Shown here: piece after piece, positions 1-64,000 of the stretch | Layout of the letters: the number at the start of each line of letters is the position of its first letter | How positions within the stretch are numbered: the stretch's first letter is position 1 | Translations under genes and position numbers: made by a program | From: Verrucomicrobiota bacterium | Lineage (GTDB): Bacteria; Verrucomicrobiota; Verrucomicrobiia; Limisphaerales; PALSA-1396 | DNA length: 64,000 bases | NCBI GenBank assembly: GCA_016200005.1 | Contig: JACQFP010000078.1 | Location: forward strand, 1 to 64,000 | Direction: 5' to 3' | Notes under the pieces: model-generated | Seen by the model: the letters and a program-made list of their open reading frames with translations, nothing else | Database searches by the model: none | Told to the model about the DNA's origin: nothing

Positions 1-88
1 TCCCCGCAGAGCCCTATCCTCCGCTGAAGCGAGGACACTTTGCGCCTCAGCAACGCACCCCTCAAGTAAAACAGCAGCGGCGCCCTCA

Positions 89-1021
89 TCATTCCAGCTT
101 TGCTCGCACAGCCCTCTCCAACTTTGCTCGCACCACGACACGGTCGGCATAACCGAACCCGACACCACGATAAAACTCCAGGTCCGGCGGATCGTCCTTG
201 TCCGGTGTGACGAGCAGATCGACTGGCAGAAGCGGACTGCCGTTGTGAATCAACACCGGGTCGGAAGGCTCCCAGTGGTCGCCATCCTCGCTCCAGCGCA
301 CCGAACAGACCCGGCGCACCTGGCCAGTGCGGGTGTTGCCGTGATCGGGCAGATGTTTCTTCACAATTTGAAAACTCTTGGTGGTGGTCACGAAGCGTTG
401 GAGTCGCGGGCTCCACAATTGTCCCCACGAATCGCCATCGTAATAAACCGGATTGTTCGTGCCGGGCGTCCAGCGCCGGCCATCGCTGCTGTGATAGGTG
501 TTGTTGCAGAATCCTTCGCGCAGCAAAACTCCTTTGAGGCAGACGAACTCGTTCCGCACTGGATTGTGCGCAATGGTGGCATAATGTGTCCAGGCGCCCG
601 GCTCGCTCGTGAAGACGACTTCGCGTTCTTCGTAATGAACCCCGTCTCGCGTGACCGCGTGATGAATGTTCCAGCGCGACAGTTTCTTTGTCGGGTCGCC
701 GGACTCGCCGTAGATGTCATGCCCACCCGTGTAGCCGTAAACTTCCCAGTTACCGTCGAGGCGCGGGACGCAACATTTGACTTCAAATCCGGGATCCTCG
801 CACTCACCCAGGGGCCGGAGCGGGTTGGCACCGAACGTGAGCTTGCCCCAGACATCGGAAACGTCCTGTTCGTCCGTGAACAACAATTTTAACGGAGAAA
901 TCTGCGGGGGCTGTTGGTGGTAGGTTTTCTCGACCGGTGGCGGCGCGGGAAAAGCGCTTGCGACGGAGAGCAAGCTGTAAATCACCGCGCCGGACTGCCA
1001 GAAGGGAAACTGGGCGTTCAT
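89..1021 (-). CDS. Sialidase-like beta-propeller protein
   Basis: The 310-residue protein carries several Asp-box-like turns (SSDGRRWTPG, RWSEDGDHWEPS, AVTRDGVHYEE) spaced as in five- or six-bladed sialidase/glycosidase propellers. An N-terminal hydrophobic stretch (about residues 8-25) followed by a proline-rich linker suggests export. The C-terminus repeats the motif RAKLE twice, matching a short direct repeat in the DNA just before the stop, so the tail may have been extended by slippage. A second sialidase-like gene lies at 13919-15007. Catalytic residues cannot be assigned by eye, so substrate is unknown. No operon partner: the gene upstream on the opposite strand is unrelated. Confidence 0.6.
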   Translation of the reverse strand: MNAQFPFWQSGAVIYSLLSVASAFPAPPPVEKTYHQQPPQISPLKLLFTDEQDVSDVWGKLTFGANPLRPLGECEDPGFEVKCCVPRLDGNWEVYGYTGGHDIYGESGDPTKKLSRWNIHHAVTRDGVHYEEREVVFTSEPGAWTHYATIAHNPVRNEFVCLKGVLLREGFCNNTYHSSDGRRWTPGTNNPVYYDGDSWGQLWSPRLQRFVTTTKSFQIVKKHLPDHGNTRTGQVRRVCSVRWSEDGDHWEPSDPVLIHNGSPLLPVDLLVTPDKDDPPDLEFYRGVGFGYADRVVVRAKLERAVRAKLE

Positions 1022-1187
1022 GGAATGGCTGATTGGTTACGGACTTGTTGTTTACGCGATCTTCCCAGTCGTGGGATTCCTGTCAAGGAACGCCGGCATC
1101 TGGCACCAAACAGAATCTGGAACTGCTCAACTTGTGTGACGCTTTGGAGAGCTTGGCATGGACTGAAGCGCGAATTAGATTGTCCCC

Positions 1188-1559
1188 ATGCCAGTTTTCT
1201 ACGAATGCCAGCGGTGCACGGCCTGCTGTCGCTGGCCGGGACAGGTGCGCTTGTCCGACGAGGAAATCGCGCGGCTGGCCGCGTTCAAGAATCTGACAGA
1301 GTTCGATTTCATCCAGCAATTTACCCGGCTCGCGAAAGATCGGCGCGGACTTTCTTTGCAGGAGAAGCCAGATGGCGAATGTATTTTCCTCGATGGCGAC
1401 GATTGTTCTGTGCAGCCCGTTAAACCTCAGCAATGCCAAGCCTTTCCGAACCTCTGGAACTTTCCCGGCTTCGAAAAAGTCTGTCACGCCGTTCCGCGAA
1501 TGGTCGGTGCGGAAGAATACGAACGGAGGGTCGCCAGTGTGACGACCCCGACAGCCTGA
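1188..1559 (+). CDS. YkgJ-type cysteine-cluster protein
   Basis: A 123-residue cytoplasmic protein with the cysteine pattern of the YkgJ/Fe-S oxidoreductase-like family: CQRCTACC near the N-terminus, then a Cys pair separated by seven residues (CIFLDGDDC) and a further Cys in KPQQCQAFP. The cysteines probably bind a metal or Fe-S cluster; no enzymatic role is established for the family. The ATG at 1188 precedes the motif directly. The last codons run into half of a repeat (1551-1574) found elsewhere in the window, so the natural C-terminus may have been altered. It is convergent with fmt. Confidence 0.75.
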   Translation: MPVFYECQRCTACCRWPGQVRLSDEEIARLAAFKNLTEFDFIQQFTRLAKDRRGLSLQEKPDGECIFLDGDDCSVQPVKPQQCQAFPNLWNFPGFEKVCHAVPRMVGAEEYERRVASVTTPTA

Positions 1560-1574
1560 AGGCTGAACTCCAAC
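1551..1574. repeat. Half-copy of the GGAGTTCA palindromic repeat
   Basis: The sequence acagcctgaaggctgaactc is the right arm of the repeat family seen complete at 17988-18038, 51350-51417 and 56983-57043. Here it overlaps the end of the YkgJ-like gene, with no matching left arm. Confidence 0.5.
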
Positions 1575-1584
1575 ACCGTGGAAT

Positions 1585-2532
1585 TCAGTCCAGTCGCTGG
1601 CTAGGTTTCAACTCATGGCCGGCGAGAAATTCCTGCGCGGTCAGCCGGCGTCCACCTTCGAGTTGCAGTTTGAGAATCCGCAAGGCGCCACCACCGCACG
1701 CAACGATGATGCCCGATTTGTCGGCCAGCATAATTTCGCCAGGCCGACCTGGGCGCTCGACAACGTCCGCCTGCCAGATTTTGAGCAGGTGCGGTTTCGG
1801 TTGAGCGGCAAGATAAGTGAACGCTCCGGGCCACGGCGTGAAGGCCCGGATGCGATTCCAGAGTGTTCGCGCGGGCTGGGTCCAATCGAGGCGGCCGTTT
1901 TGTTTCGTTATCTTCGGAGCGTAGCTGACACCTTCGGCTGGCTGCGTTCGCGGTTTAATTTTTCCGGCGACGTAATCAGGAATCGTGCGGACCAGCAAAT
2001 CCGCTCCTAGGTTCGCCAGCCGATCGTGAAGAGTTTCCGCGTCGTCGGTCGCAGCGATGGTTGTCGCCTGTTGGGTGAGAATGTCGCCGGTGTCCAAGCC
2101 GGCGTCCATTCTCATGATGGTGATGCCGGTTTCGGATTCGTCATGCAAAATCGCGGATTGAATCGGCGAGGCGCCGCGATATTTCGGCAGCAACGACGCG
2201 TGGACATTCAGGCAGCCAAAGCGCGGCAATTCCAGAATCGCGGGCGGCAGGATTTGGCCGTAAGCCGCGACGGTGATCAGGTCGGGTTGCAACTGCCGCA
2301 GTTCCTGAACGAACTTCTCGTCGCGGGCGCGGTGGGGTTGCAGAACGGGCACGCCGAGTCGCGCGGCCAGCACTTTTACCGGCGAGGGTTGCAACTTCAG
2401 ATCACGACCCTTGGGACGGTCAGGTTGTGTGACGACCGCGATTGGTTTGAACTCCGGCCGTTGCGCCAGCGCCGCCAGGCTGGCGCAGGCAATTTCCGCG
2501 GTGCCCATGAAGATGATTCGCAGCGGTGACAT
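1585..2532 (-). CDS. fmt: Methionyl-tRNA formyltransferase
   Basis: Transfers a formyl group from 10-formyltetrahydrofolate to initiator Met-tRNA. The 315-residue length equals the usual size. The N-terminal Rossmann-like domain begins MSPLRIIFMGTAEIA, and the folate/catalytic loop is clear: CLNVHASLLPKYRGASPIQ with the conserved Asn and His, followed by TGITIMRMDAGLDTGDIL, including the catalytic Asp region. The C-terminal tRNA-binding domain follows a linker at about residue 205. A peptide deformylase gene, often adjacent, is not seen here. It is followed upstream on the same strand by the zinc-ribbon gene and adk, probably one transcription unit. Confidence 0.97.
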   Translation of the reverse strand: MSPLRIIFMGTAEIACASLAALAQRPEFKPIAVVTQPDRPKGRDLKLQPSPVKVLAARLGVPVLQPHRARDEKFVQELRQLQPDLITVAAYGQILPPAILELPRFGCLNVHASLLPKYRGASPIQSAILHDESETGITIMRMDAGLDTGDILTQQATTIAATDDAETLHDRLANLGADLLVRTIPDYVAGKIKPRTQPAEGVSYAPKITKQNGRLDWTQPARTLWNRIRAFTPWPGAFTYLAAQPKPHLLKIWQADVVERPGRPGEIMLADKSGIIVACGGGALRILKLQLEGGRRLTAQEFLAGHELKPSQRLD

Positions 2533-2589
2533 TGGTCAGGGACCAAAGTAAAAGCGCAACACGCGGAAAGCGCGAATACTTTTTGCCGT

Positions 2590-2826
2590 TCACGGGCGCA
2601 ACAGTCGTCGCGGCCGGGCCGGTCGGGCGGTGGCCGGGAGCGGCGCCACCAGCGCCGCGCCGGTCACCGTGCGTTTGCCGAGCGAGGTCGCGCACGCGGC
2701 ACAAAGATATTCGTGTAACTCGCCATTCGGCAAAACGAGGAGCAACTTTTCCCGGACCGGTTGTGAGCGCCGGCATTTGGGACAATAGAGTTCGCTGGCA
2801 GTAAGTTCACCAAACTGTTGCGGCAT
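2590..2826 (-). CDS. Small zinc-ribbon protein
   Basis: A 78-residue protein. I chose the ATG at 2826 because it leaves an 8-bp gap after adk; a longer reading frame upstream overlaps adk and has non-protein-like composition. Two Cys pairs (CPKC at residues 15-18, CAAC at 42-45) make a likely zinc ribbon, and the C-terminus is rich in Arg, Pro and Ala, as in nucleic-acid-binding tails. I do not recognise a named family. Its position between adk and fmt suggests co-expression with translation/nucleotide housekeeping genes. Confidence 0.65.
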   Translation of the reverse strand: MPQQFGELTASELYCPKCRRSQPVREKLLLVLPNGELHEYLCAACATSLGKRTVTGAALVAPLPATARPARPRRLLRP

Positions 2827-2834
2827 GGGTATTC

Positions 2835-3416
2835 CTAGAGTTTGGCGATGATGCGCAAAATGTCGCTCAACACCTTGACGGGCTTTTGCGTCGAATCGAC
2901 GTTGTGGACGAGTTTCTTCCCGTAGAAATCCAGCACGGGTTTCGTCTGAAGGTCGTAGGTTTTTTGGCGGTTGCGGATGATTTTCAAATTGGCGTCGTCG
3001 AGCCGGTTTTCGCGCAGCGCCCGGTGGTGGAGTCGCTTGATCAGCTTGTTGACATCCGGACAATGCAGATTAATCACCGCGCGCACCTTGACCGTGTCGG
3101 CCAGCATCTTGGCCTGCGCCAGATTGCGGGGAATGCCGTCCAAAACCATCGTGTCCGTGGCGGGGTTGAACTGGCCGGTCTGCGTCATGTTCTCGATGTG
3201 TTGCCGCCAGAGCCGGATGGTCGGCTCATCCGGCACGAGTTCGCCGCGACTGGAATACTCGATGAAGACACGGCCAATTTCACTTTCGACAGACATGTTG
3301 CGAAACACATCGCCGCAGGCGAAATGGAAGAAGTTGGGAATGGTGCCGAGGATTTTGCCCTGCGTTCCCTTCCCAGCGCCGGGTGCCCCGAACAATAGAA
3401 TTGCGCGATACTTCAT
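2835..3416 (-). CDS. adk: Adenylate kinase family nucleotide kinase
   Basis: Phosphoryl transfer between ATP and AMP. The 193-residue protein starts MKYRAILLFGAPGAGKGTQ, with the P-loop GAPGAGKGT, then the NMP-binding region (HFACGDVFRNM) and the DGIPRN motif, a slight variant of the usual DGFPR. The LID is short (RENRLDD) and lacks the four-Cys zinc site, as in short-type adenylate kinases. The substitution of Ile in DGIPRN and the divergent LID leave some doubt about exact nucleotide preference. It is expressed with the zinc-ribbon gene and fmt. Confidence 0.88.
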   Translation of the reverse strand: MKYRAILLFGAPGAGKGTQGKILGTIPNFFHFACGDVFRNMSVESEIGRVFIEYSSRGELVPDEPTIRLWRQHIENMTQTGQFNPATDTMVLDGIPRNLAQAKMLADTVKVRAVINLHCPDVNKLIKRLHHRALRENRLDDANLKIIRNRQKTYDLQTKPVLDFYGKKLVHNVDSTQKPVKVLSDILRIIAKL

Positions 3417-3496
3417 AGATTTGATTGCAATGCGTTTTGCTTCGCCGATTTTTTACTGATCGCGGCACTCGAACTGGCTGGGTGGCGTTTCGCAGT

Positions 3497-4495
3497 TTAA
3501 GCGTCCTTGTGTTTCAATTGGACTTGTTTGATTTCGATAAACGGGATCATGACTTCTTCGGAAGCCTGACCTTTGTCCACTTGAAAATGCATTTCGTTGG
3601 CGGCAATCCGGCTGATGCGCTGGCCGGTGAATTCGCCGCGCGAGGATTTGATCACCACCACCATGTCCTTCTCCGCGCCGCGTGGCACGACGCCAAAGAA
3701 GCCTGAGAATTTCGTTTCAAAAAAGCGCCGGTTGAAAATGAACTGGCCCCGTTCATAGACCACCGTAGGCGGCAGAGACGCCGCTGGTGCGGATGCGGGC
3801 GCGTTTCCATCCTGGGATGGAGCCGGGTGCGTTCCCGATCTTGCGATATGCAACCCGCCGGTGTCAGCCACGGGCGCTCCGCTCGCGGTTTCGGCGTATT
3901 CTTCAGGCGGCGCTTCCGGCAGCAATGCTTCTTCCTCGGCTTGCGTCAATTCTCCGCTTGGTTTCAATTGCATCGGCAGGGAAAGGAAAATGATTGGCCC
4001 GATGACAGGCGCCACGGCGGATACGCCGCACACCAACGCCACGGGTCGGGCACGGTAGTTGGAAATCTCAAACGCCGCGTAAAGGTTGCCCAGATAAAGA
4101 ACAAACAGGATGAACAGGCCGATGCCTGACGAAAACAACGCGCCGATCAACGATCCGGCCACCGGACGTTCCAGCCGCGGCACTTCGTTGATGGTGATCG
4201 CCTTCCTTTGAATCTTCTCGTCCTGCGTCAACTCAATGAACGGTTCGACGAACTGGGCGGCCTTGGCGTTCTTCTTGCTGATTTCTTTCAGGTCGCTCTG
4301 CGAGAATTTGCTCCACGGGATTCGGTCCGAGTATTTGTTGTCGCCGAGCTTGATCACGACGCCGCTCTCGTCTGAGGAAACGAACTCGCCCGTCATCGTT
4401 TGTCCGTCCTTGAGTTGATAGGTCTCGGCCCGGGCGAAGTCACCGAGCAGACCGTATAACGACACGAGGGCCAAAATTGTAAAAAACCTGCGCAC
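3497..4495 (-). CDS. Membrane protein with SHD1-like modules
   Basis: A 332-residue protein of unknown function. I chose the GTG at 4495 because a strong Shine-Dalgarno (TTAGGAGA) lies about eight bases upstream; the reading frame continues to a TTG at 4513 that would place this site inside the gene. An N-terminal signal-like segment (FFTILALVSLYGLLG) is followed by a module (LKDGQTMTGEFVSSDESGV to IPWSKFSQSDLKEI) resembling the SHD1-like domain of PVC bacteria. Two transmembrane helices lie around residues 115-140 and 150-172. A Pro/Ala-rich linker leads to a second similar module at the C-terminus. Confidence 0.6.
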   Translation of the reverse strand: MRRFFTILALVSLYGLLGDFARAETYQLKDGQTMTGEFVSSDESGVVIKLGDNKYSDRIPWSKFSQSDLKEISKKNAKAAQFVEPFIELTQDEKIQRKAITINEVPRLERPVAGSLIGALFSSGIGLFILFVLYLGNLYAAFEISNYRARPVALVCGVSAVAPVIGPIIFLSLPMQLKPSGELTQAEEEALLPEAPPEEYAETASGAPVADTGGLHIARSGTHPAPSQDGNAPASAPAASLPPTVVYERGQFIFNRRFFETKFSGFFGVVPRGAEKDMVVVIKSSRGEFTGQRISRIAANEMHFQVDKGQASEEVMIPFIEIKQVQLKHKDA

Positions 4496-4543
4496 AGGCA
4501 ATTCTCCTAACAAATGGCCGCAGGCAAAGGAAGTAAATTCACG

Positions 4544-5971
4544 CTACGCGCTTCCATGAATGTTGCGGCTCAACTGTTCCACCAAGTCCTCCACCGTCCA
4601 GGCGCTGTGCTCATCGCTGAGACGATCGGCAGAAACGCCGTGCTGCCACACGCCGTAGCGGATGGTTTTCAGGGCGTCACTTTGCAAAGCCGGTTGAGCG
4701 ATCAACCCACCCAAATACCCGGCCAACACGTCGCCGCTGCCGCCTTGCGCCAGATAAGGATTGCCCGATGAATTGATGAAAATCTCCCCGGCACTTCGAC
4801 CGACGAGCGATTGATGTCCTTTCAGTACCACCCAACAATCTCCGAATCGTTTCGAGATTTCGCGCAATGTGTTCGGGCGATTGGATTGGACCTGTTTCGA
4901 ATCAGCCTTCAACAACCTTGCGGCCTCGCCCGGGTGCGGCGTGATGACACGGACGGCGTTTTTGGGCACTGTTGAATTCACCGGCAGCCAGTCCAGCGCG
5001 CTCGCGTCAACCACCATCGGCAGCGGCGAATCTTTCCAAAGCCGGCGCAACGTAATTTTCAATTCGTCCGGCACTTCGGCGGCGGCCAGGCCCGGACCAA
5101 ACAAGATCGCGCTCGCCGTCGCGGGCAATCGAGGTTCAGGTTGCCACGTGGAAACCATGACGGCTTGCAGTTGGGCGGCGACGGGTTGATAAACGGTTTC
5201 CGAAGTTAACAGCGTGATCAAGCCGGGCTGGGCGCGTTGCGCGCCGCGCGCCGCCAGCACCGCCGCACCATGAAAACCGCGGCTGCCCGCGATGATGACT
5301 AAATGACCGCACGTTCCCTTGTGGCCCGCTGCCGGTCGCGGCGGCGGATAACCGGTGAAATCATCGGGCAATGTCCAGTTCAACTCACTCATGTGCGGAC
5401 ACGCAACCAAACCAATATCCGGCGCAACTTCGAGCCGACCGACCACCGACCACGCTTGTTGCACAAGCAACCCACGTTTGGGCGCACCGAGCGTCAGCGT
5501 GATCGAGGCTTGAATCGCCCCGCCAAACACTTCGCCCGTGTCCGCGTCCAGACCGGAAGGAACATCCACCGCGAGAATCGGTGCTCCAGCCGCGTTGACG
5601 AAATCGATGAGTTTGATCCAATGTTCATCCAGCGGCCGATTCAGACCGATCCCGAACAACGCATCAACGATCAGCGCCGGACGGTGTTTCAGTAACGACT
5701 TCAATTCGACCAGCGCCGCTGCTGGATCAGTCACGTTCAACAAAGGAACCTCGCGCCCGGCTAGATGCTCCTGGGCCAGACGCGCGTCGTCGCCGTTGTG
5801 ACCTTTGCCCGCCAGAATAAGAATCGTTTCGCCGGGATGAGTGAGTTGCAGCGCGCGCCGGGCGACGAGTTGGCCGACGCGGCGAATCACCTCCGCCTCG
5901 GTCTGGCCGGTGGCCCAGGTGGCTTGCTCCCACTCGCGCATCTGCGCAACACTCAGGACGGGGACGGACAT
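4544..5971 (-). CDS. nnr: Bifunctional NAD(P)H-hydrate epimerase/dehydratase
   Basis: Repairs damaged hydrated NADH and NADPH. The N-terminal half is the YjeF_N epimerase (GKGHNGDDARLA near residue 55; VDVPSGLDADTGE near 135). The C-terminal half is the ADP-dependent dehydratase (ribokinase fold), with ITPHPGEAARLL and the phosphate-binding LAQGGSGDVLAGYLGGLI. At 475 residues it is slightly shorter than the roughly 500-residue family norm. It is followed by no obvious partner and is probably transcribed alone. Confidence 0.95.
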   Translation of the reverse strand: MSVPVLSVAQMREWEQATWATGQTEAEVIRRVGQLVARRALQLTHPGETILILAGKGHNGDDARLAQEHLAGREVPLLNVTDPAAALVELKSLLKHRPALIVDALFGIGLNRPLDEHWIKLIDFVNAAGAPILAVDVPSGLDADTGEVFGGAIQASITLTLGAPKRGLLVQQAWSVVGRLEVAPDIGLVACPHMSELNWTLPDDFTGYPPPRPAAGHKGTCGHLVIIAGSRGFHGAAVLAARGAQRAQPGLITLLTSETVYQPVAAQLQAVMVSTWQPEPRLPATASAILFGPGLAAAEVPDELKITLRRLWKDSPLPMVVDASALDWLPVNSTVPKNAVRVITPHPGEAARLLKADSKQVQSNRPNTLREISKRFGDCWVVLKGHQSLVGRSAGEIFINSSGNPYLAQGGSGDVLAGYLGGLIAQPALQSDALKTIRYGVWQHGVSADRLSDEHSAWTVEDLVEQLSRNIHGSA

Positions 5972-6179
5972 GCCGCGAAGTTAAGGCGAAGCAAATGAAA
6001 CCTTCAATCCCGAAGTGCCGATTGAGGTTTCCGCCAAAAGACTTTCGGATCACTGAAACAAGAATGGGCGTGGCCACGCTCGCGAGCCGCACGAGGAAAT
6101 ACTGCCTCAGGAGGCGGCGAAGAACAACAGGGTTAAACCGGGGCTTTCCATCGCGCCTGCCTTGTGCTAAAAAGAAACC

Positions 6180-6500
6180 ATGAAAGCGATCAACGAAGGT
6201 TTGCTGCAAACCGCCACCCAAAAACTGGTCGCGGAATTTCAGCCGGAGCAAATCTGGCTCTTTGGTTCGTACGCTTGGGGCGTGCCCACCGAAGACAGCG
6301 ACGTGGATTTGATGGTGATCGTTCCCCGCAGCGACGAACGCAGTATCAAACGAATGCAGCGCGCTCATCGCTGTCTGCGCGGGATTGGTTTCGCAAAGGA
6401 CGTGCTCGTTCCCACGCGCGCCCAGGTGGATCGTTACAAACACCTGCGCGCCTCCCTCTTTCACCAGGTTCTCGCCAAAGGCCGAAAACTTTATGGATGA
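6180..6500 (+). CDS. MNT-family minimal nucleotidyltransferase (antitoxin-like)
   Basis: A 106-residue protein with the minimal nucleotidyltransferase signature GSYAWG at about residues 29-34 followed by the catalytic DSDVDL. Members of this family pair with HEPN proteins and in the characterised MntA/HepT system act as antitoxin by AMPylating the HEPN toxin. The next gene, which overlaps its 3' end by 8 bp, is HEPN-like, so the arrangement fits a toxin-antitoxin pair, though many such pairs remain untested. Confidence 0.85.
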   Translation: MKAINEGLLQTATQKLVAEFQPEQIWLFGSYAWGVPTEDSDVDLMVIVPRSDERSIKRMQRAHRCLRGIGFAKDVLVPTRAQVDRYKHLRASLFHQVLAKGRKLYG

Positions 6501-6906
6501 GGCCACCACGGACCTCGTCCGCGACTGGCTGACGCGCGCGAGCCACGACTTGCAGGCCGCGCGAATCCTGGCAACGGCGGACAATCCACTCCTGGATGCG
6601 GCCATTTACCATTGCCAGCAAGCTGCGGAGAAAGCGGTCAAGGCCTGGCTGCAATCGAAGGACGATCCGTTTCCCAAAACGCACGACATCGAGGAGTTGG
6701 CGGAACAGGCCGCTAAACTGAATCCCGACTTTCAACAACTCGTAAAGCCGGCGGCCGTCTTGACGCCTTACGCCTCCGCGTTTCGCTATCCCGGCGGCGC
6801 GGACGAACCGATGCCCACGCGCGAAGAATTCGACGAAGCCCTGCAACACGCCCAAGCCATTTACGATTTCGTGCTGAATCTGCTTCCGGCGGAAGCGCGA
6901 CCATGA
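6493..6906 (+). CDS. HEPN-domain protein
   Basis: A 137-residue helical protein starting at the ATG that overlaps the MNT gene (ATGGATGA), implying translational coupling. It has the features of the larger HEPN subgroup: WLTRASHDLQAARIL, IYHCQQAAEKAVKAWL, the KTHDIEEL turn and a terminal RYPGG segment. The canonical R-x4-6-H RNase motif of HEPN toxins is not evident, so this may be a non-nuclease HEPN, and the toxin role is inference from the neighbour. Confidence 0.82.
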   Translation: MDEATTDLVRDWLTRASHDLQAARILATADNPLLDAAIYHCQQAAEKAVKAWLQSKDDPFPKTHDIEELAEQAAKLNPDFQQLVKPAAVLTPYASAFRYPGGADEPMPTREEFDEALQHAQAIYDFVLNLLPAEARP

Positions 6907-6952
6907 AACGTCAACGGACAAAATATACGAAAGCCGATCAATGGTTCATGGT

Positions 6953-7558
6953 TTAGTCTCCACGTTTCTCCAGCACACGCTCGATGCGGCGGTCGGGAAC
7001 GAGCCACAGCAGGGCGACGAACACATACAAGCCGCTCGCAATCCACGGACTCACGAACGCGAGCGGGATGGCGATGAGATAGAGCGCCGGAGAGAGCTTA
7101 CCTTTCCAATCGCTGCCGATGGCGGACGCGAGCAGGGAGTCGCGGCCCTGCTGCGCGATGATGGTCCGTTGCAGAATGTAATAAGCAATGGCCGCCATCA
7201 GCAGCACCACGCCATAGACGGACGTGGGCGTGGGCGCGAGGTGGTTCTCGCCCATCCATCCCGTCGTGAAGGGAAAAAGCGACAGCCAGAAGAGCAGGTG
7301 CAGGTTCGCCCACAGGATGCCGCCGCTGACGTGTTTGGTGGAATGGAACATGTGGTGATGGTTGTTCCAATAGATGCCGACGTAGATGAAACTCAAAACG
7401 TAGCTCAATAGCACCGGCAGCAACGGTTTCAGGTTGGCGAGTTCATCCGGGTGCGGCATTTGTTCAGTCGGCTGCGGCACCTTCAATTCCAGCACCATGA
7501 TGGTGATGATGATGGCAATGACACCATCACTGAACGCTTCGAGGCGGTTCTTTTGCAT
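6953..7558 (-). CDS. TMEM175-family (DUF1211) membrane protein, potassium-channel-like
   Basis: A 201-residue polytopic membrane protein with the family hallmark RLEAFSDGVIAIIITIMVLE at the N-terminus; the FSDG motif lies in the pore-lining first helix of bacterial TMEM175 channels. About six hydrophobic helices follow, with the histidine-rich YWNNHHHMFH loop typical of the family. Bacterial relatives are weakly selective potassium channels; physiological role here is unknown. It stands alone between the HEPN gene and the defence cassette. Confidence 0.88.
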   Translation of the reverse strand: MQKNRLEAFSDGVIAIIITIMVLELKVPQPTEQMPHPDELANLKPLLPVLLSYVLSFIYVGIYWNNHHHMFHSTKHVSGGILWANLHLLFWLSLFPFTTGWMGENHLAPTPTSVYGVVLLMAAIAYYILQRTIIAQQGRDSLLASAIGSDWKGKLSPALYLIAIPLAFVSPWIASGLYVFVALLWLVPDRRIERVLEKRGD

Positions 7559-7614
7559 GAGCCACCAATATCAAAACAGGCGGCGACTGTCTCCTGTCTT
7601 TGCGTCCGAAAACG

Positions 7615-7717
7615 CCTCTCAACTCTCAACCAACGACCCTCAACCGCTTCTTAACCGCTGATAAACGCCGATGAACGCTGATTGAAAGGGCTGAAGGCCG
7701 ACAGATGATAACCCAGG
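7615..7717. repeat. Left arm of ~104-bp imperfect inverted repeat flanking the dcm-GHKL-vsr cassette
   Basis: Reverse-complemented, this stretch aligns over its whole length with 12658-12761; by hand roughly 90 of 104 positions match, with one gap. The best conserved block contains aatcagcgttcatc and gaagcggttgaggg. It lies 46 bp past the vsr stop. A small hairpin (acccagggc / gccctgggt, about 7711-7749) sits at its inner edge. Confidence 0.85.
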
Positions 7718-7763
7718 GCAAGCGAGATGAAGTCTGCGCCGCCCTGGGTAAACCATCAACGAT

Positions 7764-8174
7764 TCAAACCAATGCCCTTTGAATGCGCCGCAACAAACGA
7801 ATTTCATTCTTGCGGGCAAGCTCATGCTCCCAGATTCGCAACACACGCCAGTCTCTTTTCCGCAAAGTGCGAGACACGGAAAGGTCACGGGTTTTGTTTC
7901 GAATCATCTTAGCCCGCCAGTAAGTTTGATTGCTTCGTGGTGGCTTGGAATGTTTCAAGCAGCCGTGCCAAAAGCAGCCGTCCACAAAAACTGCCAGCCT
8001 AGCTTCACGGAACACGAAGTCTGGTTTTCCAATGAGAGGCCAGCACCGACGCCAACCGGAGATGCGCGCTTTGCGGAATAGGCGAACGAGTGTCAGTTCC
8101 GTGTCCTTGTTGCCGCTCGAACGAATCCGCGACATCACGTCGGAACGCTTTCGGATGGAAAACACGTCGGCCAT
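7764..8174 (-). CDS. vsr: Vsr-type very short patch repair endonuclease
   Basis: Nicks next to T:G mismatches that arise by deamination of 5-methylcytosine. The 136-residue protein has the usual size and the core KPDFV (Asp52, the counterpart of catalytic Asp51 in E. coli Vsr), FVDGCFWHGC (His70) and a conserved Asp at 97. Asp65 stands where E. coli has His64, a change common in non-enterobacterial Vsr proteins. It is the last gene of a four-gene operon that starts with a cytosine-C5 methyltransferase, 12 bp after the preceding gene. Confidence 0.92.
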   Translation of the reverse strand: MADVFSIRKRSDVMSRIRSSGNKDTELTLVRLFRKARISGWRRCWPLIGKPDFVFREARLAVFVDGCFWHGCLKHSKPPRSNQTYWRAKMIRNKTRDLSVSRTLRKRDWRVLRIWEHELARKNEIRLLRRIQRALV

Positions 8175-8186
8175 TTGCTGTAAAGG

Positions 8187-9461
8187 TCACTTCATCTCAA
8201 CGATTTCACCATCGTCAACCCACTTAACGTATGCGGCGCGGTCGTAGCCCGCCGATTCGAGCAGACTAGCGTGTGCATCTCGCAACTCGGCTTTGAGTTC
8301 GGGATTTGCGGCGAGTTCCTCGTCAATGTCGCAAATTATAGAAACCAATTCGGCAAGCTTGACCGCGCACTCACGCTCGTCGGGATACTTCTTTGCGGGC
8401 AGGCTTAGTTTTGTCATTCCGCTCTCATCCACAGGTGGGGCGATGTTTGGCCTTAGTGCGAACGCGAGTGAAAGCATGATTGCTCCCTTATCTTTGTTTA
8501 TGCAGTGCCGAAAACTCTTGCGCATAACAATTGTCCACTGAGGCTTAGCTCTTTGGCACAGCGCCAACAGCCACTTTCCAAGCGCAACGCTAAACAGTTG
8601 CACCAGGTGATCCTCATTCAGTGCCGACAGGTTAAGTGAAGTCGCGGCACTCCGAAAAGCTTCTTCAGGCAGGAACTTCCTAATTTGGTCGGCAAAGTCT
8701 TTGTGCTTGGTAAAATTGTCACGGGTCGGACCGCACAGGGTTTGCAGGCCTTCCGGGTGAACGACTGCGGGTTCAACCATCGTAGTAATAAAAAGCAGCC
8801 ACTCGGTTTTCTGGTGTTCGAATTGGTAGGAGAGAAGCCGATACAAAGCGTCGTAGTATTCGGTCGGGGCTTTGGCAGTATTTGGAAACATCGAACCACA
8901 TAGGTCGAGATTCACGACGTGATACGGTCCGTATTCCTTCAAGTATCGGAGTGCCTGCGATTCAGGCAAAGCGATAGATTCAAAGCGGTCCTGTAAGACG
9001 CGCGAATTTGTTGCCACACGCAGCAGGGAAGTTACGGCATTGTTAGCGACGTGAACGCGCGTTCCCTTCTGATCCGAGCCTTGGCTTTCGTTGAAACCAA
9101 GATATCGAATGAAACAATTCAACTCGTTCACATCGCGCCAAAGGGCGCGAACATCAAGCAGGTCTTCGCCAGGGATTACGAGACACCGGAGCGGGCGATC
9201 CAAGCCTACGTTTGCGGGCAAATCAAACTTAACCCCGGCGCTGGAGGTTTCATCAAGCGACCATTCACCTTCATCCTGCTGTAGCTGTTGTCGCCAATAG
9301 CGCTTAATCATTCGCGCTGTCAGCTCGTTCCACTGAAAACGCCGGATGTATTCTTTTTTCACCCGATGCCACGGAAGAAACTTGTCCCGCGGCGGCTCTG
9401 TATGTGCAGGCAGCTCGTCCTGTATGATGTCATCAGCAAAGTCAGACCCTTCGGAACTCAT
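8187..9461 (-). CDS. Unrecognised protein of the dcm-GHKL-vsr cassette
   Basis: A 424-residue soluble protein; I cannot assign it to a characterised family. It begins 3 bp after the GHKL ATPase gene and ends 12 bp before vsr, so it is an integral operon member. The central part reads like a degraded Rossmann/methyltransferase fold: RCLVIPGEDLLDVRALW at about residues 89-105 and YGPYHVVNLDLCGSMF at about 182-197, resembling motifs I and IV of class I enzymes. The remainder is mostly helical with conserved-looking Trp/His patches. From memory it resembles proteins annotated in databases only by locus-style family names beside methyltransferases; this is unverified. Confidence 0.8.
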   Translation of the reverse strand: MSSEGSDFADDIIQDELPAHTEPPRDKFLPWHRVKKEYIRRFQWNELTARMIKRYWRQQLQQDEGEWSLDETSSAGVKFDLPANVGLDRPLRCLVIPGEDLLDVRALWRDVNELNCFIRYLGFNESQGSDQKGTRVHVANNAVTSLLRVATNSRVLQDRFESIALPESQALRYLKEYGPYHVVNLDLCGSMFPNTAKAPTEYYDALYRLLSYQFEHQKTEWLLFITTMVEPAVVHPEGLQTLCGPTRDNFTKHKDFADQIRKFLPEEAFRSAATSLNLSALNEDHLVQLFSVALGKWLLALCQRAKPQWTIVMRKSFRHCINKDKGAIMLSLAFALRPNIAPPVDESGMTKLSLPAKKYPDERECAVKLAELVSIICDIDEELAANPELKAELRDAHASLLESAGYDRAAYVKWVDDGEIVEMK

Positions 9462-9464
9462 GCG

Positions 9465-11423
9465 CTAACCTTCCAGTAAAACGATCTCGAGAATGTCGCG
9501 AACAAGTTTTTCCTGCTCATCGAACGACAGCCTTTCAAGCAATCCCCATCCGTGCAGAAGCTGAACAACAGCGACGGCTTTCTTTTCAGCCAGTTTTCGC
9601 CTCTCGCCTTCCGCTGAAGTGGTGTATTTCGCTGGAGACGGCGGAAGCACTACATTTTTCCTGAGAGCGATCATGCCTTCGCTGCGTAGCTTTCGCGCTT
9701 CTGATTGCTTGGCCGGTTCAAGCAAAACAACTTCAGGAACGTCCTCCACCCCACGTGCTTTCAAAGCTGCTTCGACCTTTTCCTCAACTTTTTCCCGGAC
9801 TCTCTTTCCCTGCGTCACAAGTTTGTGTGATCGTACGTCGCTGCCAATTTCTTTGTGGCGGTTGGCAAGTTGTCTCAGCGCAGAGTGCAGCCATTTGACG
9901 AGATATTGGTAGTGTGGATGCGCGTAGTTAAAAGATTCGCGGTCGATGTTTATTGCCCCGTCCAGACCTTCGCGCACAAAAATCTCTGCGGTGATTTGCC
10001 GGGTGCGCGTTTGCTCTGACACTTGGTATCCCATGAATGTCCTATCAAAAAGCGCACCCGAGGCATTGCCGACGCGCAGGATTACCCCTTGATGCTGCTT
10101 CGGAATAATTCGGGGTGACCAAAAAAGATACGCTTCAAACACCAATGGTCCGCCGCTCATTTCCACGTGCTTCTTCTCAAACTTCTGGGAGTCATGACCT
10201 ATGAACAACAATGGGTTTTTTACAGCGGTCTTTGTCTTCGGGAGGTTTCGATAGAGAATCGGGCGAAACAACTGCACGCCGTCAATAAACACGTCGAACC
10301 TTTCTCCCGGAGCACCGTTGGGAGTTTTGAGTCGCAGGGCCTTTCGCGGGGTTTCACCATTTTCAAGTTTGAGTTTTTTAGCCTGTCCACGCGCACGGTT
10401 TTCGATTTCAAAGAACACAAATTCCTCGTCGCCAGCTAAATCAAACGGATGCCCTTCAAGATATTCGAGTGGCGCAGAAACAGAGAGTGTCCAGAGCGTC
10501 TGCAGATATCGATCCAAGAAAATATCCAGGTCAACTGACTCGGTTTCCACGGCGGCATCACGCACAGCGTTTACAAACTTTTCAAAACGCTCTCGCGGCT
10601 GATCGTTTTCGTCCCACGGCAATTGTGGTTGCACTTCGAGCAGTTCCTCCTGCTTCGGCTTCATGCGACCGATGTGCCAAGCCGGCGGCTTTGTCTTTTC
10701 GACTTCGGCCTCCGCCTTCTCATAGTCAATCTTCGTCCAAAGGTCATCACTTGCCAGTTCGGCGCGCGTGCGCGGAAGCAGATCGAGCAATTTGACTTCT
10801 GTCCCGTGAGAATTCCGGTCGGTCGCACGTTCGCGCCAAATGCGTGCGTGTCCCGTTTCGATTTCGCGCCGCCCGCCTTCCTTTAGTGGAAGCAATTTTT
10901 GCTGCCCGCCGACTGAGCCAAGCGTGATGTCCGCAATTGTCCGGTGGGTGTCGCCCTTTGTTTTTGTGATGATGAGAAAATGTCGCGTAAACTGCGCAAC
11001 AGAGAAAAGACCGATGCCGAGCTTCCCAATCAGTTGACGCCCGCCTGGGCTGCGGTTTTCGTCAGTCTTGGCCGTGACACCTAGCTCCTTGCCTTCTTCA
11101 CTCCGTTTCACGCTGCCACCGATATGTTTGATGAGGTGCTCTAACACTTCGGGAGATAGGCCAAGCCCGTTATCACGGATGGAAATTTGCGCGAATCGCG
11201 GTGCATCAGTCAGTATGACTACCTCTGCCGAATCCGCGTCGTATGCGTTAGAGATTAGTTCGCGCAAAGCCGAAGAAGGCTGTCGATAAATGCCGTCTGT
11301 GATGCGAGCCAGCACGCGCTCGTCGGTGGCAAGCATTGTCTCCACCGGCATTCGTGACTTCTCTGACGCGCGAATTTGCTCCGCGAGTGGCTGCTCTACC
11401 GGGGTGGTTTTGGATTTAGCCAT
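9465..11423 (-). CDS. GHKL (MutL/Hsp90/MORC-like) ATPase
   Basis: A 652-residue ATPase. The ATG at 11423 is preferred over an upstream start because it overlaps the methyltransferase stop (ATGGCTAA), indicating translational coupling. GHKL motifs are complete: N-box SALRELISNAYDAD (Glu55, Asn59), G1 IRDNGLGLS (84-90), G2 IGKLGIGLFSV (132-142) and G3 NSHGTEVKL. A transducer-like domain and a long charged C-terminal coiled region follow. Iyer, Abhiman and Aravind (2008) described MutL/MORC-like ATPases in bacterial restriction-modification operons with C5 methylases and Vsr-type nucleases; the gene order here fits that class. Confidence 0.93.
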   Translation of the reverse strand: MAKSKTTPVEQPLAEQIRASEKSRMPVETMLATDERVLARITDGIYRQPSSALRELISNAYDADSAEVVILTDAPRFAQISIRDNGLGLSPEVLEHLIKHIGGSVKRSEEGKELGVTAKTDENRSPGGRQLIGKLGIGLFSVAQFTRHFLIITKTKGDTHRTIADITLGSVGGQQKLLPLKEGGRREIETGHARIWRERATDRNSHGTEVKLLDLLPRTRAELASDDLWTKIDYEKAEAEVEKTKPPAWHIGRMKPKQEELLEVQPQLPWDENDQPRERFEKFVNAVRDAAVETESVDLDIFLDRYLQTLWTLSVSAPLEYLEGHPFDLAGDEEFVFFEIENRARGQAKKLKLENGETPRKALRLKTPNGAPGERFDVFIDGVQLFRPILYRNLPKTKTAVKNPLLFIGHDSQKFEKKHVEMSGGPLVFEAYLFWSPRIIPKQHQGVILRVGNASGALFDRTFMGYQVSEQTRTRQITAEIFVREGLDGAINIDRESFNYAHPHYQYLVKWLHSALRQLANRHKEIGSDVRSHKLVTQGKRVREKVEEKVEAALKARGVEDVPEVVLLEPAKQSEARKLRSEGMIALRKNVVLPPSPAKYTTSAEGERRKLAEKKAVAVVQLLHGWGLLERLSFDEQEKLVRDILEIVLLEG

Positions 11424-12516
11424 GCAGGCAGACAGGAATGTCGGCCAACTCGGCAAGTACGGATAGAACTGCTTTCGCAAGCGGAGGCGGCACAGCGTTG
11501 GTCACTTGTTCCATCTGATTGGCGAAAGAACCATAAACTCGGAAACTGTCCGGGAATCCCTGAAGTCTGGCAGCTTCTCGCACGGTTATGCTGCGCGGTT
11601 CTTTGAAGTGTGCAGGCGGCGCTCGGTGGCCGGAAAAAAGCGTGTTCGAAAGGCGAGTCGGATGCAGGCGGCGGTATGACATCGGGCCAGTGCCTGGGTC
11701 AATGGCCGCAATCTTCTTCATCACTCGCTCAGAGTGCCGCATGGCGAAATGATTGGCAACGCCACCGTAATCTTTGTCATCGTCGTAGTCGTCGGGACGG
11801 ACTTTGGGATCGGACAATCCATTCAGCGTTTCCCTTGCGCCAACGGGATCGGTCTTGAATTCCTCCAGTCGCTCCAAAACGACATGCTCATCGATGGGCT
11901 GCTTGGTCACTAAAAAGAATGCGCGTCTCCGTTTCTGTGACACTCCAAATTCCGATGCGTCGAGAACGATGTGCGTGATGTGAAACTCGCCCTGCTGAAT
12001 TATTTGCTCAAATTTCCGAATTCGATCACTGTGCTTGTCTGCGAGTAACATCGAGACGTTTTCGATCAGTGCACAGTCAGGCTGTAGCTTTGAGACAGCG
12101 CGCGCAACGGCAACCAGCACCTGATTGCGCGGGTCTGCGGGATCGCGAGAACCGGCAGCGGAGAAACCCTGACATGGCGGCCCTGAAAGAATTATCGTTG
12201 GCTGGTTTGCAGCTTTGAATGGTTCTAATAACTTTGCGCATTCCGCGAGAATTGTTTTGGAACGAACGCTTCCTTCCAAAGCTTTGGTGGCAGGGAAGTT
12301 TTTGGAGAACGTCTTGAGAGCGCTTGAATTGACGTCCACGCCGGCGACGATTTGCACACCTAGTTTCTTGGCGGCCAGAGACAGCCCACCCAAACCGCAG
12401 CACAAATCAACCGCACCCGGCGCAGTGGGCGGGGTGCATTGGACGGCGAGGCTTTGTTCCGAACGGTTAGACGGTCGGTTCGTGCCATTGATTGCCTGTT
12501 CGGTCGTTGAAATCAC
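11416..12516 (-). CDS. dcm: DNA (cytosine-5-)-methyltransferase
   Basis: Methylates cytosine at C5 in a sequence-specific context. All core motifs are in order in the 366-residue protein: motif I VDLCCGLGGLS (36-46), motif IV GPPCQGFSAAG with catalytic Cys115, motif VI ENV (152-154), motif VIII QKRRR (194-198), motif IX REAARLQGFPD and motif X QVTNAVPPPLA. The variable target-recognition region between VIII and IX is short, so the target cannot be predicted. It is the first gene of the operon with the GHKL ATPase, the unrecognised protein and vsr. Confidence 0.97.
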   Translation of the reverse strand: MISTTEQAINGTNRPSNRSEQSLAVQCTPPTAPGAVDLCCGLGGLSLAAKKLGVQIVAGVDVNSSALKTFSKNFPATKALEGSVRSKTILAECAKLLEPFKAANQPTIILSGPPCQGFSAAGSRDPADPRNQVLVAVARAVSKLQPDCALIENVSMLLADKHSDRIRKFEQIIQQGEFHITHIVLDASEFGVSQKRRRAFFLVTKQPIDEHVVLERLEEFKTDPVGARETLNGLSDPKVRPDDYDDDKDYGGVANHFAMRHSERVMKKIAAIDPGTGPMSYRRLHPTRLSNTLFSGHRAPPAHFKEPRSITVREAARLQGFPDSFRVYGSFANQMEQVTNAVPPPLAKAVLSVLAELADIPVCLHG

Positions 12517-12838
12517 TTGGTTGCCTTTCAGACTGTTACACGCAAGCCAGTTTCATTGCCATCATTTTCAAATGCGCAAAGTTGGCTAGAATTTCAAGGT
12601 TTTCACGCGAAACATTCAACTCCTCACCCCCAGCCGCTCTTCGTTCAAAGCGTATGGCCTGGGCTATTATCTGTCGGGTTGTCAGCCCTGTGAATCAGCG
12701 TTCATCCGCGTCAATCAGCGGTTCAGAAGCGGTTGAGGGCCGTTGGTTGAGAGTTGAGAGGGGAGCAGAGCACTTCATCGGAGGTCCTCACCCCAGTCCG
12801 GCTCCCATCCGATTGGCAAGGGTAGCGGTCGCCTCGTT
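12517..12838. other. Intergenic region with right repeat arm and repeat remnant
   Basis: The 322-bp gap between dcm and msrP holds no convincing gene. It contains the right arm of the inverted repeat (12658-12761) and, near 12785-12825, a degraded copy of the cctcacc...ggtgagg hairpin family. The dcm promoter should lie at its left end, but I see no clear -35/-10 pair. Confidence 0.6.
12658..12761. repeat. Right arm of ~104-bp imperfect inverted repeat
   Basis: Aligns to the reverse complement of 7615-7717. Together the arms bound a 5.1-kb segment that contains exactly the four cassette genes. Sequence resembles dispersed intergenic repeats rather than transposon ends, since no target duplication is evident. 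Confidence 0.85.
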
Positions 12839-13843
12839 TCACTTCGCATACAGCTTCGCCACGTAGCTGCCGTAACCGTTGTAAGGCTGCGTCCGGACGC
12901 GGTCGCCGCTGTCGATCATGCGTTCCGTCGCCTGTGACCAGCGCGGGTGCGGCACGGCGGGGTTGACATTGGATTCAAACGGATACTCGTCCGGCGCGAG
13001 CGTTTCCCACAAGGTCGCCGGTTGCTGCGTGACGAACTCGATCTTCACAATCGACTTGATGCTCTTGTAGCCGTATTTCCACGGCACGATGATGCGGATG
13101 GGTGCGCCATGCTGCTTGGGCAACGGCTTGCCGTAAATGCCGGTGACCAACATCGTCAGCGGATTCATCGCTTCATCCAGCCGGAGGCCCTCGGTATAAG
13201 GCAGCGGATAACCTTGCTGAATCAGCCTGGCCCAGCCCGGCGCTTGATCGGGACGATTGAAAGTCTGCCATCGAATAAATTTGGCTTCCGGTTTGGGAGA
13301 AACTTTTTCGATGAGTTTGCTGAGCGGAAAACCGGTCCAAGGAACAATCATGCCCCACGCTTCCACACAACGAAAGCGATAGACCCGCTCTTCCATCGGC
13401 ATCGTCACAATCAATTCCTGAACGTCGAGCGTCATCGGTTTTTCAACAAGGCCACTGATTTCGACCGGCCACGGCGCGGTGACGAATTTGTCCACGAGTT
13501 GGCGCACGCGGTCCTTGGTCGTGGAGAATTCGTAGAAGTTGTTGTACGTGCCCGCGATCTTTTCATTCGTCAACGGCCAGCCGGGATTGAACTCCGGGTT
13601 GCGCGGGTAAGGGTATTTGCCGGGGGACACTGGCGAGCCGGACGGTTTCGGCTCCGGTGTCGCGGTGGCGGCAGCAGGTGGATTCGCCGCTTCTTTCGAA
13701 CAACCGAGGAGCGGCAACGACATCAAGCCGGCGCTCGTGACTCCCATCTGCTTGAGGAAGCGGCGGCGATTCAGGAACACGGATTCCGGCGTAACGTGCC
13801 GCTCTGGAATAAACCAATCCGGACGACGAATGATATTGAACAT
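12839..13843 (-). CDS. msrP: MsrP-type protein-methionine-sulfoxide reductase catalytic subunit
   Basis: Periplasmic molybdopterin enzyme that reduces methionine sulfoxide in envelope proteins. A twin-arginine leader (NRRRFLKQMG) is followed by a lipobox-like LLGCSK and a Pro/Ala-rich linker. The Mo-ligand Cys lies in FRCVEAWGMIVPW, and the GAPIRIIVPWKYGYKSIK segment is typical. I prefer the ATG at 13843 over the TTG 18 bp upstream because the family begins close to the (I)PERxVTPESV motif. The haem-membrane partner MsrQ is not seen nearby. Confidence 0.92.
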   Translation of the reverse strand: MFNIIRRPDWFIPERHVTPESVFLNRRRFLKQMGVTSAGLMSLPLLGCSKEAANPPAAATATPEPKPSGSPVSPGKYPYPRNPEFNPGWPLTNEKIAGTYNNFYEFSTTKDRVRQLVDKFVTAPWPVEISGLVEKPMTLDVQELIVTMPMEERVYRFRCVEAWGMIVPWTGFPLSKLIEKVSPKPEAKFIRWQTFNRPDQAPGWARLIQQGYPLPYTEGLRLDEAMNPLTMLVTGIYGKPLPKQHGAPIRIIVPWKYGYKSIKSIVKIEFVTQQPATLWETLAPDEYPFESNVNPAVPHPRWSQATERMIDSGDRVRTQPYNGYGSYVAKLYAK

Positions 13844-13918
13844 GGGATCAAGTTGCTTCAACGTGGTTCATATTTCATCATCACAATCACAAACACAAAT
13901 GGAAAAAATTTTCCGCTT

Positions 13919-15007
13919 ATGCAAATAAAAATCCCGCTTGCTTCGATGACCTGCCTGGCCGTTGGATTCATCTCGATGACATTGACTGCCGCCGAGCCGG
14001 GTGGTTCCTCAGGAGGCGAGTTGCTCAAACAACCAGGACTCGTGACCAAGGAATTCATTTACGAACAAGCGCCCTTCCCGGAATGTCACGCCTCGACCAT
14101 TGCCGAAACGAAAGGCGGACTCGTGGCCGCGTGGTTCGGCGGCACAGGCGAGAAAAATCCGGACGTGGGCATCTGGGTCGCGCGGCACGAGGGCGGCAAA
14201 TGGACGCCGCCGGTCGAAGCCGCCAACGGCGTGCAAAGCCCGACGCAACGCTTCGCGTGTTGGAATCCTGCGCTGTTCCAGCCCAAGAGCGGGCCATTGC
14301 TGTTGTTCTACAAGGTTGGTCCGAATCCGCGCGACTGGTGGGGCATGTTGAAAACATCGAGTGATGACGGCAAAACGTGGTCGGAGGCGCGGCGCTTGCC
14401 GGAAGGTATTCTCGGTCCGATCAAGAACAAGCCAATCCAACTCGCCAACGGTGATCTGCTTTCTCCCAGCAGCACGGAAGACAATGGCTGGCACGTCCAC
14501 TTGGAACGCTCCAGTGACTTGGGCAAGACCTGGCAGAAGAGCGTGCCGGTCAACGGGCCGTTCGGCGTGATCCAACCCACCATTCTCACTCACACGGATG
14601 GACGCCTGCAAATCCTCTGTCGCAGTCAGCAAAGGAAAATTGTCGAGAGCTGGTCCTCCGACGATGGCAAAACCTGGAGCGAACTGGCTGCGACCGCATT
14701 GCCCAATCCGAATTCCGGCATCGACGCGGTGACGTTGTCCGATGGCCGTCATTTGCTGGTCTATAATCACACTTCGAGAGGCCGCTCGCCCGTGAACGTC
14801 GCGGTTTCCAAGGACGGCAAAGACTGGAAGGCGGCATTGGTTCTGGAAGATCAACCGGGCGAATACTCCTACCCTGCTGTGATTCAAACTGCGGATGGAC
14901 TCGTTCATATCACTTACACCTGGAAACGTGTCAAGGTCAGACATGTCATCGTCGATCCCGCCAAACTTTCGCTGCGGGACCTGTCGGACGGTGCCTGGCC
15001 CCGCTGA
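13919..15007 (+). CDS. Exported sialidase-family propeller
   Basis: A 362-residue protein with a signal peptide (PLASMTCLAVGFISMTLTAAE) and a six-bladed sialidase fold, shown by repeated Asp-boxes: SSDDGKTWSE twice, SSDLGKTWQK and SKDGKDWKA. The N-terminal EFIYEQAPFPECHASTIAE region with WFGGT is typical of the BNR-repeat/exo-sialidase group widespread in Verrucomicrobiota and Planctomycetes. A much longer upstream extension of the frame overlaps msrP on the other strand and is rejected. Substrate unknown. Confidence 0.85.
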   Translation: MQIKIPLASMTCLAVGFISMTLTAAEPGGSSGGELLKQPGLVTKEFIYEQAPFPECHASTIAETKGGLVAAWFGGTGEKNPDVGIWVARHEGGKWTPPVEAANGVQSPTQRFACWNPALFQPKSGPLLLFYKVGPNPRDWWGMLKTSSDDGKTWSEARRLPEGILGPIKNKPIQLANGDLLSPSSTEDNGWHVHLERSSDLGKTWQKSVPVNGPFGVIQPTILTHTDGRLQILCRSQQRKIVESWSSDDGKTWSELAATALPNPNSGIDAVTLSDGRHLLVYNHTSRGRSPVNVAVSKDGKDWKAALVLEDQPGEYSYPAVIQTADGLVHITYTWKRVKVRHVIVDPAKLSLRDLSDGAWPR

Positions 15008-15082
15008 ATTCTTGAACAGAAAAGTTGCCTTCAGCGTCTTTACGCGTAACTTGCCACGGCCTTCAGCCGTTAGAACATTGTC

Positions 15083-16930
15083 ATGAGGATAAAGAAAATC
15101 TTGTTTCGAAACACCACAATGGGTTTCGTGTTGCTGGCGTTACTGACTTTTCCAGTCACGGCGAGGAATGATTCGGCGAAGGAAAAACCGGAAAAGGCCG
15201 CAGGCACCGTCGAGAATTTCCGGCTGCTCGATCACCAGGGCAAGTCGCACGAACTTTATCGCCAGACCCAGGCGCCGGTTGTGGTGCTGGTCGTGGCGGG
15301 GAATGGTTGCCCGATCGTCCGGCAAAGCATCGCGACGATCAAAGCGTTGCGCGACCGGTTCGCCGACAAAAAGGTGGTGTTCTGGCTGCTCGACCCCAAC
15401 TCGCAGGATGATCAGGCCAGCAGCGTGGAGGAAGCCAAGGAGTTCAGCATTGATCTGCCCATCCTGATGGACAAGAACCAGCTCGTCGCCCGGTCATTGA
15501 CCGCGAACCGGACGGCGGAAGCCATTGCCATCAGCACCAAGGATTGGAAAATCTTTTATCGCGGCGCCATTGATGATCGGCTCGGTTACGGCACGCAAAA
15601 AGTCAAGCCGCCCAAAACCTACCTGGCGAATGCGCTGGAAAACTTTCTGGCCGGCAAAAAGGTTTCGCCCAGCACTACGCCGGTCAAAGGCTGCGCCGTC
15701 AGTTTCGTGACGATCACGCCCAAGGAAGGCAAGACTGTTTCCTATGCTAAAGAGGTGGCGCCCATTCTCCAGAAGCACTGCGTGACCTGTCACAGTCACG
15801 GCAACATCGGGCCGTTTGCCATGTCGAGCTATGAGAAGGTCAAGGGTTGGTCTTCCACGATCCAGGAAGTGCTGCTTGAACAGCGCATGCCGCCGTGGCA
15901 CGCCGATCCGCACCACGGCGCGTTCGCCAACGACCGTTCGCTCAGCTCCGAAGAAATTCAGACTCTGGTGACGTGGATCGACCAAGGCAAGCCGCGCGGC
16001 GCCGGCAACGACCCGCTGGCTGCGCAACCATCAAAGACGACCGAGGAGTGGGCCTTGGGCAAACCAGACTACATCGTTCAGATTCCAAAAGAAGTGACTG
16101 TTGAGGCGACCGGAGTTTTCCCGTATCGCTACATGATTGTTAAATCGCCAATCCCCGAAGATGCCTGGCTCAGCGCAGCGGTCGTGCGGGCGAGCAACCG
16201 CAAGGTGCTGCACCATTGCCTGGTCTTCGTGAAGTATCCGAAAGATGCCGAACACCCGCAGCCGGACAATAAAGGCGGCATCGACGGTTTCTTTACCGGC
16301 TACGTTCCCGGCACCGAGCAGACCACCTTCCCGGAAGGCACCGGGAAATTCCTACCCAAAGGCGCGCTGTTTATTTTTCAACTTCATTACACGGCCACCG
16401 GGAAAGAAGAAAAGGATCAGACCGAAATCGGTCTCTACTTGTCAAAAACCAAACCGCCGATGGAACTTCAGACCCGCGCAGCGGCACAGACGCGACTGGA
16501 CATTCCGCCTGGCGACCCCAATTACGAAGTTCAGGGTAGTTTCACGTTCCAACGCGACTCGTTGCTTTATGAGATGAGTCCGCACATGCATTTCCGAGGT
16601 GCGCGTTGCCTTTACGAAGCGGTTTATCCCGACGGCAAGCGGGAACGCTTGCTCTCCGTGCCCAATTACGATTTCAACTGGCAGACCACGTACCGGCTCG
16701 CCGAACCCAAACGGATGCCCGCCGGCACCAAACTGATCTGCACCGGGGCGTTTGACAATTCGCCGCAAAACCCGGCCAATCCCGATCCAACCAAACTGGT
16801 TCACTTCGGCGAGCAGACGTTCGATGAAATGTTCATCGGCTATTTGAACTACGCCGAACTGCCGCAGACCAACGCCGCCCCGGCTGCTTCCGCCGCCAAT
16901 GATAGCGCGACAAAGCAGGCTGCGAATTGA
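15083..16930 (+). CDS. Redoxin / cytochrome c / copper monooxygenase-like fusion
   Basis: A 615-residue exported protein with three parts. Residues about 40-190 are a redoxin (thioredoxin-like) domain; the active site is reduced to NGCPIVRQ, a single Cys. A monohaem cytochrome motif CVTCH follows at about 232. The C-terminal part (about 330-600) has the His pairs of copper type II ascorbate-dependent monooxygenases: RKVLHHCLVF, FQLHYTATG and MSPHMHFRGAR. The signal peptide is MGFVLLALLTFPVTA. The role, perhaps periplasmic oxidation of an unknown substrate, is inference from domains. Confidence 0.85.
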   Translation: MRIKKILFRNTTMGFVLLALLTFPVTARNDSAKEKPEKAAGTVENFRLLDHQGKSHELYRQTQAPVVVLVVAGNGCPIVRQSIATIKALRDRFADKKVVFWLLDPNSQDDQASSVEEAKEFSIDLPILMDKNQLVARSLTANRTAEAIAISTKDWKIFYRGAIDDRLGYGTQKVKPPKTYLANALENFLAGKKVSPSTTPVKGCAVSFVTITPKEGKTVSYAKEVAPILQKHCVTCHSHGNIGPFAMSSYEKVKGWSSTIQEVLLEQRMPPWHADPHHGAFANDRSLSSEEIQTLVTWIDQGKPRGAGNDPLAAQPSKTTEEWALGKPDYIVQIPKEVTVEATGVFPYRYMIVKSPIPEDAWLSAAVVRASNRKVLHHCLVFVKYPKDAEHPQPDNKGGIDGFFTGYVPGTEQTTFPEGTGKFLPKGALFIFQLHYTATGKEEKDQTEIGLYLSKTKPPMELQTRAAAQTRLDIPPGDPNYEVQGSFTFQRDSLLYEMSPHMHFRGARCLYEAVYPDGKRERLLSVPNYDFNWQTTYRLAEPKRMPAGTKLICTGAFDNSPQNPANPDPTKLVHFGEQTFDEMFIGYLNYAELPQTNAAPAASAANDSATKQAAN

Positions 16931-17955
16931 CAGTCGAATCTTTCCCCGTGAACCGACAAATCGTTCTAGCCCGGCGACCGGAGGTTTTTCCTAAAGAATC
17001 TGATTTCAAGCTCGTCGAGTCGCCGATGCCAACGCCGGCGGCCGGCGAAATCCTGGTGCGCGCGCTTTATCTCTCTGTCGATCCCTATATGCGCGGTCGG
17101 ATGAACGACGTGAAGTCCTACGCGCCACCCGTCAAACTCGGCGAGGTCATGGTCGGCGGAGTCGTCGGGCAGGTGATGCAATCCAATCATCCGCAGTTTC
17201 AGAAGGGGGGTTTTGTCGAGGGCTTCTTCGGTTGGCAGGAGTACGCGGTGTCCGACGGCAAGGGGGTGCGAAAAATTGATCCGACTCTTGCGCCCATTTC
17301 GACGGCGTTGAGTGTGCTCGGCATGCCGGGACTGACGGCCTATTTCGGATTATTGGACATCGGCAAACCGCAATCGGGTGAAACTGTGGTGGTGTCCGGC
17401 GCGGCGGGTGCCGTCGGTTCGATGGTCGGACAAATCGCGAAGATCAAAGGCTGCCGCGTGGTGGGCGTTGCCGGCTCGGATGAGAAGGTCGATTACCTGG
17501 TGCGCGAACTGGGTTTCGATGCCGCCTTCAATTACAAGACCACCGATGATTATTTCAAGAAGCTGAAGGAATTGTGTCCGAAAGGAATCGATGTGTATTT
17601 CGACAACGTCGGCGGCGCGATTACGGATGCGGTGTTCAAGCTGATCAACGTGAAGGCGCGCGTTTGTGTGTGCGGTCAGATCTCCCAATACAATCTGGCC
17701 AAACCGGAAGTGGGGCCGCGCTTTCTTTGGAAGCTGATCGAGAAACGGGCGCGCGTGGAAGGCTTTCTGGTGTTTCAGTTTGCCGACCGCTATGCCGAGG
17801 GACTCCGGCAGATGGCGGAATGGCTCAACGCGGGCAAAATAAAAATCCGCGAGGAGATTGCCGATGGAATCGCGAATGCGCCGCGGGCATTCATCGGCAT
17901 GTTGCAAGGCCAGAACACTGGCAAGCAACTGGTGAAAATCGCCGAGGTCGAGTGA
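16927..17955 (+). CDS. Zinc-independent NADP-dependent MDR oxidoreductase (CurA-like)
   Basis: Medium-chain dehydrogenase/reductase of the 2-alkenal/curcumin reductase group that reduces activated double bonds with NADPH. The 342-residue protein shows LYLSVDPYMRGRMND, GMPGLTAYFGLLDIG, the nucleotide-binding VVVSGAAGAVGSMVGQ and VYFDNVGG, all typical. The first in-frame start is TTG at 16927, overlapping the stop of the previous gene; a GTG at 16948 is also possible. The overlap suggests coupling to the fusion gene upstream. Confidence 0.9.
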   Translation: MTVESFPVNRQIVLARRPEVFPKESDFKLVESPMPTPAAGEILVRALYLSVDPYMRGRMNDVKSYAPPVKLGEVMVGGVVGQVMQSNHPQFQKGGFVEGFFGWQEYAVSDGKGVRKIDPTLAPISTALSVLGMPGLTAYFGLLDIGKPQSGETVVVSGAAGAVGSMVGQIAKIKGCRVVGVAGSDEKVDYLVRELGFDAAFNYKTTDDYFKKLKELCPKGIDVYFDNVGGAITDAVFKLINVKARVCVCGQISQYNLAKPEVGPRFLWKLIEKRARVEGFLVFQFADRYAEGLRQMAEWLNAGKIKIREEIADGIANAPRAFIGMLQGQNTGKQLVKIAEVE

Positions 17956-17963
17956 ATGATTAG

Positions 17964-18045
17964 AGCGCGGACAGCAATGTCCGCGCGCTGGAGTTCAAGC
18001 TTCAGCTTGTCCGCAACACGCTGAAGCGTGAACTCCAGCCTTCGC
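17964..18045. repeat. Two adjacent palindromic repeats (possible bidirectional terminator)
   Basis: First hairpin gcgcggacagcaatgtccgc, then a larger inverted repeat from ctggagttcaagc to gcgtgaactccag (17988-18038). The second belongs to a family with copies at 51350-51417 and 56983-57043. Lies between two convergent genes. Confidence 0.7.
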
Positions 18046-18072
18046 GTGGCCACGGCCGGCCACGCTTCACGA

Positions 18073-18507
18073 TCAGGTTGCAACCCTCCCCTCGTCCCAT
18101 TCGATGGTTTTGAAGACGCTGTCGATGTTCGGGTCGTCGCACTGGAAATTGTACTTCTTCCTCGCCCAGGCCAACGTGTCATGCATGGGTTGGCCGGGTT
18201 TGCCGAGGCTCACGGAAAGTTCGTTCCAGCTTTTCTTCTTTTGCTCGTCGTTGCCGATGCGCGTTTCAAACCATGCGACCATTTTGTCGTCGTCGTAATT
18301 TGAGTGCTGCACCGCTTCGAGCAGTTCCTCTTTGGTCAGACCGAAATGGCGCATGAAAAAACCGTCCACGCCGCGTTCGTGAAAAAGAGGCATTTGATAA
18401 TCCTCCGGCAGTTTCCCCGCCAGATGCAGGCGGATTTTGTCCGTGAACCGGGCCAGATGATTACAGCCCGCCAGTTTTTCAAGGGGACTTCGGATATTCG
18501 AGACCAT
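18073..18507 (-). CDS. DUF5069 domain protein
   Basis: A 144-residue soluble protein recognised as DUF5069 by overall pattern: short N-terminal RSPLEKLAGCNHLARFTDKIR, then the LPEDY segment, then FLLHFG-like FFMRHFGLTKEELLEAV, and FETR in the C-terminal half. Such proteins are common in Verrucomicrobiota and have no known function. It is transcribed toward the repeat region with no partner gene. Confidence 0.75.
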   Translation of the reverse strand: MVSNIRSPLEKLAGCNHLARFTDKIRLHLAGKLPEDYQMPLFHERGVDGFFMRHFGLTKEELLEAVQHSNYDDDKMVAWFETRIGNDEQKKKSWNELSVSLGKPGQPMHDTLAWARKKYNFQCDDPNIDSVFKTIEWDEGRVAT

Positions 18508-18615
18508 ACGTGATGGGTCAACGTAGATTCAGACTCGACCGGTTGTCAACACACGTACAGTGACTGGGAGGGTGAATGAAGATGAAATTGCCCAAGCGCC
18601 GGCGACTTTCTAAAG

Positions 18616-19410
18616 TTAGTCGCCGGTCCTGCTGCCGGGATTACACCAGAGAAGGCCAGGACGATTATTGGCTTCGTCGATAAATTTCTTGAAGGAAATG
18701 AAGAGCGCACGCCCGTCGAAACCAATGACCACCCCACCCGTAACGTGCCGTTTAGCTGAGTCACTTGGTCCCCCTGCTAGACCTTCTCGGGCGTCGGGCC
18801 TTTGGCTGGCGTCCTGACCGCTGTTGTAAGCGTAGTAGCCACCCAAATCCTGTACAGGCGGTTCCCAATGAACGTAGGCTGTCGGAGGGAAGTCGCTGGT
18901 TTTCCACTTCGGCTTGGTGTACTGCCCAAAGCTGCAAACGGCGCCGTTCATGATGTAGCTGGAAACTCGCTGGATCCGCTTCTTGAAGTTGAGTCGATTT
19001 GTATCCGGCGGATCCGTCGGACAATAATAAACCTGCCGGTTCTTGATATAAGACCAGTAAAGGCCCTGTTCGACGTATGAAATTTCCGACGGGGTTTTGA
19101 ATGGGTCTGGCGCGCGCCCAGCAACCGGCATGTAAAGCCAGCTTGGGCCGTAACTGTTGTACCATTGACACCAAGGCATCACCTCGCCGTTATCCTGAGT
19201 GTACATTAGCAGCCCCAATCCGAGTTGCTTGCAATTACTGACGCAGGCGATGCGCTGGGCTTTCTGCTTCGCTTTGCTGAGCGCGGGCAACAGCAATCCA
19301 GCCAGGATGGCAATGATGGCGATGACGACGAGCAACTCAATCAAGGTGAAGGCGCGGCACCGATTACGGATTTGCGAGTGCGGGGCAATGGTGGCTTTCA
19401 ATAATCCCAT
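18616..19410 (-). CDS. Prepilin-type cleavage/methylation (H-x9-DG-like) secreted protein
   Basis: A 264-residue protein with a type IV prepilin leader and helix: [20 protein letters not shown], cleaved before the Phe. It belongs to the very large PVC family of pseudopilin-like proteins, with [20 protein letters not shown] after the helix and [15 protein letters not shown] at the C-terminus, similar to the terminal DG-containing motif of that family. The ATG at 19410 gives a 20-residue leader; an ATG at 19461 is possible. No pilus genes are nearby. Confidence 0.9.
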
Positions 19411-19555
19411 ACTTTTCTGGGTAATGGTAGCCTGGTATGGAACCGAAAAAATTGCAATCATTTATTGAAGCAATCCAATTCCTGTCTAATTGTCGGACTT
19501 CAAGTCGCCGCAACCCCGGCAGCAAGCTCCAACCAAGGGCGCGCGGCCTAACCGC

Positions 19556-20362
19556 TTACTTCAAGTGCCAATACACGGTATAACGCCAGCGGTCTTCCGG
19601 CTTGTACTCCTGTGAGCCACTCTCACTGGTGGTAAACTTGCCGCTGCTGGTGTTGTCGATGTCATCCGTGCAAACGTCGTCTTCCACGTCATCAAGCTGG
19701 CATTTGAAGGTGCAGGTCTGGCCGGCCCGAACATTCGGCACTTTAAGGTCCATCTGAATCGTGACGCCGTCCTTGTCAAAATTCTGGTTCGGCACGCGAT
19801 ATCGTTGCATCGCGCCGTCGGTCTTGGCTTCGAAGCAAAAAAACCACGTAGCGACCTGGGGCGTTTGGTGCATCACCACCTTGTCAATGATGAGTGTTTT
19901 GGCTTCATTGGACGACGCAGCCGCGGTCGCGGTCGCAGCCACTTTTGTATAAACGTCCAGACTGGGCTTCTGATTCCGTTCCGCGTCGAAATTCGATGCC
20001 ATCGTCAACGTGCCCTCTTCGAGTTGATAGATGGCAGCCCGTTCCTCATCGAACGCCTGCGTGTCGCTGGGCGACTGCCCGATCTTCATGTTCACAAATT
20101 TGAGGGAGTTGAACGGACCCAGTTTTTCCAATTTGATGTCGCCTTCGGCGTAAAACGCGATTTTGTCATCCGCACCCATCATGCTGAAGGTGAATTTGTT
20201 TTTCTTGATCTCGAGCACGCGGGTCAGTGTCTGACCCTGATCGTTTGCTCGTTTCAGTGTCCACTTTCCGCTCAACGCGTCCGCCTCGTCCGCCAATGTC
20301 GTGGGCGTGACCAGGGCCGCCAAGGTTAAAACCACCGGGATGTATCCAAAAAGTTTTTTCAT
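19556..20362 (-). CDS. Exported protein with TIGR03067-like module
   Basis: A 268-residue protein with a signal peptide (LFGYIPVVLTLAALVTPTTLA) and an N-terminal module (DALSGKWTLKRANDQGQTL, then IKKNKFTFSM) resembling the lipocalin-like TIGR03067 domain common in Planctomycetes and Verrucomicrobiota. The C-terminal 120 residues, with two Cys (CTFKCQL, DDVCTDD), are not recognised. An AGGA box sits upstream of the ATG. It is divergent from the following oxidoreductase gene. Confidence 0.6.
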   Translation of the reverse strand: MKKLFGYIPVVLTLAALVTPTTLADEADALSGKWTLKRANDQGQTLTRVLEIKKNKFTFSMMGADDKIAFYAEGDIKLEKLGPFNSLKFVNMKIGQSPSDTQAFDEERAAIYQLEEGTLTMASNFDAERNQKPSLDVYTKVAATATAAASSNEAKTLIIDKVVMHQTPQVATWFFCFEAKTDGAMQRYRVPNQNFDKDGVTIQMDLKVPNVRAGQTCTFKCQLDDVEDDVCTDDIDNTSSGKFTTSESGSQEYKPEDRWRYTVYWHLK

Positions 20363-20525
20363 GGTTGTCCTTCGTTGGAGATTATTGTCTTGCTCAGGAG
20401 GCTTTGCTTTCCCGGCCCTATTTGCAAGCGAAAAGAGTTGCTGCGAACATGCTTCAACCCATCACCACGATTTTCAAATGGTTACTGATTTGACTATTGC
20501 CGCGCGACGGGTTCAATCTGGGTTC

Positions 20526-21860
20526 ATGTCCAGGTCTCGATGTCGGTTCTCTCGTCGCCAGTTTCTCAAGGCTTCGACGGTGATTGGTTCCGGGCTGGTG
20601 GTTTCCGGCTGCCAGCTTGGCCAGCCACGCGCGGTGATCGCCAAGAACATTTCTGCCGGCAACAAACTCAACCTCGGCATCATCGGCGCGGGAGGTCGGG
20701 GCGGCGACAACCTGGCGGGAGTCAGCAGCGAAAACATTGTTGCCCTCTGCGACGTGGATGAAAGTCGCGCCGCAAGTTCGTTTGGTAAATTTCCGGAGGC
20801 AAAGCGTTATCGGGATTTTCGCGTGATGCTGGAAAAAGAGAAGAGTCTCGACGCCGTGGTCGTCAGCACGCCGGATCACACCCATGCCGTCGCCGCCATC
20901 ACGGCGATGCGACTGGGCAAACACGTCTATTGCGAGAAGCCCTTGACTCATTCCATTTATGAAGCCCGCCTCATGCGGACGACTGCCGCGAAATACCAGG
21001 TCGCCACGCAAATGGGCAATCAAGGCCACGCGATGGACGGCACTCGCCGCGCCGTTGAGCTCGTCCAGGCGGGCGTCATCGGCGCAGTGCGCGAAGTCCA
21101 CGTGTGGAGTGACCGCCCCATCTGGCCACAGGCCATTGACCGGCCGCCGGACACGCCACCGGTTCCACCGGGCCTGGACTGGGACCTCTGGCAGGGACCG
21201 GCTGCCGAACGCCCGTACCATCCCGCCTACCTTCCCTTCCAATGGCGCGGCTGGTGGCGTTTCGGGACCGGCGCGCTCGGTGACATGGCCTGTCATAATG
21301 CCGACGCCGCTTTCTGGGCGTTGAAACTGAACTACCCCATCAGCGTCGAAGCGGAAGCCCCGCCGCAGCACCCCGAGACGGCGCCAGCATGGAGCATCAT
21401 TCACTACGAATTTCCGGCGCGTGGCGGTCTCCCGCCAGTGAAACTGACATGGTACGATGGCGGTAAAAAACCGGTCGCAGACCTTTTTGATGGCCAACCG
21501 ATTCCGACCAACGGTTCGCTGCTCGTCGGCGAGAAAGGCAAACTCTTCGCGCCCGACTGGCACGCGGACAAGTTCGTGTTGCTGCCCAAGGAAAAATTTG
21601 CGGATCTCAAAGGACCGCAGCCGACCATCCGCCGCTCGCCCGGCCATCATCAGGAATGGATTCTGGCCTGCAAGGGCGGCCCACCCGCGCTATCCAACTT
21701 CGATTATGCGGCCGTGTTGACGGAAACGGTGCTGCTCGGAAACCTGGCATTGCGCGTTGGCAAAAAAATCGAATGGGACGCGGTGACGATGAAAGCGAGG
21801 AACTGTCCGGAAGCCGACCAGTTCATCCGCAACGAGTATCGGAAGGGATGGAAATTGTGA
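20526..21860 (+). CDS. Tat-exported Gfo/Idh/MocA family oxidoreductase
   Basis: A 444-residue NAD(P)-dependent oxidoreductase of the Gfo/Idh/MocA superfamily, usually acting on sugars or cyclitols. A twin-arginine leader (SRRQFLKASTVIGSG) with a lipobox-like VSGCQ precedes the Rossmann segment LNLGIIGAGGRGGDNLAG. The EKPLTHS motif carries the catalytic Lys, and the C-terminal domain has WRFGTGALGDMACHNADAAFWAL. I chose the ATG at 20526, directly before the leader, rather than the upstream frame. The DUF1553 gene follows 76 bp later. Confidence 0.93.
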   Translation: MSRSRCRFSRRQFLKASTVIGSGLVVSGCQLGQPRAVIAKNISAGNKLNLGIIGAGGRGGDNLAGVSSENIVALCDVDESRAASSFGKFPEAKRYRDFRVMLEKEKSLDAVVVSTPDHTHAVAAITAMRLGKHVYCEKPLTHSIYEARLMRTTAAKYQVATQMGNQGHAMDGTRRAVELVQAGVIGAVREVHVWSDRPIWPQAIDRPPDTPPVPPGLDWDLWQGPAAERPYHPAYLPFQWRGWWRFGTGALGDMACHNADAAFWALKLNYPISVEAEAPPQHPETAPAWSIIHYEFPARGGLPPVKLTWYDGGKKPVADLFDGQPIPTNGSLLVGEKGKLFAPDWHADKFVLLPKEKFADLKGPQPTIRRSPGHHQEWILACKGGPPALSNFDYAAVLTETVLLGNLALRVGKKIEWDAVTMKARNCPEADQFIRNEYRKGWKL

Positions 21861-21936
21861 CAGAGAGTTTCCCGTGAAATTAAGACGACATCAAAAAAGT
21901 CCGGGCTGTCGAAGGCAGTCAGGAATTTCACCTCGA

Positions 21937-24900
21937 ATGAAACAGAGCCTTGCATTGCGGTTGTTATTGCTCTTGAGTTGCCTGTCGCTCGCGCAGATTC
22001 TCGCCGCGAGAACTCCAAACGCGCTCCCGGATAAGGTGCAGTTCAACCGTGACGTCCGGCCGCTTCTGTCGGATCGCTGCCTTGCCTGTCACGGGCCGGA
22101 TAAGAATGCGCGCAAAGGAAAACTGCGACTGGACTTGCGCGATGAGGCGATCAAGAAAGCCATCGTCCCGGGCGACGTTGCCAGCAGTCCATTGATCAAG
22201 CACACCACCTCTCGAAACCCGGAGGAGGTGATGCCGCCGCCCGATTCCGGAAAAAAGCCGCTTTCAAAACCAGAAGTCGAATTGCTGAAACGCTGGGTCG
22301 CACAAGGTGCCCCATGGGAGGCGCACTGGGCGTTCATCAAACCGGAGCGCCCGAACGTGCCAAAAGTGTCCGCCAACAAAACTAGGATCGTCAACCCGAT
22401 TGATTCGTTCATTCTGGCGCGGCTGGAGAAGGAAAAGCTAAAACCGGCGACTGAAGCCGACCGACGAACGCTCATTCGCCGCCTGAGTTTTGATCTCACC
22501 GGCCTGCCTCCAACTCCGGAAGCGGTCCGCGCCGTCGCCGGAGATAAGTCTCCCAAGGCTTACGAACAACTGGTGGATCGATTGCTCGCCTCGCCGCATT
22601 TCGGCGAACGCATGGCGATGTATTGGCTCGACGTGGTGCGCTACGCCGACACGGACGGTTTTCACGCGGACAATTATCGCAGCGTTTATCCCTACCGCGA
22701 TTATGTGGTCGATGCGTTCAACCAAAACCTGCCGTTCGACCGTTTCACCATCGAGCAGCTCGCCGGCGATCTGCTCCCCAACGCCACGACCACACAAAAG
22801 ATCGCCTCAACGTACAATCGATTGAACCGCACAACGGAGGAAGGCGGAGCGCAGGCGAAGGAGTATCTGGCCAAATACGCCGCCGATCGCGTGCGAACCA
22901 CCTCGACCGCCTGGATGGCCGCGACGATGGGTTGCTGCGAGTGCCACGATCACAAGTTCGATCCCTACAGCACGAAGGACTTTTACAGTTTCGAAGCGTT
23001 CTTTGCCGACATCAAAGAGCAGGGCGTCGGAAAACCGGAAGCCAGCCTCGTGGGGAACGAAGCGCAAACCGCCGAACTGAAACGATTCGACACCCTGATC
23101 GCTGATCTCGAAAAAACCCTCGTGACGCCGACCGCTCAACTGGACGCCGCTCAATCCACCTGGGAAACCGGAACCCTCCGCGACCTTGACGCGGGCCGTC
23201 TCGATTGGTTGCCGTTGAAACCCGAGACGCTCGCTTCAACAAATGGCGCAACATTGACGATCCAGGAGGACCTTTCCGTTCTGGTCAGCGGCAAGAATCC
23301 GGACAAGGACACTTATACCATCACGCTGCGCACCGACCGTGAACACATCACCGCCATCCGGCTGGAGGCGATGACCGATCCCAGTCTCGACAACCAAAGC
23401 CTGTCGCGCGGAGGTGGTAATTTTGTCCTGACGGGCTTTGAAGTTGAACTGCCCGGAGCCAAAGACGCCACGAACCAACCCGTGAAGATCGCCACCGCCA
23501 TCGCCGATTATTCGCAAAAGGATTTCCCGGTGGCAGCCGCCATCGACAGCAAACGCGATACCGGCTGGGCGGTGGACGGCGGTTCGAGCACGACCAATCA
23601 CCAGGCTGCCTTCATCTTTGCTAAACCGCTGGCAGGTGGACCCGACACGACGCTGATCGTCCGCCTGAAACACGAATCCAAGTTCAAACACCACAACATC
23701 GGCCGCTTCCGCCTGGCGTTGATCTCGCTGCGAAACCCCGTCCTCACCGTATCCGGGTTGTCCGATGAGACGATCGACACTCTGCGAAAGCCAAAGGACG
23801 ATCGCAGCGCCGAGCAGGCAGAAGCGCTCTCCAAATACTACCTCAACATCGCTCCCGAACTCGATTCCGTTCGCGAAGAACTGATCTCAACCAAAAAACA
23901 AAAGGAAGAATTCCGGGAAACCGTTCCGACGTCGTTGGTCACCGTCGCCGTCGAGCCGCGAGAAATGCGTGTGCTGCCGCGCGGAAACTGGATGAGCGAC
24001 GCCGGCGACGTTGTCACGCCCGCGGTGCCGCACTTCCTCGCGCACTCCGAAAACAAAACCGAGCGACTCACGCGACTGGACCTGGCGCGGTGGCTGATCT
24101 CGCGCGACAATCCGTTGACCGCCCGCGTCTTTGTCAATCGACTCTGGAAGCTTTATTTCGGCACCGGCATTTCTAAAACGCTCGATGACTTCGGCGCGCA
24201 AGGCGAGTGGCCGCAACATCCTCAGTTGCTCGATTGGCTCGCGGTGGAATTCATGGACAGCGGCTGGGACATCAAACACATGATCAAGCTCATGGTCATG
24301 TCCAGCACCTACCGCCAATCGTCCGACGCCGATGAGAAACTCCGCGAGCGCGATCCCTTCAATCGTTTGCTCTCGCGCCAGTCGCGTTTCCGCCTCGACG
24401 CAGAGATGGTGCGTGACAATGCCCTCGCCGTCAGCGGACTGTTGGCGGACAACGTCGGCGGGCCAAGCGTCAAGCCGTATCAACCCGCCGGCTATTGGGA
24501 CCAGTTGAATTTTCCCAAGCGCACCTACACCAATGACCACGGCGCATCGGAGTATCGTCGCGGTCTCTACACTTTCTGGTGTCGGACTTTTGTGCATCCC
24601 AGCCTCGTGGCGTTCGACGCTGCCACGCGCGAAGAATGCACCGTGGAACGCATCACCTCGAACACTCCCTTGCAGGCGCTGGTCTTGCTCAACGATCCAA
24701 CCTACGTCGAAGCGGCGCGCGTCTTCGCCGCGAGAATCATCACCAACGGCGGCAAAAGTGTGGATGACCGCCTCGATTGGACTTTCGATCACACACTCGA
24801 TCGCAGACCGCGCCCCGAAGAAAAGCGCAAGTTGAGCGAACTGTATCGCAAACAGCTCGACCGCTATGCCGCCGACAAAGACTCCGCCGAGAAACTGGTG

Positions 24901-25011
24901 AGCGTTGGCGAATGGCCTGCGAACAAGGAACTGAACGTCGCCGAACTGGCGGCCTGGACTTCAATCGCCCGCGTCATGCTCAACTTGAACGAAACCATCG
25001 CGCGCTATTAA
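21937..25011 (+). CDS. PSCyt1-DUF1549-DUF1553 exported cytochrome-like protein
   Basis: A 1024-residue exported protein of the architecture that is diagnostic of PVC bacteria. After a signal peptide comes a planctomycete-type cytochrome c domain with CLACHGPD (about residue 50) and its LIKHTTSRNPEEVMPP loop. DUF1549 follows (IDSFILARLEKE through FGERMAMYWLD and the CHDHKFDP motif), then an inserted discoidin-like region (about 430-600) and DUF1553 (NPLTARVFVNRLWKLYFG, NTPLQALVLLNDPTYVEAAR). The DUF1501 gene is downstream as usual. Function remains unproven; links to polysaccharide catabolism are inference. Confidence 0.95.
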   Translation: MKQSLALRLLLLLSCLSLAQILAARTPNALPDKVQFNRDVRPLLSDRCLACHGPDKNARKGKLRLDLRDEAIKKAIVPGDVASSPLIKHTTSRNPEEVMPPPDSGKKPLSKPEVELLKRWVAQGAPWEAHWAFIKPERPNVPKVSANKTRIVNPIDSFILARLEKEKLKPATEADRRTLIRRLSFDLTGLPPTPEAVRAVAGDKSPKAYEQLVDRLLASPHFGERMAMYWLDVVRYADTDGFHADNYRSVYPYRDYVVDAFNQNLPFDRFTIEQLAGDLLPNATTTQKIASTYNRLNRTTEEGGAQAKEYLAKYAADRVRTTSTAWMAATMGCCECHDHKFDPYSTKDFYSFEAFFADIKEQGVGKPEASLVGNEAQTAELKRFDTLIADLEKTLVTPTAQLDAAQSTWETGTLRDLDAGRLDWLPLKPETLASTNGATLTIQEDLSVLVSGKNPDKDTYTITLRTDREHITAIRLEAMTDPSLDNQSLSRGGGNFVLTGFEVELPGAKDATNQPVKIATAIADYSQKDFPVAAAIDSKRDTGWAVDGGSSTTNHQAAFIFAKPLAGGPDTTLIVRLKHESKFKHHNIGRFRLALISLRNPVLTVSGLSDETIDTLRKPKDDRSAEQAEALSKYYLNIAPELDSVREELISTKKQKEEFRETVPTSLVTVAVEPREMRVLPRGNWMSDAGDVVTPAVPHFLAHSENKTERLTRLDLARWLISRDNPLTARVFVNRLWKLYFGTGISKTLDDFGAQGEWPQHPQLLDWLAVEFMDSGWDIKHMIKLMVMSSTYRQSSDADEKLRERDPFNRLLSRQSRFRLDAEMVRDNALAVSGLLADNVGGPSVKPYQPAGYWDQLNFPKRTYTNDHGASEYRRGLYTFWCRTFVHPSLVAFDAATREECTVERITSNTPLQALVLLNDPTYVEAARVFAARIITNGGKSVDDRLDWTFDHTLDRRPRPEEKRKLSELYRKQLDRYAADKDSAEKLVSVGEWPANKELNVAELAAWTSIARVMLNLNETIARY

Positions 25012-25043
25012 GCCAATCGCAGACTGAAATGAAATTCACGCTA

Positions 25044-25105
25044 ACCCCTCACCCGGCCTGCGACCACCCTCTCCCCATCCGATGGGGAGAGGGCAGGGTG
25101 AGGGG
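25044..25105. repeat. cctcacc/ggtgagg hairpin repeat
   Basis: Nested palindrome: outer arms cccctcacc and ggtgagggg, inner stem ctctccccatc / gatggggagag. Same family at 35194-35255, 27608-27758 and, within obgE, at 51751-51810. It sits between two co-directional genes. Confidence 0.85.
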
Positions 25106-25145
25106 ATATTCCTTTTGTAGTTCGTGACAAACCCAATCCTCAACC

Positions 25146-26585
<1,440 letters not shown>

Positions 26586-26988
26586 GGGTGCGCGGCACGG
26601 GCGATGATCCCGGCCAAAGCGCCTTGCCGCTACAGCTTCTCTCACTTGTGGTTCGGCAGCGGAAGTGGAACAACCTTCACCGCTGGCTTTGCGCGAAGAC
26701 ACGGAAAAGAATCGGTGAGGAAGACTGGCGCAGCGGTGAAAAGCGGTAAAGGGCAACCGCAGTCCAAGACGCTGGCGCGTTTTTCAACGATCTCTAAACC
26801 TCGCGAAGCATCGCGGAGTGCGCCAGCCCTCTGGCGCTTTGAGGGGGCGGAATTCAACGCAAAGTCGCCAACACGCCAAGGCGCAGCGAAAACTGGAGAA
26901 GATCTTTTCGCTTCTCGGCGACTTGCCACTAGCGACCGTGAACAATTTGCCGCTTGAGAACCAAACGGATAAAAGCTAAGGTGCAACC
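26586..26988. other. Gene-free stretch with repeat-like sequence
   Basis: No credible gene in 403 bp. The text between 26725 and 26900 (cagtccaagacgctggcgcg and a cgaagcatcgcg-rich tract) resembles fragments of dispersed intergenic repeats of the type seen at 27801-27877. The antitoxin promoter should be near the right end. Confidence 0.5.
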
Positions 26989-27195
26989 GTGAGAACGCTA
27001 AACGCGCATTTTGACGGCAAGTTCATTGTGCTGGACGAACCGGCCAGCTTGAAACCCAACTCCAAGGTCAAAGTCATCGCGCCGGACGCAGACGACATGG
27101 AGAATGGTTTGGTGGGTGACTTCGCGCGCTTGTCCGAACACGCGTTCCGAGCGATCTGGGACAACCCGCTCGATGCCGACTACGACCACCTATAA
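26989..27195 (+). CDS. Antitoxin of MazF-type pair
   Basis: A 68-residue protein starting at GTG 26989, with an AAGG box ten bases upstream. The N-terminal LNAHFDGKFIVLDEPASL with KPNSKVKVIAP resembles the AF2212-like/small beta-barrel antitoxins, and the tail FRAIWDNPLDADYDHL is the typical toxin-neutralising helix of antitoxins paired with MazF. It overlaps the toxin gene by 23 bp, so the two are co-translated. Confidence 0.8.
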   Translation: MRTLNAHFDGKFIVLDEPASLKPNSKVKVIAPDADDMENGLVGDFARLSEHAFRAIWDNPLDADYDHL

Positions 27196-27511
27196 TCGCG
27201 GCGCCGTCGTACTGCTGCCGTTTCCTTTCTCCGACCAATCGTCGGCCAAAATTCGCCCGGCCGTAATCGTCAGTCCGCATTATCCGTCCGACGATTTGCT
27301 GGTTGTGGCAGTGACTTCGGTGGGCGATGCGTTGCGGCCCGGAGAGTTTCCCATTCAATTCTGGCGCGAGGCGGGCCTGATTCATCCGTCATTCGCCAAA
27401 CGTGCCGTGGCCTCCGTGTCTGGGGCATTGGTGCGCAAACATCTCGGCCAGTTGCGTGAAACGGATTTGGTGAAACTCGATTCCGCCGTCCGGCTTTGGT
27501 TTGGCTTGTAG
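27173..27511 (+). CDS. MazF/PemK-like endoribonuclease toxin
   Basis: A 112-residue toxin, predicted to cleave RNA. The pattern RGAVVLLPFPFSDQSSAKIRP matches the MazF/PemK core, including the phosphate-contacting Arg in KIRPAVIVS; later AVTSVGDALRPGEFP and KRAVASVSGALVRKHLG match the family. I chose the ATG at 27173, where the fold begins; an earlier in-frame ATG at 27104 would lie deep inside the antitoxin gene. Confidence 0.88.
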   Translation: MPTTTTYNRGAVVLLPFPFSDQSSAKIRPAVIVSPHYPSDDLLVVAVTSVGDALRPGEFPIQFWREAGLIHPSFAKRAVASVSGALVRKHLGQLRETDLVKLDSAVRLWFGL

Positions 27512-27607
27512 TCCGTCGCGCGTGGTGCGGGGAAAACTGGAGAGCTTTTTGGCGTCTCCGTGCCGGTCGCTCGAATGGAATCAAGACGCGAATGGTTGGA
27601 ACGCTCG

Positions 27608-27758
27608 CCCTCACCCCGGCCCTCTCCCACAAGGAGAGGGTGAATCGTTCGCCGGTTCTTTGGAAGATTGGGCGCTGGAGTCGGCAGGAGAGTCACCGAG
27701 CAATGAGCGGAGGGACGAAAGCCACTCCCTCTCCGTCGGGAGAGGGCCGGGGTGAGGG
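27608..27758. repeat. Inverted repeat of the cctcacc family with 21-bp perfect outer arms
   Basis: Arms at 27608-27628 and 27738-27758 are exact reverse complements of 21 bp; each arm also starts its own smaller hairpin (ctctcccacaaggagag; ctctccgtcgggagag). This looks like two facing copies of the repeat family. Confidence 0.9.
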
Positions 27759-27800
27759 AGGTCGTGACAAACTATCTGAACACGTAGGAAAGCGGCGGTA

Positions 27801-27877
27801 AACACGACCGCAGTCCCGGCGCTTCGCGAGGTTCGAGGACGCCCGGCAGTCGCGAAGCGTTTGGACTGCGCGTGTCT
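27801..27877. repeat. Palindromic intergenic repeat
   Basis: Inverted repeat with arms around cgcagtcccggcgcttcgcga and tcgcgaagcgtttggactgcg, imperfect by a few bases. Resembles fragments at 26725-26900. Confidence 0.65.
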
Positions 27878-28001
27878 TTAGCACCGCTTTTCGGACGGGG
27901 CGAGCGGTTCAACGCCAAGGCGAGTTCTGCCGCGAGTAGCCAATATCAAGAACCGACCCCTTTCCTTTCCCTTGCGAGTTTTCATTGGTTGATTCTTCTG
28001 A

Positions 28002-29447
28002 TTACAGGCTTAACCGATAAAACGTGTTTGTGCCGGAGATGGGATTGGTCACGGTGTTCTGCCCGTTCACGACGACAGGGCCGGGCAAAACGGTGGTCCA
28101 GAACGCTGATGCACCAAGGTTCGTGGTGGATTGCAAAGTGAACCCGGTGTAATCGAAACCAGCCACATTGGTCGGCCACTTGAAAACAAGACTCGACCCA
28201 GAAGGAATTAATGTCACTTGCGGCGCGAACGAGAGACTGAACACCGTGCCATAGCCCGAACTGCCGCCATTACCAGCCGTCCCATATAAGGTGTAGCCCG
28301 ACAAAGTCAGTCCTGCACCCGGTTGCACCCCGTCGCTGTTGATAAAAGGAAACGGACCAGAGGGTTCCGTGAAAGTATACAGATTTGTAAAACCCGTGCC
28401 ATCGGTTTTGACGCCGAACACTGTGCCAAATCCTGGAATGCCGCCAAACTGTGTCGTGCCATACAACGTGTTACCCGATAAAATCAATCCGGCGAGAGGA
28501 CGGACGCCGTCGATGTAAATGAAAACATGCAGGTTCGTATAACCCGTGCCATCCTTGTTGAACTTGAAAACGGTTCCATTGCCTGCACTGCCGCCAGCCT
28601 GTGCCGTACCATACAAGGTGTTGCCCGATGCAATCAATCGGGCATAGGGATTGGCTCCGTCACTGCCGCCAGCAAAATTATGCAGGTTTGTAAAACCGGT
28701 GCCATCGGCGTTGATGGCGAACGCCGTGCCATTGCCCAAACTGCCGCCGCCGTATGTCACCCCGTAAAGAATATTGCTGGATAAAATCAATCCGGCATGC
28801 GGATTAGCTCCGTCGCTGTTGGTAGAAGGCGAACCCGAGGTTGCCGTGAAACTATGCAGGTTTGTAAAACCGGTGCCATCGGTGTTGACGGCGAACACCG
28901 TGCCATTGCCCGCGCTGCCGCCATAAAACGCCGTCCCATACAGCGTGTTGCTTGATAAAATCAATCCGGCATCCGGAGTAGCTCCATTACTGTTGATTGA
29001 AGGAGAACCAGAGGGTGCTGTGAAACCATACAGGTTGGTAAAACCCGTGCCATCGGTGTTGACGGCGAACACCGAACCCCAGGCCGAGGGGCCACCATGC
29101 CCTGCCGTTCCGTAAAGTGTGTTGCTCGACAAAATCAAATCGCAATAGGGAATGGCTGCGTCGCTGCTCAAGTTGAGGTTGAAATTGTGGAGGTTGGTAA
29201 AACCCGTGCCATCGGTGTTGCCTCTGAACACCGTGCCCCCGCCGTTATTCCCACCATACGCTGTCGTCCCATACAGGGTACTACCCGAGATGATCACACC
29301 CCCAAAATACGGAAAAGCTCCGTCACTACCGTTAGTAAAACTATGCAGCGTCGTGAAGGTCTGCGCCGCCACCCGGCCCGCCGGTATCAAGCCGAGACCG
29401 GCGATCAGTGCGGGCAGGAGGAACAGATTTTGAATGCGCGTTTTCAT
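28002..29447 (-). CDS. GloVer-repeat secreted protein
   Basis: A 481-residue exported protein with signal peptide NLFLLPALIAGLGLIPAGRVAA. It consists of about eight tandem units of 45-65 residues around the pattern LYGTAxxGGSxGNGTVFxxNTDGTGFTNLH, the GloVer-type repeat found in choice-of-anchor proteins of Verrucomicrobiota and probably forming a propeller. The C-terminus (FTLQSTTNLGASAFWTTV, then NTFYRLSL) is a Verrucomicrobiota secreted-protein ending shared with 52837-55017; no PEP-CTERM anchor is present. Unit-to-unit DNA similarity suggests recent duplication. Function unknown. Confidence 0.88.
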   Translation of the reverse strand: MKTRIQNLFLLPALIAGLGLIPAGRVAAQTFTTLHSFTNGSDGAFPYFGGVIISGSTLYGTTAYGGNNGGGTVFRGNTDGTGFTNLHNFNLNLSSDAAIPYCDLILSSNTLYGTAGHGGPSAWGSVFAVNTDGTGFTNLYGFTAPSGSPSINSNGATPDAGLILSSNTLYGTAFYGGSAGNGTVFAVNTDGTGFTNLHSFTATSGSPSTNSDGANPHAGLILSSNILYGVTYGGGSLGNGTAFAINADGTGFTNLHNFAGGSDGANPYARLIASGNTLYGTAQAGGSAGNGTVFKFNKDGTGYTNLHVFIYIDGVRPLAGLILSGNTLYGTTQFGGIPGFGTVFGVKTDGTGFTNLYTFTEPSGPFPFINSDGVQPGAGLTLSGYTLYGTAGNGGSSGYGTVFSLSFAPQVTLIPSGSSLVFKWPTNVAGFDYTGFTLQSTTNLGASAFWTTVLPGPVVVNGQNTVTNPISGTNTFYRLSL

Positions 29448-29729
29448 GGGTTGATGTGCGAATGATCATTGCGTTGGCCGAATCAAGTTCGCTCAGAAGC
29501 CTTGCGAAGACGCCAAGAATGGTGAGTAAAGCTGACTGGATAGACAGTGGAATGGCAAAGGACGGTTGGCAATGACAATCTTGGGCAGCCGTGGCAATCG
29601 TTCGAGTTGATCCAAAGGACGCATATACCCGTTGCGGTGAGTCGCGTTCTGCCGTGAGATCAGGCACCAGCCCAACCTTGCATCCCACAGTTGGTTCTTC
29701 TAACGTCACCCCATCAAATTCTTTTTTCC

Positions 29730-30707
29730 ATGAAACGAAAATTTCGCACTGCGCTTTGGATTTTTCTGTTGCTCGTTGGGGTGGGCGGCTTCGCAGCCTG
29801 GAAAAACTGGCACGATCGCTATGTCTGGCCTGGGCCGGTGGCCAGTATGCAGGACCTGCCACCGCTGGATCGTTCGGGCTGGCCGAAACAGCCAGTCGCG
29901 TGGAAATCCGCGGTCGTTCAAACGGGAGTGGCCACGCCAGACGGCATGAAAAAAGTTCCGATCACCTATTACACAAATTCCATCGGCCTCGTGCTGGTGC
30001 GCATCGAAGCCGGGAGTTTTCTCATGGGGTTGACCGAGCAACAGGCTGTGCGCCTCCACACTCCCAACCTGCCCGGCCATCGGGTAACTCTGACCAAGCC
30101 ATATTTTCTCGGCGCGTTTGAAGTTTCCAACAAGGAGTACGAGTTGTTCGACCCGGCCCACAAAAAGAAACGCCCCAAATATCAACGCCGTCGCGGCGGC
30201 GAGAATCATCCGGTTGAACCTGTCACGTGGCAGGAGGCGCAGAAATTTTGTCGCTGGCTTTCGGCCAAGGAAGGCCGCGTGTATCGCCTGCCAACGGAAG
30301 CGGAATGGGAATACGCCTGCAAGGCCGGCACGGAAACCAGATTGTATTGGGGCGACGCCTACTGGGACGGCAACAAGGCCAACGTCGCCGGCTTGAAATG
30401 GGACCACGAGACCTGGATCATGGACGGCTTCGAATACACCGCGCCGGTCGGCACGTATCCGCCGAATCCGTGGGGGCTCTACGACATGATCGGCAACTCG
30501 TGGGAATGGTGCAGCGATTGGTTCAGCCGCTACAAAGCCGAACCGGCGGTTGATCCGCAAGGCCCCGCCAAGGGTCATTGCCGCGTTTACAAAGGAGGCG
30601 GGTGGAGCACGCGGCAGTACAGCATCAAGTCCGCGGTTCGCGACGGCGACGATCCGGCGGATCTTCCCGACATCCGCGGCTTCCGCGTTCTGTGCGAGGC
30701 AAACTAA
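29730..30707 (+). CDS. FGE/SUMF1-like domain protein, membrane-anchored
   Basis: A 325-residue protein with an N-terminal transmembrane anchor (TALWIFLLLVGVGGFAAW) and a formylglycine-generating-enzyme-like domain: [67 protein letters not shown] and the closing FRVLCEAN. These are structural signatures of the fold; whether it activates sulfatases is unclear since many PVC members are non-catalytic. The ATG at 29730 precedes the anchor. Confidence 0.88.
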   Translation: MKRKFRTALWIFLLLVGVGGFAAWKNWHDRYVWPGPVASMQDLPPLDRSGWPKQPVAWKSAVVQTGVATPDGMKKVPITYYTNSIGLVLVRIEAGSFLMGLTEQQAVRLHTPNLPGHRVTLTKPYFLGAFEVSNKEYELFDPAHKKKRPKYQRRRGGENHPVEPVTWQEAQKFCRWLSAKEGRVYRLPTEAEWEYACKAGTETRLYWGDAYWDGNKANVAGLKWDHETWIMDGFEYTAPVGTYPPNPWGLYDMIGNSWEWCSDWFSRYKAEPAVDPQGPAKGHCRVYKGGGWSTRQYSIKSAVRDGDDPADLPDIRGFRVLCEAN

Positions 30708-30778
30708 TACGGAAAGTCCGAAGTTCGGAATCCGAGATCCGAAAGCAATCCGAAGACGGAAGGTGCTCGTCCCTCGAC

Positions 30779-31432
30779 TCACCTGCCAATCTTCCGCAGA
30801 TAAGCAAACCAGTTGATCGATACAAATTTTCCAAAGCTCTTCGTTTCCACCACTTCCAAGCCGCATTCCGCCGCTTCCCGCCGCAATCGCCAATGCGTGA
30901 TGTCGCTGATCTCCCAATCGCTGGTGAAGACCCGGTTTACCAGCCGACGCAAAAACGTGAAGCTCAGCGGATGGTGAAAGGAGACCAGCACCATGCCGCG
31001 ACTGACGCGCGCCGCTTCGCGAAACATCCGCTTGCGCACCGCTTCATCGGGAATGTGATGCAGCAGCCGCCACAACATCACGCAATCAACCGAGTTGTTG
31101 CCCAGCGGCAGGTGCTCGGCGTCGCTGGCGGCAAACCCGATCACCTGCTGCGCTGTGGAAACTTTCATCGCCTGTTGAATCATCGGCACCGCCACGTCGC
31201 CACCGGCGTAGCGCAGACCCATTTCCAAGGCTGTGTTGACGAAGCGACCCACGCCGCACGGGCAATCAAACAGCAGCGCGTTTTTGGGCAGCAGTTTCAA
31301 CCAACCACGAACAATCCCTTCCTCCTCGGCCGTGCGCTTGTAGCGTTTGGGGTCGCGGCTCTGGACGTAATTTCGCGCGGCCTCGTCGGTCGTGCGGCGT
31401 TGCTTGACCGGTTGGTTGATCTCCCGGCTCAT
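30779..31432 (-). CDS. Class I SAM-dependent methyltransferase
   Basis: A 217-residue methyltransferase with motif I LLFDCPCGVGRFVNTALE, an acidic motif II (YAGGDVAVPM), and DCVMLWRLLHHIPDEA, typical of Methyltransf_11-type small-molecule methylases. The ATG at 31432 overlaps the stop of the gene before it (ATGA), showing translational coupling. Upstream in-frame codons up to 31486 lie inside that gene and are rejected. Likely acts in the neighbouring glycan or lipid modification cluster. Confidence 0.85.
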   Translation of the reverse strand: MSREINQPVKQRRTTDEAARNYVQSRDPKRYKRTAEEEGIVRGWLKLLPKNALLFDCPCGVGRFVNTALEMGLRYAGGDVAVPMIQQAMKVSTAQQVIGFAASDAEHLPLGNNSVDCVMLWRLLHHIPDEAVRKRMFREAARVSRGMVLVSFHHPLSFTFLRRLVNRVFTSDWEISDITHWRLRREAAECGLEVVETKSFGKFVSINWFAYLRKIGR

Positions 31433-32448
31433 GAAATCGGGAAGGGGAAATCCACCGAGGGCGCCGCTTCCAGCCCGTGAATGCATTCATTGGCGCTGTT
31501 GGACAACTGGCATAAGTCAAGCAAACGGCCTTGCTTGTAATCGATTTCGAGCACGGTCGCCGGTGACACGCCGACAAGAATGCGCGACGCGTCGAGCAGG
31601 CACATCCCGCGCGTGAACAGCGGTCGTGCCACGCGCTGTCGCATGACGAAATTCTGCAGGCGTGCGCGCCAACCGATGTCGCGGCAGCCCCGGAGGTGCT
31701 TCAACCTCGCCACTTCGGGAAAGTCCGCGAGATTGATCCGCCGTTTCACGTGGCCGGTGTGAAGATCAAACACGACCACGACGTGGTGATGGCTGTCGTT
31801 GAGCAAGACTTCTTCGTCATCGGTGACCAGCCCGTTGTGGCAACCTTTGAGTTCGGGATCGTGCGCGATCACCGTCGTCGGAAACAATCGAATGATCGCG
31901 CCGTGGTTGTTGAAGCAGACATAGACCTGGCCCTTGTGCACTTCCACGTTGTTCAGGTGCAATTTGGAAAAGCCGTTCAGATAAGCCAGGCGGTTGTCCT
32001 TGTCCTTCTCCACGGTGAACGGCAGCGCGGAGAATTTCTCGCGGATCACCGGGTCTTCGTGCGCCCACCAGGACTGAAGCACCCGCCCGTCAAATCCGAC
32101 TTTGAGCACGGCGCCGAGCGCCGTCGAGCTGGCCCAGATCCCGTCGTCCACCAGTTTCAGCTCGTGAAGACCGGCAAAATTGTGGTTCGTGATGATGCGC
32201 GTCGGCCGCAAGGCATGATCAAACCCGTGCAGCGAATGATAAGTGGCCACAAACAATTCCTCCCGCAGCAGCACGATGCCGCGCCCGCCGCGCCCGCCAC
32301 CCCGCGGATTGGGATCGTCCAACGGCGGATTGGTTGGTGCGAGCGGCGCGCGGCCAAGCACTTTTTTGCTTTTCCAATCCAGCGCGATGAGTTCGCCCGC
32401 CTGCCCGGCTGGCGCGCCGCGCACCACTGTGCTGAGATAAACCCGCAT
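31429..32448 (-). CDS. Beta-propeller-like protein of unknown function
   Basis: A 339-residue cytoplasmic-looking protein starting MRVYLSTVVRGAPAG. The many short beta motifs (IVLLREELFVATYHSLHGFD, GIWASSTALGAVLKV, LNNVEVHKGQVYVCFNNHG) suggest a propeller, and the end NECIHGLEAAPSVDFP is distinctive. I do not recognise a named family. Translationally coupled to the methyltransferase at 30779-31432 and divergent from the sulfotransferase, which places it in a surface-modification cluster. Confidence 0.65.
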   Translation of the reverse strand: MRVYLSTVVRGAPAGQAGELIALDWKSKKVLGRAPLAPTNPPLDDPNPRGGGRGGRGIVLLREELFVATYHSLHGFDHALRPTRIITNHNFAGLHELKLVDDGIWASSTALGAVLKVGFDGRVLQSWWAHEDPVIREKFSALPFTVEKDKDNRLAYLNGFSKLHLNNVEVHKGQVYVCFNNHGAIIRLFPTTVIAHDPELKGCHNGLVTDDEEVLLNDSHHHVVVVFDLHTGHVKRRINLADFPEVARLKHLRGCRDIGWRARLQNFVMRQRVARPLFTRGMCLLDASRILVGVSPATVLEIDYKQGRLLDLCQLSNSANECIHGLEAAPSVDFPFPIS

Positions 32449-32796
32449 GAGTTTGTTTGGGGAAATCGGTTTCCGTTTTGCGCCGCATCCTAAAAATCTC
32501 ATGCCGATTGCGCAACCGCAATGTGCTCGCAATCGCGTGAGGGGCACAACTTGACGTTGCGGCCATTCGACGGGAAAGGACTGCCGGTAGCGCGGGTTTC
32601 CAAACCGGCTGTATCGCCGACTTCCAAGTCGGCAGCGCATTGAGACTTCTGCGGCCTGCGGGTTTGGAAGCCCGCGATACAGCGGACTTGGAAGTCCGCG
32701 CTACTTTGGTTGTGGTTTCCCACGATGCGAACTTCCATGTTGCGAAGGCACACGCAACATCTTACCGTTTCACGGAAAGCGCGGAAGCACACGTCC
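32449..32796. other. Divergent promoter region with palindromic repeat
   Basis: The 348 bp between the divergent propeller and sulfotransferase genes hold the palindrome 32587-32704; the frame can be extended upstream from either gene but only through repeat sequence. No clear promoter pair seen. Confidence 0.6.
32587..32704. repeat. Long palindrome (gtagcgcgg family)
   Basis: Left arm gtagcgcgggtttccaaacc and following bases pair imperfectly with the right end ggacttggaagtccgcgctac; internal smaller stems cgacttccaagtcg and gcgggtttggaagcccgc. Confidence 0.85.
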
Positions 32797-33729
32797 ATGT
32801 TTAGAACGCTCGCAACCAGCAATTCGTCCCTCGCCCGTTGGCTTCGTCGCCGGGCGTCGCGCCACGTTTCCACCCAGTCCCCGATCATCATTGGCGGTTC
32901 GCAACGTAGCGGCACCACACTCCTGCGGGTTATTTTGGACTCCCATCCGCACATCGCTTGCGGGCCGGAAACCAGTCTGCTGACCGGCGGATTCCTGCCG
33001 GGAAAACTTTCTCGTCGATTCGATTTTCCGGTCGAAGAAATTTGGCAATTGCACGAGCGCGCGACAGATCACGCTCACTTTGTCGAGTTGTTCCTCACGC
33101 AATACGCCGCGAACCGCGGCAAAACCCGTTGGGCAGAAAAGACGCCGCAGAATGTTTCCTATCTGCCTTTCATCTTCCGCCATTTTCCTTCGGCGAAATT
33201 CATTCACCTCGTGCGCGACGGGCGGGATGCGGTTTGCTCCATTCGCACGCATCCAAAGTTTCGCATGATGAACGGCCAGCAGGTCGTGACCAACGTCCGC
33301 CGACCGCTTCGGCCTTGCATTGAAAGCTGGTTGCGCGACACCGAGGCCGGAATGTGCTGGCGCGGTCATCCGCAGTATCTGGAAATTCATTACGAGAAGC
33401 TGGTGACGGATTTGGAGCCGACGCTGCGCCAGCTTTGCGAATTCATCAACGAACCGTGGCATGCCGCCATGTTGGAATATCACTCCCAAGACGAGCCGTC
33501 CCGCGACCCGACGCGGTTCATTGCCAACGCCGCCGCCACCCAGCCGCTGACCACCCAGGCCGTGCATCGCTGGCGGAAGGAATTGAGCGCGGATGAATTG
33601 CGCTTGTTTAATCAGCTTGCCGGCAAACGGATGATCGAACTGGGCTACCAGTTGGACTCCGACGACAGTACGCCGGCGCTCAATTATCAACGCGACACGG
33701 TTGCCAATCTTAAGCAAGGAACACCATGA
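32797..33729 (+). CDS. PAPS-dependent sulfotransferase
   Basis: A 310-residue enzyme that transfers sulfate from PAPS to a carbohydrate, lipid or peptide acceptor. The 5'-phosphosulfate loop is IIIGGSQRSGTTLLRVIL, and the 3'-phosphate site is KFIHLVRDGRDAVCS. EKTPQNV and LEIHYEKLVTDLEPTL also fit the Sulfotransfer_1/3 family. I chose the ATG at 32797, near the start of the fold; in-frame starts up to 32710 fall at the edge of the repeat. The next gene overlaps by ATGA. Confidence 0.92.
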   Translation: MFRTLATSNSSLARWLRRRASRHVSTQSPIIIGGSQRSGTTLLRVILDSHPHIACGPETSLLTGGFLPGKLSRRFDFPVEEIWQLHERATDHAHFVELFLTQYAANRGKTRWAEKTPQNVSYLPFIFRHFPSAKFIHLVRDGRDAVCSIRTHPKFRMMNGQQVVTNVRRPLRPCIESWLRDTEAGMCWRGHPQYLEIHYEKLVTDLEPTLRQLCEFINEPWHAAMLEYHSQDEPSRDPTRFIANAAATQPLTTQAVHRWRKELSADELRLFNQLAGKRMIELGYQLDSDDSTPALNYQRDTVANLKQGTP

Positions 33730-34385
33730 GCGGAAAAGAGGCTGCCTACGCCGGCCGGATCAAATACAGCGAGGAGCGTTCGCGCAAATATCAACAGCGC
33801 AAATCCGGCAAACACGCGTCCGAGATGCGCCTCTTGGAACGCGCGTTCGCTCTGATTCCCAAAACGCACCGCGTGCTGGATGCGCCGTGCGGTGGTGCGC
33901 GGGTTTCGATTCACCTTGCCGGTCTGGGTTACCAGATGTCCGCGGCTGACTTGTCCGAAGCGATGGTCAAGATCGCCCGGGAAAATTTCACCCAGAACGG
34001 TTTGCCCGGCCCGGTGGAGCAACAGGACATCGAAAAGCTGACCTATCCCGACCGGCATTTCGACACGATTGTCAGCTTCCGGTTGTTTCACCATTTTCCG
34101 AACGGGGATATTCGACGCCGCGTGGTGAATGAGCTTTGTCGCGTGGCAGGGCAGAACGTCGTGCTTTCGTATTTCAGTCCGGTATCAATTACTTCGGTGC
34201 GCAATAAATTGGCGGCAAGCATCGGCGGCAAAAAGTCCAAAAAATATCCGACGCTGTTGTCGGAGGTGGAGAGCTACTTCAAGGCCAACGGCTTCCGGCT
34301 TGTGAAAGACTTCGCCCAATTGCCACTCGTTCACACCTTGCACGTCGCAGTGTTTGAACGAGCGGGCCGGCCGTCGGCTGGTTGA
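33726..34385 (+). CDS. Class I SAM-dependent methyltransferase
   Basis: A 219-residue enzyme with motif I RVLDAPCGGARVSIHLAGLG, motif II MSAADLSEAMV and DTIVSFRLFHHFPNGD, a similar pattern to the methyltransferase at 30779-31432, so the two are probably distant paralogues. The N-terminal SGKEAAYAGRIKYSEERSRKY is basic and may contact substrate. Its ATG overlaps the sulfotransferase stop. It probably modifies the same glycan or lipid product. Confidence 0.87.
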   Translation: MSGKEAAYAGRIKYSEERSRKYQQRKSGKHASEMRLLERAFALIPKTHRVLDAPCGGARVSIHLAGLGYQMSAADLSEAMVKIARENFTQNGLPGPVEQQDIEKLTYPDRHFDTIVSFRLFHHFPNGDIRRRVVNELCRVAGQNVVLSYFSPVSITSVRNKLAASIGGKKSKKYPTLLSEVESYFKANGFRLVKDFAQLPLVHTLHVAVFERAGRPSAG

Positions 34386-34406
34386 ACCAAAAGGAGTAAT
34401 GATCAT

Positions 34407-35096
34407 TTGAACAACACTGAATTTTTCGAAAAAGCTTTCCGGCGCTCTGGTCCAAAGATCATCGCCGGTTTTTCACGCCCGGTTTATCACAATCTGGCCG
34501 GCTTGCTCCACGGACACCGGTTCAACAAGGCCGGGTACGGCGGCATGATCCGGCACACTGAAGCCGGCATGCTTTATCAATGGGCGGCGGCGTTGCCGGC
34601 GAATTCAGTCATCGTGGAGATTGGTTGTTACGGTGGGTTGTCCACCAGCTACCTCGCCACTGGTTGCGCGGGGAATGGCTCCAAGATTTACGCCATCGAT
34701 CCGTTTGCCTCTGACTTGAATTTGCAAGCGGCGCGCACCGATCACGCCGTGCGTCTGGAGAACAAACCCTCGCGCGACCAGGTTGCACAGCGTCTGAAGC
34801 AAAGCGGCCTGGCGCAGCATGTCGAGTTGATCGAAGGCTATTCCCAGGAAGTCGTCAAAAACTGGAATCGTAAGATTGATTTCCTCTGGATCGACGGCAA
34901 TCACGATCGCGCCTACGAGGACTACACCGACTGGGCTCCATTTTTGAAGCCGCGCGCGCGCGTCGCGCTCCACGATGCGCATCCGGTTTTTGGACTGACT
35001 CAAGTTGCGGAAGCCGCGCGCAAGATTTTCAGCACTGACGAGTGGGTGGAGTTGGAACATGTCAAGAGCATCATCACCGGCGTGCGAAAAAGCTGA
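34407..35096 (+). CDS. Methyltransferase_24-like SAM-dependent methyltransferase
   Basis: A 229-residue enzyme starting at TTG 34407, supported by a strong AAGGAG site ten bases upstream. Features are SVIVEIGCYGGLSTSYLATG (motif I), KIYAIDPFASD (motif II) and IDFLWIDGNHDRAYEDYTDW, which is the Methyltransf_24 signature found among glycan-cluster methyltransferases. It is third in the sulfotransferase operon, 21 bp after the previous gene, and ends convergently with the ABC exporter. Confidence 0.85.
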   Translation: MNNTEFFEKAFRRSGPKIIAGFSRPVYHNLAGLLHGHRFNKAGYGGMIRHTEAGMLYQWAAALPANSVIVEIGCYGGLSTSYLATGCAGNGSKIYAIDPFASDLNLQAARTDHAVRLENKPSRDQVAQRLKQSGLAQHVELIEGYSQEVVKNWNRKIDFLWIDGNHDRAYEDYTDWAPFLKPRARVALHDAHPVFGLTQVAEAARKIFSTDEWVELEHVKSIITGVRKS

Positions 35097-35193
35097 CCAA
35101 AACAAAGGCAGCGATCTTCAGCATCTGGCATAGGGGATTTTCTGGCGCGAAAATAAAGCGCGACCGGAATTTTACTTCGCTTAGAATGACACC

Positions 35194-35255
35194 CCCCTCA
35201 CCCCGTCCCTCTCCCCATCCGATGGGGAGAGGGTGGCCGAAGGCCGGGTGAGGGG
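35194..35255. repeat. cctcacc/ggtgagg hairpin repeat
   Basis: Same nested palindrome as 25044-25105, including the identical inner ctctccccatccgatgggga; it lies between the convergent methyltransferase and ABC genes and may act as a bidirectional terminator. Confidence 0.85.
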
Positions 35256-35291
35256 CTGTTCACTTTTCCATCCGGAAATCTTTTATGGCAA

Positions 35292-37199
35292 TTAGTTCAC
35301 GCCAGACTTTTTCTCCAATTGCCCGGCGGGTTGTGTGAAAATTCCCTGTCGATTGGCCATTTCGGCAAATTCTCCGCCCGCCTTCAGGAGTTCCGAAAAA
35401 CTGCCCTGCTCAATGATGCGACCACGCGACAGGACGATGATTTGATCCATCGCGGCCAGGGTGGAAAGACGATGAGCCACACAAACCACCGTGCGGTTTT
35501 CAGCCAGCCGATCAATGGCCGCCTGCACCTCGGCTTCAGACTGCGAATCCAGCGACGCCGTCGCTTCATCGAGGACGAGGATGGGCGCGTTGCGCACGAA
35601 CGCCCGGGCGATGGCGATACGCTGTCGCTGGCCGGCCGACAATTCAACACCGCGTTCGCCAATGGGCGTGTCGTAGCCCTGCTCCTTTTCCACGATAAAA
35701 TCGTGCGCGTAGGCGGCACGGGCGGCGGCCTCGATCTCCGCCCGCGTGGCATCCGGTTTGCCGCAAGCGATATTCTCCGCCACGGTCATGTTGAAGAGAA
35801 CGATTTCTTGACTGACCAGCGCCATCTGCCGGCGCAAATCGAGCAGGGAAACTTCACGCAAGTTCAGGCCGTCGATTTTGACGGCGCCGCTCGTGGGATC
35901 GTAAAACCGAAAGATGAGATTCGTGAGGGTGCTTTTGCCGGAACCGCTTTCGCCAGCGATGCCGAGCCGGAAACCGCGCGGTATGGCAAGGGCGATGTCG
36001 CGCAGAACCGGTTCCTGTCGGTAGGAAAAGCTGACGTTCTCGAAAGTGATTTGCGATTTGAAAGGGGACAGCGGTTTCGCAATAACAGGTTCCTTGACCG
36101 TCGGCTGTTCGTTTCTGATTTCGATCAGCCGTTCCACACCCGCCGACGCTTGCTCGAACAGAATGTGAATGCCGGCCAGTTTTTTTATCGGCAGGAAAAA
36201 CATCATCAGCCCGGTGAGGAAGGCCACGAGATCGGGCACCGTCCGCGCCGCCCAAAAGACGTAAACCACCAACATGCCCAGGCCGAGCATGGAGATCACT
36301 TCAATGAGGGGATTGACCAGTTCCTTGGCCTGCACGCTTTTCATGCCGTGGTGGATGAGTTGTTTGGAATACTCGCGGAAACGGCGGAGTTGCTCGGCTT
36401 CCAGACTGAACGCCTTGATGACCCGGATGCCGGTCAACAATTCCACCAACATGCTGTTCTGGGAAACATTGGCTTTACGGCCCAGGCGGCTGGCGCGGCG
36501 CGTTTTTTTGCCGAGGACGATCAGCGGGAAGAGACAGAGCGGAAGAAAGACGAGCGTCAACAACGTCAGTTTCCAGTCCACGAACAACATGCCCGTAAAA
36601 ACCCCCACGATGCTGAACGGCTCCTTGACCAGGTCCGCGCAGCCGACCCGCAACGCGCGGTGCAGGTTCATGGTATCCACGTTGATCCGGGTCAGCATGT
36701 CGCCGGTGGTGGAACGGTTGAAGTAATCGAGCGAAAGGGTGCTGAGTTTTTCCAGCACGTCGCCGCGCAAATCGTTGATGACCCGTTCGCTGACCCAACC
36801 CATGCAATAGCCGCTCAAGTAATCGGCGATGCTGCGAACCGAGACCAGCAGCGGCAGAAACAACAAGCCGCCCAGCACGCGTTGCCAACCCAGGGTGCCG
36901 CCGGCGAGCGGCAACCACGGATCAATCGCGGCGTTGACCTTGGCGTTGATTTGTTTCAACTGTTCCTGGAAGGCGGACGGAACGTGCTTTGATTTGTGGA
37001 CCTTGCCGCCGACCGGATTACCCTGCCCCGTGAGTTCCACGCGGGGCGTCAAACGGTCCGTCAGCGTGCGGACTGCCCAGATGAAACTGCCATTGGCAAG
37101 CCCGAACACCATGCCACACAGAATTCCGATCGTGAGCCGGCGCCAGTAGCGCCGGAGATAGGGCCAGCCAAAGTCCAGGACATGCTTGAGATTATTCAT
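35292..37199 (-). CDS. MsbA-like ABC exporter (fused permease and ATPase)
   Basis: A 635-residue half-transporter with an N-terminal six-helix ABC membrane domain (about residues 20-370) and a C-terminal ATPase: Walker A GESGSGKST at about 413-421, Q-loop VSQEIVLF, signature LSAGQRQRIAIARAF, Walker B PILVLDEATAS and the H-loop VAHRLST. Relatives such as MsbA flip lipid A or other lipids and glycolipids. An inserted hydrophilic loop with LTGQGNPVGGKVHKS occurs between the first two helices. Context with sulfotransferase and methyltransferases suggests export of a decorated lipid-linked product. Confidence 0.92.
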   Translation of the reverse strand: MNNLKHVLDFGWPYLRRYWRRLTIGILCGMVFGLANGSFIWAVRTLTDRLTPRVELTGQGNPVGGKVHKSKHVPSAFQEQLKQINAKVNAAIDPWLPLAGGTLGWQRVLGGLLFLPLLVSVRSIADYLSGYCMGWVSERVINDLRGDVLEKLSTLSLDYFNRSTTGDMLTRINVDTMNLHRALRVGCADLVKEPFSIVGVFTGMLFVDWKLTLLTLVFLPLCLFPLIVLGKKTRRASRLGRKANVSQNSMLVELLTGIRVIKAFSLEAEQLRRFREYSKQLIHHGMKSVQAKELVNPLIEVISMLGLGMLVVYVFWAARTVPDLVAFLTGLMMFFLPIKKLAGIHILFEQASAGVERLIEIRNEQPTVKEPVIAKPLSPFKSQITFENVSFSYRQEPVLRDIALAIPRGFRLGIAGESGSGKSTLTNLIFRFYDPTSGAVKIDGLNLREVSLLDLRRQMALVSQEIVLFNMTVAENIACGKPDATRAEIEAAARAAYAHDFIVEKEQGYDTPIGERGVELSAGQRQRIAIARAFVRNAPILVLDEATASLDSQSEAEVQAAIDRLAENRTVVCVAHRLSTLAAMDQIIVLSRGRIIEQGSFSELLKAGGEFAEMANRQGIFTQPAGQLEKKSGVN

Positions 37200-37297
37200 G
37201 TGTCCCCTCTCATACTTGGGACTTTGAATGGAGAGTCAAGCTCGACGGGAGGGAGGGCATGTGCTGAGTTAGCCGCAGCGCTCCGGTTAGCATAAAA

Positions 37298-37576
37298 TCA
37301 AACCACGGGCGTAAGCGTAAGATACCAAAATCCTCCAAATAAAGTAATCCAACCAACCACTGCCAACCAGCGCGCAACTCTTCTCAAAAGAAAAGACACT
37401 ATAAACAAGCCAATGAATGAAAACCAAACCGTAACTCCTGCTGCTTCGCTTATTGGCAACCTTCTGCGCGGATCTGTCGAAGCGAGCACAACTACGCAAG
37501 CAATGAGCAGCGTCTCGAACAAGCAAAACAAAATGCGGAGCGAACGGTAATACGGATGTGTGGGAGTCGTGTCCAT
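37298..37576 (-). CDS. Small membrane protein
   Basis: A 92-residue hydrophobic protein with about three helices: ILFCLFETLLIACVVVLAS, VTVWFSFIGLFIVSFLL and WLAVVGWITLFGGFWYLTL. I do not recognise a family. The ATG at 37576 gives a short polar N-terminus; an ATG at 37600 is possible. A 'GTACATC'-free AT-richer composition sets it slightly apart from its neighbours. Confidence 0.5.
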   Translation of the reverse strand: MDTTPTHPYYRSLRILFCLFETLLIACVVVLASTDPRRRLPISEAAGVTVWFSFIGLFIVSFLLRRVARWLAVVGWITLFGGFWYLTLTPVV

Positions 37577-37756
37577 AATCCCTAGCTCGTGAATTTGCAA
37601 TACATCTGCACTACGACTCGAGTCATACCAGTAAAAGACCGACGATTGCTTCCATGATGTGTCGTTTCGGTTGACGCATAGATGGTGTTGAATTGTCGCA
37701 TTATCGGTTTGCCCGCGACGTTACTTGCGATCATCCATCGTGCGCCAAACTCAAAT

Positions 37757-37978
37757 TCATCGGGCACGATATACGCATTTCCTGCCCGCGAGCAACCGAG
37801 CGGGGAGAAACAAAACGGCTCGAATCACGGCGAACAGTGCGCCTACCGTGATGCCAATGAGACGCAACGGCAACGAGACCAGCCAGACCAGCGGCAAGAG
37901 AATCAATGCCAGCAGCGCCACCGGCCAGGACAACACGAACAAGATGCACCATCCAATGAATAGAATCAGAACTTTCAT
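37757..37978 (-). CDS. Small two-helix membrane protein
   Basis: A 73-residue strongly hydrophobic protein beginning MKVLILFIGWCILFVLSW, with a second helix region (LPLRLIGITVGALFAVIRAV) and a basic tail. No family is recognised; its frame is the only one of several overlapping ones with a membrane-protein pattern. It may be expressed with the small frame at 38054-38221. Confidence 0.5.
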   Translation of the reverse strand: MKVLILFIGWCILFVLSWPVALLALILLPLVWLVSLPLRLIGITVGALFAVIRAVLFLPARLLAGRKCVYRAR

Positions 37979-38053
37979 GTCGCTTCTACATTGTCACTTT
38001 CCTGCCGGACGTCAACGGTCGGTTCAACCCTTGTCACCTTCTTTGCCGCCGGG

Positions 38054-38221
38054 TCATTCGCTCTTCCCAATTCCAATTTGTTTGAGGAACGGCTCGATGG
38101 AGCGGGGTCGTCCGAGAAATTTCTCAATCGAAATGTTCACGTCGCGCGAATCACCCGGTTCATAGATCTCCGCCCGCAATCGTAACTCCACGTACTGCGG
38201 GTCGTCGGCGCACGGATCCAA
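38054..38221 (-). CDS. Possible small gene or 3' remnant
   Basis: An open frame on the minus strand whose last 50 residues look protein-like (DDPQYVELRLRAEIYEPGDS, then IEKFLGRPRSIEPFLKQIG). It has no ATG; a TTG at 38221 is the best start, giving 55 residues, and a stop lies just upstream near 38260. It could be a short gene with an unusual start or the 3' end of a gene truncated by the haem-protein region. Confidence 0.3.
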   Translation of the reverse strand: MDPCADDPQYVELRLRAEIYEPGDSRDVNISIEKFLGRPRSIEPFLKQIGIGKSE

Positions 38222-38268
38222 GCCTGCAAGGTCTGCGTTTGCCCCGGAATCATTCCGCGGTTAAGTAG

Positions 38269-41178
38269 TCACTTCATCGACTTCAAGAACGTGATCAGGT
38301 CGGCAACTTCCTGCTTGCTCAGTTGCGCGTCGAGACCCTGCGGCATCACCGAGATCGTCCCCGGTCGGATGTCGGCGATGTCGGCCCGAGCGATGCGCGC
38401 CTCGGTGTCCGGCCCGGTCGCGAGCACGACTTCGTCAGCCCCGTCTTTGCGCAGCACGCCGCTGAAGCTATCCCCCGCTTTATTGACGACGACCACCGGT
38501 TCGAAGCTGCGCACGAAACTGGCGCTTGGATAGATCACGGCTTCGAGCAAATCTCGTTCGGTGCGGATCTTGCCAATGTTGCCGAGACTCGGGCCCACGT
38601 GGCCGCCGACATAACCGATCTCATGGCAGGTGAGGCAGGCGGTCTTGGTGCTGTTGAACACCAACTGTCCGCGCCGGATGTCGCCGTTAAGCGTCTTCAA
38701 CTCGTTGAGCAATTCTTCGAGGTGGGCGGCCTGCTTCGTGGCATCCACGTCGAGCGTCGCGAAATACTCCTCGGCGTCCTTTTGCGTGGCTTCGGGGAAT
38801 TTCGCGAAGTGTGGTCTGAGCTGGCTGGGGATCAGTCCCTTCGCACTCTTCGATTCGCGCAACGAGGCGACGAACTTTGTTCCCAGCGCGTCATCACCAC
38901 CGCCGTCGAAGGCCTCGCACAGTTTGTTCAATTCCAGCGGCCCGGCGGACTTCAAGTTGTCGGTGAGCGCCGCAAGCTGTTCCGCCTCGATCCTCGAATG
39001 CCCGAGCACGCCCGCCGCAGCGCTGCGAGTGGTCGGCGCGTTGTCGGCGGCAAGGCTGGCGCGCAGGAAATCAAATTCAATGGTGTCGAGCGAAGCGCCG
39101 GCCGGCAATGCCACGAGCGCGTCCAGTCGAAGTTGACCGGCTTGTTTGGTTTCGTGACCAATCGCCCTCAGCGCCGCGACGATGTTTGTGTCGCTGTTCA
39201 AGGTGCGGGCGGCGCGAACGGCGGACGGTTTCGAGGCGGAGTCGTTTCCCGAAAGAACCGACTGCACCGCCGCCTTCCAGCTCTCCGGTGGTTGCTTCAA
39301 ACCAGCGTTGGATATGGCATCCAAAGCTGCGACGCGCGTGTCGTCACGGAATCCGGACTGCGTGACTGAATCGGCAAGCAACTGTTGACCGGCCTCGGCG
39401 CGCGTGACGATGCGGAGTTGGCTGTTCAAAGCCTTGCGTTCGGCATCGGCAATTCCGGGCGCAGTGAGACGTTCACGAAACCAGCCGGCGAGTTCGCCGC
39501 CCCAATCGGAGTGGCGACCGAGAATCCAATTCGCTGTGCCGCTCATGCGCTCGTCGGCCGCGGTCAGGAACGGCACGACCTCGGTCGGTTTCAGGTCGCT
39601 GCCGTCCATCTGATCAAGGGCGATGAGAGCGGCACGGCGGACGTTCGGTTGGTCGGATTTCAGTCCGGCGCGGGTTGGTTCGGCGGCGTCGATGTCAATC
39701 AAGGCGCGAATCAACGCTTGTTCGAGTACGCGATCTTTGCCCGAAACGGCGATCACATCCAGCATCAAAGGAACGGATTTCTTGTCGCCCATCCGGCCTA
39801 AACCCTCGGCGGCGGCTCGTAGCGCATGAGCGTTTTGCTCATCCGGCTCTGAGCGGTAACGGGAAAGCACGCTGACAAACTTGGAACGATTTTTTTGCGG
39901 TGCAGTCAGAACAGCTTTTTGCAATACGGCCGACGGATTTTTCAGGTCGAGAGTTGGTGGCCTGACCAGCTTTGCATACGCCGCAGCGCGACCCTTGCCA
40001 GTCAACCTTGGCGCTCCCGATTTTCGCACCCGGTAAATCGCGCCCAACACATCCGGCTTCGCGAGTTGCGAACTGGGGCAACAAAGTTTGTACCAGCCGC
40101 CGGTGTCCACCACGAGCAGGCTGCCGTCGGCGTCCGGCAAGACATCCGTCGGATGGAAATCCACGCCATCGGACACGAGGAAATCGCTGTCGGTGCTCGC
40201 GTAAGTCGCGCCATTCGGCTTGAGGATGTGTCGCGTCACCCTGCGCAGGTTGAAAGTCGTGGCGAAAAAGTTGTCGCGAAATCCAACGCCAAAGACATCG
40301 CTTTCGTAACGGCAGAGCGCACATTCGGCAGCGGGGCCGGCCTGGTAAAACGGATGCATGACCTCGGGGCTGGCCCGTTTCACGCGGCCATCTTCGATCA
40401 CGTCGTGAATCTTGCCGAACACCGCGCCATAGACCGCGTGACCAATGCCGTCGCGAAAACCGGGCTGGCTGAAATCAATGAACGTGCTCGTGAAGATTGT
40501 CTCGCCTTCAGGTGTGAAGGCGACCTCGACCGGGTTGTCCATGCCGCCAGTCATGATGACGTCGAGGTCTGAGCCATCGGGCCGCGCACGATAGATGTGC
40601 GCCGCCTTGTCTTTCAATGTGCGACCGTTGCCGAGCTTGTGGGTCTGCTCGGCGAACGCGCCCTTTGTCCAATAGATGTAACCGTCCGGGCCAAGGTAAG
40701 GCCCGTGAATGTCGTTGGCGCAACCGGTGAGTGTGCCGCCCTTGAACCACTCCTCGCGCACGTCGGCGAGGCCGTCGCCGTTCGTGTCCTTGAAGCGCCA
40801 GATGCTTGGCGGCGCGGCCACATAAACCCAGCCGTCATGCCACAGACAACCTTGCGGGAACATCACTTTGTCAGCAAACACGGTGGCCTTGTCGAATTTG
40901 CCGTCGCAGTCCGTGTCTTCGAGGCACAGCACGCGGGCCGTCGGGTCCTTGAGTTGTTCAACCGGCTTTGCGTTAGAGCCGGACGAGTCGGTCACGTAAA
41001 GCCGGCCGTGGTCATCGAAACTGGCGCTGACCGGACGCGGGGCCAGGTTGGTGCCCCCAGCCAGTTCGACCTCGAACCCGTCGGGCACGGTGAAGGTTTG
41101 CGTGGGAAACTTGAATTGAGCAGCTTGGGTGGCGAGTGCAGCGCACAGCGTCAGGCTGAAATAAAGTCGCAATTTCAT
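38269..41178 (-). CDS. PVC-type haem-binding CxxCH protein
   Basis: A 969-residue exported protein. After a signal peptide (YFSLTLCAALATQAAQF) comes a sugar-dehydrogenase-like propeller domain (DGFEVELAGGTNLAPRPVS; NDIHGPYLGPDGYIYW; GVDFHPTDVLPDADGSLLVV), then a HEAT-like helical region (about 430-790) and a C-terminal cytochrome c domain with CLTCHEIGYVGGHVGPSL. This order is the PVC-type haem-binding family common in Planctomycetes and Verrucomicrobiota. The ATG at 41178 is next to the signal; an upstream start is unlikely. Substrate unknown. Confidence 0.93.
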   Translation of the reverse strand: MKLRLYFSLTLCAALATQAAQFKFPTQTFTVPDGFEVELAGGTNLAPRPVSASFDDHGRLYVTDSSGSNAKPVEQLKDPTARVLCLEDTDCDGKFDKATVFADKVMFPQGCLWHDGWVYVAAPPSIWRFKDTNGDGLADVREEWFKGGTLTGCANDIHGPYLGPDGYIYWTKGAFAEQTHKLGNGRTLKDKAAHIYRARPDGSDLDVIMTGGMDNPVEVAFTPEGETIFTSTFIDFSQPGFRDGIGHAVYGAVFGKIHDVIEDGRVKRASPEVMHPFYQAGPAAECALCRYESDVFGVGFRDNFFATTFNLRRVTRHILKPNGATYASTDSDFLVSDGVDFHPTDVLPDADGSLLVVDTGGWYKLCCPSSQLAKPDVLGAIYRVRKSGAPRLTGKGRAAAYAKLVRPPTLDLKNPSAVLQKAVLTAPQKNRSKFVSVLSRYRSEPDEQNAHALRAAAEGLGRMGDKKSVPLMLDVIAVSGKDRVLEQALIRALIDIDAAEPTRAGLKSDQPNVRRAALIALDQMDGSDLKPTEVVPFLTAADERMSGTANWILGRHSDWGGELAGWFRERLTAPGIADAERKALNSQLRIVTRAEAGQQLLADSVTQSGFRDDTRVAALDAISNAGLKQPPESWKAAVQSVLSGNDSASKPSAVRAARTLNSDTNIVAALRAIGHETKQAGQLRLDALVALPAGASLDTIEFDFLRASLAADNAPTTRSAAAGVLGHSRIEAEQLAALTDNLKSAGPLELNKLCEAFDGGGDDALGTKFVASLRESKSAKGLIPSQLRPHFAKFPEATQKDAEEYFATLDVDATKQAAHLEELLNELKTLNGDIRRGQLVFNSTKTACLTCHEIGYVGGHVGPSLGNIGKIRTERDLLEAVIYPSASFVRSFEPVVVVNKAGDSFSGVLRKDGADEVVLATGPDTEARIARADIADIRPGTISVMPQGLDAQLSKQEVADLITFLKSMK

Positions 41179-41307
41179 GGTTTGTCTGACCAGTAAACCG
41201 CACTGCCGGAAAAACGCAACGCGCAAAGTGAACTAAAGGAGCGGAGAAAGAAAATGACAAGCGCGGCCAAATCCGTTTCACTCTCCGCCGTTTTGCGATG
41301 TGTTTAC

Positions 41308-41340
41308 GAATCGTAAATCGTAAATCATAAATCGTAAATT
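41308..41340. repeat. AT-rich tandem repeat before carB
   Basis: Four near-copies of a 7-bp unit (atcgtaa/atcataa) end 7 bp before the carB ATG. AT-rich in a GC-rich region, so it may be a promoter or a slippage tract; function unknown. Confidence 0.75.
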
Positions 41341-41347
41341 CAGCGAG

Positions 41348-42970
41348 ATGCCCAAACGCACCGACATTCACAGCGTCCTCATCATCGGCGCCGGCCCGAT
41401 CATCATCGGCCAGGCGTGCGAGTTCGATTACTCCGGCACGCAAGCCTGCAAAGCCCTCAAGGAAGAAGGCTACCGCGTCGTCCTCGTCAACTCCAATCCG
41501 GCCACCATCATGACCGACCCGGAGTTCGCCGACCGCACTTACATCGAGCCGATCACGCCCGAGTGCGTGGAGAAAATCATCGTGCGCGAGTTGGAGGAGA
41601 TGAAGCGCATGGGCGTCCCGGTTGCAATGGGGAGCGCGCCCGCCCCGGGCGCACCCGAACGCGCCTCGCGTTCGGGAAAAGTCGAAGCCGGGGCGGCTTC
41701 GACAACGCGCGAGGCGCGCGTGCTCCCCAATGTTCCAAATAAACTCGTCCTCCTCCCCACCCTCGGCGGGCAGACCGCACTCAACACCGCCATGTCGCTG
41801 CACCGCTCCGGCGTGCTGCAAAAACACGGCGTTGAAATGATCGGCGCAAAGGCCGAGGCAATCCAGAAAGGCGAAGACCGCCAGATTTTCAAAGACCTCA
41901 TGTTGAGCATCGGCCTCGACGTGCCCATCTCCGGCACGGCCCACAACATGGACGAAGCCCGCGCCGTGGCCGACAAGATCGGTCGCTTCCCGCTGATCAT
42001 TCGCCCGGCGTTCACCCTCGGCGGCACAGGCGGCGGCATCGGTTACAACCGCGAAGAATTCGAGGAGATCGCGAAACGCGGCATCGAGCTTTCGCCCGTG
42101 AACGAAATTCTCATCGAAGAATCCCTGCTCGGCTGGAAGGAATACGAGATGGAAGTCATGCGCGACAAGGCCGACAACTGCGTCATCATCTGTTCCATCG
42201 AGAACTTCGATCCCATGGGCGTCCACACCGGCGACAGCATCACCGTCGCGCCCATCCAGACGCTGACCGACAAGGAATTTCAAATCATGCGCGACCAGAG
42301 CTTCGCAGTGATCCGCGCGGTCGGCGTCGAGACCGGCGGCTCGAACATCCAGTTCGGCGTCAGCCCGGAGAATGGCCGCATGGTCATCATCGAGATGAAC
42401 CCGCGCGTCAGCCGCAGCTCCGCACTCGCGTCCAAGGCCACCGGATTTCCCATCGCGAAAATCGCCGCCAAACTCGCCGTCGGCTACCTGCTCGACGAAC
42501 TCAAGAACGACATCACGCGCGAAACGCCAGCGAGCTTCGAGCCGAGCATTGATTACGTGGTGACAAAAATCCCCCGGTTCGCGTTTGAAAAATTTCCCCA
42601 GGCCGATCCAACCCTAACGACCCAGATGAAATCCGTCGGTGAAGCAATGGCAATCGGGCGAACCTTCAAAGAGTCTCTCCAGAAATGTCTCCGCTCCCTC
42701 GAAATCGGCCGCAGCGGACTCGGCGGTGATGGAAAGTCGTGGCGAATTGGAACAGAAGTTTACGGAGACAGAGACATCCTTCCCCGCGACGTGATTTCCC
42801 GAAAACTCTCCGTCCCCAACGCCGAGCGAATCTTTTTCATCCGCCACGCGCTGCGCGCCGGATTTACGATTGAGGAAATCTTCCAACTGACCAAGATAGA
42901 CCGCTGGTTCTTGGTGCAGATTAAAGAAATTGTGGATTTTGAGGAGGAACTGGCGGGGGCGATGAACTGA
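41348..42970 (+). CDS. carB: Carbamoyl-phosphate synthase large chain, N-terminal half only
   Basis: Start of the large chain that makes carbamoyl phosphate for pyrimidines and arginine. The 540-residue product shows [30 protein letters not shown] and the ATP-grasp signatures of the carboxyphosphate half, ending EEELAGAMN at a TGA. E. coli CarB has about 1073 residues, and the C-terminal half is absent from this window. Split large chains exist (for example Aquifex), but this one stops about 50 residues before the usual split point, so truncation is possible. Residues ~83-131 contain a repeat-bearing insertion. From ~42556 to the stop codon use differs from the upstream part. Confidence 0.85.
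41629..41728. repeat. Palindromic element inserted in frame within carB
   Basis: Exactly 100 bp bounded by ggggagcgcg and cgcgtgctcccc, with a nested stem (cgaagccg / cggcttcg). It encodes about 33 residues of low-complexity Ala/Gly/Pro between the conserved IIVRE and [12 protein letters not shown] blocks, where E. coli CarB has no insertion. Same family as 45954-46070 and 47262-47377. Confidence 0.9.
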
Positions 42971-43020
42971 ATTAAAATCAGCTTAACACGCGCGAAGCTG
43001 TGTTCTATGCTCCCAACCCT

Positions 43021-43884
43021 ATGGCAGAGTTCGTTGGTCTATTGATGATCGTCCTCGCATTGGGGATCGGATGCTGGAGGTTTTTCAAAGGTCGAAAATT
43101 ACCAGGAAGCGGCTTGGCCCTCTTGGTTCTTGCATGTTTTATTGGAGTTGCGCTGGTGCTGAACAAGCGGGTTTCGGAGTTAAGCTTCGGTAAACTGGCA
43201 ACTCTGAAAGCGGCGGTCACGCAGGCGCAGTCAGACGCCGACCAAATTGCAGCCGTCCGTCAAAGAGTGGAGGCGCAGGCAGCCACGATTGACCTGGTAG
43301 CAAAAGAATCTGCGGACGCAAAGCGTCTCTTGGGCGAACTCAGAAATGAAAATGCGATTGCGGACAAGAAACTGCGAGCTTTGGAGGGAAAGACTTCTGA
43401 TCTTGGTCAATTGCCAGACGGCCGAATTATGACCGGCGGTTTTGTTCTCGGTCGAGCTTCCGTGTTGATCGATGGTGTGACAAACCTTGTGGCTCTATTC
43501 TCAAAAGGAAAACCCAAAGAAGCCTTCGACATCGCTCGCGATTGTGTGCGGCGCTATGAAGAATCGGCTGCTATGACCAAAGGGATGCAAGCCTCCGTAG
43601 GTGATGTCGTTTTATCGAAGGACGGAGTCTCTATGATGTATGAGGCTGGGGCAAAGAGTGCCTTGATGGTAAACGAGAATGAAGTCGGTCTGAAATGGGC
43701 ACGTGCCGGTGTTCAGAATGATCCGCGGCCTGAAATGAACGCCCTTTTGGCCGCTGCGTTGATCAAATCAGGTCGAGATGACGAAGCGCAAAAATTCATT
43801 CAAGAGACAATCTCGAAGGGTGGGACTAATGCACAGACGTTTAGGGCCTTGCTTGAACAGCAGGGCATATTGCGAAAGCGGTGA
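43021..43884 (+). CDS. Membrane-anchored coiled-coil protein with TPR-like C-terminus
   Basis: A 287-residue protein: two membrane segments (FVGLLMIVLALGIGCWRFF; GLALLVLACFIGVALVL), a coiled coil (about residues 55-125, rich in Ala, Gln, Lys and Glu) and a C-terminal region resembling tetratricopeptide pairs (WARAGVQNDPRPEMNALLAA, then SGRDDEAQKFIQETI). The ATG at 43021 is preferred, although GTG at 43000 is possible. It lies in the first segment between carB copies. Not recognised as a known family. Confidence 0.65.
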   Translation: MAEFVGLLMIVLALGIGCWRFFKGRKLPGSGLALLVLACFIGVALVLNKRVSELSFGKLATLKAAVTQAQSDADQIAAVRQRVEAQAATIDLVAKESADAKRLLGELRNENAIADKKLRALEGKTSDLGQLPDGRIMTGGFVLGRASVLIDGVTNLVALFSKGKPKEAFDIARDCVRRYEESAAMTKGMQASVGDVVLSKDGVSMMYEAGAKSALMVNENEVGLKWARAGVQNDPRPEMNALLAAALIKSGRDDEAQKFIQETISKGGTNAQTFRALLEQQGILRKR

Positions 43885-44274
43885 TACAACGCTGGACGAA
43901 GACTGACTAGTCATTAGTGCATCCCTTCTCTGCTCCGCTCGCGAATCCCAACAGGGCGGACTCACTCGCGCCCGCTCGTTCGGCCCTTGCGGGCCTTTGA
44001 CTGCGGAAAATTCTTTTCGCCGTCTCCCAGTCCAATCCATCAGCCCAGCGGTTGCCCCGAAAGCATTCGGTGCTACCCTGGGAAACCGTCCCCACAAATT
44101 CCGCGTCAGGAGCCCGGCTGTGGCAAAGCCCAGCCGCAGCACGTTCGCAAACCCACGCCGCAAAATATTTTCAACCGCCTCCGCCCATCCACCCGCTGCG
44201 ACTGGTCCTGCGGACACAGTCGCGCTCCGCAAGAAGATGTTTCAAACGCGCGGCCTGTGTGCTACAAAACATTC
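43885..44274. other. Gene-free spacer
   Basis: 390 bp without convincing gene. Short hairpins are present (ggcccttgcgggcc at 43981-43994; ctgcgact...cagtcgc near 44196-44226). It may contain remnants of an older insertion; the methyltransferase start lies at its right end. Confidence 0.5.
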
Positions 44275-45141
44275 ATGCGCAAGCTTGATTCAGTCTCCGG
44301 CAAAATTCACCAAACCGATGCGCGTTCGTTCATGCGCGAGTTGCCCGATGCGTCGGTTGACCTCATCGTTTGCGACGGGCCTTACGCGGTCACGACGCAC
44401 GATTGGGACAACGTGGCGGACATCCAGCATTTCAATCTCGAACTGCTGAAATCTTTTTCCCGGCTGCTCAAGCCCGGCGGCGCGGCTTATCTGTGCGGCA
44501 AGCCGGACTGCATTGATTTCATTGATTACCGGTCGTTTCTCACATTGCAGTCAAAAATTGTTTGGTATCAGCCAAGCCGGCTCGCGCAGGGCCGCATTTC
44601 CTACACGAACAATTACGACGTGATCTGCTACTTCACCAAGGGCAAAGCCAAGACATTCAATCTTGACGACATTCGCGTGCCGCAATTGGTGGAGTTGGAG
44701 CATCGGCTGCGCTGTGAACGCGTGCCGTCGGTGCGCAATGGCAAATATGGCAAGACGGTGTTCCATCCCGACGGCAAGAATCCCGGCGACGTGTGGGGCG
44801 ACATCAAGCAACTCACCTACAAGTCGAAGGAACTGGTCAGCCGGGAAATGCTGAACACGATTCAGAAACCGGAAAAGCTGATGGAGCGAATCATCAAGGC
44901 CAGTTCAAATCCGGCTGACTTGGTGTTCGATCCGTTCTGCGGTTCGGGAACTGTGCCCGTAGTTTGCCAGCGGCTTGGCCGCAAATTTGTTGCCTGTGAA
45001 ATCAATGCAGACTACTGCCGACTTGCCGAAGTGCGAATGACTAAGACAGCAAACGGCGTCGAATCGTCGGAAAATCTGTTTGAGTTTTCCACTGTGGGCC
45101 GGAACGGACACGCCGTTACTTCTCAAGCCTGCTTGGTGTAA
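44275..45141 (+). CDS. DNA methyltransferase, beta-class (N4-cytosine or N6-adenine)
   Basis: A 288-residue DNA methylase with the beta-class order, catalytic motif before the SAM motif: IVCDGPYAVTTHDWDN (DGPY in place of DPPY) near residue 36 and VFDPFCGSGTVPVVC near 215. The target-recognition region between them includes IVWYQPSRLAQGR and VWGDIKQLTYKSKE. The ATG at 44275 gives the usual short N-terminus; the frame runs further upstream but with little protein-like content. It faces the gene at 45123-45623, overlapping its 3' end by 19 bp, typical of convergent restriction-modification pairs. Confidence 0.88.
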   Translation: MRKLDSVSGKIHQTDARSFMRELPDASVDLIVCDGPYAVTTHDWDNVADIQHFNLELLKSFSRLLKPGGAAYLCGKPDCIDFIDYRSFLTLQSKIVWYQPSRLAQGRISYTNNYDVICYFTKGKAKTFNLDDIRVPQLVELEHRLRCERVPSVRNGKYGKTVFHPDGKNPGDVWGDIKQLTYKSKELVSREMLNTIQKPEKLMERIIKASSNPADLVFDPFCGSGTVPVVCQRLGRKFVACEINADYCRLAEVRMTKTANGVESSENLFEFSTVGRNGHAVTSQACLV

Positions 45142-45623
45142 ACAACCTTTCCATTTTGTTCAGCCCACTTGATGCTGAGTCCAATGTGGGAAATATCGTT
45201 CTTGCTCGCATCAAGCTTCCTTTCTACTTCTTTCAAAACCAAATCCACCGGAACTTCATATATCACGAGAACATCCATTGGGCTGTCCTGATCGAAAACC
45301 GCGCAGTAAATGGCGGTGTTGCGCGTGATGCGGTCCAAAGATTTTGCCCGCTTTTCAGGTGTCTTGCTAAACATCCTGTCTAGTTGGAATGTGCCCTTCT
45401 TCTTTCCTTTGGAGCAGGTAAGATATTCAAACTTTCGGTCAGGATTCGTCGAGTCGAAAGCGTCTGGTTCGTGCTTTGTTTTGTGAACTTCATGCCCAGG
45501 GAGGTGGCCTGCAACGATCATTTCCTTGACGAGACCCGGCTGGAGCAAATTTTTGAATCCATGTTCAGTCGCAATCTCCTGCGCCTTGCGGACGCAGTTG
45601 ATGATTTGGCTGATGTAATTCAT
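45123..45623 (-). CDS. Putative restriction endonuclease partner (unrecognised)
   Basis: A 166-residue protein convergent with and overlapping the methyltransferase. It has a segment (KHEPDAFDSTNPDRKFEYLT) that resembles the catalytic PD-(D/E)xK core of type II endonucleases, with EPDA followed by FEYLT after a charged stretch, but the final Lys is not in the standard position. The N-terminal helix pattern and the KVVYTKQA end are not matched to a named enzyme. Restriction function is inferred mainly from position and this partial motif. Confidence 0.55.
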   Translation of the reverse strand: MNYISQIINCVRKAQEIATEHGFKNLLQPGLVKEMIVAGHLPGHEVHKTKHEPDAFDSTNPDRKFEYLTCSKGKKKGTFQLDRMFSKTPEKRAKSLDRITRNTAIYCAVFDQDSPMDVLVIYEVPVDLVLKEVERKLDASKNDISHIGLSIKWAEQNGKVVYTKQA

Positions 45624-45788
45624 TGACTGCCAGAGAGGCTATTTGCTTTGGCTTGAATTGTCGAGTTGGCGATTCTCGCCGCCAGGCTCGCCGTCTGCTA
45701 CCTGCTCGACGAAATCAAGAACGATCCCGCGATGGCGGGACGCGAAACCCCCGCCAGCTTCGAGCCAACGATTGATTACGTCGTCACC

Positions 45789-45820
<32 letters not shown>

Positions 45821-45830
45821 ACAAGCCGGC

Positions 45831-45903
45831 GTAGCGGCTTTCGGCAGAAAGCCGCCATTCAAGAAATCTTTTAGTTTGCGGCGCTCTGCCGAGACGCCGC
45901 TAC
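45831..45903. repeat. gtagcggc palindromic element inside carB copy 2
   Basis: Bounded by gtagcggc and gccgctac, with an inner stem cggcagaaagccg. It replaces about seven CarB residues in frame. A second family distinct from the ggggagc element. Confidence 0.85.
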
Positions 45904-45953
45904 GGATGAAAAGCGTGGGCGAAGCGATGGCCATCGGGCGCACGTTCAAGGAT

Positions 45954-46070
45954 GGGGAGCAAACGCGCCTCGCGTGTCGGTTTCGACGCCCTCGTCGAAA
46001 CCACCTTCGCCCCCATCGGATTCGTTCAGCGTGGCGCTGACCGATGCACGCGAGGGCGCGTGCGCTCCCC
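45954..46070. repeat. ggggagc palindromic element in carB copy 2
   Basis: 117 bp from ggggagcaaacgcg to cgcgtgcgctcccc, with a nested stem around ggtttcgacg / cgtcgaaacc. Nearly identical to the copy at 47262-47377, and inserted after the same CarB codon (GRTFK). Confidence 0.9.
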
Positions 46071-46201
46071 AGTGCGCTCGCTGGAGATTGGCCGCAGCGG
46101 CCTGGGCGGCGACGGCTAACCCTGGCGCATCGGCACGGAAAATCACCTCGCGTCAGAACAAGGTTTCCATTCATCGGCGGATCAGCTATCAAATCGTCAC
46201 C

Positions 46202-46813
46202 ATGAAATTTCGCGTGCGCGTCGGGAACGATGATTTGCCTGTCGAATTCACTTTCGCGACGCAACGCGACCTGACCCGGTTGGCTCGTTGGCGCTCTCCA
46301 TCTCCAGAACAGCTACGTAATAATCCGCACGTTCAAGATGCGCTCGAATACTGCCAGCTTGCAAACAAGCGATGGAAAACCTACCGGGCGATTGGCCGAA
46401 CGGCGGTGTCTTTGAAGGAGATCAAGCGCGCAATTCAAAAGGATGCAAGCACCGAGGTTGTATTTGTGATGCTTGCGCGTGCCGCATGGCACAAACCTTC
46501 GCCGATTCTTGGATTCTGTTTTTGCCGAAGAACGTGGTGTCATCATGTCGTGCTGGATTTCGCAGCGTCGCACCCGAACGCCATTGGCCCAGCCGGTGGC
46601 GAAGTGCAGGGCGTCGGCGCGGGCATGTTGTATTCGCTCGTTCAAATGGCCAGCGGCATCGGCTTGAAAATCATTTGGGGCGAGGCGACCAAGAATTCCG
46701 CCAAGTTTTATGTGAAGACCTTGGCGGTTCGGAATGTGGCCGACCACTTCTTCATCAGAGGCCGCACGCGCCAACATTGTCTTCGACAGTTCGAGCTTGT
46801 GGCTTGGCGATGA
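46202..46813 (+). CDS. GNAT-like protein
   Basis: A 203-residue protein. The C-terminal half reads like a GNAT acyltransferase: VVFVMLARAAWHKPSPILGF, VVLDFAASHPN followed by GVGAGMLYSLVQMA (acetyl-CoA loop position) and IIWGEATKNSAKFYVKTLA. The N-terminus is rich in basic residues and helical. The ATG at 46202 is taken because the frame upstream is carB pseudogene. It is followed by a 59-codon gene and lies between two carB fragments. Confidence 0.6.
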   Translation: MKFRVRVGNDDLPVEFTFATQRDLTRLARWRSPSPEQLRNNPHVQDALEYCQLANKRWKTYRAIGRTAVSLKEIKRAIQKDASTEVVFVMLARAAWHKPSPILGFCFCRRTWCHHVVLDFAASHPNAIGPAGGEVQGVGAGMLYSLVQMASGIGLKIIWGEATKNSAKFYVKTLAVRNVADHFFIRGRTRQHCLRQFELVAWR

Positions 46814-46854
46814 TGCCGCTTGCGTGGCTTGAAAATTTGTGAGAAAGTTTTCGC

Positions 46855-47034
46855 ATGAAGAAAGTTCGCAAAATGAAAATGACGTGGGAAAGCCTGCTGA
46901 AGATTGAGGAGAAGCATCCTTTTTCCGCAGGCAATCCGACGGGTTCGTTTGCTTTGCCTGCTTACAAACCGAAAAAGCAATTTCCGGTTCACAAGAAAGC
47001 GAATTCCCGCCGTCGTGAATTAGTTCCAGCGTAA
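46855..47034 (+). CDS. Small basic protein downstream of GNAT-like gene
   Basis: A 59-residue open frame from ATG 46855 to TAA 47032-47034, starting [19 protein letters not shown] and rich in Lys, Pro and Arg. A GAGAAAG sequence nine to fifteen bases upstream may serve as ribosome site. The frame stops just before the third carB fragment. Partner of the GNAT-like gene, possibly a two-gene cassette; function unknown. Confidence 0.55.
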
Positions 47035-47052
47035 CCGGCAGCAAGGTTTCCT

Positions 47053-47412
<360 letters not shown>

Positions 47413-47423
<11 letters not shown>

Positions 47424-47520
47424 CCAGTTCGCCATTGCGGCAGATGATGATGGTTTCTCTGTCCTTTTCCAGTTTGGCCAGCAGGCTGGAAAAGTTGGTT
47501 TTCGTCTCGTGAACATTCAC
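47413..47520 (-). pseudogene. Truncated Phd/YefM-type antitoxin
   Basis: The first 36 codons read MNVHETKTNFSSLLAKLEKD then [15 protein letters not shown], a typical Phd/YefM N-terminal DNA-binding domain. The rest of the frame is antisense carB, so the toxin-binding part and the toxin gene are missing. The junction coincides with the end of the third carB copy. Confidence 0.8.
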
Positions 47521-47707
47521 CGTTTACATTGCCACCACATTAGTCCAGTTAGTCCATCACGCCTGCGGTAGAGCTGGGTGTGTCAGACTCGCCGTCGGCC
47601 AAATCCGGTTTCGCAATGGCTTAAGGTTGACGCCCCGAACCTCCAGGGCGGGCCGCACAAATTTGGTTGCCGATTGCCATGCCCAACCGTTAAGTACCCA
47701 GCCCACG

Positions 47708-48640
47708 ATGAACATTCTCATTACCGGCGGCGCTGGTTACATTGGCTCGGTGTTGACTCCCACGTTGCTGTCGTTCGGTCACGAAGTCACCGTGCTGGAC
47801 AATTTTTGTTTCCGGCAGAACAGCCTGACTGATTGCTGTCAGTATTCGACCTTTCACGTGGCGCGCGGCGATTGCCGGGAGGAAGCGATCGTGAAGCCGC
47901 TGGTGGCGAAAGCCGATGTCATCATCCCGCTGGCGGCGCTGGTGGGCGCGCCGCTTTGCAATCAGGACAAGGTCGCCGCGCAAACCACGAATCAGGACGC
48001 AGTGGAGATGCTTTGCCGCCTGGCAGGGAAGACGCAGCGCTTCCTGATGCCCGTAACCAATAGCGGCTACGGCATCGGCGAGAAGGGCACGCATTGCACG
48101 GAAGACTCTCCGCTGCGGCCCATCTCGCTCTACGGCGTGACGAAGGTCAAAGCCGAGGAAGCCATTCTCCAACGCGAGAACAGCATCAGTTTCAGGCTGG
48201 CCACGGTGTTCGGCATGGCGCCACGGATGCGCTTGGATTTGTTGGTGAATGATTTTGTTTATCGCGCCGTCCACGATCGTGCGGTGGTGATTTTTGAAGG
48301 GCATTTCAAACGCAACTTCGTTCACATCCGGGATGTCGCCCGCGTGTTTGTGCATGGGCTGAACCATTTCGAGGCGATGCGCGGCAAGCCGTACAATGTC
48401 GGGCTGGATGATGCGAACCTCTCCAAGCTGGAACTCTGCGCGGTGATCCAAGAGCATCTGCCCAAGTTCGTTTATCTCGAAGCACCCATTGGGGAGGACC
48501 CGGACAAGCGGGATTACATCGTCTCCAACACGCGCATCGCCGCCACGGGTTTCAAGCCGGAGTGGAATCTGGATCGGGGCATTCAGGAGTTGATCAAGGG
48601 TTTCACCATTTTGCGCAACACGATTTATTCGAACGTCTGA
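47708..48640 (+). CDS. NAD-dependent sugar epimerase/dehydratase
   Basis: A 310-residue extended-SDR enzyme: NAD-binding MNILITGGAGYIGSVLTPTL, an aspartate after the second strand (VTVLDNFCF), active site TNSGYGIG and SLYGVTKVKAE (YxxxK), and the FKRNFVHIRDVARVFVHG segment. It acts on nucleotide sugars. The ATG at 47708 is used, as the frame upstream carries intergenic sequence. Followed 16 bp later by a heptose guanylyltransferase gene, so its substrate may be GDP-heptose or related. Confidence 0.88.
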   Translation: MNILITGGAGYIGSVLTPTLLSFGHEVTVLDNFCFRQNSLTDCCQYSTFHVARGDCREEAIVKPLVAKADVIIPLAALVGAPLCNQDKVAAQTTNQDAVEMLCRLAGKTQRFLMPVTNSGYGIGEKGTHCTEDSPLRPISLYGVTKVKAEEAILQRENSISFRLATVFGMAPRMRLDLLVNDFVYRAVHDRAVVIFEGHFKRNFVHIRDVARVFVHGLNHFEAMRGKPYNVGLDDANLSKLELCAVIQEHLPKFVYLEAPIGEDPDKRDYIVSNTRIAATGFKPEWNLDRGIQELIKGFTILRNTIYSNV

Positions 48641-48656
48641 ATCGCGTGGCGCTGCT

Positions 48657-49400
48657 GTGAAACTTTCTCCTGATCAAGTGACGGCCGTGATTCTCGCCGG
48701 CGGTTTCGGCACGCGCCTTCAGCATCTGTTGCCGAACCTCCCCAAGCCGATGGCGCCCGTTGCGGGAAAACCGTTTATCGAATGGGTCGTGCGTTACCTG
48801 GCGCGGCAAGGGGTTCGCCGCCTCGTGATTTCCACCGGCTACCTGGCTGAAATGGTGGCACGCCATTTTCGGCCGCAGCCGGTGAAAGGAGTGAAAGTGA
48901 GTTGTGTGGCAGAAGCGAAACCTCTGGGCACGGCGGGGGGATTCCTCAATGCGGTTCGGGTGTCCAAAGGAGAACCGGTGGCGTGGCTGGTGTTGAATGG
49001 GGACTCGCTGGCTTTGGCGCCGTTGCGCGACATGTTTCGAACCTTGAGTGGTTCGGGCGTCGAAGGCGTCGTTCTCGGTGTGCCGATGGCGGATGCCTCG
49101 CGTTATGGGACAATCACGCTCGACGCAGAAGGCGGGTTGCGCAGCTTCAACGAGAAGAAACCCGGCGCCGGTATCATCAACGCGGGAGTTTATTTGTTTC
49201 GTGCGTCGGCCATCGAAGTATTTCCGGCTCGTGCGCCATTGAGTTTCGAGGTGGACGTGTTCCCGGCATTGACGGCGCGCCAGGCGGGGTTGAAAGTGTG
49301 CGTGACGCAGGCGCCGTTCCTGGACATCGGCACGCCGGACTCGCTCGCCTTGGCGGATTCATTTATCCGGCAACATATCGATGAATTCGCGACCGATTGA
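48657..49400 (+). CDS. hddC: Nucleotidyltransferase, HddC-like (heptose-1-phosphate guanylyltransferase)
   Basis: A 247-residue NTP_transferase: VTAVILAGGFGTRLQHLLPN and LPKPMAPVAGKPFIEW at the N-terminus, then LVLNGDSL with the metal Asp, and IINAGVYLF. This fits the HddC family that makes GDP-D-glycero-alpha-D-manno-heptose. Start is GTG 48657, 16 bp after the epimerase. The downstream hddA-like kinase supports this reading. Confidence 0.8.
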   Translation: MKLSPDQVTAVILAGGFGTRLQHLLPNLPKPMAPVAGKPFIEWVVRYLARQGVRRLVISTGYLAEMVARHFRPQPVKGVKVSCVAEAKPLGTAGGFLNAVRVSKGEPVAWLVLNGDSLALAPLRDMFRTLSGSGVEGVVLGVPMADASRYGTITLDAEGGLRSFNEKKPGAGIINAGVYLFRASAIEVFPARAPLSFEVDVFPALTARQAGLKVCVTQAPFLDIGTPDSLALADSFIRQHIDEFATD

Positions 49401-49575
49401 AAATTGATCCGGACCTATCCAGCGTGAAGCCGACAACACAACACACCTGTTCGAAGCACAAAGCGGCCACCATGACTCGCAGCGGTGTTGGGATGGGCTT
49501 GAAGTTGTCTGAGCGTGGCGGCCTTCCAATGGCTGATTTTCTTCATGGGTTGACCGGCGTGATACCTTAAAGCCC

Positions 49576-50631
49576 ATGATCATCAGTCGAACACCATTCC
49601 GAATCTCGTTCTTTGGCGGCGGGACGGATTACCCGGCCTGGTATCGCCAGCACGGCGGCGCGGTGCTGGCGGCGACGATCAACAAATACTGCTATCTGAC
49701 CTGCCGTTACCTGCCGCCGTTCTTCGAGCACCGCATCCGCGTTGTCTATTCCAAAATCGAGATGTGCCAGAAGCCGGAGGAAATTGCGCATCCCGCCGTG
49801 CGCGCCATCCTGGGATATCTGAAGCTGGAGCGCGGCGTGGAGATTCACCACGATGGCGACCTGCCAGGGCGCAGTGGCATGGGTTCGAGTTCCGCGTTCA
49901 CCGTGGGGCTTTTGCACGCGCTGCGCGGGTTGCAGGGTCAAATCACCGGCAAATATCAACTCGCCAGCGAGAGCATCCACATCGAACAGGACCTCCTGCG
50001 GGAAACCGTGGGGTCGCAGGACCAGGTCTGCGCGGCGTTTGGCGGAGTCAATCAAATCAGATTCCTGCCCAGCGGCGAGGTGTCCGTTCAACCGCTGACG
50101 CTGTTGCCCGGTCGTTTGCGCGAGTTGAGTTCCCACCTGATGTTGTTCTACACCGGCATCCAGCGAACGGCCTCCAACATCGCGGCGAGTTACGTCACCA
50201 GCATGGACTCCAAGAGCGCGCTGTTGACACGCATGAAGGATCTGGTGGAACAAAGCAGTGAGATTTTGAGCAGCAAAGCGGACTTGACGAAATTCGGCGA
50301 ACTGCTGCACGAAACCTGGGTCGCCAAACGCAGTCTGGGCGACAAGATTTCAAACTCCGAGGTGGACGGACTTTACGAAACGGCGCGGGCCGCGGGCGCA
50401 CTCGGCGGCAAACTGCTGGGCGCCGGCGGCGGCGGATTTATTCTCCTGTTCGTGCCACCGCAAAAGCAGGAGGCCGTGCGTAAGCACCTCAACAAACTGA
50501 TCCATGTCCCGTTTGAGTTCGAGTTTTCGGGCAGTCAGATCATCTTTTTCGATCCGCAGGAAGATTATTCCGAACAGGAACGCGTCCGCGCAGCCCAGCA
50601 AATACAAGCCTTTCGCGACCTGCCTGAGTGA
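49576..50631 (+). CDS. hddA: GHMP kinase, HddA-like (heptose-7-phosphate kinase)
   Basis: A 351-residue GHMP kinase: MIISRTPFRISFFGGGTDYP at the start, the ATP-binding PGRSGMGSSSAF at about 96-107, GSQDQVCAAFGGVNQI and the C-terminal KLLGAGGGGFILLF. This is the pattern of HddA, which phosphorylates D-glycero-D-manno-heptose 7-phosphate at C1. The isomerase GmhA and phosphatase GmhB are not seen within the window. Confidence 0.85.
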   Translation: MIISRTPFRISFFGGGTDYPAWYRQHGGAVLAATINKYCYLTCRYLPPFFEHRIRVVYSKIEMCQKPEEIAHPAVRAILGYLKLERGVEIHHDGDLPGRSGMGSSSAFTVGLLHALRGLQGQITGKYQLASESIHIEQDLLRETVGSQDQVCAAFGGVNQIRFLPSGEVSVQPLTLLPGRLRELSSHLMLFYTGIQRTASNIAASYVTSMDSKSALLTRMKDLVEQSSEILSSKADLTKFGELLHETWVAKRSLGDKISNSEVDGLYETARAAGALGGKLLGAGGGGFILLFVPPQKQEAVRKHLNKLIHVPFEFEFSGSQIIFFDPQEDYSEQERVRAAQQIQAFRDLPE

Positions 50632-50724
50632 AGCCAATCTCAGAGTTGCCTCTATCCCAGCGAAATGAAAAGTTGACACTCATTCGCGGTTCTGGTCTTA
50701 TCGCGCTCCCTTTCGAGGGAAATT

Positions 50725-51036
50725 ATGTACGCTGTATTGGAAACCGGAAGCAAACAGTATCGTGTCGCCGCGGGCGATACGCTGAAAATCGAACGCCTGG
50801 ACACCGCCGCCGGGCAGCCGTTTACATTTGACCGCGTATTGCTGGTCAACAACGACGGCCAAGTCACGGTCGGTTCGCCCACCGTGCCGCAGGCCACCGT
50901 GGTCGTCGATGTCGTCGAGCATATTCGCGGCGATAAGAAACTGACATTCAAAATGAAACGCCGGAAAGGCTATCACAAAACCATCGGCCACCGGCAGGAA
51001 CTGACGGTGGTCAAAGTCAAAGAGATCAAAGCTTAA
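50725..51036 (+). CDS. rplU: 50S ribosomal protein L21
   Basis: A 103-residue ribosomal protein starting MYAVLETGSKQYRVAAGDTL, with VNNDGQVTVGSP and the basic KMKRRKGYHKTIGHRQELT, typical of bL21. The Shine-Dalgarno is GAGGGA eight bases upstream. It is 3 bp upstream of rpmA, the usual arrangement followed by obgE. Confidence 0.97.
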   Translation: MYAVLETGSKQYRVAAGDTLKIERLDTAAGQPFTFDRVLLVNNDGQVTVGSPTVPQATVVVDVVEHIRGDKKLTFKMKRRKGYHKTIGHRQELTVVKVKEIKA

Positions 51037-51039
51037 TTT

Positions 51040-51300
51040 ATGGCACATAAGAAAGGTCAAGGCAGTGTCCGCAACGGGCGCGACAGCGTCAGCAAACGGC
51101 TCGGCGTGAAGGAATTTGGCGGTCAAGTTGTCACTGCCGGCAGCATCCTCGTCCGCCAGCGCGGCACCAAGTTCGTCGCCGGCAGGAATGTCGGCACCGG
51201 ACGCGACTGGACGTTGTTCGCTCTCGTCGATGGCAAGGTGCTGTTCGACAAAGGCAGCAAGCGCATCAACGTGATTCCGGCGGAAGCAGTTAACAACTAA
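51040..51300 (+). CDS. rpmA: 50S ribosomal protein L27
   Basis: An 86-residue bL27 starting [20 protein letters not shown], then [20 protein letters not shown] and [18 protein letters not shown]; the N-terminal extension reaches the peptidyl-transferase centre. It follows rplU by 3 bp and is followed by a strong terminator. Confidence 0.97.
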
Positions 51301-51321
51301 GCCAGCCTTGAAATATTTCAC

Positions 51322-51348
51322 GGCGAGGTCATCGGCCTCGCCTTTTTT
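51322..51348 (+). terminator. Rho-independent terminator after rplU-rpmA
   Basis: Stem ggcgagg (51322-51328) with cctcgcc (51336-51342), a seven-base loop and a run of six T residues. Confidence 0.92.
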
Positions 51349-51349
51349 G

Positions 51350-51417
51350 TTGGAGTTCAAGCTTTAGCTTGCCGCGCTTCCCGCCATCATTGAGACAATC
51401 TAAAGATTGAACTCCAA
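51350..51417. repeat. GGAGTTCA palindromic repeat
   Basis: Outer arms ttggagttcaa and ttgaactccaa; inner stems agctttagctt and aatctaaagatt are weaker. Same family as 17988-18038 and 56983-57043. It lies between the rpmA terminator and obgE, ending ten bases before the obgE start. Confidence 0.85.
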
Positions 51418-51426
51418 CAAACGATC

Positions 51427-52743
51427 ATGTTCATCGACGAAATCAAAATCTTCGCCCGCGCCGGGCACGGCGGCAAGGGCTGCGTGGCGTTCCGTCGCGA
51501 GAAGTATCGTCCCAAGGGTGGCCCGGACGGCGGGAACGGCGGCGCCGGCGGGAGTGTGATTCTCCAGGCCGACCACGACTTGAATAATCTCATCGCGCAA
51601 TATTATTTGCCGCGCTTGATTGCCAAACCGGGTGAAGCAGGCCTGGGCAAAGGCATGGACGGCCACGCCGGCAAAGACCTCGTCGTAAAAGTTCCGTGCG
51701 GCACTCTGGTTTGGCGACTGGTGGCAGAAAGTGAACCAGACCACGGCAATCCCCTCACCTGGCCTGAAGACCACCCTCTCCCCGTCGGACGAGGAGGGGG
51801 TCGGCGTGAGAATTCCCCGAAAGATTCGCGCATTGAACCCCAGAACCGCCAGGACAAATTTATGTTGCATATGCAACATGAAACTGTCCGAGCGGTTCAT
51901 GGTGAGGGGCCGCGCTCTGTCATGGCCACGAGCGCAAGCAAGCGTCCGTTGCTGCGCAGCACCAGTGCCGGCAGTGCGATGGAAATTGATTTGAGCAAGG
52001 AACGAACTGCCGGGCCGTCCACAGCGGGCGCGTCGAAGGGCGAACTGGTCGCGGACCTCACCGAACACGGACGTCAGTTTGTGCTGTGCAAAGGCGGACG
52101 CGGCGGCTTGGGCAATCGCAACTTCGCCACGGCCGCGCGCCAGACCCCCCGCTTTGCCCAACCGGGTGAACCGGGCGAGGAGGGCGAGTTCTTGTTGGAA
52201 CTGCGCATCATGGCCGAGGTCGGCCTTGTTGGTTTTCCTAACGCCGGTAAATCGACCTTGCTGACCGCCATTTCGCACGCATGCCCCAAGGTCGCGCCAT
52301 ATCCGTTCACCACGCTGCATCCGCAAATCGGCATCGTCGAGTATCCCGATTTTCATCGGCTCACCGTTTGCGACGTGCCCGGCCTCATTGAAGGCGCGCA
52401 TAACAATGTCGGCCTTGGCCACGCTTTTTTGCGCCACATCGAGCGCTGTAAGATTCTGGTGTTGCTGCTCGACATGGCCGGTGTCGATGGCCGCCTGCCG
52501 TGGGACGATTACCAGCAACTCCTCAGCGAACTGGAACTTTACGATCCCGCGTTGCTGGAAAAGCCGCGCCTTGTCGTCGCCAACAAAATGGACGAAACCG
52601 TGGCCGAGGAAAACTTGAGGAAGTTCAAACGCAAGGTTCGCAAGACGCCCGTGCTGCCCATCGCCGCTGCGTTTGATCAAGGCATCGAGAAATTCAAAAA
52701 GACCATTCGCGAGCGCGTCGCGCAGGCCGGGATTGGTGATTGA
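51427..52743 (+). CDS. obgE: GTPase ObgE/CgtA with ~100-residue insertion
   Basis: Essential ribosome-assembly GTPase. The N-terminal Obg fold starts FIDEIKIFARAGHGGKGCVAF with Gly-rich VGxGG-type strands; the G domain has VGLVGFPNAGKSTLL (G1, about 265-279), DVPGLIEGAH (G3) and NKMDE (G4). At about residues 98-200 there is an insertion of roughly 100 low-complexity residues between LVWRL and GELVADLTEHG, at a loop where homologues have only a few residues. Without it the protein would be about 338 residues, and there is no OCT extension. The insertion contains repeat DNA; expression of a functional protein is assumed from the open frame. Confidence 0.93.
   Translation: MFIDEIKIFARAGHGGKGCVAFRREKYRPKGGPDGGNGGAGGSVILQADHDLNNLIAQYYLPRLIAKPGEAGLGKGMDGHAGKDLVVKVPCGTLVWRLVAESEPDHGNPLTWPEDHPLPVGRGGGRRENSPKDSRIEPQNRQDKFMLHMQHETVRAVHGEGPRSVMATSASKRPLLRSTSAGSAMEIDLSKERTAGPSTAGASKGELVADLTEHGRQFVLCKGGRGGLGNRNFATAARQTPRFAQPGEPGEEGEFLLELRIMAEVGLVGFPNAGKSTLLTAISHACPKVAPYPFTTLHPQIGIVEYPDFHRLTVCDVPGLIEGAHNNVGLGHAFLRHIERCKILVLLLDMAGVDGRLPWDDYQQLLSELELYDPALLEKPRLVVANKMDETVAEENLRKFKRKVRKTPVLPIAAAFDQGIEKFKKTIRERVAQAGIGD
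51720..52030. repeat. Repeat-derived insertion inside obgE
   Basis: Starts with the cctcacc-family hairpin (51751-51810) and continues through a perfect 18-bp palindrome atgttgcatatgcaacat at 51862-51879 and a GC-rich tract. It keeps the frame open in obgE. Limits are approximate, set by resumption of Obg homology. Confidence 0.75.
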
Positions 52744-52836
52744 GAGATTGACGCGGTTGATGAGAGGATTGCGTTCTTGTCGCTGACGTGGCAGCATGAG
52801 TCTTCAAATAGGAGTTGCACAAACAAAACCGATGCC

Positions 52837-55017
52837 ATGAATTGCTATTCAAATAAGGATTGTGTGCGCCCGGCCATCCACAAAACGCTGTTGCTTTTGC
52901 TGCTCGTCATCGGGCTTTGGCCGTTGACCGGCTGGAGTCAGGGCGACATTCCGGGCGTGCCGTGGGAAGGCGAATCGGGTGTTACTGAAACCATCGAAGC
53001 AATCATGGCGCGCGACGATCCGTTGGGGATCGAGCCGGACCGGATGTTGCCCCGGTCGGTTTCTGACCGCAATAATCTGCCTCAGAACCCGGACTCCCCT
53101 TACGCCGCGCATTTTCCGATTTCCGGGCCGTCGAGTGGAAATCCGGCCGCTGGAACAGATACCAACAATGTCACCACCAGTTTCCTGGGCACCGACCTGA
53201 CGGAATCCAATTTCTTCCCACCCGATAGCATGGGCGACGTCAGTCCCACCCAGATTTTGCTTTGTGTAAATGGACGGATCAAAGTGTTTGATAAGAACGG
53301 CAACCTCGGGCCGTTGAACACCACCACGGACAATTTCTTTCAGTCGGTCCGCAACAACTCTGGCACCAGCGATCCGCGCGTCCGTTACGACCGGCTGACC
53401 GGCCGCTGGTGGGTGGTCATGATCAACGTCGCCACCGTCAATCGCGTCCTCATCGCGGTCAGTTCTGGCCCGACGATTACCGGCAGTTCCGGTTTTACCT
53501 TTTTCCAGTTCGAGCACGACATGGTCGGGACAGTGCCGAATGATGACTTGGGGGACTTTGCCGATTACCCGACGTTGGGCGTGGACCGCCACGCTCTTTA
53601 TGTGGGTGTGAATGTCTTCACCGCCATCGGGGTGGGCCGGCTGGGATCCACCGCTTTCGTGATTAATAAATCCAATCTGTTGACCGGAACGCTCACCGTC
53701 ACGGCCTTCAGGCGAATAAGTTCCGTCAGCAGTTCCGGCGGCCCGACCACTCCGCAAGGTGTGGACAATGATGATCCGGCCTCGACCGAGGGATATTTTA
53801 TCGGTGTGGCGCAATCCGTTTTCGGGCAGTTGGTCGTGCGTCGCGTCACCAATCCGGGCGGAACACCGGCCATTTCGGGCAACTTGAATCTCACGGTGCC
53901 GGCGACTGCGTCTCCGCTCGGCGGGGTTCCCGCGCAAGGCAGTTCGCCTGCGTTGGATGATCTCGACGATCGATTATTTGCGGCGCGAATGCACAAAGGC
54001 AGCCTGTGGACCGCGCACAATATCCAGGTGAACACCAGCGGCGTGGCCAGTTCGAGTGGCGGCCGTGACGGCGCTCGCTGGTACGAGATCACCAATTTGA
54101 CCGCCACGCCGATGTTGCGGCAATCCGGTACGCTGTTCGATCCCGCCAGTTCGACTCTGCGCAGTTTCTGGATTCCCACCTGCGCGATGTCCGGTCAGGG
54201 CCATGCGCTGCTCGGATGCAGTGTGGCGGGCGCAAACGAGTTTGCCGAAATTGCGCTGGCCGAACGGCTGGCGGACGATGCTTTGGGCACCCTTCGTGCG
54301 CCCATCGTTGCGAAAGCCAGTTCCACTTCGTACAACCCGGGAGACATTTCCAATCCCTATCGCTGGGGCGATTATTCCATCGTCACGGTTGATCCCAGCG
54401 ACGACATGACGTTCTGGACCGTTCAGGAATATTGTAGCGCGCAAAATGTCTGGGGCATTCGCGTGATCAAGTATCAAGCGCCGCCGCCGGCCACACCCAG
54501 CAGTTGCGACCCGGCCTCGGTGCTGCCGGGCGACACCGGTGTGAATGTAACCGTCTCCGGCGTTTCGACCGATGGCTCCGGTTTTTTTGATCCCGGCCCG
54601 GGCTTTCCCAATCATCTCTCGGTCACCGTCACGGGTGGCGGAGTGACTGTCAACCAGGCGGTGTTTACGGACCCAACCCACGTGACGCTGAATTTGACCA
54701 TCGCCACGAACGCCGCGTCCGGCGCCCGGACCGTGACCGTGATCAACCCGGACGCGCAATCGGCAACCAGCGCCACCGGCATCCTCACCATTGGCGGAAC
54801 GAACTCCGTAAATCTGAACATTTCGTTTTCGAACCCGAACGTGGTTCTCACCTGGCCCATTTCAGCCACGGGTTTCAAGCTTCAAACCATTGACGCGCTG
54901 ATGCCGCCCGCCTCCTGGACAGATGTTACCAACGCACCTGTGCCGGTGAACGGCCAGAATGCGGTGACCATCGGCCCGGCTGTCGGCATCCGCTTTTTCC
55001 GGCTCACCAAACCGTGA
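52837..55017 (+). CDS. Large secreted protein with Ig-like C-terminal domain
   Basis: A 726-residue exported protein: signal peptide KTLLLLLLVIGLWPLTGWSQ, a long central domain of unknown family (about 95-560, with LGTDLTESNFFPPDSMGDVS near the start and SNPYRWGDYSIVTVDPSD near the end), an IPT/TIG-like Ig module (SVLPGDTGVNVTVSGVSTDG) at about 580-660 and a C-terminal VLTWPISATGFKLQT...RFFRLTKP ending that occurs in many Verrucomicrobiota secreted proteins. The ATG at 52837 is chosen close to the signal. No operon partner. Confidence 0.75.
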   Translation: MNCYSNKDCVRPAIHKTLLLLLLVIGLWPLTGWSQGDIPGVPWEGESGVTETIEAIMARDDPLGIEPDRMLPRSVSDRNNLPQNPDSPYAAHFPISGPSSGNPAAGTDTNNVTTSFLGTDLTESNFFPPDSMGDVSPTQILLCVNGRIKVFDKNGNLGPLNTTTDNFFQSVRNNSGTSDPRVRYDRLTGRWWVVMINVATVNRVLIAVSSGPTITGSSGFTFFQFEHDMVGTVPNDDLGDFADYPTLGVDRHALYVGVNVFTAIGVGRLGSTAFVINKSNLLTGTLTVTAFRRISSVSSSGGPTTPQGVDNDDPASTEGYFIGVAQSVFGQLVVRRVTNPGGTPAISGNLNLTVPATASPLGGVPAQGSSPALDDLDDRLFAARMHKGSLWTAHNIQVNTSGVASSSGGRDGARWYEITNLTATPMLRQSGTLFDPASSTLRSFWIPTCAMSGQGHALLGCSVAGANEFAEIALAERLADDALGTLRAPIVAKASSTSYNPGDISNPYRWGDYSIVTVDPSDDMTFWTVQEYCSAQNVWGIRVIKYQAPPPATPSSCDPASVLPGDTGVNVTVSGVSTDGSGFFDPGPGFPNHLSVTVTGGGVTVNQAVFTDPTHVTLNLTIATNAASGARTVTVINPDAQSATSATGILTIGGTNSVNLNISFSNPNVVLTWPISATGFKLQTIDALMPPASWTDVTNAPVPVNGQNAVTIGPAVGIRFFRLTKP

Positions 55018-55172
55018 TCCGTCATGGTGGAAGACCGTGCTGCCAATCTCCGACGCGTTCGATCAAGGGTTTGAACAATTAAGAAAGATGTTTCGCGATG
55101 TTGTGCAGGGGACTCAAGGAAACCAATTTTGCTTTTCCACGCCTGTTGACCCGGCAAAATGAAACGGCCCGC

Positions 55173-55203
55173 TTGACAGATCTGTAGAGTAAGACATTCT
55201 TAC
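55173..55203 (+). promoter_or_regulatory. Predicted vapBC promoter with operator
   Basis: TTGACA at 55173-55178, spaced 17 bp from a weak -10 (ATTCTT, 55196-55201). A perfect inverted repeat gtaaga-cat-tcttac (55189-55203) overlaps the -10 and ends three bases before the GTG start, suited to autoregulation by the AbrB-fold antitoxin. Transcript would be nearly leaderless. Confidence 0.5.
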
Positions 55204-55206
55204 TTC

Positions 55207-55434
55207 GTGACGACAACGATCTCCAGCAAGGGCCAAGTTGTGATTCCGCGACCCGTGCGTGAACGGCACAGGATTCGGCCCGGCGACGACTTCCTGCTCT
55301 TCGAGCTTTCCAACGGCGACATCCTGCTCCGACACGTCCGCGCGCCGAAAAGGTCGCTGGCCTGGCATTTGCGGCGATTACACGGACTGTCCTTGGAACG
55401 GAGTCCCGAACGCGTGCGGGAGGTGGCTTGGTGA
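55207..55434 (+). CDS. vapB: AbrB/MazE-like antitoxin (VapB-type)
   Basis: A 75-residue protein starting TTTISSKGQVVIPRPVRERH, the classic swapped-hairpin AbrB fold that binds DNA, with a basic C-terminal tail for toxin neutralisation. Start is GTG 55207; no Shine-Dalgarno is visible. It overlaps the PIN toxin gene by GTGA, indicating translational coupling, and sits behind an operator-like palindrome. Confidence 0.92.
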   Translation: MTTTISSKGQVVIPRPVRERHRIRPGDDFLLFELSNGDILLRHVRAPKRSLAWHLRRLHGLSLERSPERVREVAW

Positions 55435-55850
55435 AATGGCTTTTGGATACCAATGCGCTTTCCGAACTCACCAAACCGTCGCCCTTCGCTGGTCTGTTCG
55501 ATTGGCTCGAGGTGAACGAACCGGAAACCGCACTCAGCGCGATCAGTGTCGGTGAAATGGTCGCTGGGCTGGAAAGATTGCCGGAAGGCAAACGGCGTCG
55601 TTCGCTTGAACGCGCTTTGAAATTTTTGCGTGAGGATTACGCGGGTAAGATTCTGGATTTCACCGAGGGGGTTGCGGTTGAATGGGGACGCCTCGTGGCT
55701 GAGGCCCGAAAGCGTGGACGCAATTTATCAGTCCTCGACAGCCAGATTGAGGCGACGGCCATCCATTTCGGTTTGACCGTTGTCACGCGCAATCAGGTCG
55801 ATTTCTTTCATCCCGTTTTCAATCCGTGGGACGATTCTACTTCCCGTTGA
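55431..55850 (+). CDS. vapC: PIN-domain ribonuclease toxin (VapC-type)
   Basis: A 139-residue PIN-fold RNase: WLLDTNALSEL with the first catalytic Asp, ISVGEMVAGLERLP with Glu, and LSVLDSQIEATAIHFGLTVV containing the second acidic patch and VTRNQVDF the third. GTG at 55431 overlaps the antitoxin stop; a TTG one codon earlier is also possible. Paired with the antitoxin as a type II toxin-antitoxin module. Confidence 0.93.
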   Translation: MKWLLDTNALSELTKPSPFAGLFDWLEVNEPETALSAISVGEMVAGLERLPEGKRRRSLERALKFLREDYAGKILDFTEGVAVEWGRLVAEARKRGRNLSVLDSQIEATAIHFGLTVVTRNQVDFFHPVFNPWDDSTSR

Positions 55851-55868
55851 ATTCCTTTCAAAATCATT

Positions 55869-56972
55869 ATGCTTAAAGCTGGAATCGTCGGTTTGCCCAA
55901 CGTCGGCAAATCCACCCTGTTCAACGCCGTCACGCGCACGCGCAAGGCGGAGGCGGCGAACTATCCTTTTTGCACCATTGACCCGAACCTTGGCATCGTT
56001 ACCGTGCCGGATGCACGGCTTGAACCTCTCGCGAAGATTGCCAAAACTTCCGTCATCATTCCGGCGGCGATTGAGTTTGTTGATATCGCTGGTCTGGTCA
56101 AAGGCGCGTCCCAAGGGGAAGGACTCGGAAACAAATTCCTGACTCACATCCGCGAAGTGGATGCCATGGTGCAGGTCGTCCGCTGCTTTGAAGACCCGGA
56201 CATTCATCACGTCGCCGGCGCGATTGATCCGATTCGCGACATTGAAACCATCATCACCGAACTGGTGCTGGCCGACCTTGAAGCGGTGAAGAAGCGGCTC
56301 GCCGGCGTTGCCAAGGACGCCAAGCGCGGTGACAAGGTGGCAATTGCCGAAGAGTCCGTGCTGAAAAAACTGGAGCCGCACCTCGATGCCGGAAAGCCGG
56401 CGCTCACTTTGAATCTAACGCCCGAAGAAAAGGTTGTCTCCAAGGGCTTTTTCCTGATGACGGACAAGCCGACCATATTCGCAGCGAACGTGAAGGAGTC
56501 CGATCTGGCCAACGCCAACGCCAATCCGCACGTGGCCAAGGTCCGCGAATACGCGCGCACGCATCACGCTTGCGAGACGGTGGTCATCAGCGCGCAAATC
56601 GAGAGCGACCTCATCGACCTTTCGCCGGAGGAGGCAAAGGAATTCTTGAAGGAACTCGGCGTGAACGAATCAGGCGTCGGCGCGCTCATTCGCAGCACGT
56701 ATCATTTGCTTGGTTTGCGAACTTATTTCACCGCCGGTGAAAAAGAAGTCCGCGCTTGGACCATCCACGCGGGCGACACCGCGCCTAAAGCTGCTGGTGT
56801 CATTCACACGGATTTCGAGCGCGGGTTCATCAAGGCCGAAACAGTTGCCTACGATGACCTCGTAAATTGCGGCTCCGTCGCCGCCGCCCGGGAAAAAGGA
56901 CTCTACCGGATGGAAGGCAAGGAATACGTGGTGCAGGACGGCGATGTGATGCTCTTCAAGTTCAATGTCTAG
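55869..56972 (+). CDS. ychF: Redox-regulated ATPase YchF
   Basis: A 367-residue OBG-family ATPase that prefers ATP. Motifs are GLPNVGKSTLFNAVT (P-loop), DIAGLVKGASQGEGLGNKFL (G3 with switch region) and FAANVKESDL in place of NKxD, which gives the ATP preference. The C-terminal TGS domain ends YVVQDGDVMLFKFNV. Length equals that of E. coli YchF (363). It is followed by a palindromic repeat and a hydrolase gene. Confidence 0.97.
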   Translation: MLKAGIVGLPNVGKSTLFNAVTRTRKAEAANYPFCTIDPNLGIVTVPDARLEPLAKIAKTSVIIPAAIEFVDIAGLVKGASQGEGLGNKFLTHIREVDAMVQVVRCFEDPDIHHVAGAIDPIRDIETIITELVLADLEAVKKRLAGVAKDAKRGDKVAIAEESVLKKLEPHLDAGKPALTLNLTPEEKVVSKGFFLMTDKPTIFAANVKESDLANANANPHVAKVREYARTHHACETVVISAQIESDLIDLSPEEAKEFLKELGVNESGVGALIRSTYHLLGLRTYFTAGEKEVRAWTIHAGDTAPKAAGVIHTDFERGFIKAETVAYDDLVNCGSVAAAREKGLYRMEGKEYVVQDGDVMLFKFNV

Positions 56973-56982
56973 GCGCGACCGG

Positions 56983-57043
56983 GTTGGAGTTCAACCTTCA
57001 GGTTGTTCCGTGCCCGCTGGACAAGCTGAAGCTTGAACTCCAA
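56983..57043. repeat. GGAGTTCA palindromic repeat after ychF
   Basis: Arms gttggagttcaacc... and ...gcttgaactccaac with inner caggttg/caagctg variations. It lies 11 bp after the ychF stop and may terminate transcription. Confidence 0.8.
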
Positions 57044-57116
57044 CGATGCACCCGGCGACAGCCAAATTCACACTCGCCATCAAGCGCCGGGTCCCCTTTA
57101 CTTTCCTCCCAACGAT

Positions 57117-58358
57117 ATGAAAAAACTTTTGCTCATTGGCTGTCTTGCGCTGCTCACGATCACCACGACATGGTCACAAACCAAGGTGGATTTCAAGCGC
57201 ACGGAGGATGTGATTTATGGGCGCAAGTTCGGCACGGCTTTGACGCTGGATGTGGTTCAGCCGGCCAATTCCAACGGCTTCGGAATCATTTTTGTGATCA
57301 GCGGCGGGTGGTTTTCCAGTCACGACGCCATCAATCCGAACTCTTACATGCCGTTTCTGGAACGCGGCTACACGATCTTTGCAGTGGTTCACGGGTCGCA
57401 ACCGAAATTTCAAGTGACCGAGATTACCCAGGACATGCACCGCGCCGTGCGGTTCATCCGTCACAACGCGGCGAAGTATGGTGTTGATCCAAATCATCTG
57501 GGCGTCACCGGCGGCAGTGCAGGCGGTCATCTTTCGCTGACTCTGGGAACGCAGGGCGAGCCGGGCAAGGACGACGCCAAAGACCCCGTCGACCGCGAAA
57601 GCAGCGCCGTGCAAGCGGTGGCTTGCTTCTTTCCGCCGACGGATTTCCTGAACTACGGGCAGCCAGGCGAAGACGCGGTTGGCGTCGGCATCTTGAAAGA
57701 TTTCAAACCCGCCTTCGGTCCGCGCTCGGAGACGGCGGAGGAACGGCAAAAATTGGGCAAGGAAATCTCACCGATCTATTTTGTCACATCGAACATGCCG
57801 CCAACCCTCATCATTCACGGCGACGCCGACAAGCTGGTGCCCATTCAACAGGCGGAGTCATTTGTGAAACGGGCGAAAGAATTTGGCACCACCGCCAAAC
57901 TCATCGTCAAGGAAGGCAAGGCGCATGGTTGGAAAGACATGAATTTGGACATGCCTGCCTTGGCGGATTGGTTTGATCAGTATCTGCGCGGACTTAAGCC
58001 GAAGGATCGGGTCAGCCGGCGTATCGGGTTCACTTCAAAGACAGATTCCGGACCTTTCCGCGCATACGACACAGTGTTTATCGCAGCTATCCAGAGTCGG
58101 TGGTATGACTTGCTGGACAAGCGCGATCTTGCGCGCGGACACAATGGCGCGGTGGTATTGGCGTTTCGCTTGAATCATGACGGGCGTATCACTGAACTGA
58201 AGGAGGTCAAAAACGAGGTGGGCGAACTGGAGGGTTTGATTTGCCAAAAGGCGGTGCTTGAGCCGGCGCCCTTCGAGCGATGGCCCAGTGATTTGAGGAG
58301 GAGGGTAGGGACGGATTACCGGGATTTGCATCTGACCTTTTACTTTGACACCAACTGA
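57117..58358 (+). CDS. Exported alpha/beta hydrolase with TonB-C-like domain
   Basis: A 413-residue protein: signal peptide KKLLLIGCLALLTITTTWS, then an alpha/beta-hydrolase (about 30-285) with FVISGGWFSSHDA (oxyanion), nucleophile GVTGGSAGGHLS (GxSxG), a charge-relay Asp in IHGDADKLVP and His in EGKAHGWKD, resembling acetyl-xylan/BD-FAE-like esterases. From about residue 300 the sequence (AYDTVFIAAIQSRWYDLLDK, then VLAFRLNHDGRITELK) resembles a TonB C-terminal domain. I know of no standard fusion of these two. The ATG at 57117 precedes the signal. Confidence 0.82.
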   Translation: MKKLLLIGCLALLTITTTWSQTKVDFKRTEDVIYGRKFGTALTLDVVQPANSNGFGIIFVISGGWFSSHDAINPNSYMPFLERGYTIFAVVHGSQPKFQVTEITQDMHRAVRFIRHNAAKYGVDPNHLGVTGGSAGGHLSLTLGTQGEPGKDDAKDPVDRESSAVQAVACFFPPTDFLNYGQPGEDAVGVGILKDFKPAFGPRSETAEERQKLGKEISPIYFVTSNMPPTLIIHGDADKLVPIQQAESFVKRAKEFGTTAKLIVKEGKAHGWKDMNLDMPALADWFDQYLRGLKPKDRVSRRIGFTSKTDSGPFRAYDTVFIAAIQSRWYDLLDKRDLARGHNGAVVLAFRLNHDGRITELKEVKNEVGELEGLICQKAVLEPAPFERWPSDLRRRVGTDYRDLHLTFYFDTN

Positions 58359-58415
58359 CACGGCAGGCGGGGTTTCCGCGGTTGAATCTTTCCCGAACTT
58401 AGCTATCTTCACCCC

Positions 58416-58640
58416 ATGCCGATCTACGAATTCCATTGTGACGATTGCAAAAAAGACAGCGAGGTGCTCGTCCGTTCGACCCGCTGGGAAGGAACGCCGT
58501 GCCCGCATTGCGGCTCGAAGCGGCTGTCAAAAAAACTTTCCGTCTTTGCTTCCAGCGGGAGCGGTGAGGAACAGCCATCCTGCACAGGCGTTCCCAGTTC
58601 GTGCGGTCTGTGCGGCACCGGCAAGGCGCACTCGCACTGA
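58416..58640 (+). CDS. FmdB-like zinc-ribbon protein
   Basis: A 74-residue protein starting MPIYEFHCDDCKKDSEVLVR, then CPHCGSKRLSKKLSVFAS: the FmdB/CxxC_CxxC_SSSS zinc ribbon. The C-terminal part has additional Cys (CTGVPSSCGLCG) that are unusual in the family. Putative regulators in methylotrophs, but role uncertain elsewhere. Confidence 0.9.
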   Translation: MPIYEFHCDDCKKDSEVLVRSTRWEGTPCPHCGSKRLSKKLSVFASSGSGEEQPSCTGVPSSCGLCGTGKAHSH

Positions 58641-58737
58641 TCGGCGGGTTTCAATGCGGCACGGTTAAATCGGCGCCACGGTCGGTGCAGGCAAAAGTGC
58701 GCAATCCGCGAAACGCGATTTTGGATTCAACGATTCC

Positions 58738-59367
58738 ATGATTGAATCGACCACCGGCCTCATCCTCCGCACGCGACCGCTGACGGAGACGAGCCTGATC
58801 ATTTCCTGGCTTACGCCGGACTTTGGGCGCATCGCTACGGTCGCCAAAGGTGCGCGCCGACCCAAATCGCCCTATCGCGGCAAGCTTGACCTCTTTTACC
58901 TGGCCGACTTCAGTTTTCAACGCAGTCGCCGCTCGGAGCTGCACACTCTCCGTGAAATTGTGCTTCGTGAAACTCACATGGTCTTGCGCGAGGAACTCGG
59001 CTACCTCCAGCAAGCTTCCTACTGCGCCGCGCTCGTCGAACAAGCCACCGAGACCGAAACGCCGTTGCCGGCCGTGTATGCATTGCTGCGCAGCCTGCTC
59101 GAACATCTGCCGAAACAATCGCCGCAGCCACAAACGATCTTCGCTTTCGAACTCAAGCTCTTGAACGAACTGGGCCTGAAACCGGATTTGACCAAAAGCA
59201 AACTGAGCCCCGGCGCACGACGAATCACCGCCGCGCTGCTCCAAAGCGACTGGCTCGCCCTGACACGATTGAAGTTAAGCCAAGCGCAGACCCTTGAACT
59301 CCGGCAGTTCCTGCATGGCTTCCTGATATTTCACCTCGGCCGAATGCCCAAAGGACGACCGGTTTGA
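58738..59367 (+). CDS. recO: DNA repair protein RecO
   Basis: A 209-residue RecO starting IESTTGLILRTRPLTETSLI, with the OB-fold SWLTPDFGRIATVAKGARR and the later LGLKPDLTKSKLSPGA region where the Zn-finger would be. That part lacks the usual Cys quartet, and the protein is somewhat shorter than the 240-residue E. coli version. RecO loads RecA at gaps with RecR. No recombination partner gene nearby. Confidence 0.9.
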   Translation: MIESTTGLILRTRPLTETSLIISWLTPDFGRIATVAKGARRPKSPYRGKLDLFYLADFSFQRSRRSELHTLREIVLRETHMVLREELGYLQQASYCAALVEQATETETPLPAVYALLRSLLEHLPKQSPQPQTIFAFELKLLNELGLKPDLTKSKLSPGARRITAALLQSDWLALTRLKLSQAQTLELRQFLHGFLIFHLGRMPKGRPV

Positions 59368-59616
59368 CGGTTTGGAGTGCCGCCCAAAACCGTTCCCTGG
59401 CCGCGCGGACGAAACGTTCTGCATGTCTGTTCCGCCGGTGCGGGCGCCATCGAAATTTGTGTTCATGACGGTGGTTAGTGACGGAAACAACTCAACGCCG
59501 GCTGGGACGGCGCCTGCCGCCCTCCCCGCGCGGATTTAATGCGTAGTCCATGGCGTTGAATGTTCAACAGATTGACAAATGAATCGTCACCGTCAACAGT
59601 TCCCCAGCTTGACAGC

Positions 59617-61473
59617 ATGAAAATGAAACCGCGCCGTCCTTTTCAGTTCCTTCGCCGATTCGCACCTTCTGGTGTAGCCGCCGACGTGAGGAGGCGGATT
59701 TCCGATCATTCGCCACGAGTCCGCCTCTTTACATCGGCTACCACCAGAAGTTTTGAGCGCGCCGCGCTTTTTGCTTCAGTTGTTTTGTGGGTCGCCGCCG
59801 CGCCGCCCGCCGTCTTGGCCGCCGAGCTTGATTTCAACCAGCACATCAAACCGATTCTGGAATCCGCCTGCCTCAGTTGTCACGGCCCGGAAAAACCCAA
59901 AGGCGGTTTGCGGCTCGACACCAAGGCGAACACGATGAAAGGCGGCGAGAACGGCATCGTTATTGTTCCCGGCCAGCCCGAAAAGAGTCCGCTCTATACC
60001 TCGACCATTGTGCCGCCCGACGATGACAAAATCATGCCGCCGAAAGGGGACAAACTCACCAAGGAACAAAGCGACCTGCTCCGCGACTGGATCAAGGCGG
60101 GTGCGAACTGGCCGGACGGCGTCACGCTTGCCAAAGTGCAGCGGATTAACTTTGTCAAAGATATCCAGCCGATCCTGGAACTGGATTGCGTGTCGTGCCA
60201 TCACGAGGGCCATGCCAAAGGCAAGTTGCGATTGGACAACAAAGCTGACGCTTTCAAGAGTGGCAAGCCAGGCCCGGCTATTATTCCCTGGAATCCAGGC
60301 AAGAGTTCGCTCTACACCACCACGGTTTTGCCGGCGGACAACGACGATTTGATGCCGCCCAAAGACAAAGGCGGACCGCTTTCGAAGGAAACCACCGAGC
60401 TATTAAAGGAATGGATTTCGCAGGGTGCCGTCTGGCCGGATGGCATCACGCTCACGCAGCGCAAGAAGGAGGAAGCCCCCGGCGCCGACGAGTTGCCGTT
60501 GATCACAGAAATTCATCATCAGATTCTCGCGAATCTCACCGTGACCAACGAGGCGGGCATGAAGCCTTACACGAATACGATTCCGGGAACGTCCGTTGAT
60601 TATGCGATGGTGCCGATACATGGCGGCGACTTCGCGATGGGCAGTCCGGAAAATGAACCCGGCCGCAAACCCGACGAAGGCCCGCAACACAAGGTCACCA
60701 TCGACCCGTTCTGGATGGGCCAATGTGAAGTAACGTGGAGCGAGTACGAGTTGTTCATGTATCCGGAAATGGCCAAGCGCGCCGCCACCGCGCTCGGCCA
60801 GAAGGAGAGTCCGTTGATTGATGCCGTGAGCCGTCCCACGCGGCCCTACGTCGAAATGAGTTTCGGCATGGGCAAGGAGGGTTTTCCGGCCATCAGCATG
60901 ACGCAGCATGGCGCGAACAAATATTGCCAATGGCTCAGCGCCAAGACCGGCCAGTTCTATCGGCTGCCCACGGAGGCAGAATGGGAATACGCCTGTCGCG
61001 CCGGCACTACCACCGCTTATTCCTTTGGCGATGACTCTGCCCAATTGGACGACTACGCCTGGTACGGCAAGAACAGCGACTCCAAGTATCAGAAGGTCGG
61101 CCAGAAGAAACCGAACCCCTGGGGGCTATACGACATGCATGGCAACGTGGCGGAATGGACGCTCGATCAATATGATCCCGACTTCTACAAACAACTCAAC
61201 GGCACCGTGGCGCAGAATCCTTGGAACAAAGCGACCAAGCCATACCCGCACGTCGTTCGAGGCGGTTCATGGGACGACCCACCCGACTTGCTGCGCAGTG
61301 CTGCCCGCCTTGGTTCGAGCAAATCGTGGAAGGTCCAGGATCCGCAATTGCCCAAGAGCATCTGGTATCACACGGATGCGCAATTCCTTGGGTTCCGCAT
61401 CATTCGTCCGTTAAAAGTACCACCGCCGGAGGAGTTGCAGAAGTATTGGACAAGCGGCGTGGAGAAGGATTAG
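59617..61473 (+). CDS. Exported tandem cytochrome c / FGE-domain fusion
   Basis: A 618-residue protein. After a leader ([17 protein letters not shown]) there are two planctomycete-type cytochrome motifs, [17 protein letters not shown] and [17 protein letters not shown], each followed by an MPP loop ([16 protein letters not shown]). From about residue 335 an FGE/SUMF1-like domain begins: [37 protein letters not shown] and [15 protein letters not shown] to [12 protein letters not shown] 59617 or MKMKP-neighbouring ATG 59623 are possible. The N-terminal 30-odd residues are encoded by a palindromic element. Confidence 0.9.
59666..59750. repeat. cttctggtgtagcc palindromic element in the leader of the cytochrome/FGE gene
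   Basis: Arms cttctggtgtagccgccgac and gatgtaaagaggcggactcg (as read on the other strand after cttctggtggtagcc) pair imperfectly over about 33 bp. It lies within the open frame before the hydrophobic part of the leader. Confidence 0.8.
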
Positions 61474-61560
61474 CCTTCGCCTGAGAAACCCAATGCCAAC
61501 GGAACAACAAGCCGGGCTTGGGATGGGCAAACAAAAATAACTTCAAGCAAGAACAAAACC

Positions 61561-62904
61561 ATGAATGTCTCCAAAAATCTGAACGAACAGGAATTGCTCA
61601 ACCGCCGCGGTTTCCTGAAAACCACCTCCACGGCGGTCGGCGGCGCGTTGCTCGGCGGATTGACGATTGAGCGCAGCGCTTTTGCCGCGGGCGATGACAC
61701 GCTCAAAATCGCCTTGATTGGTTGTGGCGGTCGCGGTTCCGGCGCCGCGAGCCAGGCGTTGAGCACCAAAGGCAGCGTGAAACTGGTCGCCATGGCGGAT
61801 GCTTTCAAGGACCACTTGGAAAGCAGCCTCGGCAATCTCAAGAAACAGCATCCCGATCGCGTGGATGTCCCGGAGGACCATCAGTTCATTGGTTTCGACG
61901 CCTACAAACAGGCCATTGCGCTGGCCGACGTGGTCATTCTCGCCACGCCCCCAGGATTCCGCCCGATTCATTTCGAGGAAGCAGTCAAGCAGGGGAAAAA
62001 CATTTTCATGGAGAAACCGGTGGCTACGGACGCGCCCGGGGTCCGCCGTGTGCTCGCTGCCGCCGAGGAGTCCAAGAAGAAGAATCTGAAAGTCGGTGTC
62101 GGCTTGCAGCGCCATCACCAGATTGGTTATCTGGAAACCTTGAAACGCCTCAACGACGGTGACATCGGCGACATCGTGGCGATGCGGTGTTATTGGAACG
62201 GTAGCACGCCGTGGGTCCATCCGCGCGCTGAACTGGAAAAACAATACGGCCGTCCCTTGACCGAAATGGAATACCAGATGCGCAATTGGTATTACTTCGT
62301 CTGGATTTGCGGCGATCACATCTGCGAACAGCACATCCACAACCTCGACGTGATCAACTGGGTCAAGAACAGTTATCCCATCAGGGCGCACGGCATGGGC
62401 GGGGTTGAAACGCGCAAAGGCAAGGACTACGGCGAAATCTTTGACCATCACGCCGTGGAATTTGAATACGCCGACGGCTCGCGCTGTTTCAGCCAATGCC
62501 GGCATCAACTCGGTTGTTGGAACGATGTTTCCGAACACGCCGTCGGCACCAAAGGCGCCGTTCACATGACTGATGGCCGATGGAACATCACCGGTTCAAA
62601 GGCTTGGCGTTTCGATGGAAAACAGGAGCGCGAACGTTATCAACAAGAACACGACGATCTTTTCGATGCGATCCGAAACAACAAGCCTTACAACGAAGCG
62701 GAAAACGGAGCCAAGAGCACCATGACCTCCATCCTCGGACGTATGGCGACTTACTCCGGCAAAGTGATTGATTGGGAGCGCGCCATTAACTCGGAGATCA
62801 GCGTCATGCCGAAGGTTTTTGCCTGGGACGCGAATCCGCCGACCATGCCGAACGAGAGCGGTTGGTATGCCCACGCGGTGCCGGGTGCCACCGCCGTCGT
62901 CTAG
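61561..62904 (+). CDS. Tat-exported Gfo/Idh/MocA family oxidoreductase
   Basis: A 447-residue oxidoreductase with leader NRRGFLKTTSTAVGGALLGG, the Rossmann motif LKIALIGCGGRGSGAASQ, NIFMEKPVATDAPGVRRV (catalytic Lys) and WYYFVWICGDHICEQHIHNL in the C-terminal domain. The second member of the family in the window (see 20526-21860), but from a different subgroup. It follows the cytochrome/FGE gene by 87 bp. Confidence 0.93.
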   Translation: MNVSKNLNEQELLNRRGFLKTTSTAVGGALLGGLTIERSAFAAGDDTLKIALIGCGGRGSGAASQALSTKGSVKLVAMADAFKDHLESSLGNLKKQHPDRVDVPEDHQFIGFDAYKQAIALADVVILATPPGFRPIHFEEAVKQGKNIFMEKPVATDAPGVRRVLAAAEESKKKNLKVGVGLQRHHQIGYLETLKRLNDGDIGDIVAMRCYWNGSTPWVHPRAELEKQYGRPLTEMEYQMRNWYYFVWICGDHICEQHIHNLDVINWVKNSYPIRAHGMGGVETRKGKDYGEIFDHHAVEFEYADGSRCFSQCRHQLGCWNDVSEHAVGTKGAVHMTDGRWNITGSKAWRFDGKQERERYQQEHDDLFDAIRNNKPYNEAENGAKSTMTSILGRMATYSGKVIDWERAINSEISVMPKVFAWDANPPTMPNESGWYAHAVPGATAVV

Positions 62905-62927
62905 TCCGGGTCACGATTGAACAATGG

Positions 62928-62954
62928 AATGGCCGGCCAATTTGGTCGGCCATT
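62928..62954 (+). terminator. Possible terminator hairpin
   Basis: Perfect 8-bp arms aatggccg and cggccatt around an 11-base loop that can extend the stem; only a weak T-rich tail follows, so this may be a hairpin without intrinsic termination. Confidence 0.4.
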
Positions 62955-62967
62955 TGTCTATACTCGA

Positions 62968-64000
62968 ATGAAAATCACCTGGCCCTTCAACTTCGCCACA
63001 TTCCTGCCGGGCCTGCTTTTCGTAAGCGGATGTTCCACTCCGGCAACCCATTCGCTGCAACGGTTCGAGTTCACTCAGCCACAGATGGGCAGCCTGTTCA
63101 GCATCACACTTTACGCGCCCGACAAAGTGACCGCCGACCAGGCCGCCAAAGCTGCGTTTGATCGCGTGGCGGAACTCAACCGCATCATGAGCGATTACGA
63201 CCCGCAAAGTGAACTGATGCAGTTGTGCCGCAAACCATCAGGCCTGCCGGTCCGCGTGAGCGATGACCTGTTTGACATTCTTCAGCAATCGCAAAAATTC
63301 TCACGCCTCTCCAATGGCGCGTTCGACGTGACTGTCGGGCCTTACGTTCGGGTCTGGCGCTCTGCGAGAAAACGGAAGGCTTTGCCTTCGCCGGAAACAA
63401 TCTCCGCCCTCACCGGTTCAATTGGTTACCAAAAAATCCGGCTTGATCCACACGCCAAGACGGTGACGTTGCTCGCGGCCGGTATGCAATTGGACCTCGG
63501 CGGCATTGCCAAAGGCTATGCGGCGGACAAAGCGCTCGCTGTTTTGCGCCATCACGGAATCACCCGCGCCATGGCCGCTGCCAGCGGTGACATTGCCGTT
63601 GGCGACCCTCCGCCGGGCCGCCAAGGATGGACCATAGGTATCGCTTCGATTGATTCATCTGCGAGCGGATTGACCCAAGCCGTTTTGCTGAAAAACGCCG
63701 CCGTATCCACCTCGGGCGACACGGAACAATTTGTCGAGATTGGCGGCGTCCGCTATTCACATATCGTTGATCCGGCCACAGGCCGGGGACTGACCGAGCG
63801 CATCGGCGTCACCATCATCGCGCGGAACGCCATGACCACCGACGCCCTGGCTACTGCGGTGAGCGTAATGGGTGCGGAGCGCGGGCTGAGGTTGATTGAT
63901 TCGCTCTCCGACGTGTCGGGATTGATTGTGACGCTTGATGACGACGGAAAACACTTTCTCGAATCACACCGGTTCAAACAGGTTCGCAAAGTTCACTTGC
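62968..64000 (+). CDS. apbE: FAD:protein FMN transferase ApbE, incomplete at window edge
   Basis: At least 344 codons, running past the right edge. It attaches FMN covalently to Thr of partner proteins such as Nqr or Rnf subunits. A lipoprotein leader (LFVSGC at residues 17-22, lipid on Cys22) is followed by the FAD-binding domain with LDLGGIAKGYAADKAL, VSTSGDTEQFVE and the SHIVDPATGRGL motif; NAMTTDALATAV ends the core. The ATG at 62968 is immediately before the leader. Partner genes are not in this window. Confidence 0.92.
   Translation, partial: MKITWPFNFATFLPGLLFVSGCSTPATHSLQRFEFTQPQMGSLFSITLYAPDKVTADQAAKAAFDRVAELNRIMSDYDPQSELMQLCRKPSGLPVRVSDDLFDILQQSQKFSRLSNGAFDVTVGPYVRVWRSARKRKALPSPETISALTGSIGYQKIRLDPHAKTVTLLAAGMQLDLGGIAKGYAADKALAVLRHHGITRAMAAASGDIAVGDPPPGRQGWTIGIASIDSSASGLTQAVLLKNAAVSTSGDTEQFVEIGGVRYSHIVDPATGRGLTERIGVTIIARNAMTTDALATAVSVMGAERGLRLIDSLSDVSGLIVTLDDDGKHFLESHRFKQVRKVHL

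Follow-up and report, generated by a model that had tools for sequence, protein, structure and literature searches.

What does an operon that couples a DNA methyltransferase to a MORC-like ATPase do when it carries no recognisable restriction enzyme? The role of MORC-like ATPases in bacterial restriction-modification (R-M) operons has been open since 2008, when Iyer, Abhiman and Aravind described MORC/paraMORC ATPases alongside cytosine methylases and Vsr in R-M operons and proposed DNA looping (PMC2292703). The same question is raised by a locus in the window, that is, the whole analysed stretch of 64,000 nucleotides from a Verrucomicrobiota bacterium (contig JACQFP010000078.1). Genes for a C5-cytosine DNA methyltransferase (C5-MTase), a GHKL ATPase, a third protein (P3) and a Vsr-type mismatch endonuclease follow one another in this order on the minus strand (Table 1), with an 8-bp overlap between C5-MTase and GHKL, a 3-bp gap between GHKL and P3 and a 12-bp gap between P3 and Vsr, just as the first-pass annotation had described. 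The overlap is counted from the ATG at 11423, and the open frame of GHKL extends back to a TTG at 11480. The C5-MTase is complete, judging by its PF00145 and TIGR00675 matches and by the copy in a congener. Vsr contains the PDF and VDGCFWHGC motifs; it scores 58.7 bits against PF03852 (cut-off 27) and 92.5 bits against TIGR00632, just under the cut-off of 97.85. Domain and family profiles did not reveal a recognised restriction nuclease within the four-gene operon. We nevertheless regard it as probably an R-M-like defence system, in which GHKL and P3 would be the effector module while the C5-MTase would set the mark and Vsr would serve repair.

Table 1. Positions in the window of the operon genes, the flanking genes and the segments that differ from the congener
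Feature	Positions	Strand	Evidence or remark
TMEM175 family gene, downstream flank	6953-7558	-	PF06736, 3.7e-33
Left arm of imperfect inverted repeat	7615-7731	+	Not alignable with the congener's sequence at the site
Vsr-type mismatch endonuclease, 136 aa	7764-8174	-	PF03852, 5.3e-16
Segment without nucleotide similarity to the congener (replaced GHKL-P3)	8177-11455		blastn matches end at 11456 and begin again at 8176
P3, PP_RS20740 family protein, 424 aa	8187-9461	-	NF047698, 283.7 bits; AlphaFold model
GHKL ATPase with Hsp90/MORC-type middle domain, 652 aa from ATG 11423	9465-11423	-	HATPase_c_3, 5.1e-12
C5-MTase (C5-cytosine DNA methyltransferase), 366 aa	11416-12516	-	PF00145, 4.7e-52; TIGR00675, 138.5 bits
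Right arm of imperfect inverted repeat	12644-12761	-	Inside about 214 bases (12623-12836) absent from the congener
Molybdopterin oxidoreductase domain gene, upstream flank	12839-13861	-	PF00174, 7.7e-33

The ATPase itself has the N-box (ExxNxxDA), DxGxG, GxxGxG and GT motifs, and residues E74, N78, D81, A82, D103, G105, G107, G152, G155, G157 and T227 (numbered from the TTG at 11480) are invariant in 26 homologues, with G226 present in 25 of them. Its AlphaFold model (pLDDT 84) matches the Hsp90 module with a Z score of 18.2 and the MORC3 ATPase module with one of 18.0, and an invariant N-x-D-R motif (N511, D513, R514) resembles the Hsp90 catalytic-arginine loop. We found no nuclease domain in GHKL with domain profiles, and no nuclease fold among the listed structural matches, which cover residues 51-550 only and barely reach the C-terminus (Foldseek, VIA). 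The nearest proteins with reported restriction or anti-phage activity are GHKL-nuclease fusions, namely the BbrUII/HgiDII type (NF050001) and VcSduA (GHKL-Shedu, paraMORC3; PMC12137116). These have the same kind of GHKL ATPase, but the GHKL-Shedu proteins carry a C-terminal PD-(D/E)xK nuclease and the GHKL of the window is without such a domain.

The strongest competitor of an R-M-like system without a visible nuclease is conventional cleavage, in which an unrecognised nuclease site in P3 or in the helical C-terminus of GHKL would cut unmethylated sites in the manner of R.BbrUII and R.HgiDII. We hold this to be a real possibility, with the odds somewhat against it. Among named families, the BbrUII/HgiDII restriction enzymes are indeed nearest to the GHKL domain, two relatives from the same order (L055 and L056) have a GHKL fused to a Shedu-like nuclease beside an MTase, with or without Vsr, and the eight invariant residues of P3 (K36, R40, W44, D103, N184, L185, D186 and Q213 in 30 sequences) are consistent with an active site. 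However, GHKL scores 58.8 bits against NF050001, where the cut-off is 550, and its matches to restriction-enzyme models are confined to the ATPase region (residues 63-234 for the best NF050001 stretch); beyond residue 532 no column of GHKL is conserved at 90%, and P3 matches no nuclease model in profile searches and has a predicted methyltransferase fold.

P3 had been left as an unrecognised protein, but its match to NCBIfam NF047698 (PP_RS20740 family, function unknown) lies well above the curated cut-off of 200 bits, and it therefore belongs to a known family of unknown function. PP_RS20740 of Pseudomonas putida is a hypothetical protein mutated in furfural adaptation, whose function was left unexplained there (PMC9630843). 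Neither Pfam nor PADLOC gave a match for P3, and a PDB sequence search, with the single protein and with a profile, gave no meaningful one. In its AlphaFold model (30 sequences; pLDDT 85.5, pTM 0.86), strands and helices follow the class I methyltransferase order. The best structural match is Trm1 (3axs; Z 14.2, 3.9 A over 228 residues, 10% identity), the second and third are also Trm1 (Z 12.3), and other methyltransferases score about 12; we predict a Trm1-like class I methyltransferase fold. The invariant positions include those that in the model follow strands 1 and 4, places where methyltransferases bind ligand and substrate.

Such a fold could make P3 itself an enzyme, and methylation of DNA or RNA by the pair might then be either a second modification or the toxic action of an effector. 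The nearly invariant motif IV region (FDVINLDLCDS) agrees with this idea as the fold does, but the motif I position reads LPGxDLLD instead of GxGxG, and GFN stands where strand 2 should end in an acidic residue. Both are non-canonical for a catalytic class I SAM methyltransferase, so that SAM binding by P3 is only putative. Moreover, none of the 30 P3 members matches the Trm1 family (PF02005) or another methyltransferase model, and we consider an active P3 rather improbable. We also asked whether P3 resembles a response regulator, following the analogy of the TCS-like HEF_HK / Response_reg_2 elements that Bellieny-Rabelo (2021) found with C5-methylase and Vsr and that have a similar order of methylase, GHKL, third protein and Vsr (PMC8011034). 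Their third protein is receiver-like (PF19192), whereas P3 has a predicted methyltransferase fold and none of its 30 members matches PF19192 at E values up to 1; the analogy was rejected.

Scanning viral contigs with the GHKL alignment gave six full-length relatives, and scanning genome contigs with the P3 alignment gave 30 loci, spread over many phyla. On viral contigs, neither P3 by itself nor a two-row alignment gave any hit. GHKL and P3 are adjacent in every intact locus. When we counted the loci where they are adjacent and the flanks visible, leaving out L072 and L078, which are cut by contig ends, a modification gene adjoined the pair in 36 of 36: a C5-MTase in 31 (window, G001, L060-L065, L069-L071, L073, L074, L076, L077, L079-L089, L091-L094 and L114; a few of them, such as L070 and L089, carry probable frameshifts), dnd genes for phosphorothioation in four and an N4/N6-MTase in one. 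The C5-MTase lies upstream of the pair and in the same direction in 26 of the 31, and on the opposite strand in the other five (L077, L080, L086, L088 and L093). Vsr occurs nearby in 12 of the C5 loci, in varying positions and orientations, and is not adjacent in 19; it was not seen at the five dnd or N4/N6 loci, which are too few to carry statistical weight. The first-pass annotation had proposed an R-M-like cassette with a MutL/MORC-like ATPase and a search for the four-gene arrangement in other genomes: the C5-MTase-GHKL-P3 core does recur across many phyla, but Vsr belongs to it in a minority of loci only.

The dnd cases are four loci from four MAGs of Poribacteria, where GHKL-P3 stands beside dndCDE. 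In three (L095-L097) the pair lies between pbeA-pbeC-associated genes and dndE-D-C, and in L113 a SNF2 helicase gene and ParB-like genes separate it from dndE, which is about 4 kb away. The same pair is thus found in or near a locus of Dnd/Pbe phosphorothioation defence (PMC6459918, PMC10853773), whereas no phosphorothioation genes stand beside the operon of the window; a 2024 survey of Dnd systems holds no mention of GHKL. In a genome that belongs to the order of the window, the N4/N6-type methyltransferase stands directly upstream of a GHKL-P3 pair of the congener's type (L110, 418-3725, plus strand), and the contig ends inside P3. In a Nitrospirae MAG (L079) an NgoMIV-family restriction enzyme (3539-4708, plus strand; PF09015, 3.1e-51) sits between the MTase and GHKL-P3-Vsr, so the pair is not the sole restriction enzyme there and may in some hosts be an accessory or supplement to ordinary restriction.

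Four loci (L062-L065) sit on contigs of lambdoid-type prophages, and RusA, NinG, O-like and repressor genes were present on those that we tested for them. The distribution is thin, at one of 388 sampled genomes of the phylum and two of 369 in the class to which the Stenotrophomonas locus L081 belongs; the genome from which each search started is itself counted. P3 proteins had no match in plasmids or in phages, and two prophage-borne operons had none in E. coli genomes. Some loci are incomplete: G513 has an intact MTase and Vsr, a 166-aa GHKL remnant and no P3, the GHKL fragment of L112 adjoins a transposase-like frame, and P3 stands alone at L075/L111 and L090. The state of G513, with the modification genes kept and the effector lost, is what would be expected if the effector is dispensable while the mark stays.

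The four proteins fall into two modules. Over 25 loci the distance matrices of GHKL and P3 correlate with r 0.915, as against 0.481 for GHKL and MTase and 0.562 for P3 and MTase; the correlation is 0.628 between MTase and Vsr (12 loci) and 0.035 between GHKL and Vsr (11 loci). The trees of GHKL and P3 agree, while that of the MTase deviates at G001, L079/L093 and L086. GHKL and P3 are a coherent pair, and MTase and Vsr a looser second module. Vsr together with GHKL had earlier been suggested as a possible source of the nuclease activity. We tried Vsr as the restriction nuclease and disfavour it because it is not adjacent to the pair in those 19 C5 loci and the five others, varies in position and orientation where present, and is uncoupled from GHKL in the distances. 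A repair or epigenetic operon, in which a MutL-like GHKL would join Vsr in repairing deaminated methylcytosine and P3 would serve as a factor at the mismatch site, seems to us very unlikely. A Vsr-MutL interaction in E. coli, cited in PMC2292703, and the linkage of MTase and Vsr at this locus are in keeping with it, but the pair does without an adjacent Vsr at most C5 loci and at all five others, the GHKL and Vsr distances are uncorrelated (0.04), the congener kept its Vsr while GHKL-P3 was replaced, and G513 keeps Vsr without GHKL-P3.

The locus of the congener (G001) has the order of the window: TMEM175-family gene, Vsr, P3, GHKL, MTase and molybdopterin oxidoreductase gene. PLJQ01000102.1 (Limisphaerales MAG palsa_1396) encodes four proteins identical to those of the congener's operon. 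When we compared the window with the congener's locus (L023), nucleotide identity was 89% for the TMEM175 gene, 85% for the molybdopterin oxidoreductase gene, 82% for the MTase and 79% for Vsr, and protein identity was 82% for the MTase and 81% for Vsr. GHKL and P3, by contrast, fall in the segment without nucleotide similarity, whose breakpoints lie almost at the gene ends. Their proteins are 27% (GHKL) and 18% (P3) identical in full alignments; locally aligned, GHKL reaches 29% over 532 aa and P3 25% over 234 aa. In the trees, the MTases of window and congener are sisters (99/96), while the GHKL of the congener belongs to a different deep clade, with Poribacteria (100/99); the placement of its P3, also with Poribacteria, is weakly supported and involves long branches. 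By this comparison the GHKL-P3 pair was swapped as a unit at a syntenic locus where MTase and Vsr were kept. The replacement most likely happened in the lineage of the congener, since a window-type GHKL-P3 goes with every other window-type MTase for which the pair is visible, and the GHKL remnant of G513 is 65% identical to the GHKL of the window. The two congeners, with the same MTase and Vsr and a different GHKL-P3, amount to a natural experiment that could separate the specificity of marking from that of the effector.

The inverted repeat that had been noted around the operon exists and does enclose it, but at about 117 nt it is longer than the 104 bp first given. It consists of a block of 80 nt with 91% identity (7615-7694 / 12682-12761) and one of 34 nt with 76% identity (7698-7731 / 12644-12677), and it is far beyond chance (E 1.7e-31). 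Blocks of about 27-72 nt from it recur elsewhere in the genome of the window and in that of the congener, so that each arm is a mosaic of dispersed repeats. The family of dispersed repeats comprises CTCAACTCTCAACCAACG- and CGCTGATNAACGCCGATGAACGCTGATT-like blocks in both genomes, with copies, for example, at G000:C64:38351-38422 and G000:C26:128828-128887. That the operon might move as a unit between the arms, as a transposon-like cassette bounded by them, is scarcely credible even though they enclose it exactly, because in the congener no such repeat surrounds the operon although its site is the same, so that the arms are not terminal inverted repeats travelling with a cargo or the boundary of a mobile unit, and because no transposase lies between them and they are made of repeats dispersed over the genome.

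Compared with the MORC/paraMORC R-M operons of 2008, the operon of the window shares a GHKL+S5-type ATPase beside a cytosine methylase and Vsr as well as a scattered, mobile distribution; most of those operons also have a helicase or an RE-fold nuclease, the latter either fused or separate, whereas here the constant partner is P3 (PMC2292703). The families paraMORC1-5 are told apart by a C-terminal extension or motif of their own, for which the 2008 text gives partial motifs, and P3 might be one of the domains X1-X3 or Z1-Z3 in Figure 2 of the same paper. In the open-access literature we did not find a report of a GHKL ATPase with phosphorothioation or of this exact operon, nor a description of GHKL-P3 as a module common to several modification chemistries.

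How might an R-M-like defence system of this make-up work? Going by their families, the C5-MTase would mark a short sequence in the host DNA and Vsr would repair the T:G mismatches left by deamination of methylcytosine. In the effector module, GHKL would act as an ATP-driven dimeric clamp of the Hsp90/MORC kind with P3 as its partner. The pair would load on DNA without the host mark, P3 possibly reading the state of modification at the site, and would then block or destroy the unmarked DNA. Since neither GHKL nor P3 has a recognisable nuclease domain, the DNA may be cleaved through an undetected site or by another nuclease, or the pair may block it uncut. The comparison of loci shows the pairing, its exchange as a unit, the constant company of modification genes and a loss of the effector with the mark kept; we infer that P3 is the sensor, that the pair acts on DNA and that the system serves defence at all. 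Carriage by lambdoid-type prophages and the scattered distribution fit defence, and related GHKL+nuclease proteins restrict, the BbrUII/HgiDII type by its NCBIfam name and VcSduA against phage (PMC12137116). Counting against this reading, the MAGs in which dnd genes accompany the pair are four and belong to one phylum, the N4/N6 case is a single contig that cuts P3, and a shared defence-island neighbourhood of the pair and modification genes can be coincidental.

A bolder version, which we consider unlikely, would make GHKL-P3 a general non-cutting effector: an ATP-driven clamp of the MORC/Hsp90 kind, coupled to a sensor of methyltransferase fold, would close on unmarked DNA and silence or compact it. 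If true, one clamp would plug onto C5-methyl, N4/N6-methyl or phosphorothioate marks and would be a bacterial counterpart of eukaryotic MORC silencing. The locus and its relatives narrow the question of 2008 to a two-protein unit that evolves and is exchanged as one, has no visible nuclease and accompanies three marking chemistries, and they offer a testable role for a protein family whose only name to date is taken from a locus tag.

The surroundings of the operon and the same order hold some further systems. In the window a HEPN-MNT pair (6180-6906, plus strand), in which a nucleotidyltransferase frame (PF01909) overlaps a HEPN frame (PF05168, 1.4e-27), is probably a toxin-antitoxin module, separated by about 0.9 kb from the end of the operon at which Vsr lies; beyond its TMEM175 gene, the contig of the congener has a RecQ-like helicase frame (by eye) in place of HEPN-MNT. 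The genome of the congener also carries a second GHKL system (L068, 1-3706, on G001:C395). It consists of a C5-MTase, a protein of 771 aa in which there are two HATPase domains, and a receiver-domain protein that is truncated where the contig ends, and it resembles the TCS-like elements of PMC8011034. The fused loci of the two same-order genomes (L055, 5291-8721, and L056, 5237-8318) each comprise a C5-MTase and a GHKL with a Shedu-like (SduA_C) C-terminus, and Vsr accompanies the first and not the second.

Follow-up and report, generated by a model that had tools for sequence, protein, structure and literature searches.

A conserved protein with a predicted methyltransferase fold as a candidate recognition subunit of a GHKL ATPase and cytosine methyltransferase cassette

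A protein of 424 residues, P0001, encoded on the minus strand at positions 8187-9461 of the 64,000-nucleotide stretch of Verrucomicrobiota DNA analysed here (the window), belongs to a conserved family that is predicted to adopt a methyltransferase fold with an altered pocket and that accompanies a GHKL ATPase and, in most loci, a C5 cytosine methyltransferase. The computation shows the gene, the family, the predicted fold, the conserved pocket, the constant neighbours, the presence in prophages and the co-divergence with the GHKL partner. We give an even chance to the proposal that P0001 is the third, obligatory subunit, for recognition or licensing, in a small defence module that resembles restriction-modification systems and also comprises the cytosine methyltransferase and the GHKL protein. 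In the mechanism proposed, the C5 methyltransferase would mark self DNA, P0001 and the MORC/Hsp90/MutL-like GHKL ATPase would bind one another and form the restricting half, the rewired pocket of P0001 would read the DNA target, its methylation state or a cofactor, and P0001 would license the ATP-driven GHKL clamp to act on unmodified DNA. The three-gene unit as a whole probably blocks foreign DNA. A role of P0001 as a target-recognition or scaffold subunit, as put forward in the initial annotation of the window, is plausible, and the methyltransferase fold says nothing by itself about target recognition. The rival readings of P0001, in order of rank, are an active second methyltransferase, a metal-dependent nuclease and a phosphate receiver.

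P0001 is a real, conserved gene. The open reading frame is present as annotated, with 424 codons and an ATG start, and its translation scores 283.7 bits (cut-off 200, E 2.7e-84) against the NCBIfam model NF047698 ('PP_RS20740 family', PP_RS20740_fam), a family without assigned function, fold or Pfam entry that also matches 13/13 aligned relatives. The protein had been regarded as unrecognised and as matching no domain; the second statement holds for Pfam (no family at E<=1, nor at E<=10) and for PADLOC, which gave no match to P0001, but it does not extend to NCBIfam, and with NF047698 already in existence the protein can no longer be called unrecognised. Additionally, PADLOC and PHROGs scans of 13 relatives returned nothing convincing. 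The family is under purifying, protein-level selection, with dN/dS values of 0.114 and 0.085 in two pairs of relatives among four pairs tried, the other two of which gave no dS. Including the window, 22 distinct loci were collected, the 21 outside it being a metagenome-assembled genome (L003), two genomes (L012 and L013) and 18 IMG/VR contigs (L018-L021, L023-L025, L029-L035, L039, L043, L048 and L050). The distribution is sporadic, with the family present in 1/288 genomes of its own phylum and in 3/291 genomes of the phylum of L003's genome, two of them above the cut-off. Nothing was found when P0001 was compared by tblastn with plasmids and phages, when the L012, L013 and L018 proteins were compared with plasmids and the L018 protein with phages, when complete E. 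coli genomes were searched with L003 DNA and with L024 DNA, or when viral contigs were searched with P0001 alone, with a two-sequence alignment or with L013 alone as query. A V338F change in the Pseudomonas putida member of the PP_RS20740 family has been described in furfural-tolerant strains (PMC9630843), with no mechanism given in the part of that paper concerned with the change, and a literature search for this member under guessed old locus tags yielded nothing relevant.

In the window, the initial annotation had placed P0001 in an operon with GHKL, methyltransferase and Vsr genes, and these genes do form a tight minus-strand operon, in the order C5-methyltransferase, GHKL, P0001 and Vsr. 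The C5 cytosine DNA methyltransferase, representing the modification half, occupies positions 11416-12516 on the minus strand (PF00145, E 4.7e-52). It is followed on the same strand by the GHKL ATPase at 9465-11480, an open reading frame of 671 codons counted from a TTG; translation more likely begins at the ATG at 11423, which gives an overlap of 8 nt with the methyltransferase stop. P0001 begins 3 nt past the GHKL stop, and the start of the accessory Vsr-type mismatch endonuclease (7764-8174, minus strand; PF03852, E 5.3e-16) lies 12 nt beyond P0001. The G+C content is 0.52 at 8-11 kb and 0.55-0.62 across the 8 kb to the left, a difference compatible with acquisition. Rfam gave no match over positions 5000-15000, and the promoter and terminator scan of the window yielded consensus matches only. 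About 0.9 kb from the operon, at 6180-6906 on the plus strand, a nucleotidyltransferase with a GS...SDVDL motif is followed by a HEPN-like open reading frame, both recognised by eye; this MNT/HEPN toxin-antitoxin-like pair and the operon perhaps form a small defence island. Between the two, at 6953-7558 on the minus strand, lies a small membrane protein that appears by eye to be of the DUF1211/TMEM175 type.

A GHKL gene stands directly upstream of the P0001-like gene in 19/21 loci outside the window, the open reading frames of the remaining two (L035 and L039) beginning at the contig edge, and this linkage is kept across P0001 relatives of 18-53% identity. A C5 methyltransferase was found in 18/21 outside loci, upstream on the same strand in 17 and on the opposite strand in L012, the calls at L043, L048 and L050 being made by motif only. 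In L013 (8927-10588, minus strand) the GHKL/P0001-like pair adjoins an N6/N4-type DNA methyltransferase in place of a C5 enzyme, so that it can function with more than one type of methylase. By contrast with these partners, a Vsr gene was detected in just 1/17 loci (L030, where it is convergent), a count that leaves out L039, L043, L048 and L050 and comes from tblastn with the window Vsr as sole query, by which a very divergent Vsr could be missed. Vsr as a required part was rejected on this count, and it is proposed to be an optional mismatch-repair add-on of the module. Thus, the description of P0001 as inseparable from its operon stands for the GHKL gene and largely for the methyltransferase gene, but not for Vsr. 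In L043 the GHKL gene is split into two open reading frames of 417 and 243 aa (2246-4230), which points to a damaged copy or to an error in sequencing. For 13 loci that carry all three genes, chosen from the 22 by omitting L013, the pair at a contig edge, L043 and closely similar duplicates, the pairwise distances of the P0001 family correlate with those of the GHKL proteins with r 0.943 and with those of the methyltransferases with r 0.801, the value for GHKL versus methyltransferase being 0.699, and none of 9999 permutations reached any of these values. P0001 therefore co-diverges more tightly with GHKL than with the methyltransferase.

The 18 viral-contig loci show the cassette as prophage cargo. 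A PHROGs scan of 10 flank proteins from seven loci served to name the neighbours, which on these contigs include a P2-type replication initiator, portal, terminase, integrases, endolysin, tail proteins, NinB and a helicase loader. In L019 and L020 the cassette lies between P2-type replication and portal genes (assigned by PHROGs for L019), and L021 has the same portal gene to the right with differing left neighbours. The interval between gpA and gpQ of P2 is described as a validated anti-phage defence hotspot in PMC9122126, as far as its relevant part goes, and the L019 and L020 cassettes fall within it. On the measured sides of L033, L034 and L050, 34-101 nt separate the cassette from the nearest phage gene, the left side of L050 being the end of the stretch analysed. 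In L032 the gap is 47 nt on the left, and a phage-like open reading frame lies on the right. With such small gaps to phage genes in the prophage copies, three genes appear to suffice. A fourth gene for a nuclease within the unit was considered and rejected on the measured gaps in L032, L033, L034 and L050. Directly behind the cassette in L018 lies an unassigned 225-aa gene (5741-6418, plus strand).

The fold of P0001 was predicted with AlphaFold2 from 16 sequences. The model has a mean pLDDT of 81 and a pTM of 0.83, with pLDDT under 50 only at residues 1-20, 65-83 and 420-424, and its elements follow the order b1-aA-b2-aB-b3-aC-b4-aD-b5-aE-b6-b7 with a long terminal hairpin. In the methyltransferase-fold core (residues 91-338; 8448-9191, minus strand), delimited by this order of strands and helices, b1 (91-95), aA (102-112), b2 (118-123), aB (130-144) and b3 (154-156) are followed by short helices up to residue 177, by b4 (182-186), aD (201-216) and b5 (221-229), and then by further helices, aE (283-304), b6 (309-322) and b7 (327-338). 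The core is preceded by an N-terminal helix (residues 34-63; 9273-9362, minus strand) delimited by model and alignment, in which K36, R40 and W44 are invariant and which might be a contact to a partner or to DNA, and it is followed in the model by a C-terminal helical extension (residues 362-416; 8214-8378, minus strand). P0001 is thus predicted to have the element order and fold of a class I methyltransferase.

The comparison of this model with known structures points the same way. With Foldseek against the PDB, 4/4 matches at E<=1e-3 were methyltransferases, with low TM-scores of about 0.25 by query; these scores, like the rmsd of the best VIA-align match given next, count against the proposal. 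In VIA-align the best match was Trm1 (3axs; Z 13.6, rmsd 4.5, 236 residues aligned), and among the best 50 matches 45 were methyltransferases or SAM/SAH-binding relatives by title, including M.BseCI (7qw8; Z 11.2, rmsd 3.8, 193 aligned) and YhhF (2fpo; Z 10.8, rmsd 3.3, 167 aligned). The other five were three entries of GRAS proteins, which have a methyltransferase-like fold, together with 3hp7 and 3k6r. A viral structure library gave the same methyltransferase result, plus some other entries. At the level of sequence, hhalign aligned the family significantly neither with an RsmD from the window's genome nor with the adjacent C5 enzyme, a PDB profile search with the family found no methyltransferase and returned three unrelated weak matches, and searches of the PDB by sequence gave one chance match each. 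A sequence-level proof of methyltransferase homology was dropped after the hhalign comparisons. Since these sequence-level comparisons failed, the claim of a methyltransferase fold rests on the predicted structure and on the reading of motifs. The initial annotation had guessed at a class I methyltransferase core and had named structure prediction with fold comparison and a sequence-profile search as checks; the guess is borne out at the level of the predicted fold by the pTM 0.83 model, its class I order and matches that are almost all methyltransferases, with no unrelated well-known fold appearing, and the profile search gave no link to any methyltransferase.

The two sequence patches on which that guess was based are both present and fall at motif positions of the model. 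The first, LVIPGEDLLDVRAL (residues 94-107; 9141-9182, minus strand), occupies the motif I position in the b1-aA loop, with P97, G98, D100, L101, L102 and D103 invariant in 16 sequences, and the second, YHVVNLDLCGS (residues 180-190; 8892-8924, minus strand), occupies the motif IV position at the end of b4, with N184, D186 and C188 invariant in the same set. Across the 16 sequences 30 columns are invariant, among them also the strand-end residues G122 and N124 after b2 and T226 and T227 at the end of b5. When L012 and L013 were added and near-duplicates removed, the resulting 13 sequences kept K36, R40, W44, P97, G98, L102, D103, N184, D186, C188, Q213, W221, T226 and S331 invariant. The invariant residues of the core gather at the C-terminal ends of strands, with 13/19 in 46 of 257 positions (hypergeometric 5e-7, a nominal value, the windows having been set after the conservation was seen). 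Compared with the canonical motifs of methyltransferases, the GxGxG of motif I is absent in 16/16 sequences, Asn124 stands in 16/16 in place of the usual ribose-binding acid after strand 2, and the (D/N/S)PP(Y/F/W) of motif IV is absent in 16/16, with N(L/I)D(L/F)C instead and, in P0001, DLC for DPPY. These replacements do not vary across the 16 sequences, which marks the pocket as altered and not decayed. The core had been called degenerate, which is correct insofar as the canonical catalytic motifs are missing and misleading insofar as the pocket is strictly conserved.

The same observations bear on a reading in which P0001 would itself transfer methyl groups by means of an unusual SAM pocket, modifying another base or a protein and thus setting a second mark beside that of the C5 enzyme. 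The methyltransferase fold of the model and the invariant pocket residues are consistent with it, Trm1, which ranks first among the structural matches, is enzymatically active, and the most divergent member, L013, carries at motif I a sequence of more usual appearance (FPGAGALD), close to FAGTGAL in an RsmD from the window's genome, and an acidic CERD after strand 2. To the eye, these L013 motifs look like an intermediate. However, the absence of both canonical motifs and the Asn at the ribose-binding position across all 16 members speak against methyl transfer, and a C5 methyltransferase is already present in 18/21 outside loci. An active second methyltransferase is accordingly considered unlikely, and the reading of P0001 as a recognition or licensing subunit is preferred to it.

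The model of the GHKL partner (pLDDT 75, pTM 0.70) matches Hsp90, MORC3, MutL and topoisomerase VI-B over residues 51-550, with Z 15.9, rmsd 4.0 and 289 aligned residues for Hsc82 and Z 15.4, rmsd 4.3 and 306 aligned for Morc3. A HATPase_c_3 match was obtained in 14/14 GHKL partners, and the window protein has the layout of paraMORC/MORC-type proteins, with an N-terminal GHKL domain and an S5-type middle domain. At 9927-9953 of the window (GHKL residues 510-518) a conserved NIDRESFN-type stretch is found, which we take to resemble the arginine loop of the Hsp90 middle domain and which may be a gamma-phosphate finger. A search with the C-terminal part of GHKL as query found only its own genome among 245, a result that has no bearing on the occurrence of GHKL without P0001. 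No nuclease family was recognised in P0001 or in GHKL, of which residues 550-671 were hardly covered by the comparison.

This raises the reading of P0001 as a hidden restriction nuclease, in which the Rossmann pocket would have turned into a metal site (D100, D103 and D186) that cuts when the GHKL clamp closes. It would account for a unit in which no nuclease is recognisable, the GHKL matches to Hsp90, MORC and MutL being confined to residues 51-550, and in which the prophage copies leave no room for a fourth gene, and it would agree with D103 and D186 being invariant in 13/13 aligned members and D100 in 12/13. However, the exception at position 100 is L013, which carries Gly there, and a nuclease could instead sit in GHKL, given that the BbrUII/HgiDII model NF050001 matches the ATPase part of 14/14 GHKL partners, although in the window protein it covers only about residues 63-234 and scores 58.8 bits against a cut-off of 550. 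We know of no precedent for a nuclease with a methyltransferase fold, and this reading is held to be very unlikely. A more specific version of the three-gene system would dispense with a conventional nuclease, the GHKL clamp being steered by P0001, which would recognise unmethylated sites, and foreign DNA being disabled either through compaction by the clamp or through a metal site in the methyltransferase fold; we regard it as distinctly unlikely in this form.

Operons of this kind have been interpreted before in another way. PMC8011034, in the part that concerns them, reports on 644 regions, 91.6% of which show linkage of a GHKL gene to an 'RR-like' gene, and on genes for C5 methylase and Vsr in their vicinity. 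On the strength of b1 acids and of a conserved Asp, Thr and Lys, it proposes that they encode a two-component system. Applied to P0001, this published reading would make the protein a response-regulator-like receiver phosphorylated by GHKL. The genomic context (C5 methylase, GHKL, 'RR-like' gene and Vsr) is the same as far as that source describes it. When the known features of receivers and DHp domains were mapped onto the family, D186 (Asp), T226 (Thr) and D100 (b1 acid) could each be assigned in 16/16 sequences, and K296 is Lys in 14/16; going by sequence conservation, the D100/D186/T226 set would fit a response regulator too. However, the second b1 acid (position 99) is acidic in just 10/16, Lys occurs at the b6 position (315) in 4/16, and K296 lies within a helix of the model, which also has extra strands, namely b3 and the b6-b7 hairpin. 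Furthermore, the Pfam model Response_reg_2 (PF19192) matches 0/16 P0001-family members at E<=10 and misses P0001 in its own genome, with one weak match at another place only, and HEF_HK (PF19191) matches 0/14 GHKL partners, its matches in that genome being weak and elsewhere only. PF19192 was not detected in 288 genomes of the same phylum and 291 of the phylum of genome G288, where the control genomes were silent too, so that this is no proof of absence; either PF19192 describes a sister family, or its boundaries are drawn such that the P0001 family is missed. No receiver appears among the best 50 VIA-align matches, an absence that does not amount to exclusion. In a limited search of the literature naming PP_RS20740 or Response_reg_2/HEF_HK, no statement of a methyltransferase fold for the PP_RS20740 family was found. 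The predicted fold argues against a receiver in the P0001 family and remains compatible with a phospho-Asp or metal site, and the receiver reading is judged highly improbable.

GHKL-associated restriction-modification modules are already known, and the P0001 unit, with P0001 as its putative recognition or licensing subunit, is a variant among them. Iyer 2008 (PMC2292703), in the portion dealing with them, places GHKL proteins of the MORC and paraMORC types in operons for restriction and modification, together with methylases and Vsr. These operons and that of the window share a GHKL protein whose middle domain is of the S5 type and which adjoins DNA methylase and Vsr genes; however, that portion mentions no methyltransferase-fold partner, and it assigns a helicase or nuclease to most paraMORC operons, whereas none is recognised here. 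The BbrUII/HgiDII GHKL restriction enzymes (NF050001) are similar in that a C5 methyltransferase adjoins the GHKL protein. VcSduA (GHKL-Shedu, PMC12137116) is comparable in that, according to the relevant part of that report, a GHKL ATPase domain controls a phage-defence effector, but there a DUF4263 nuclease is fused, and none was recognised in the P0001 unit. The 'TCS-like' Response_reg_2/HEF_HK pairs (PF19192/PF19191), as described in part of PMC8011034, share the gene context and the conserved Asp/Thr features and differ in that neither Pfam model detects the P0001 family or its GHKL partners and in that the predicted fold of P0001 is that of a methyltransferase.

With this analysis, a function-less NCBI family without a Pfam entry gains a predicted fold and a partner, and the published 'response regulator' reading of such operons may rest on residues that fit a methyltransferase pocket equally well. 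A clear mechanism is lacking for the GHKL proteins of restriction-modification operons, although their presence there has been on record since 2008, and a self-contained three-gene prophage cassette, small enough for cloning, makes the GHKL question testable. If the module does restrict without a conventional nuclease, this would inform how bacterial relatives of MORC act on DNA, a matter with a bearing on the origin of the eukaryotic MORC ATPases.
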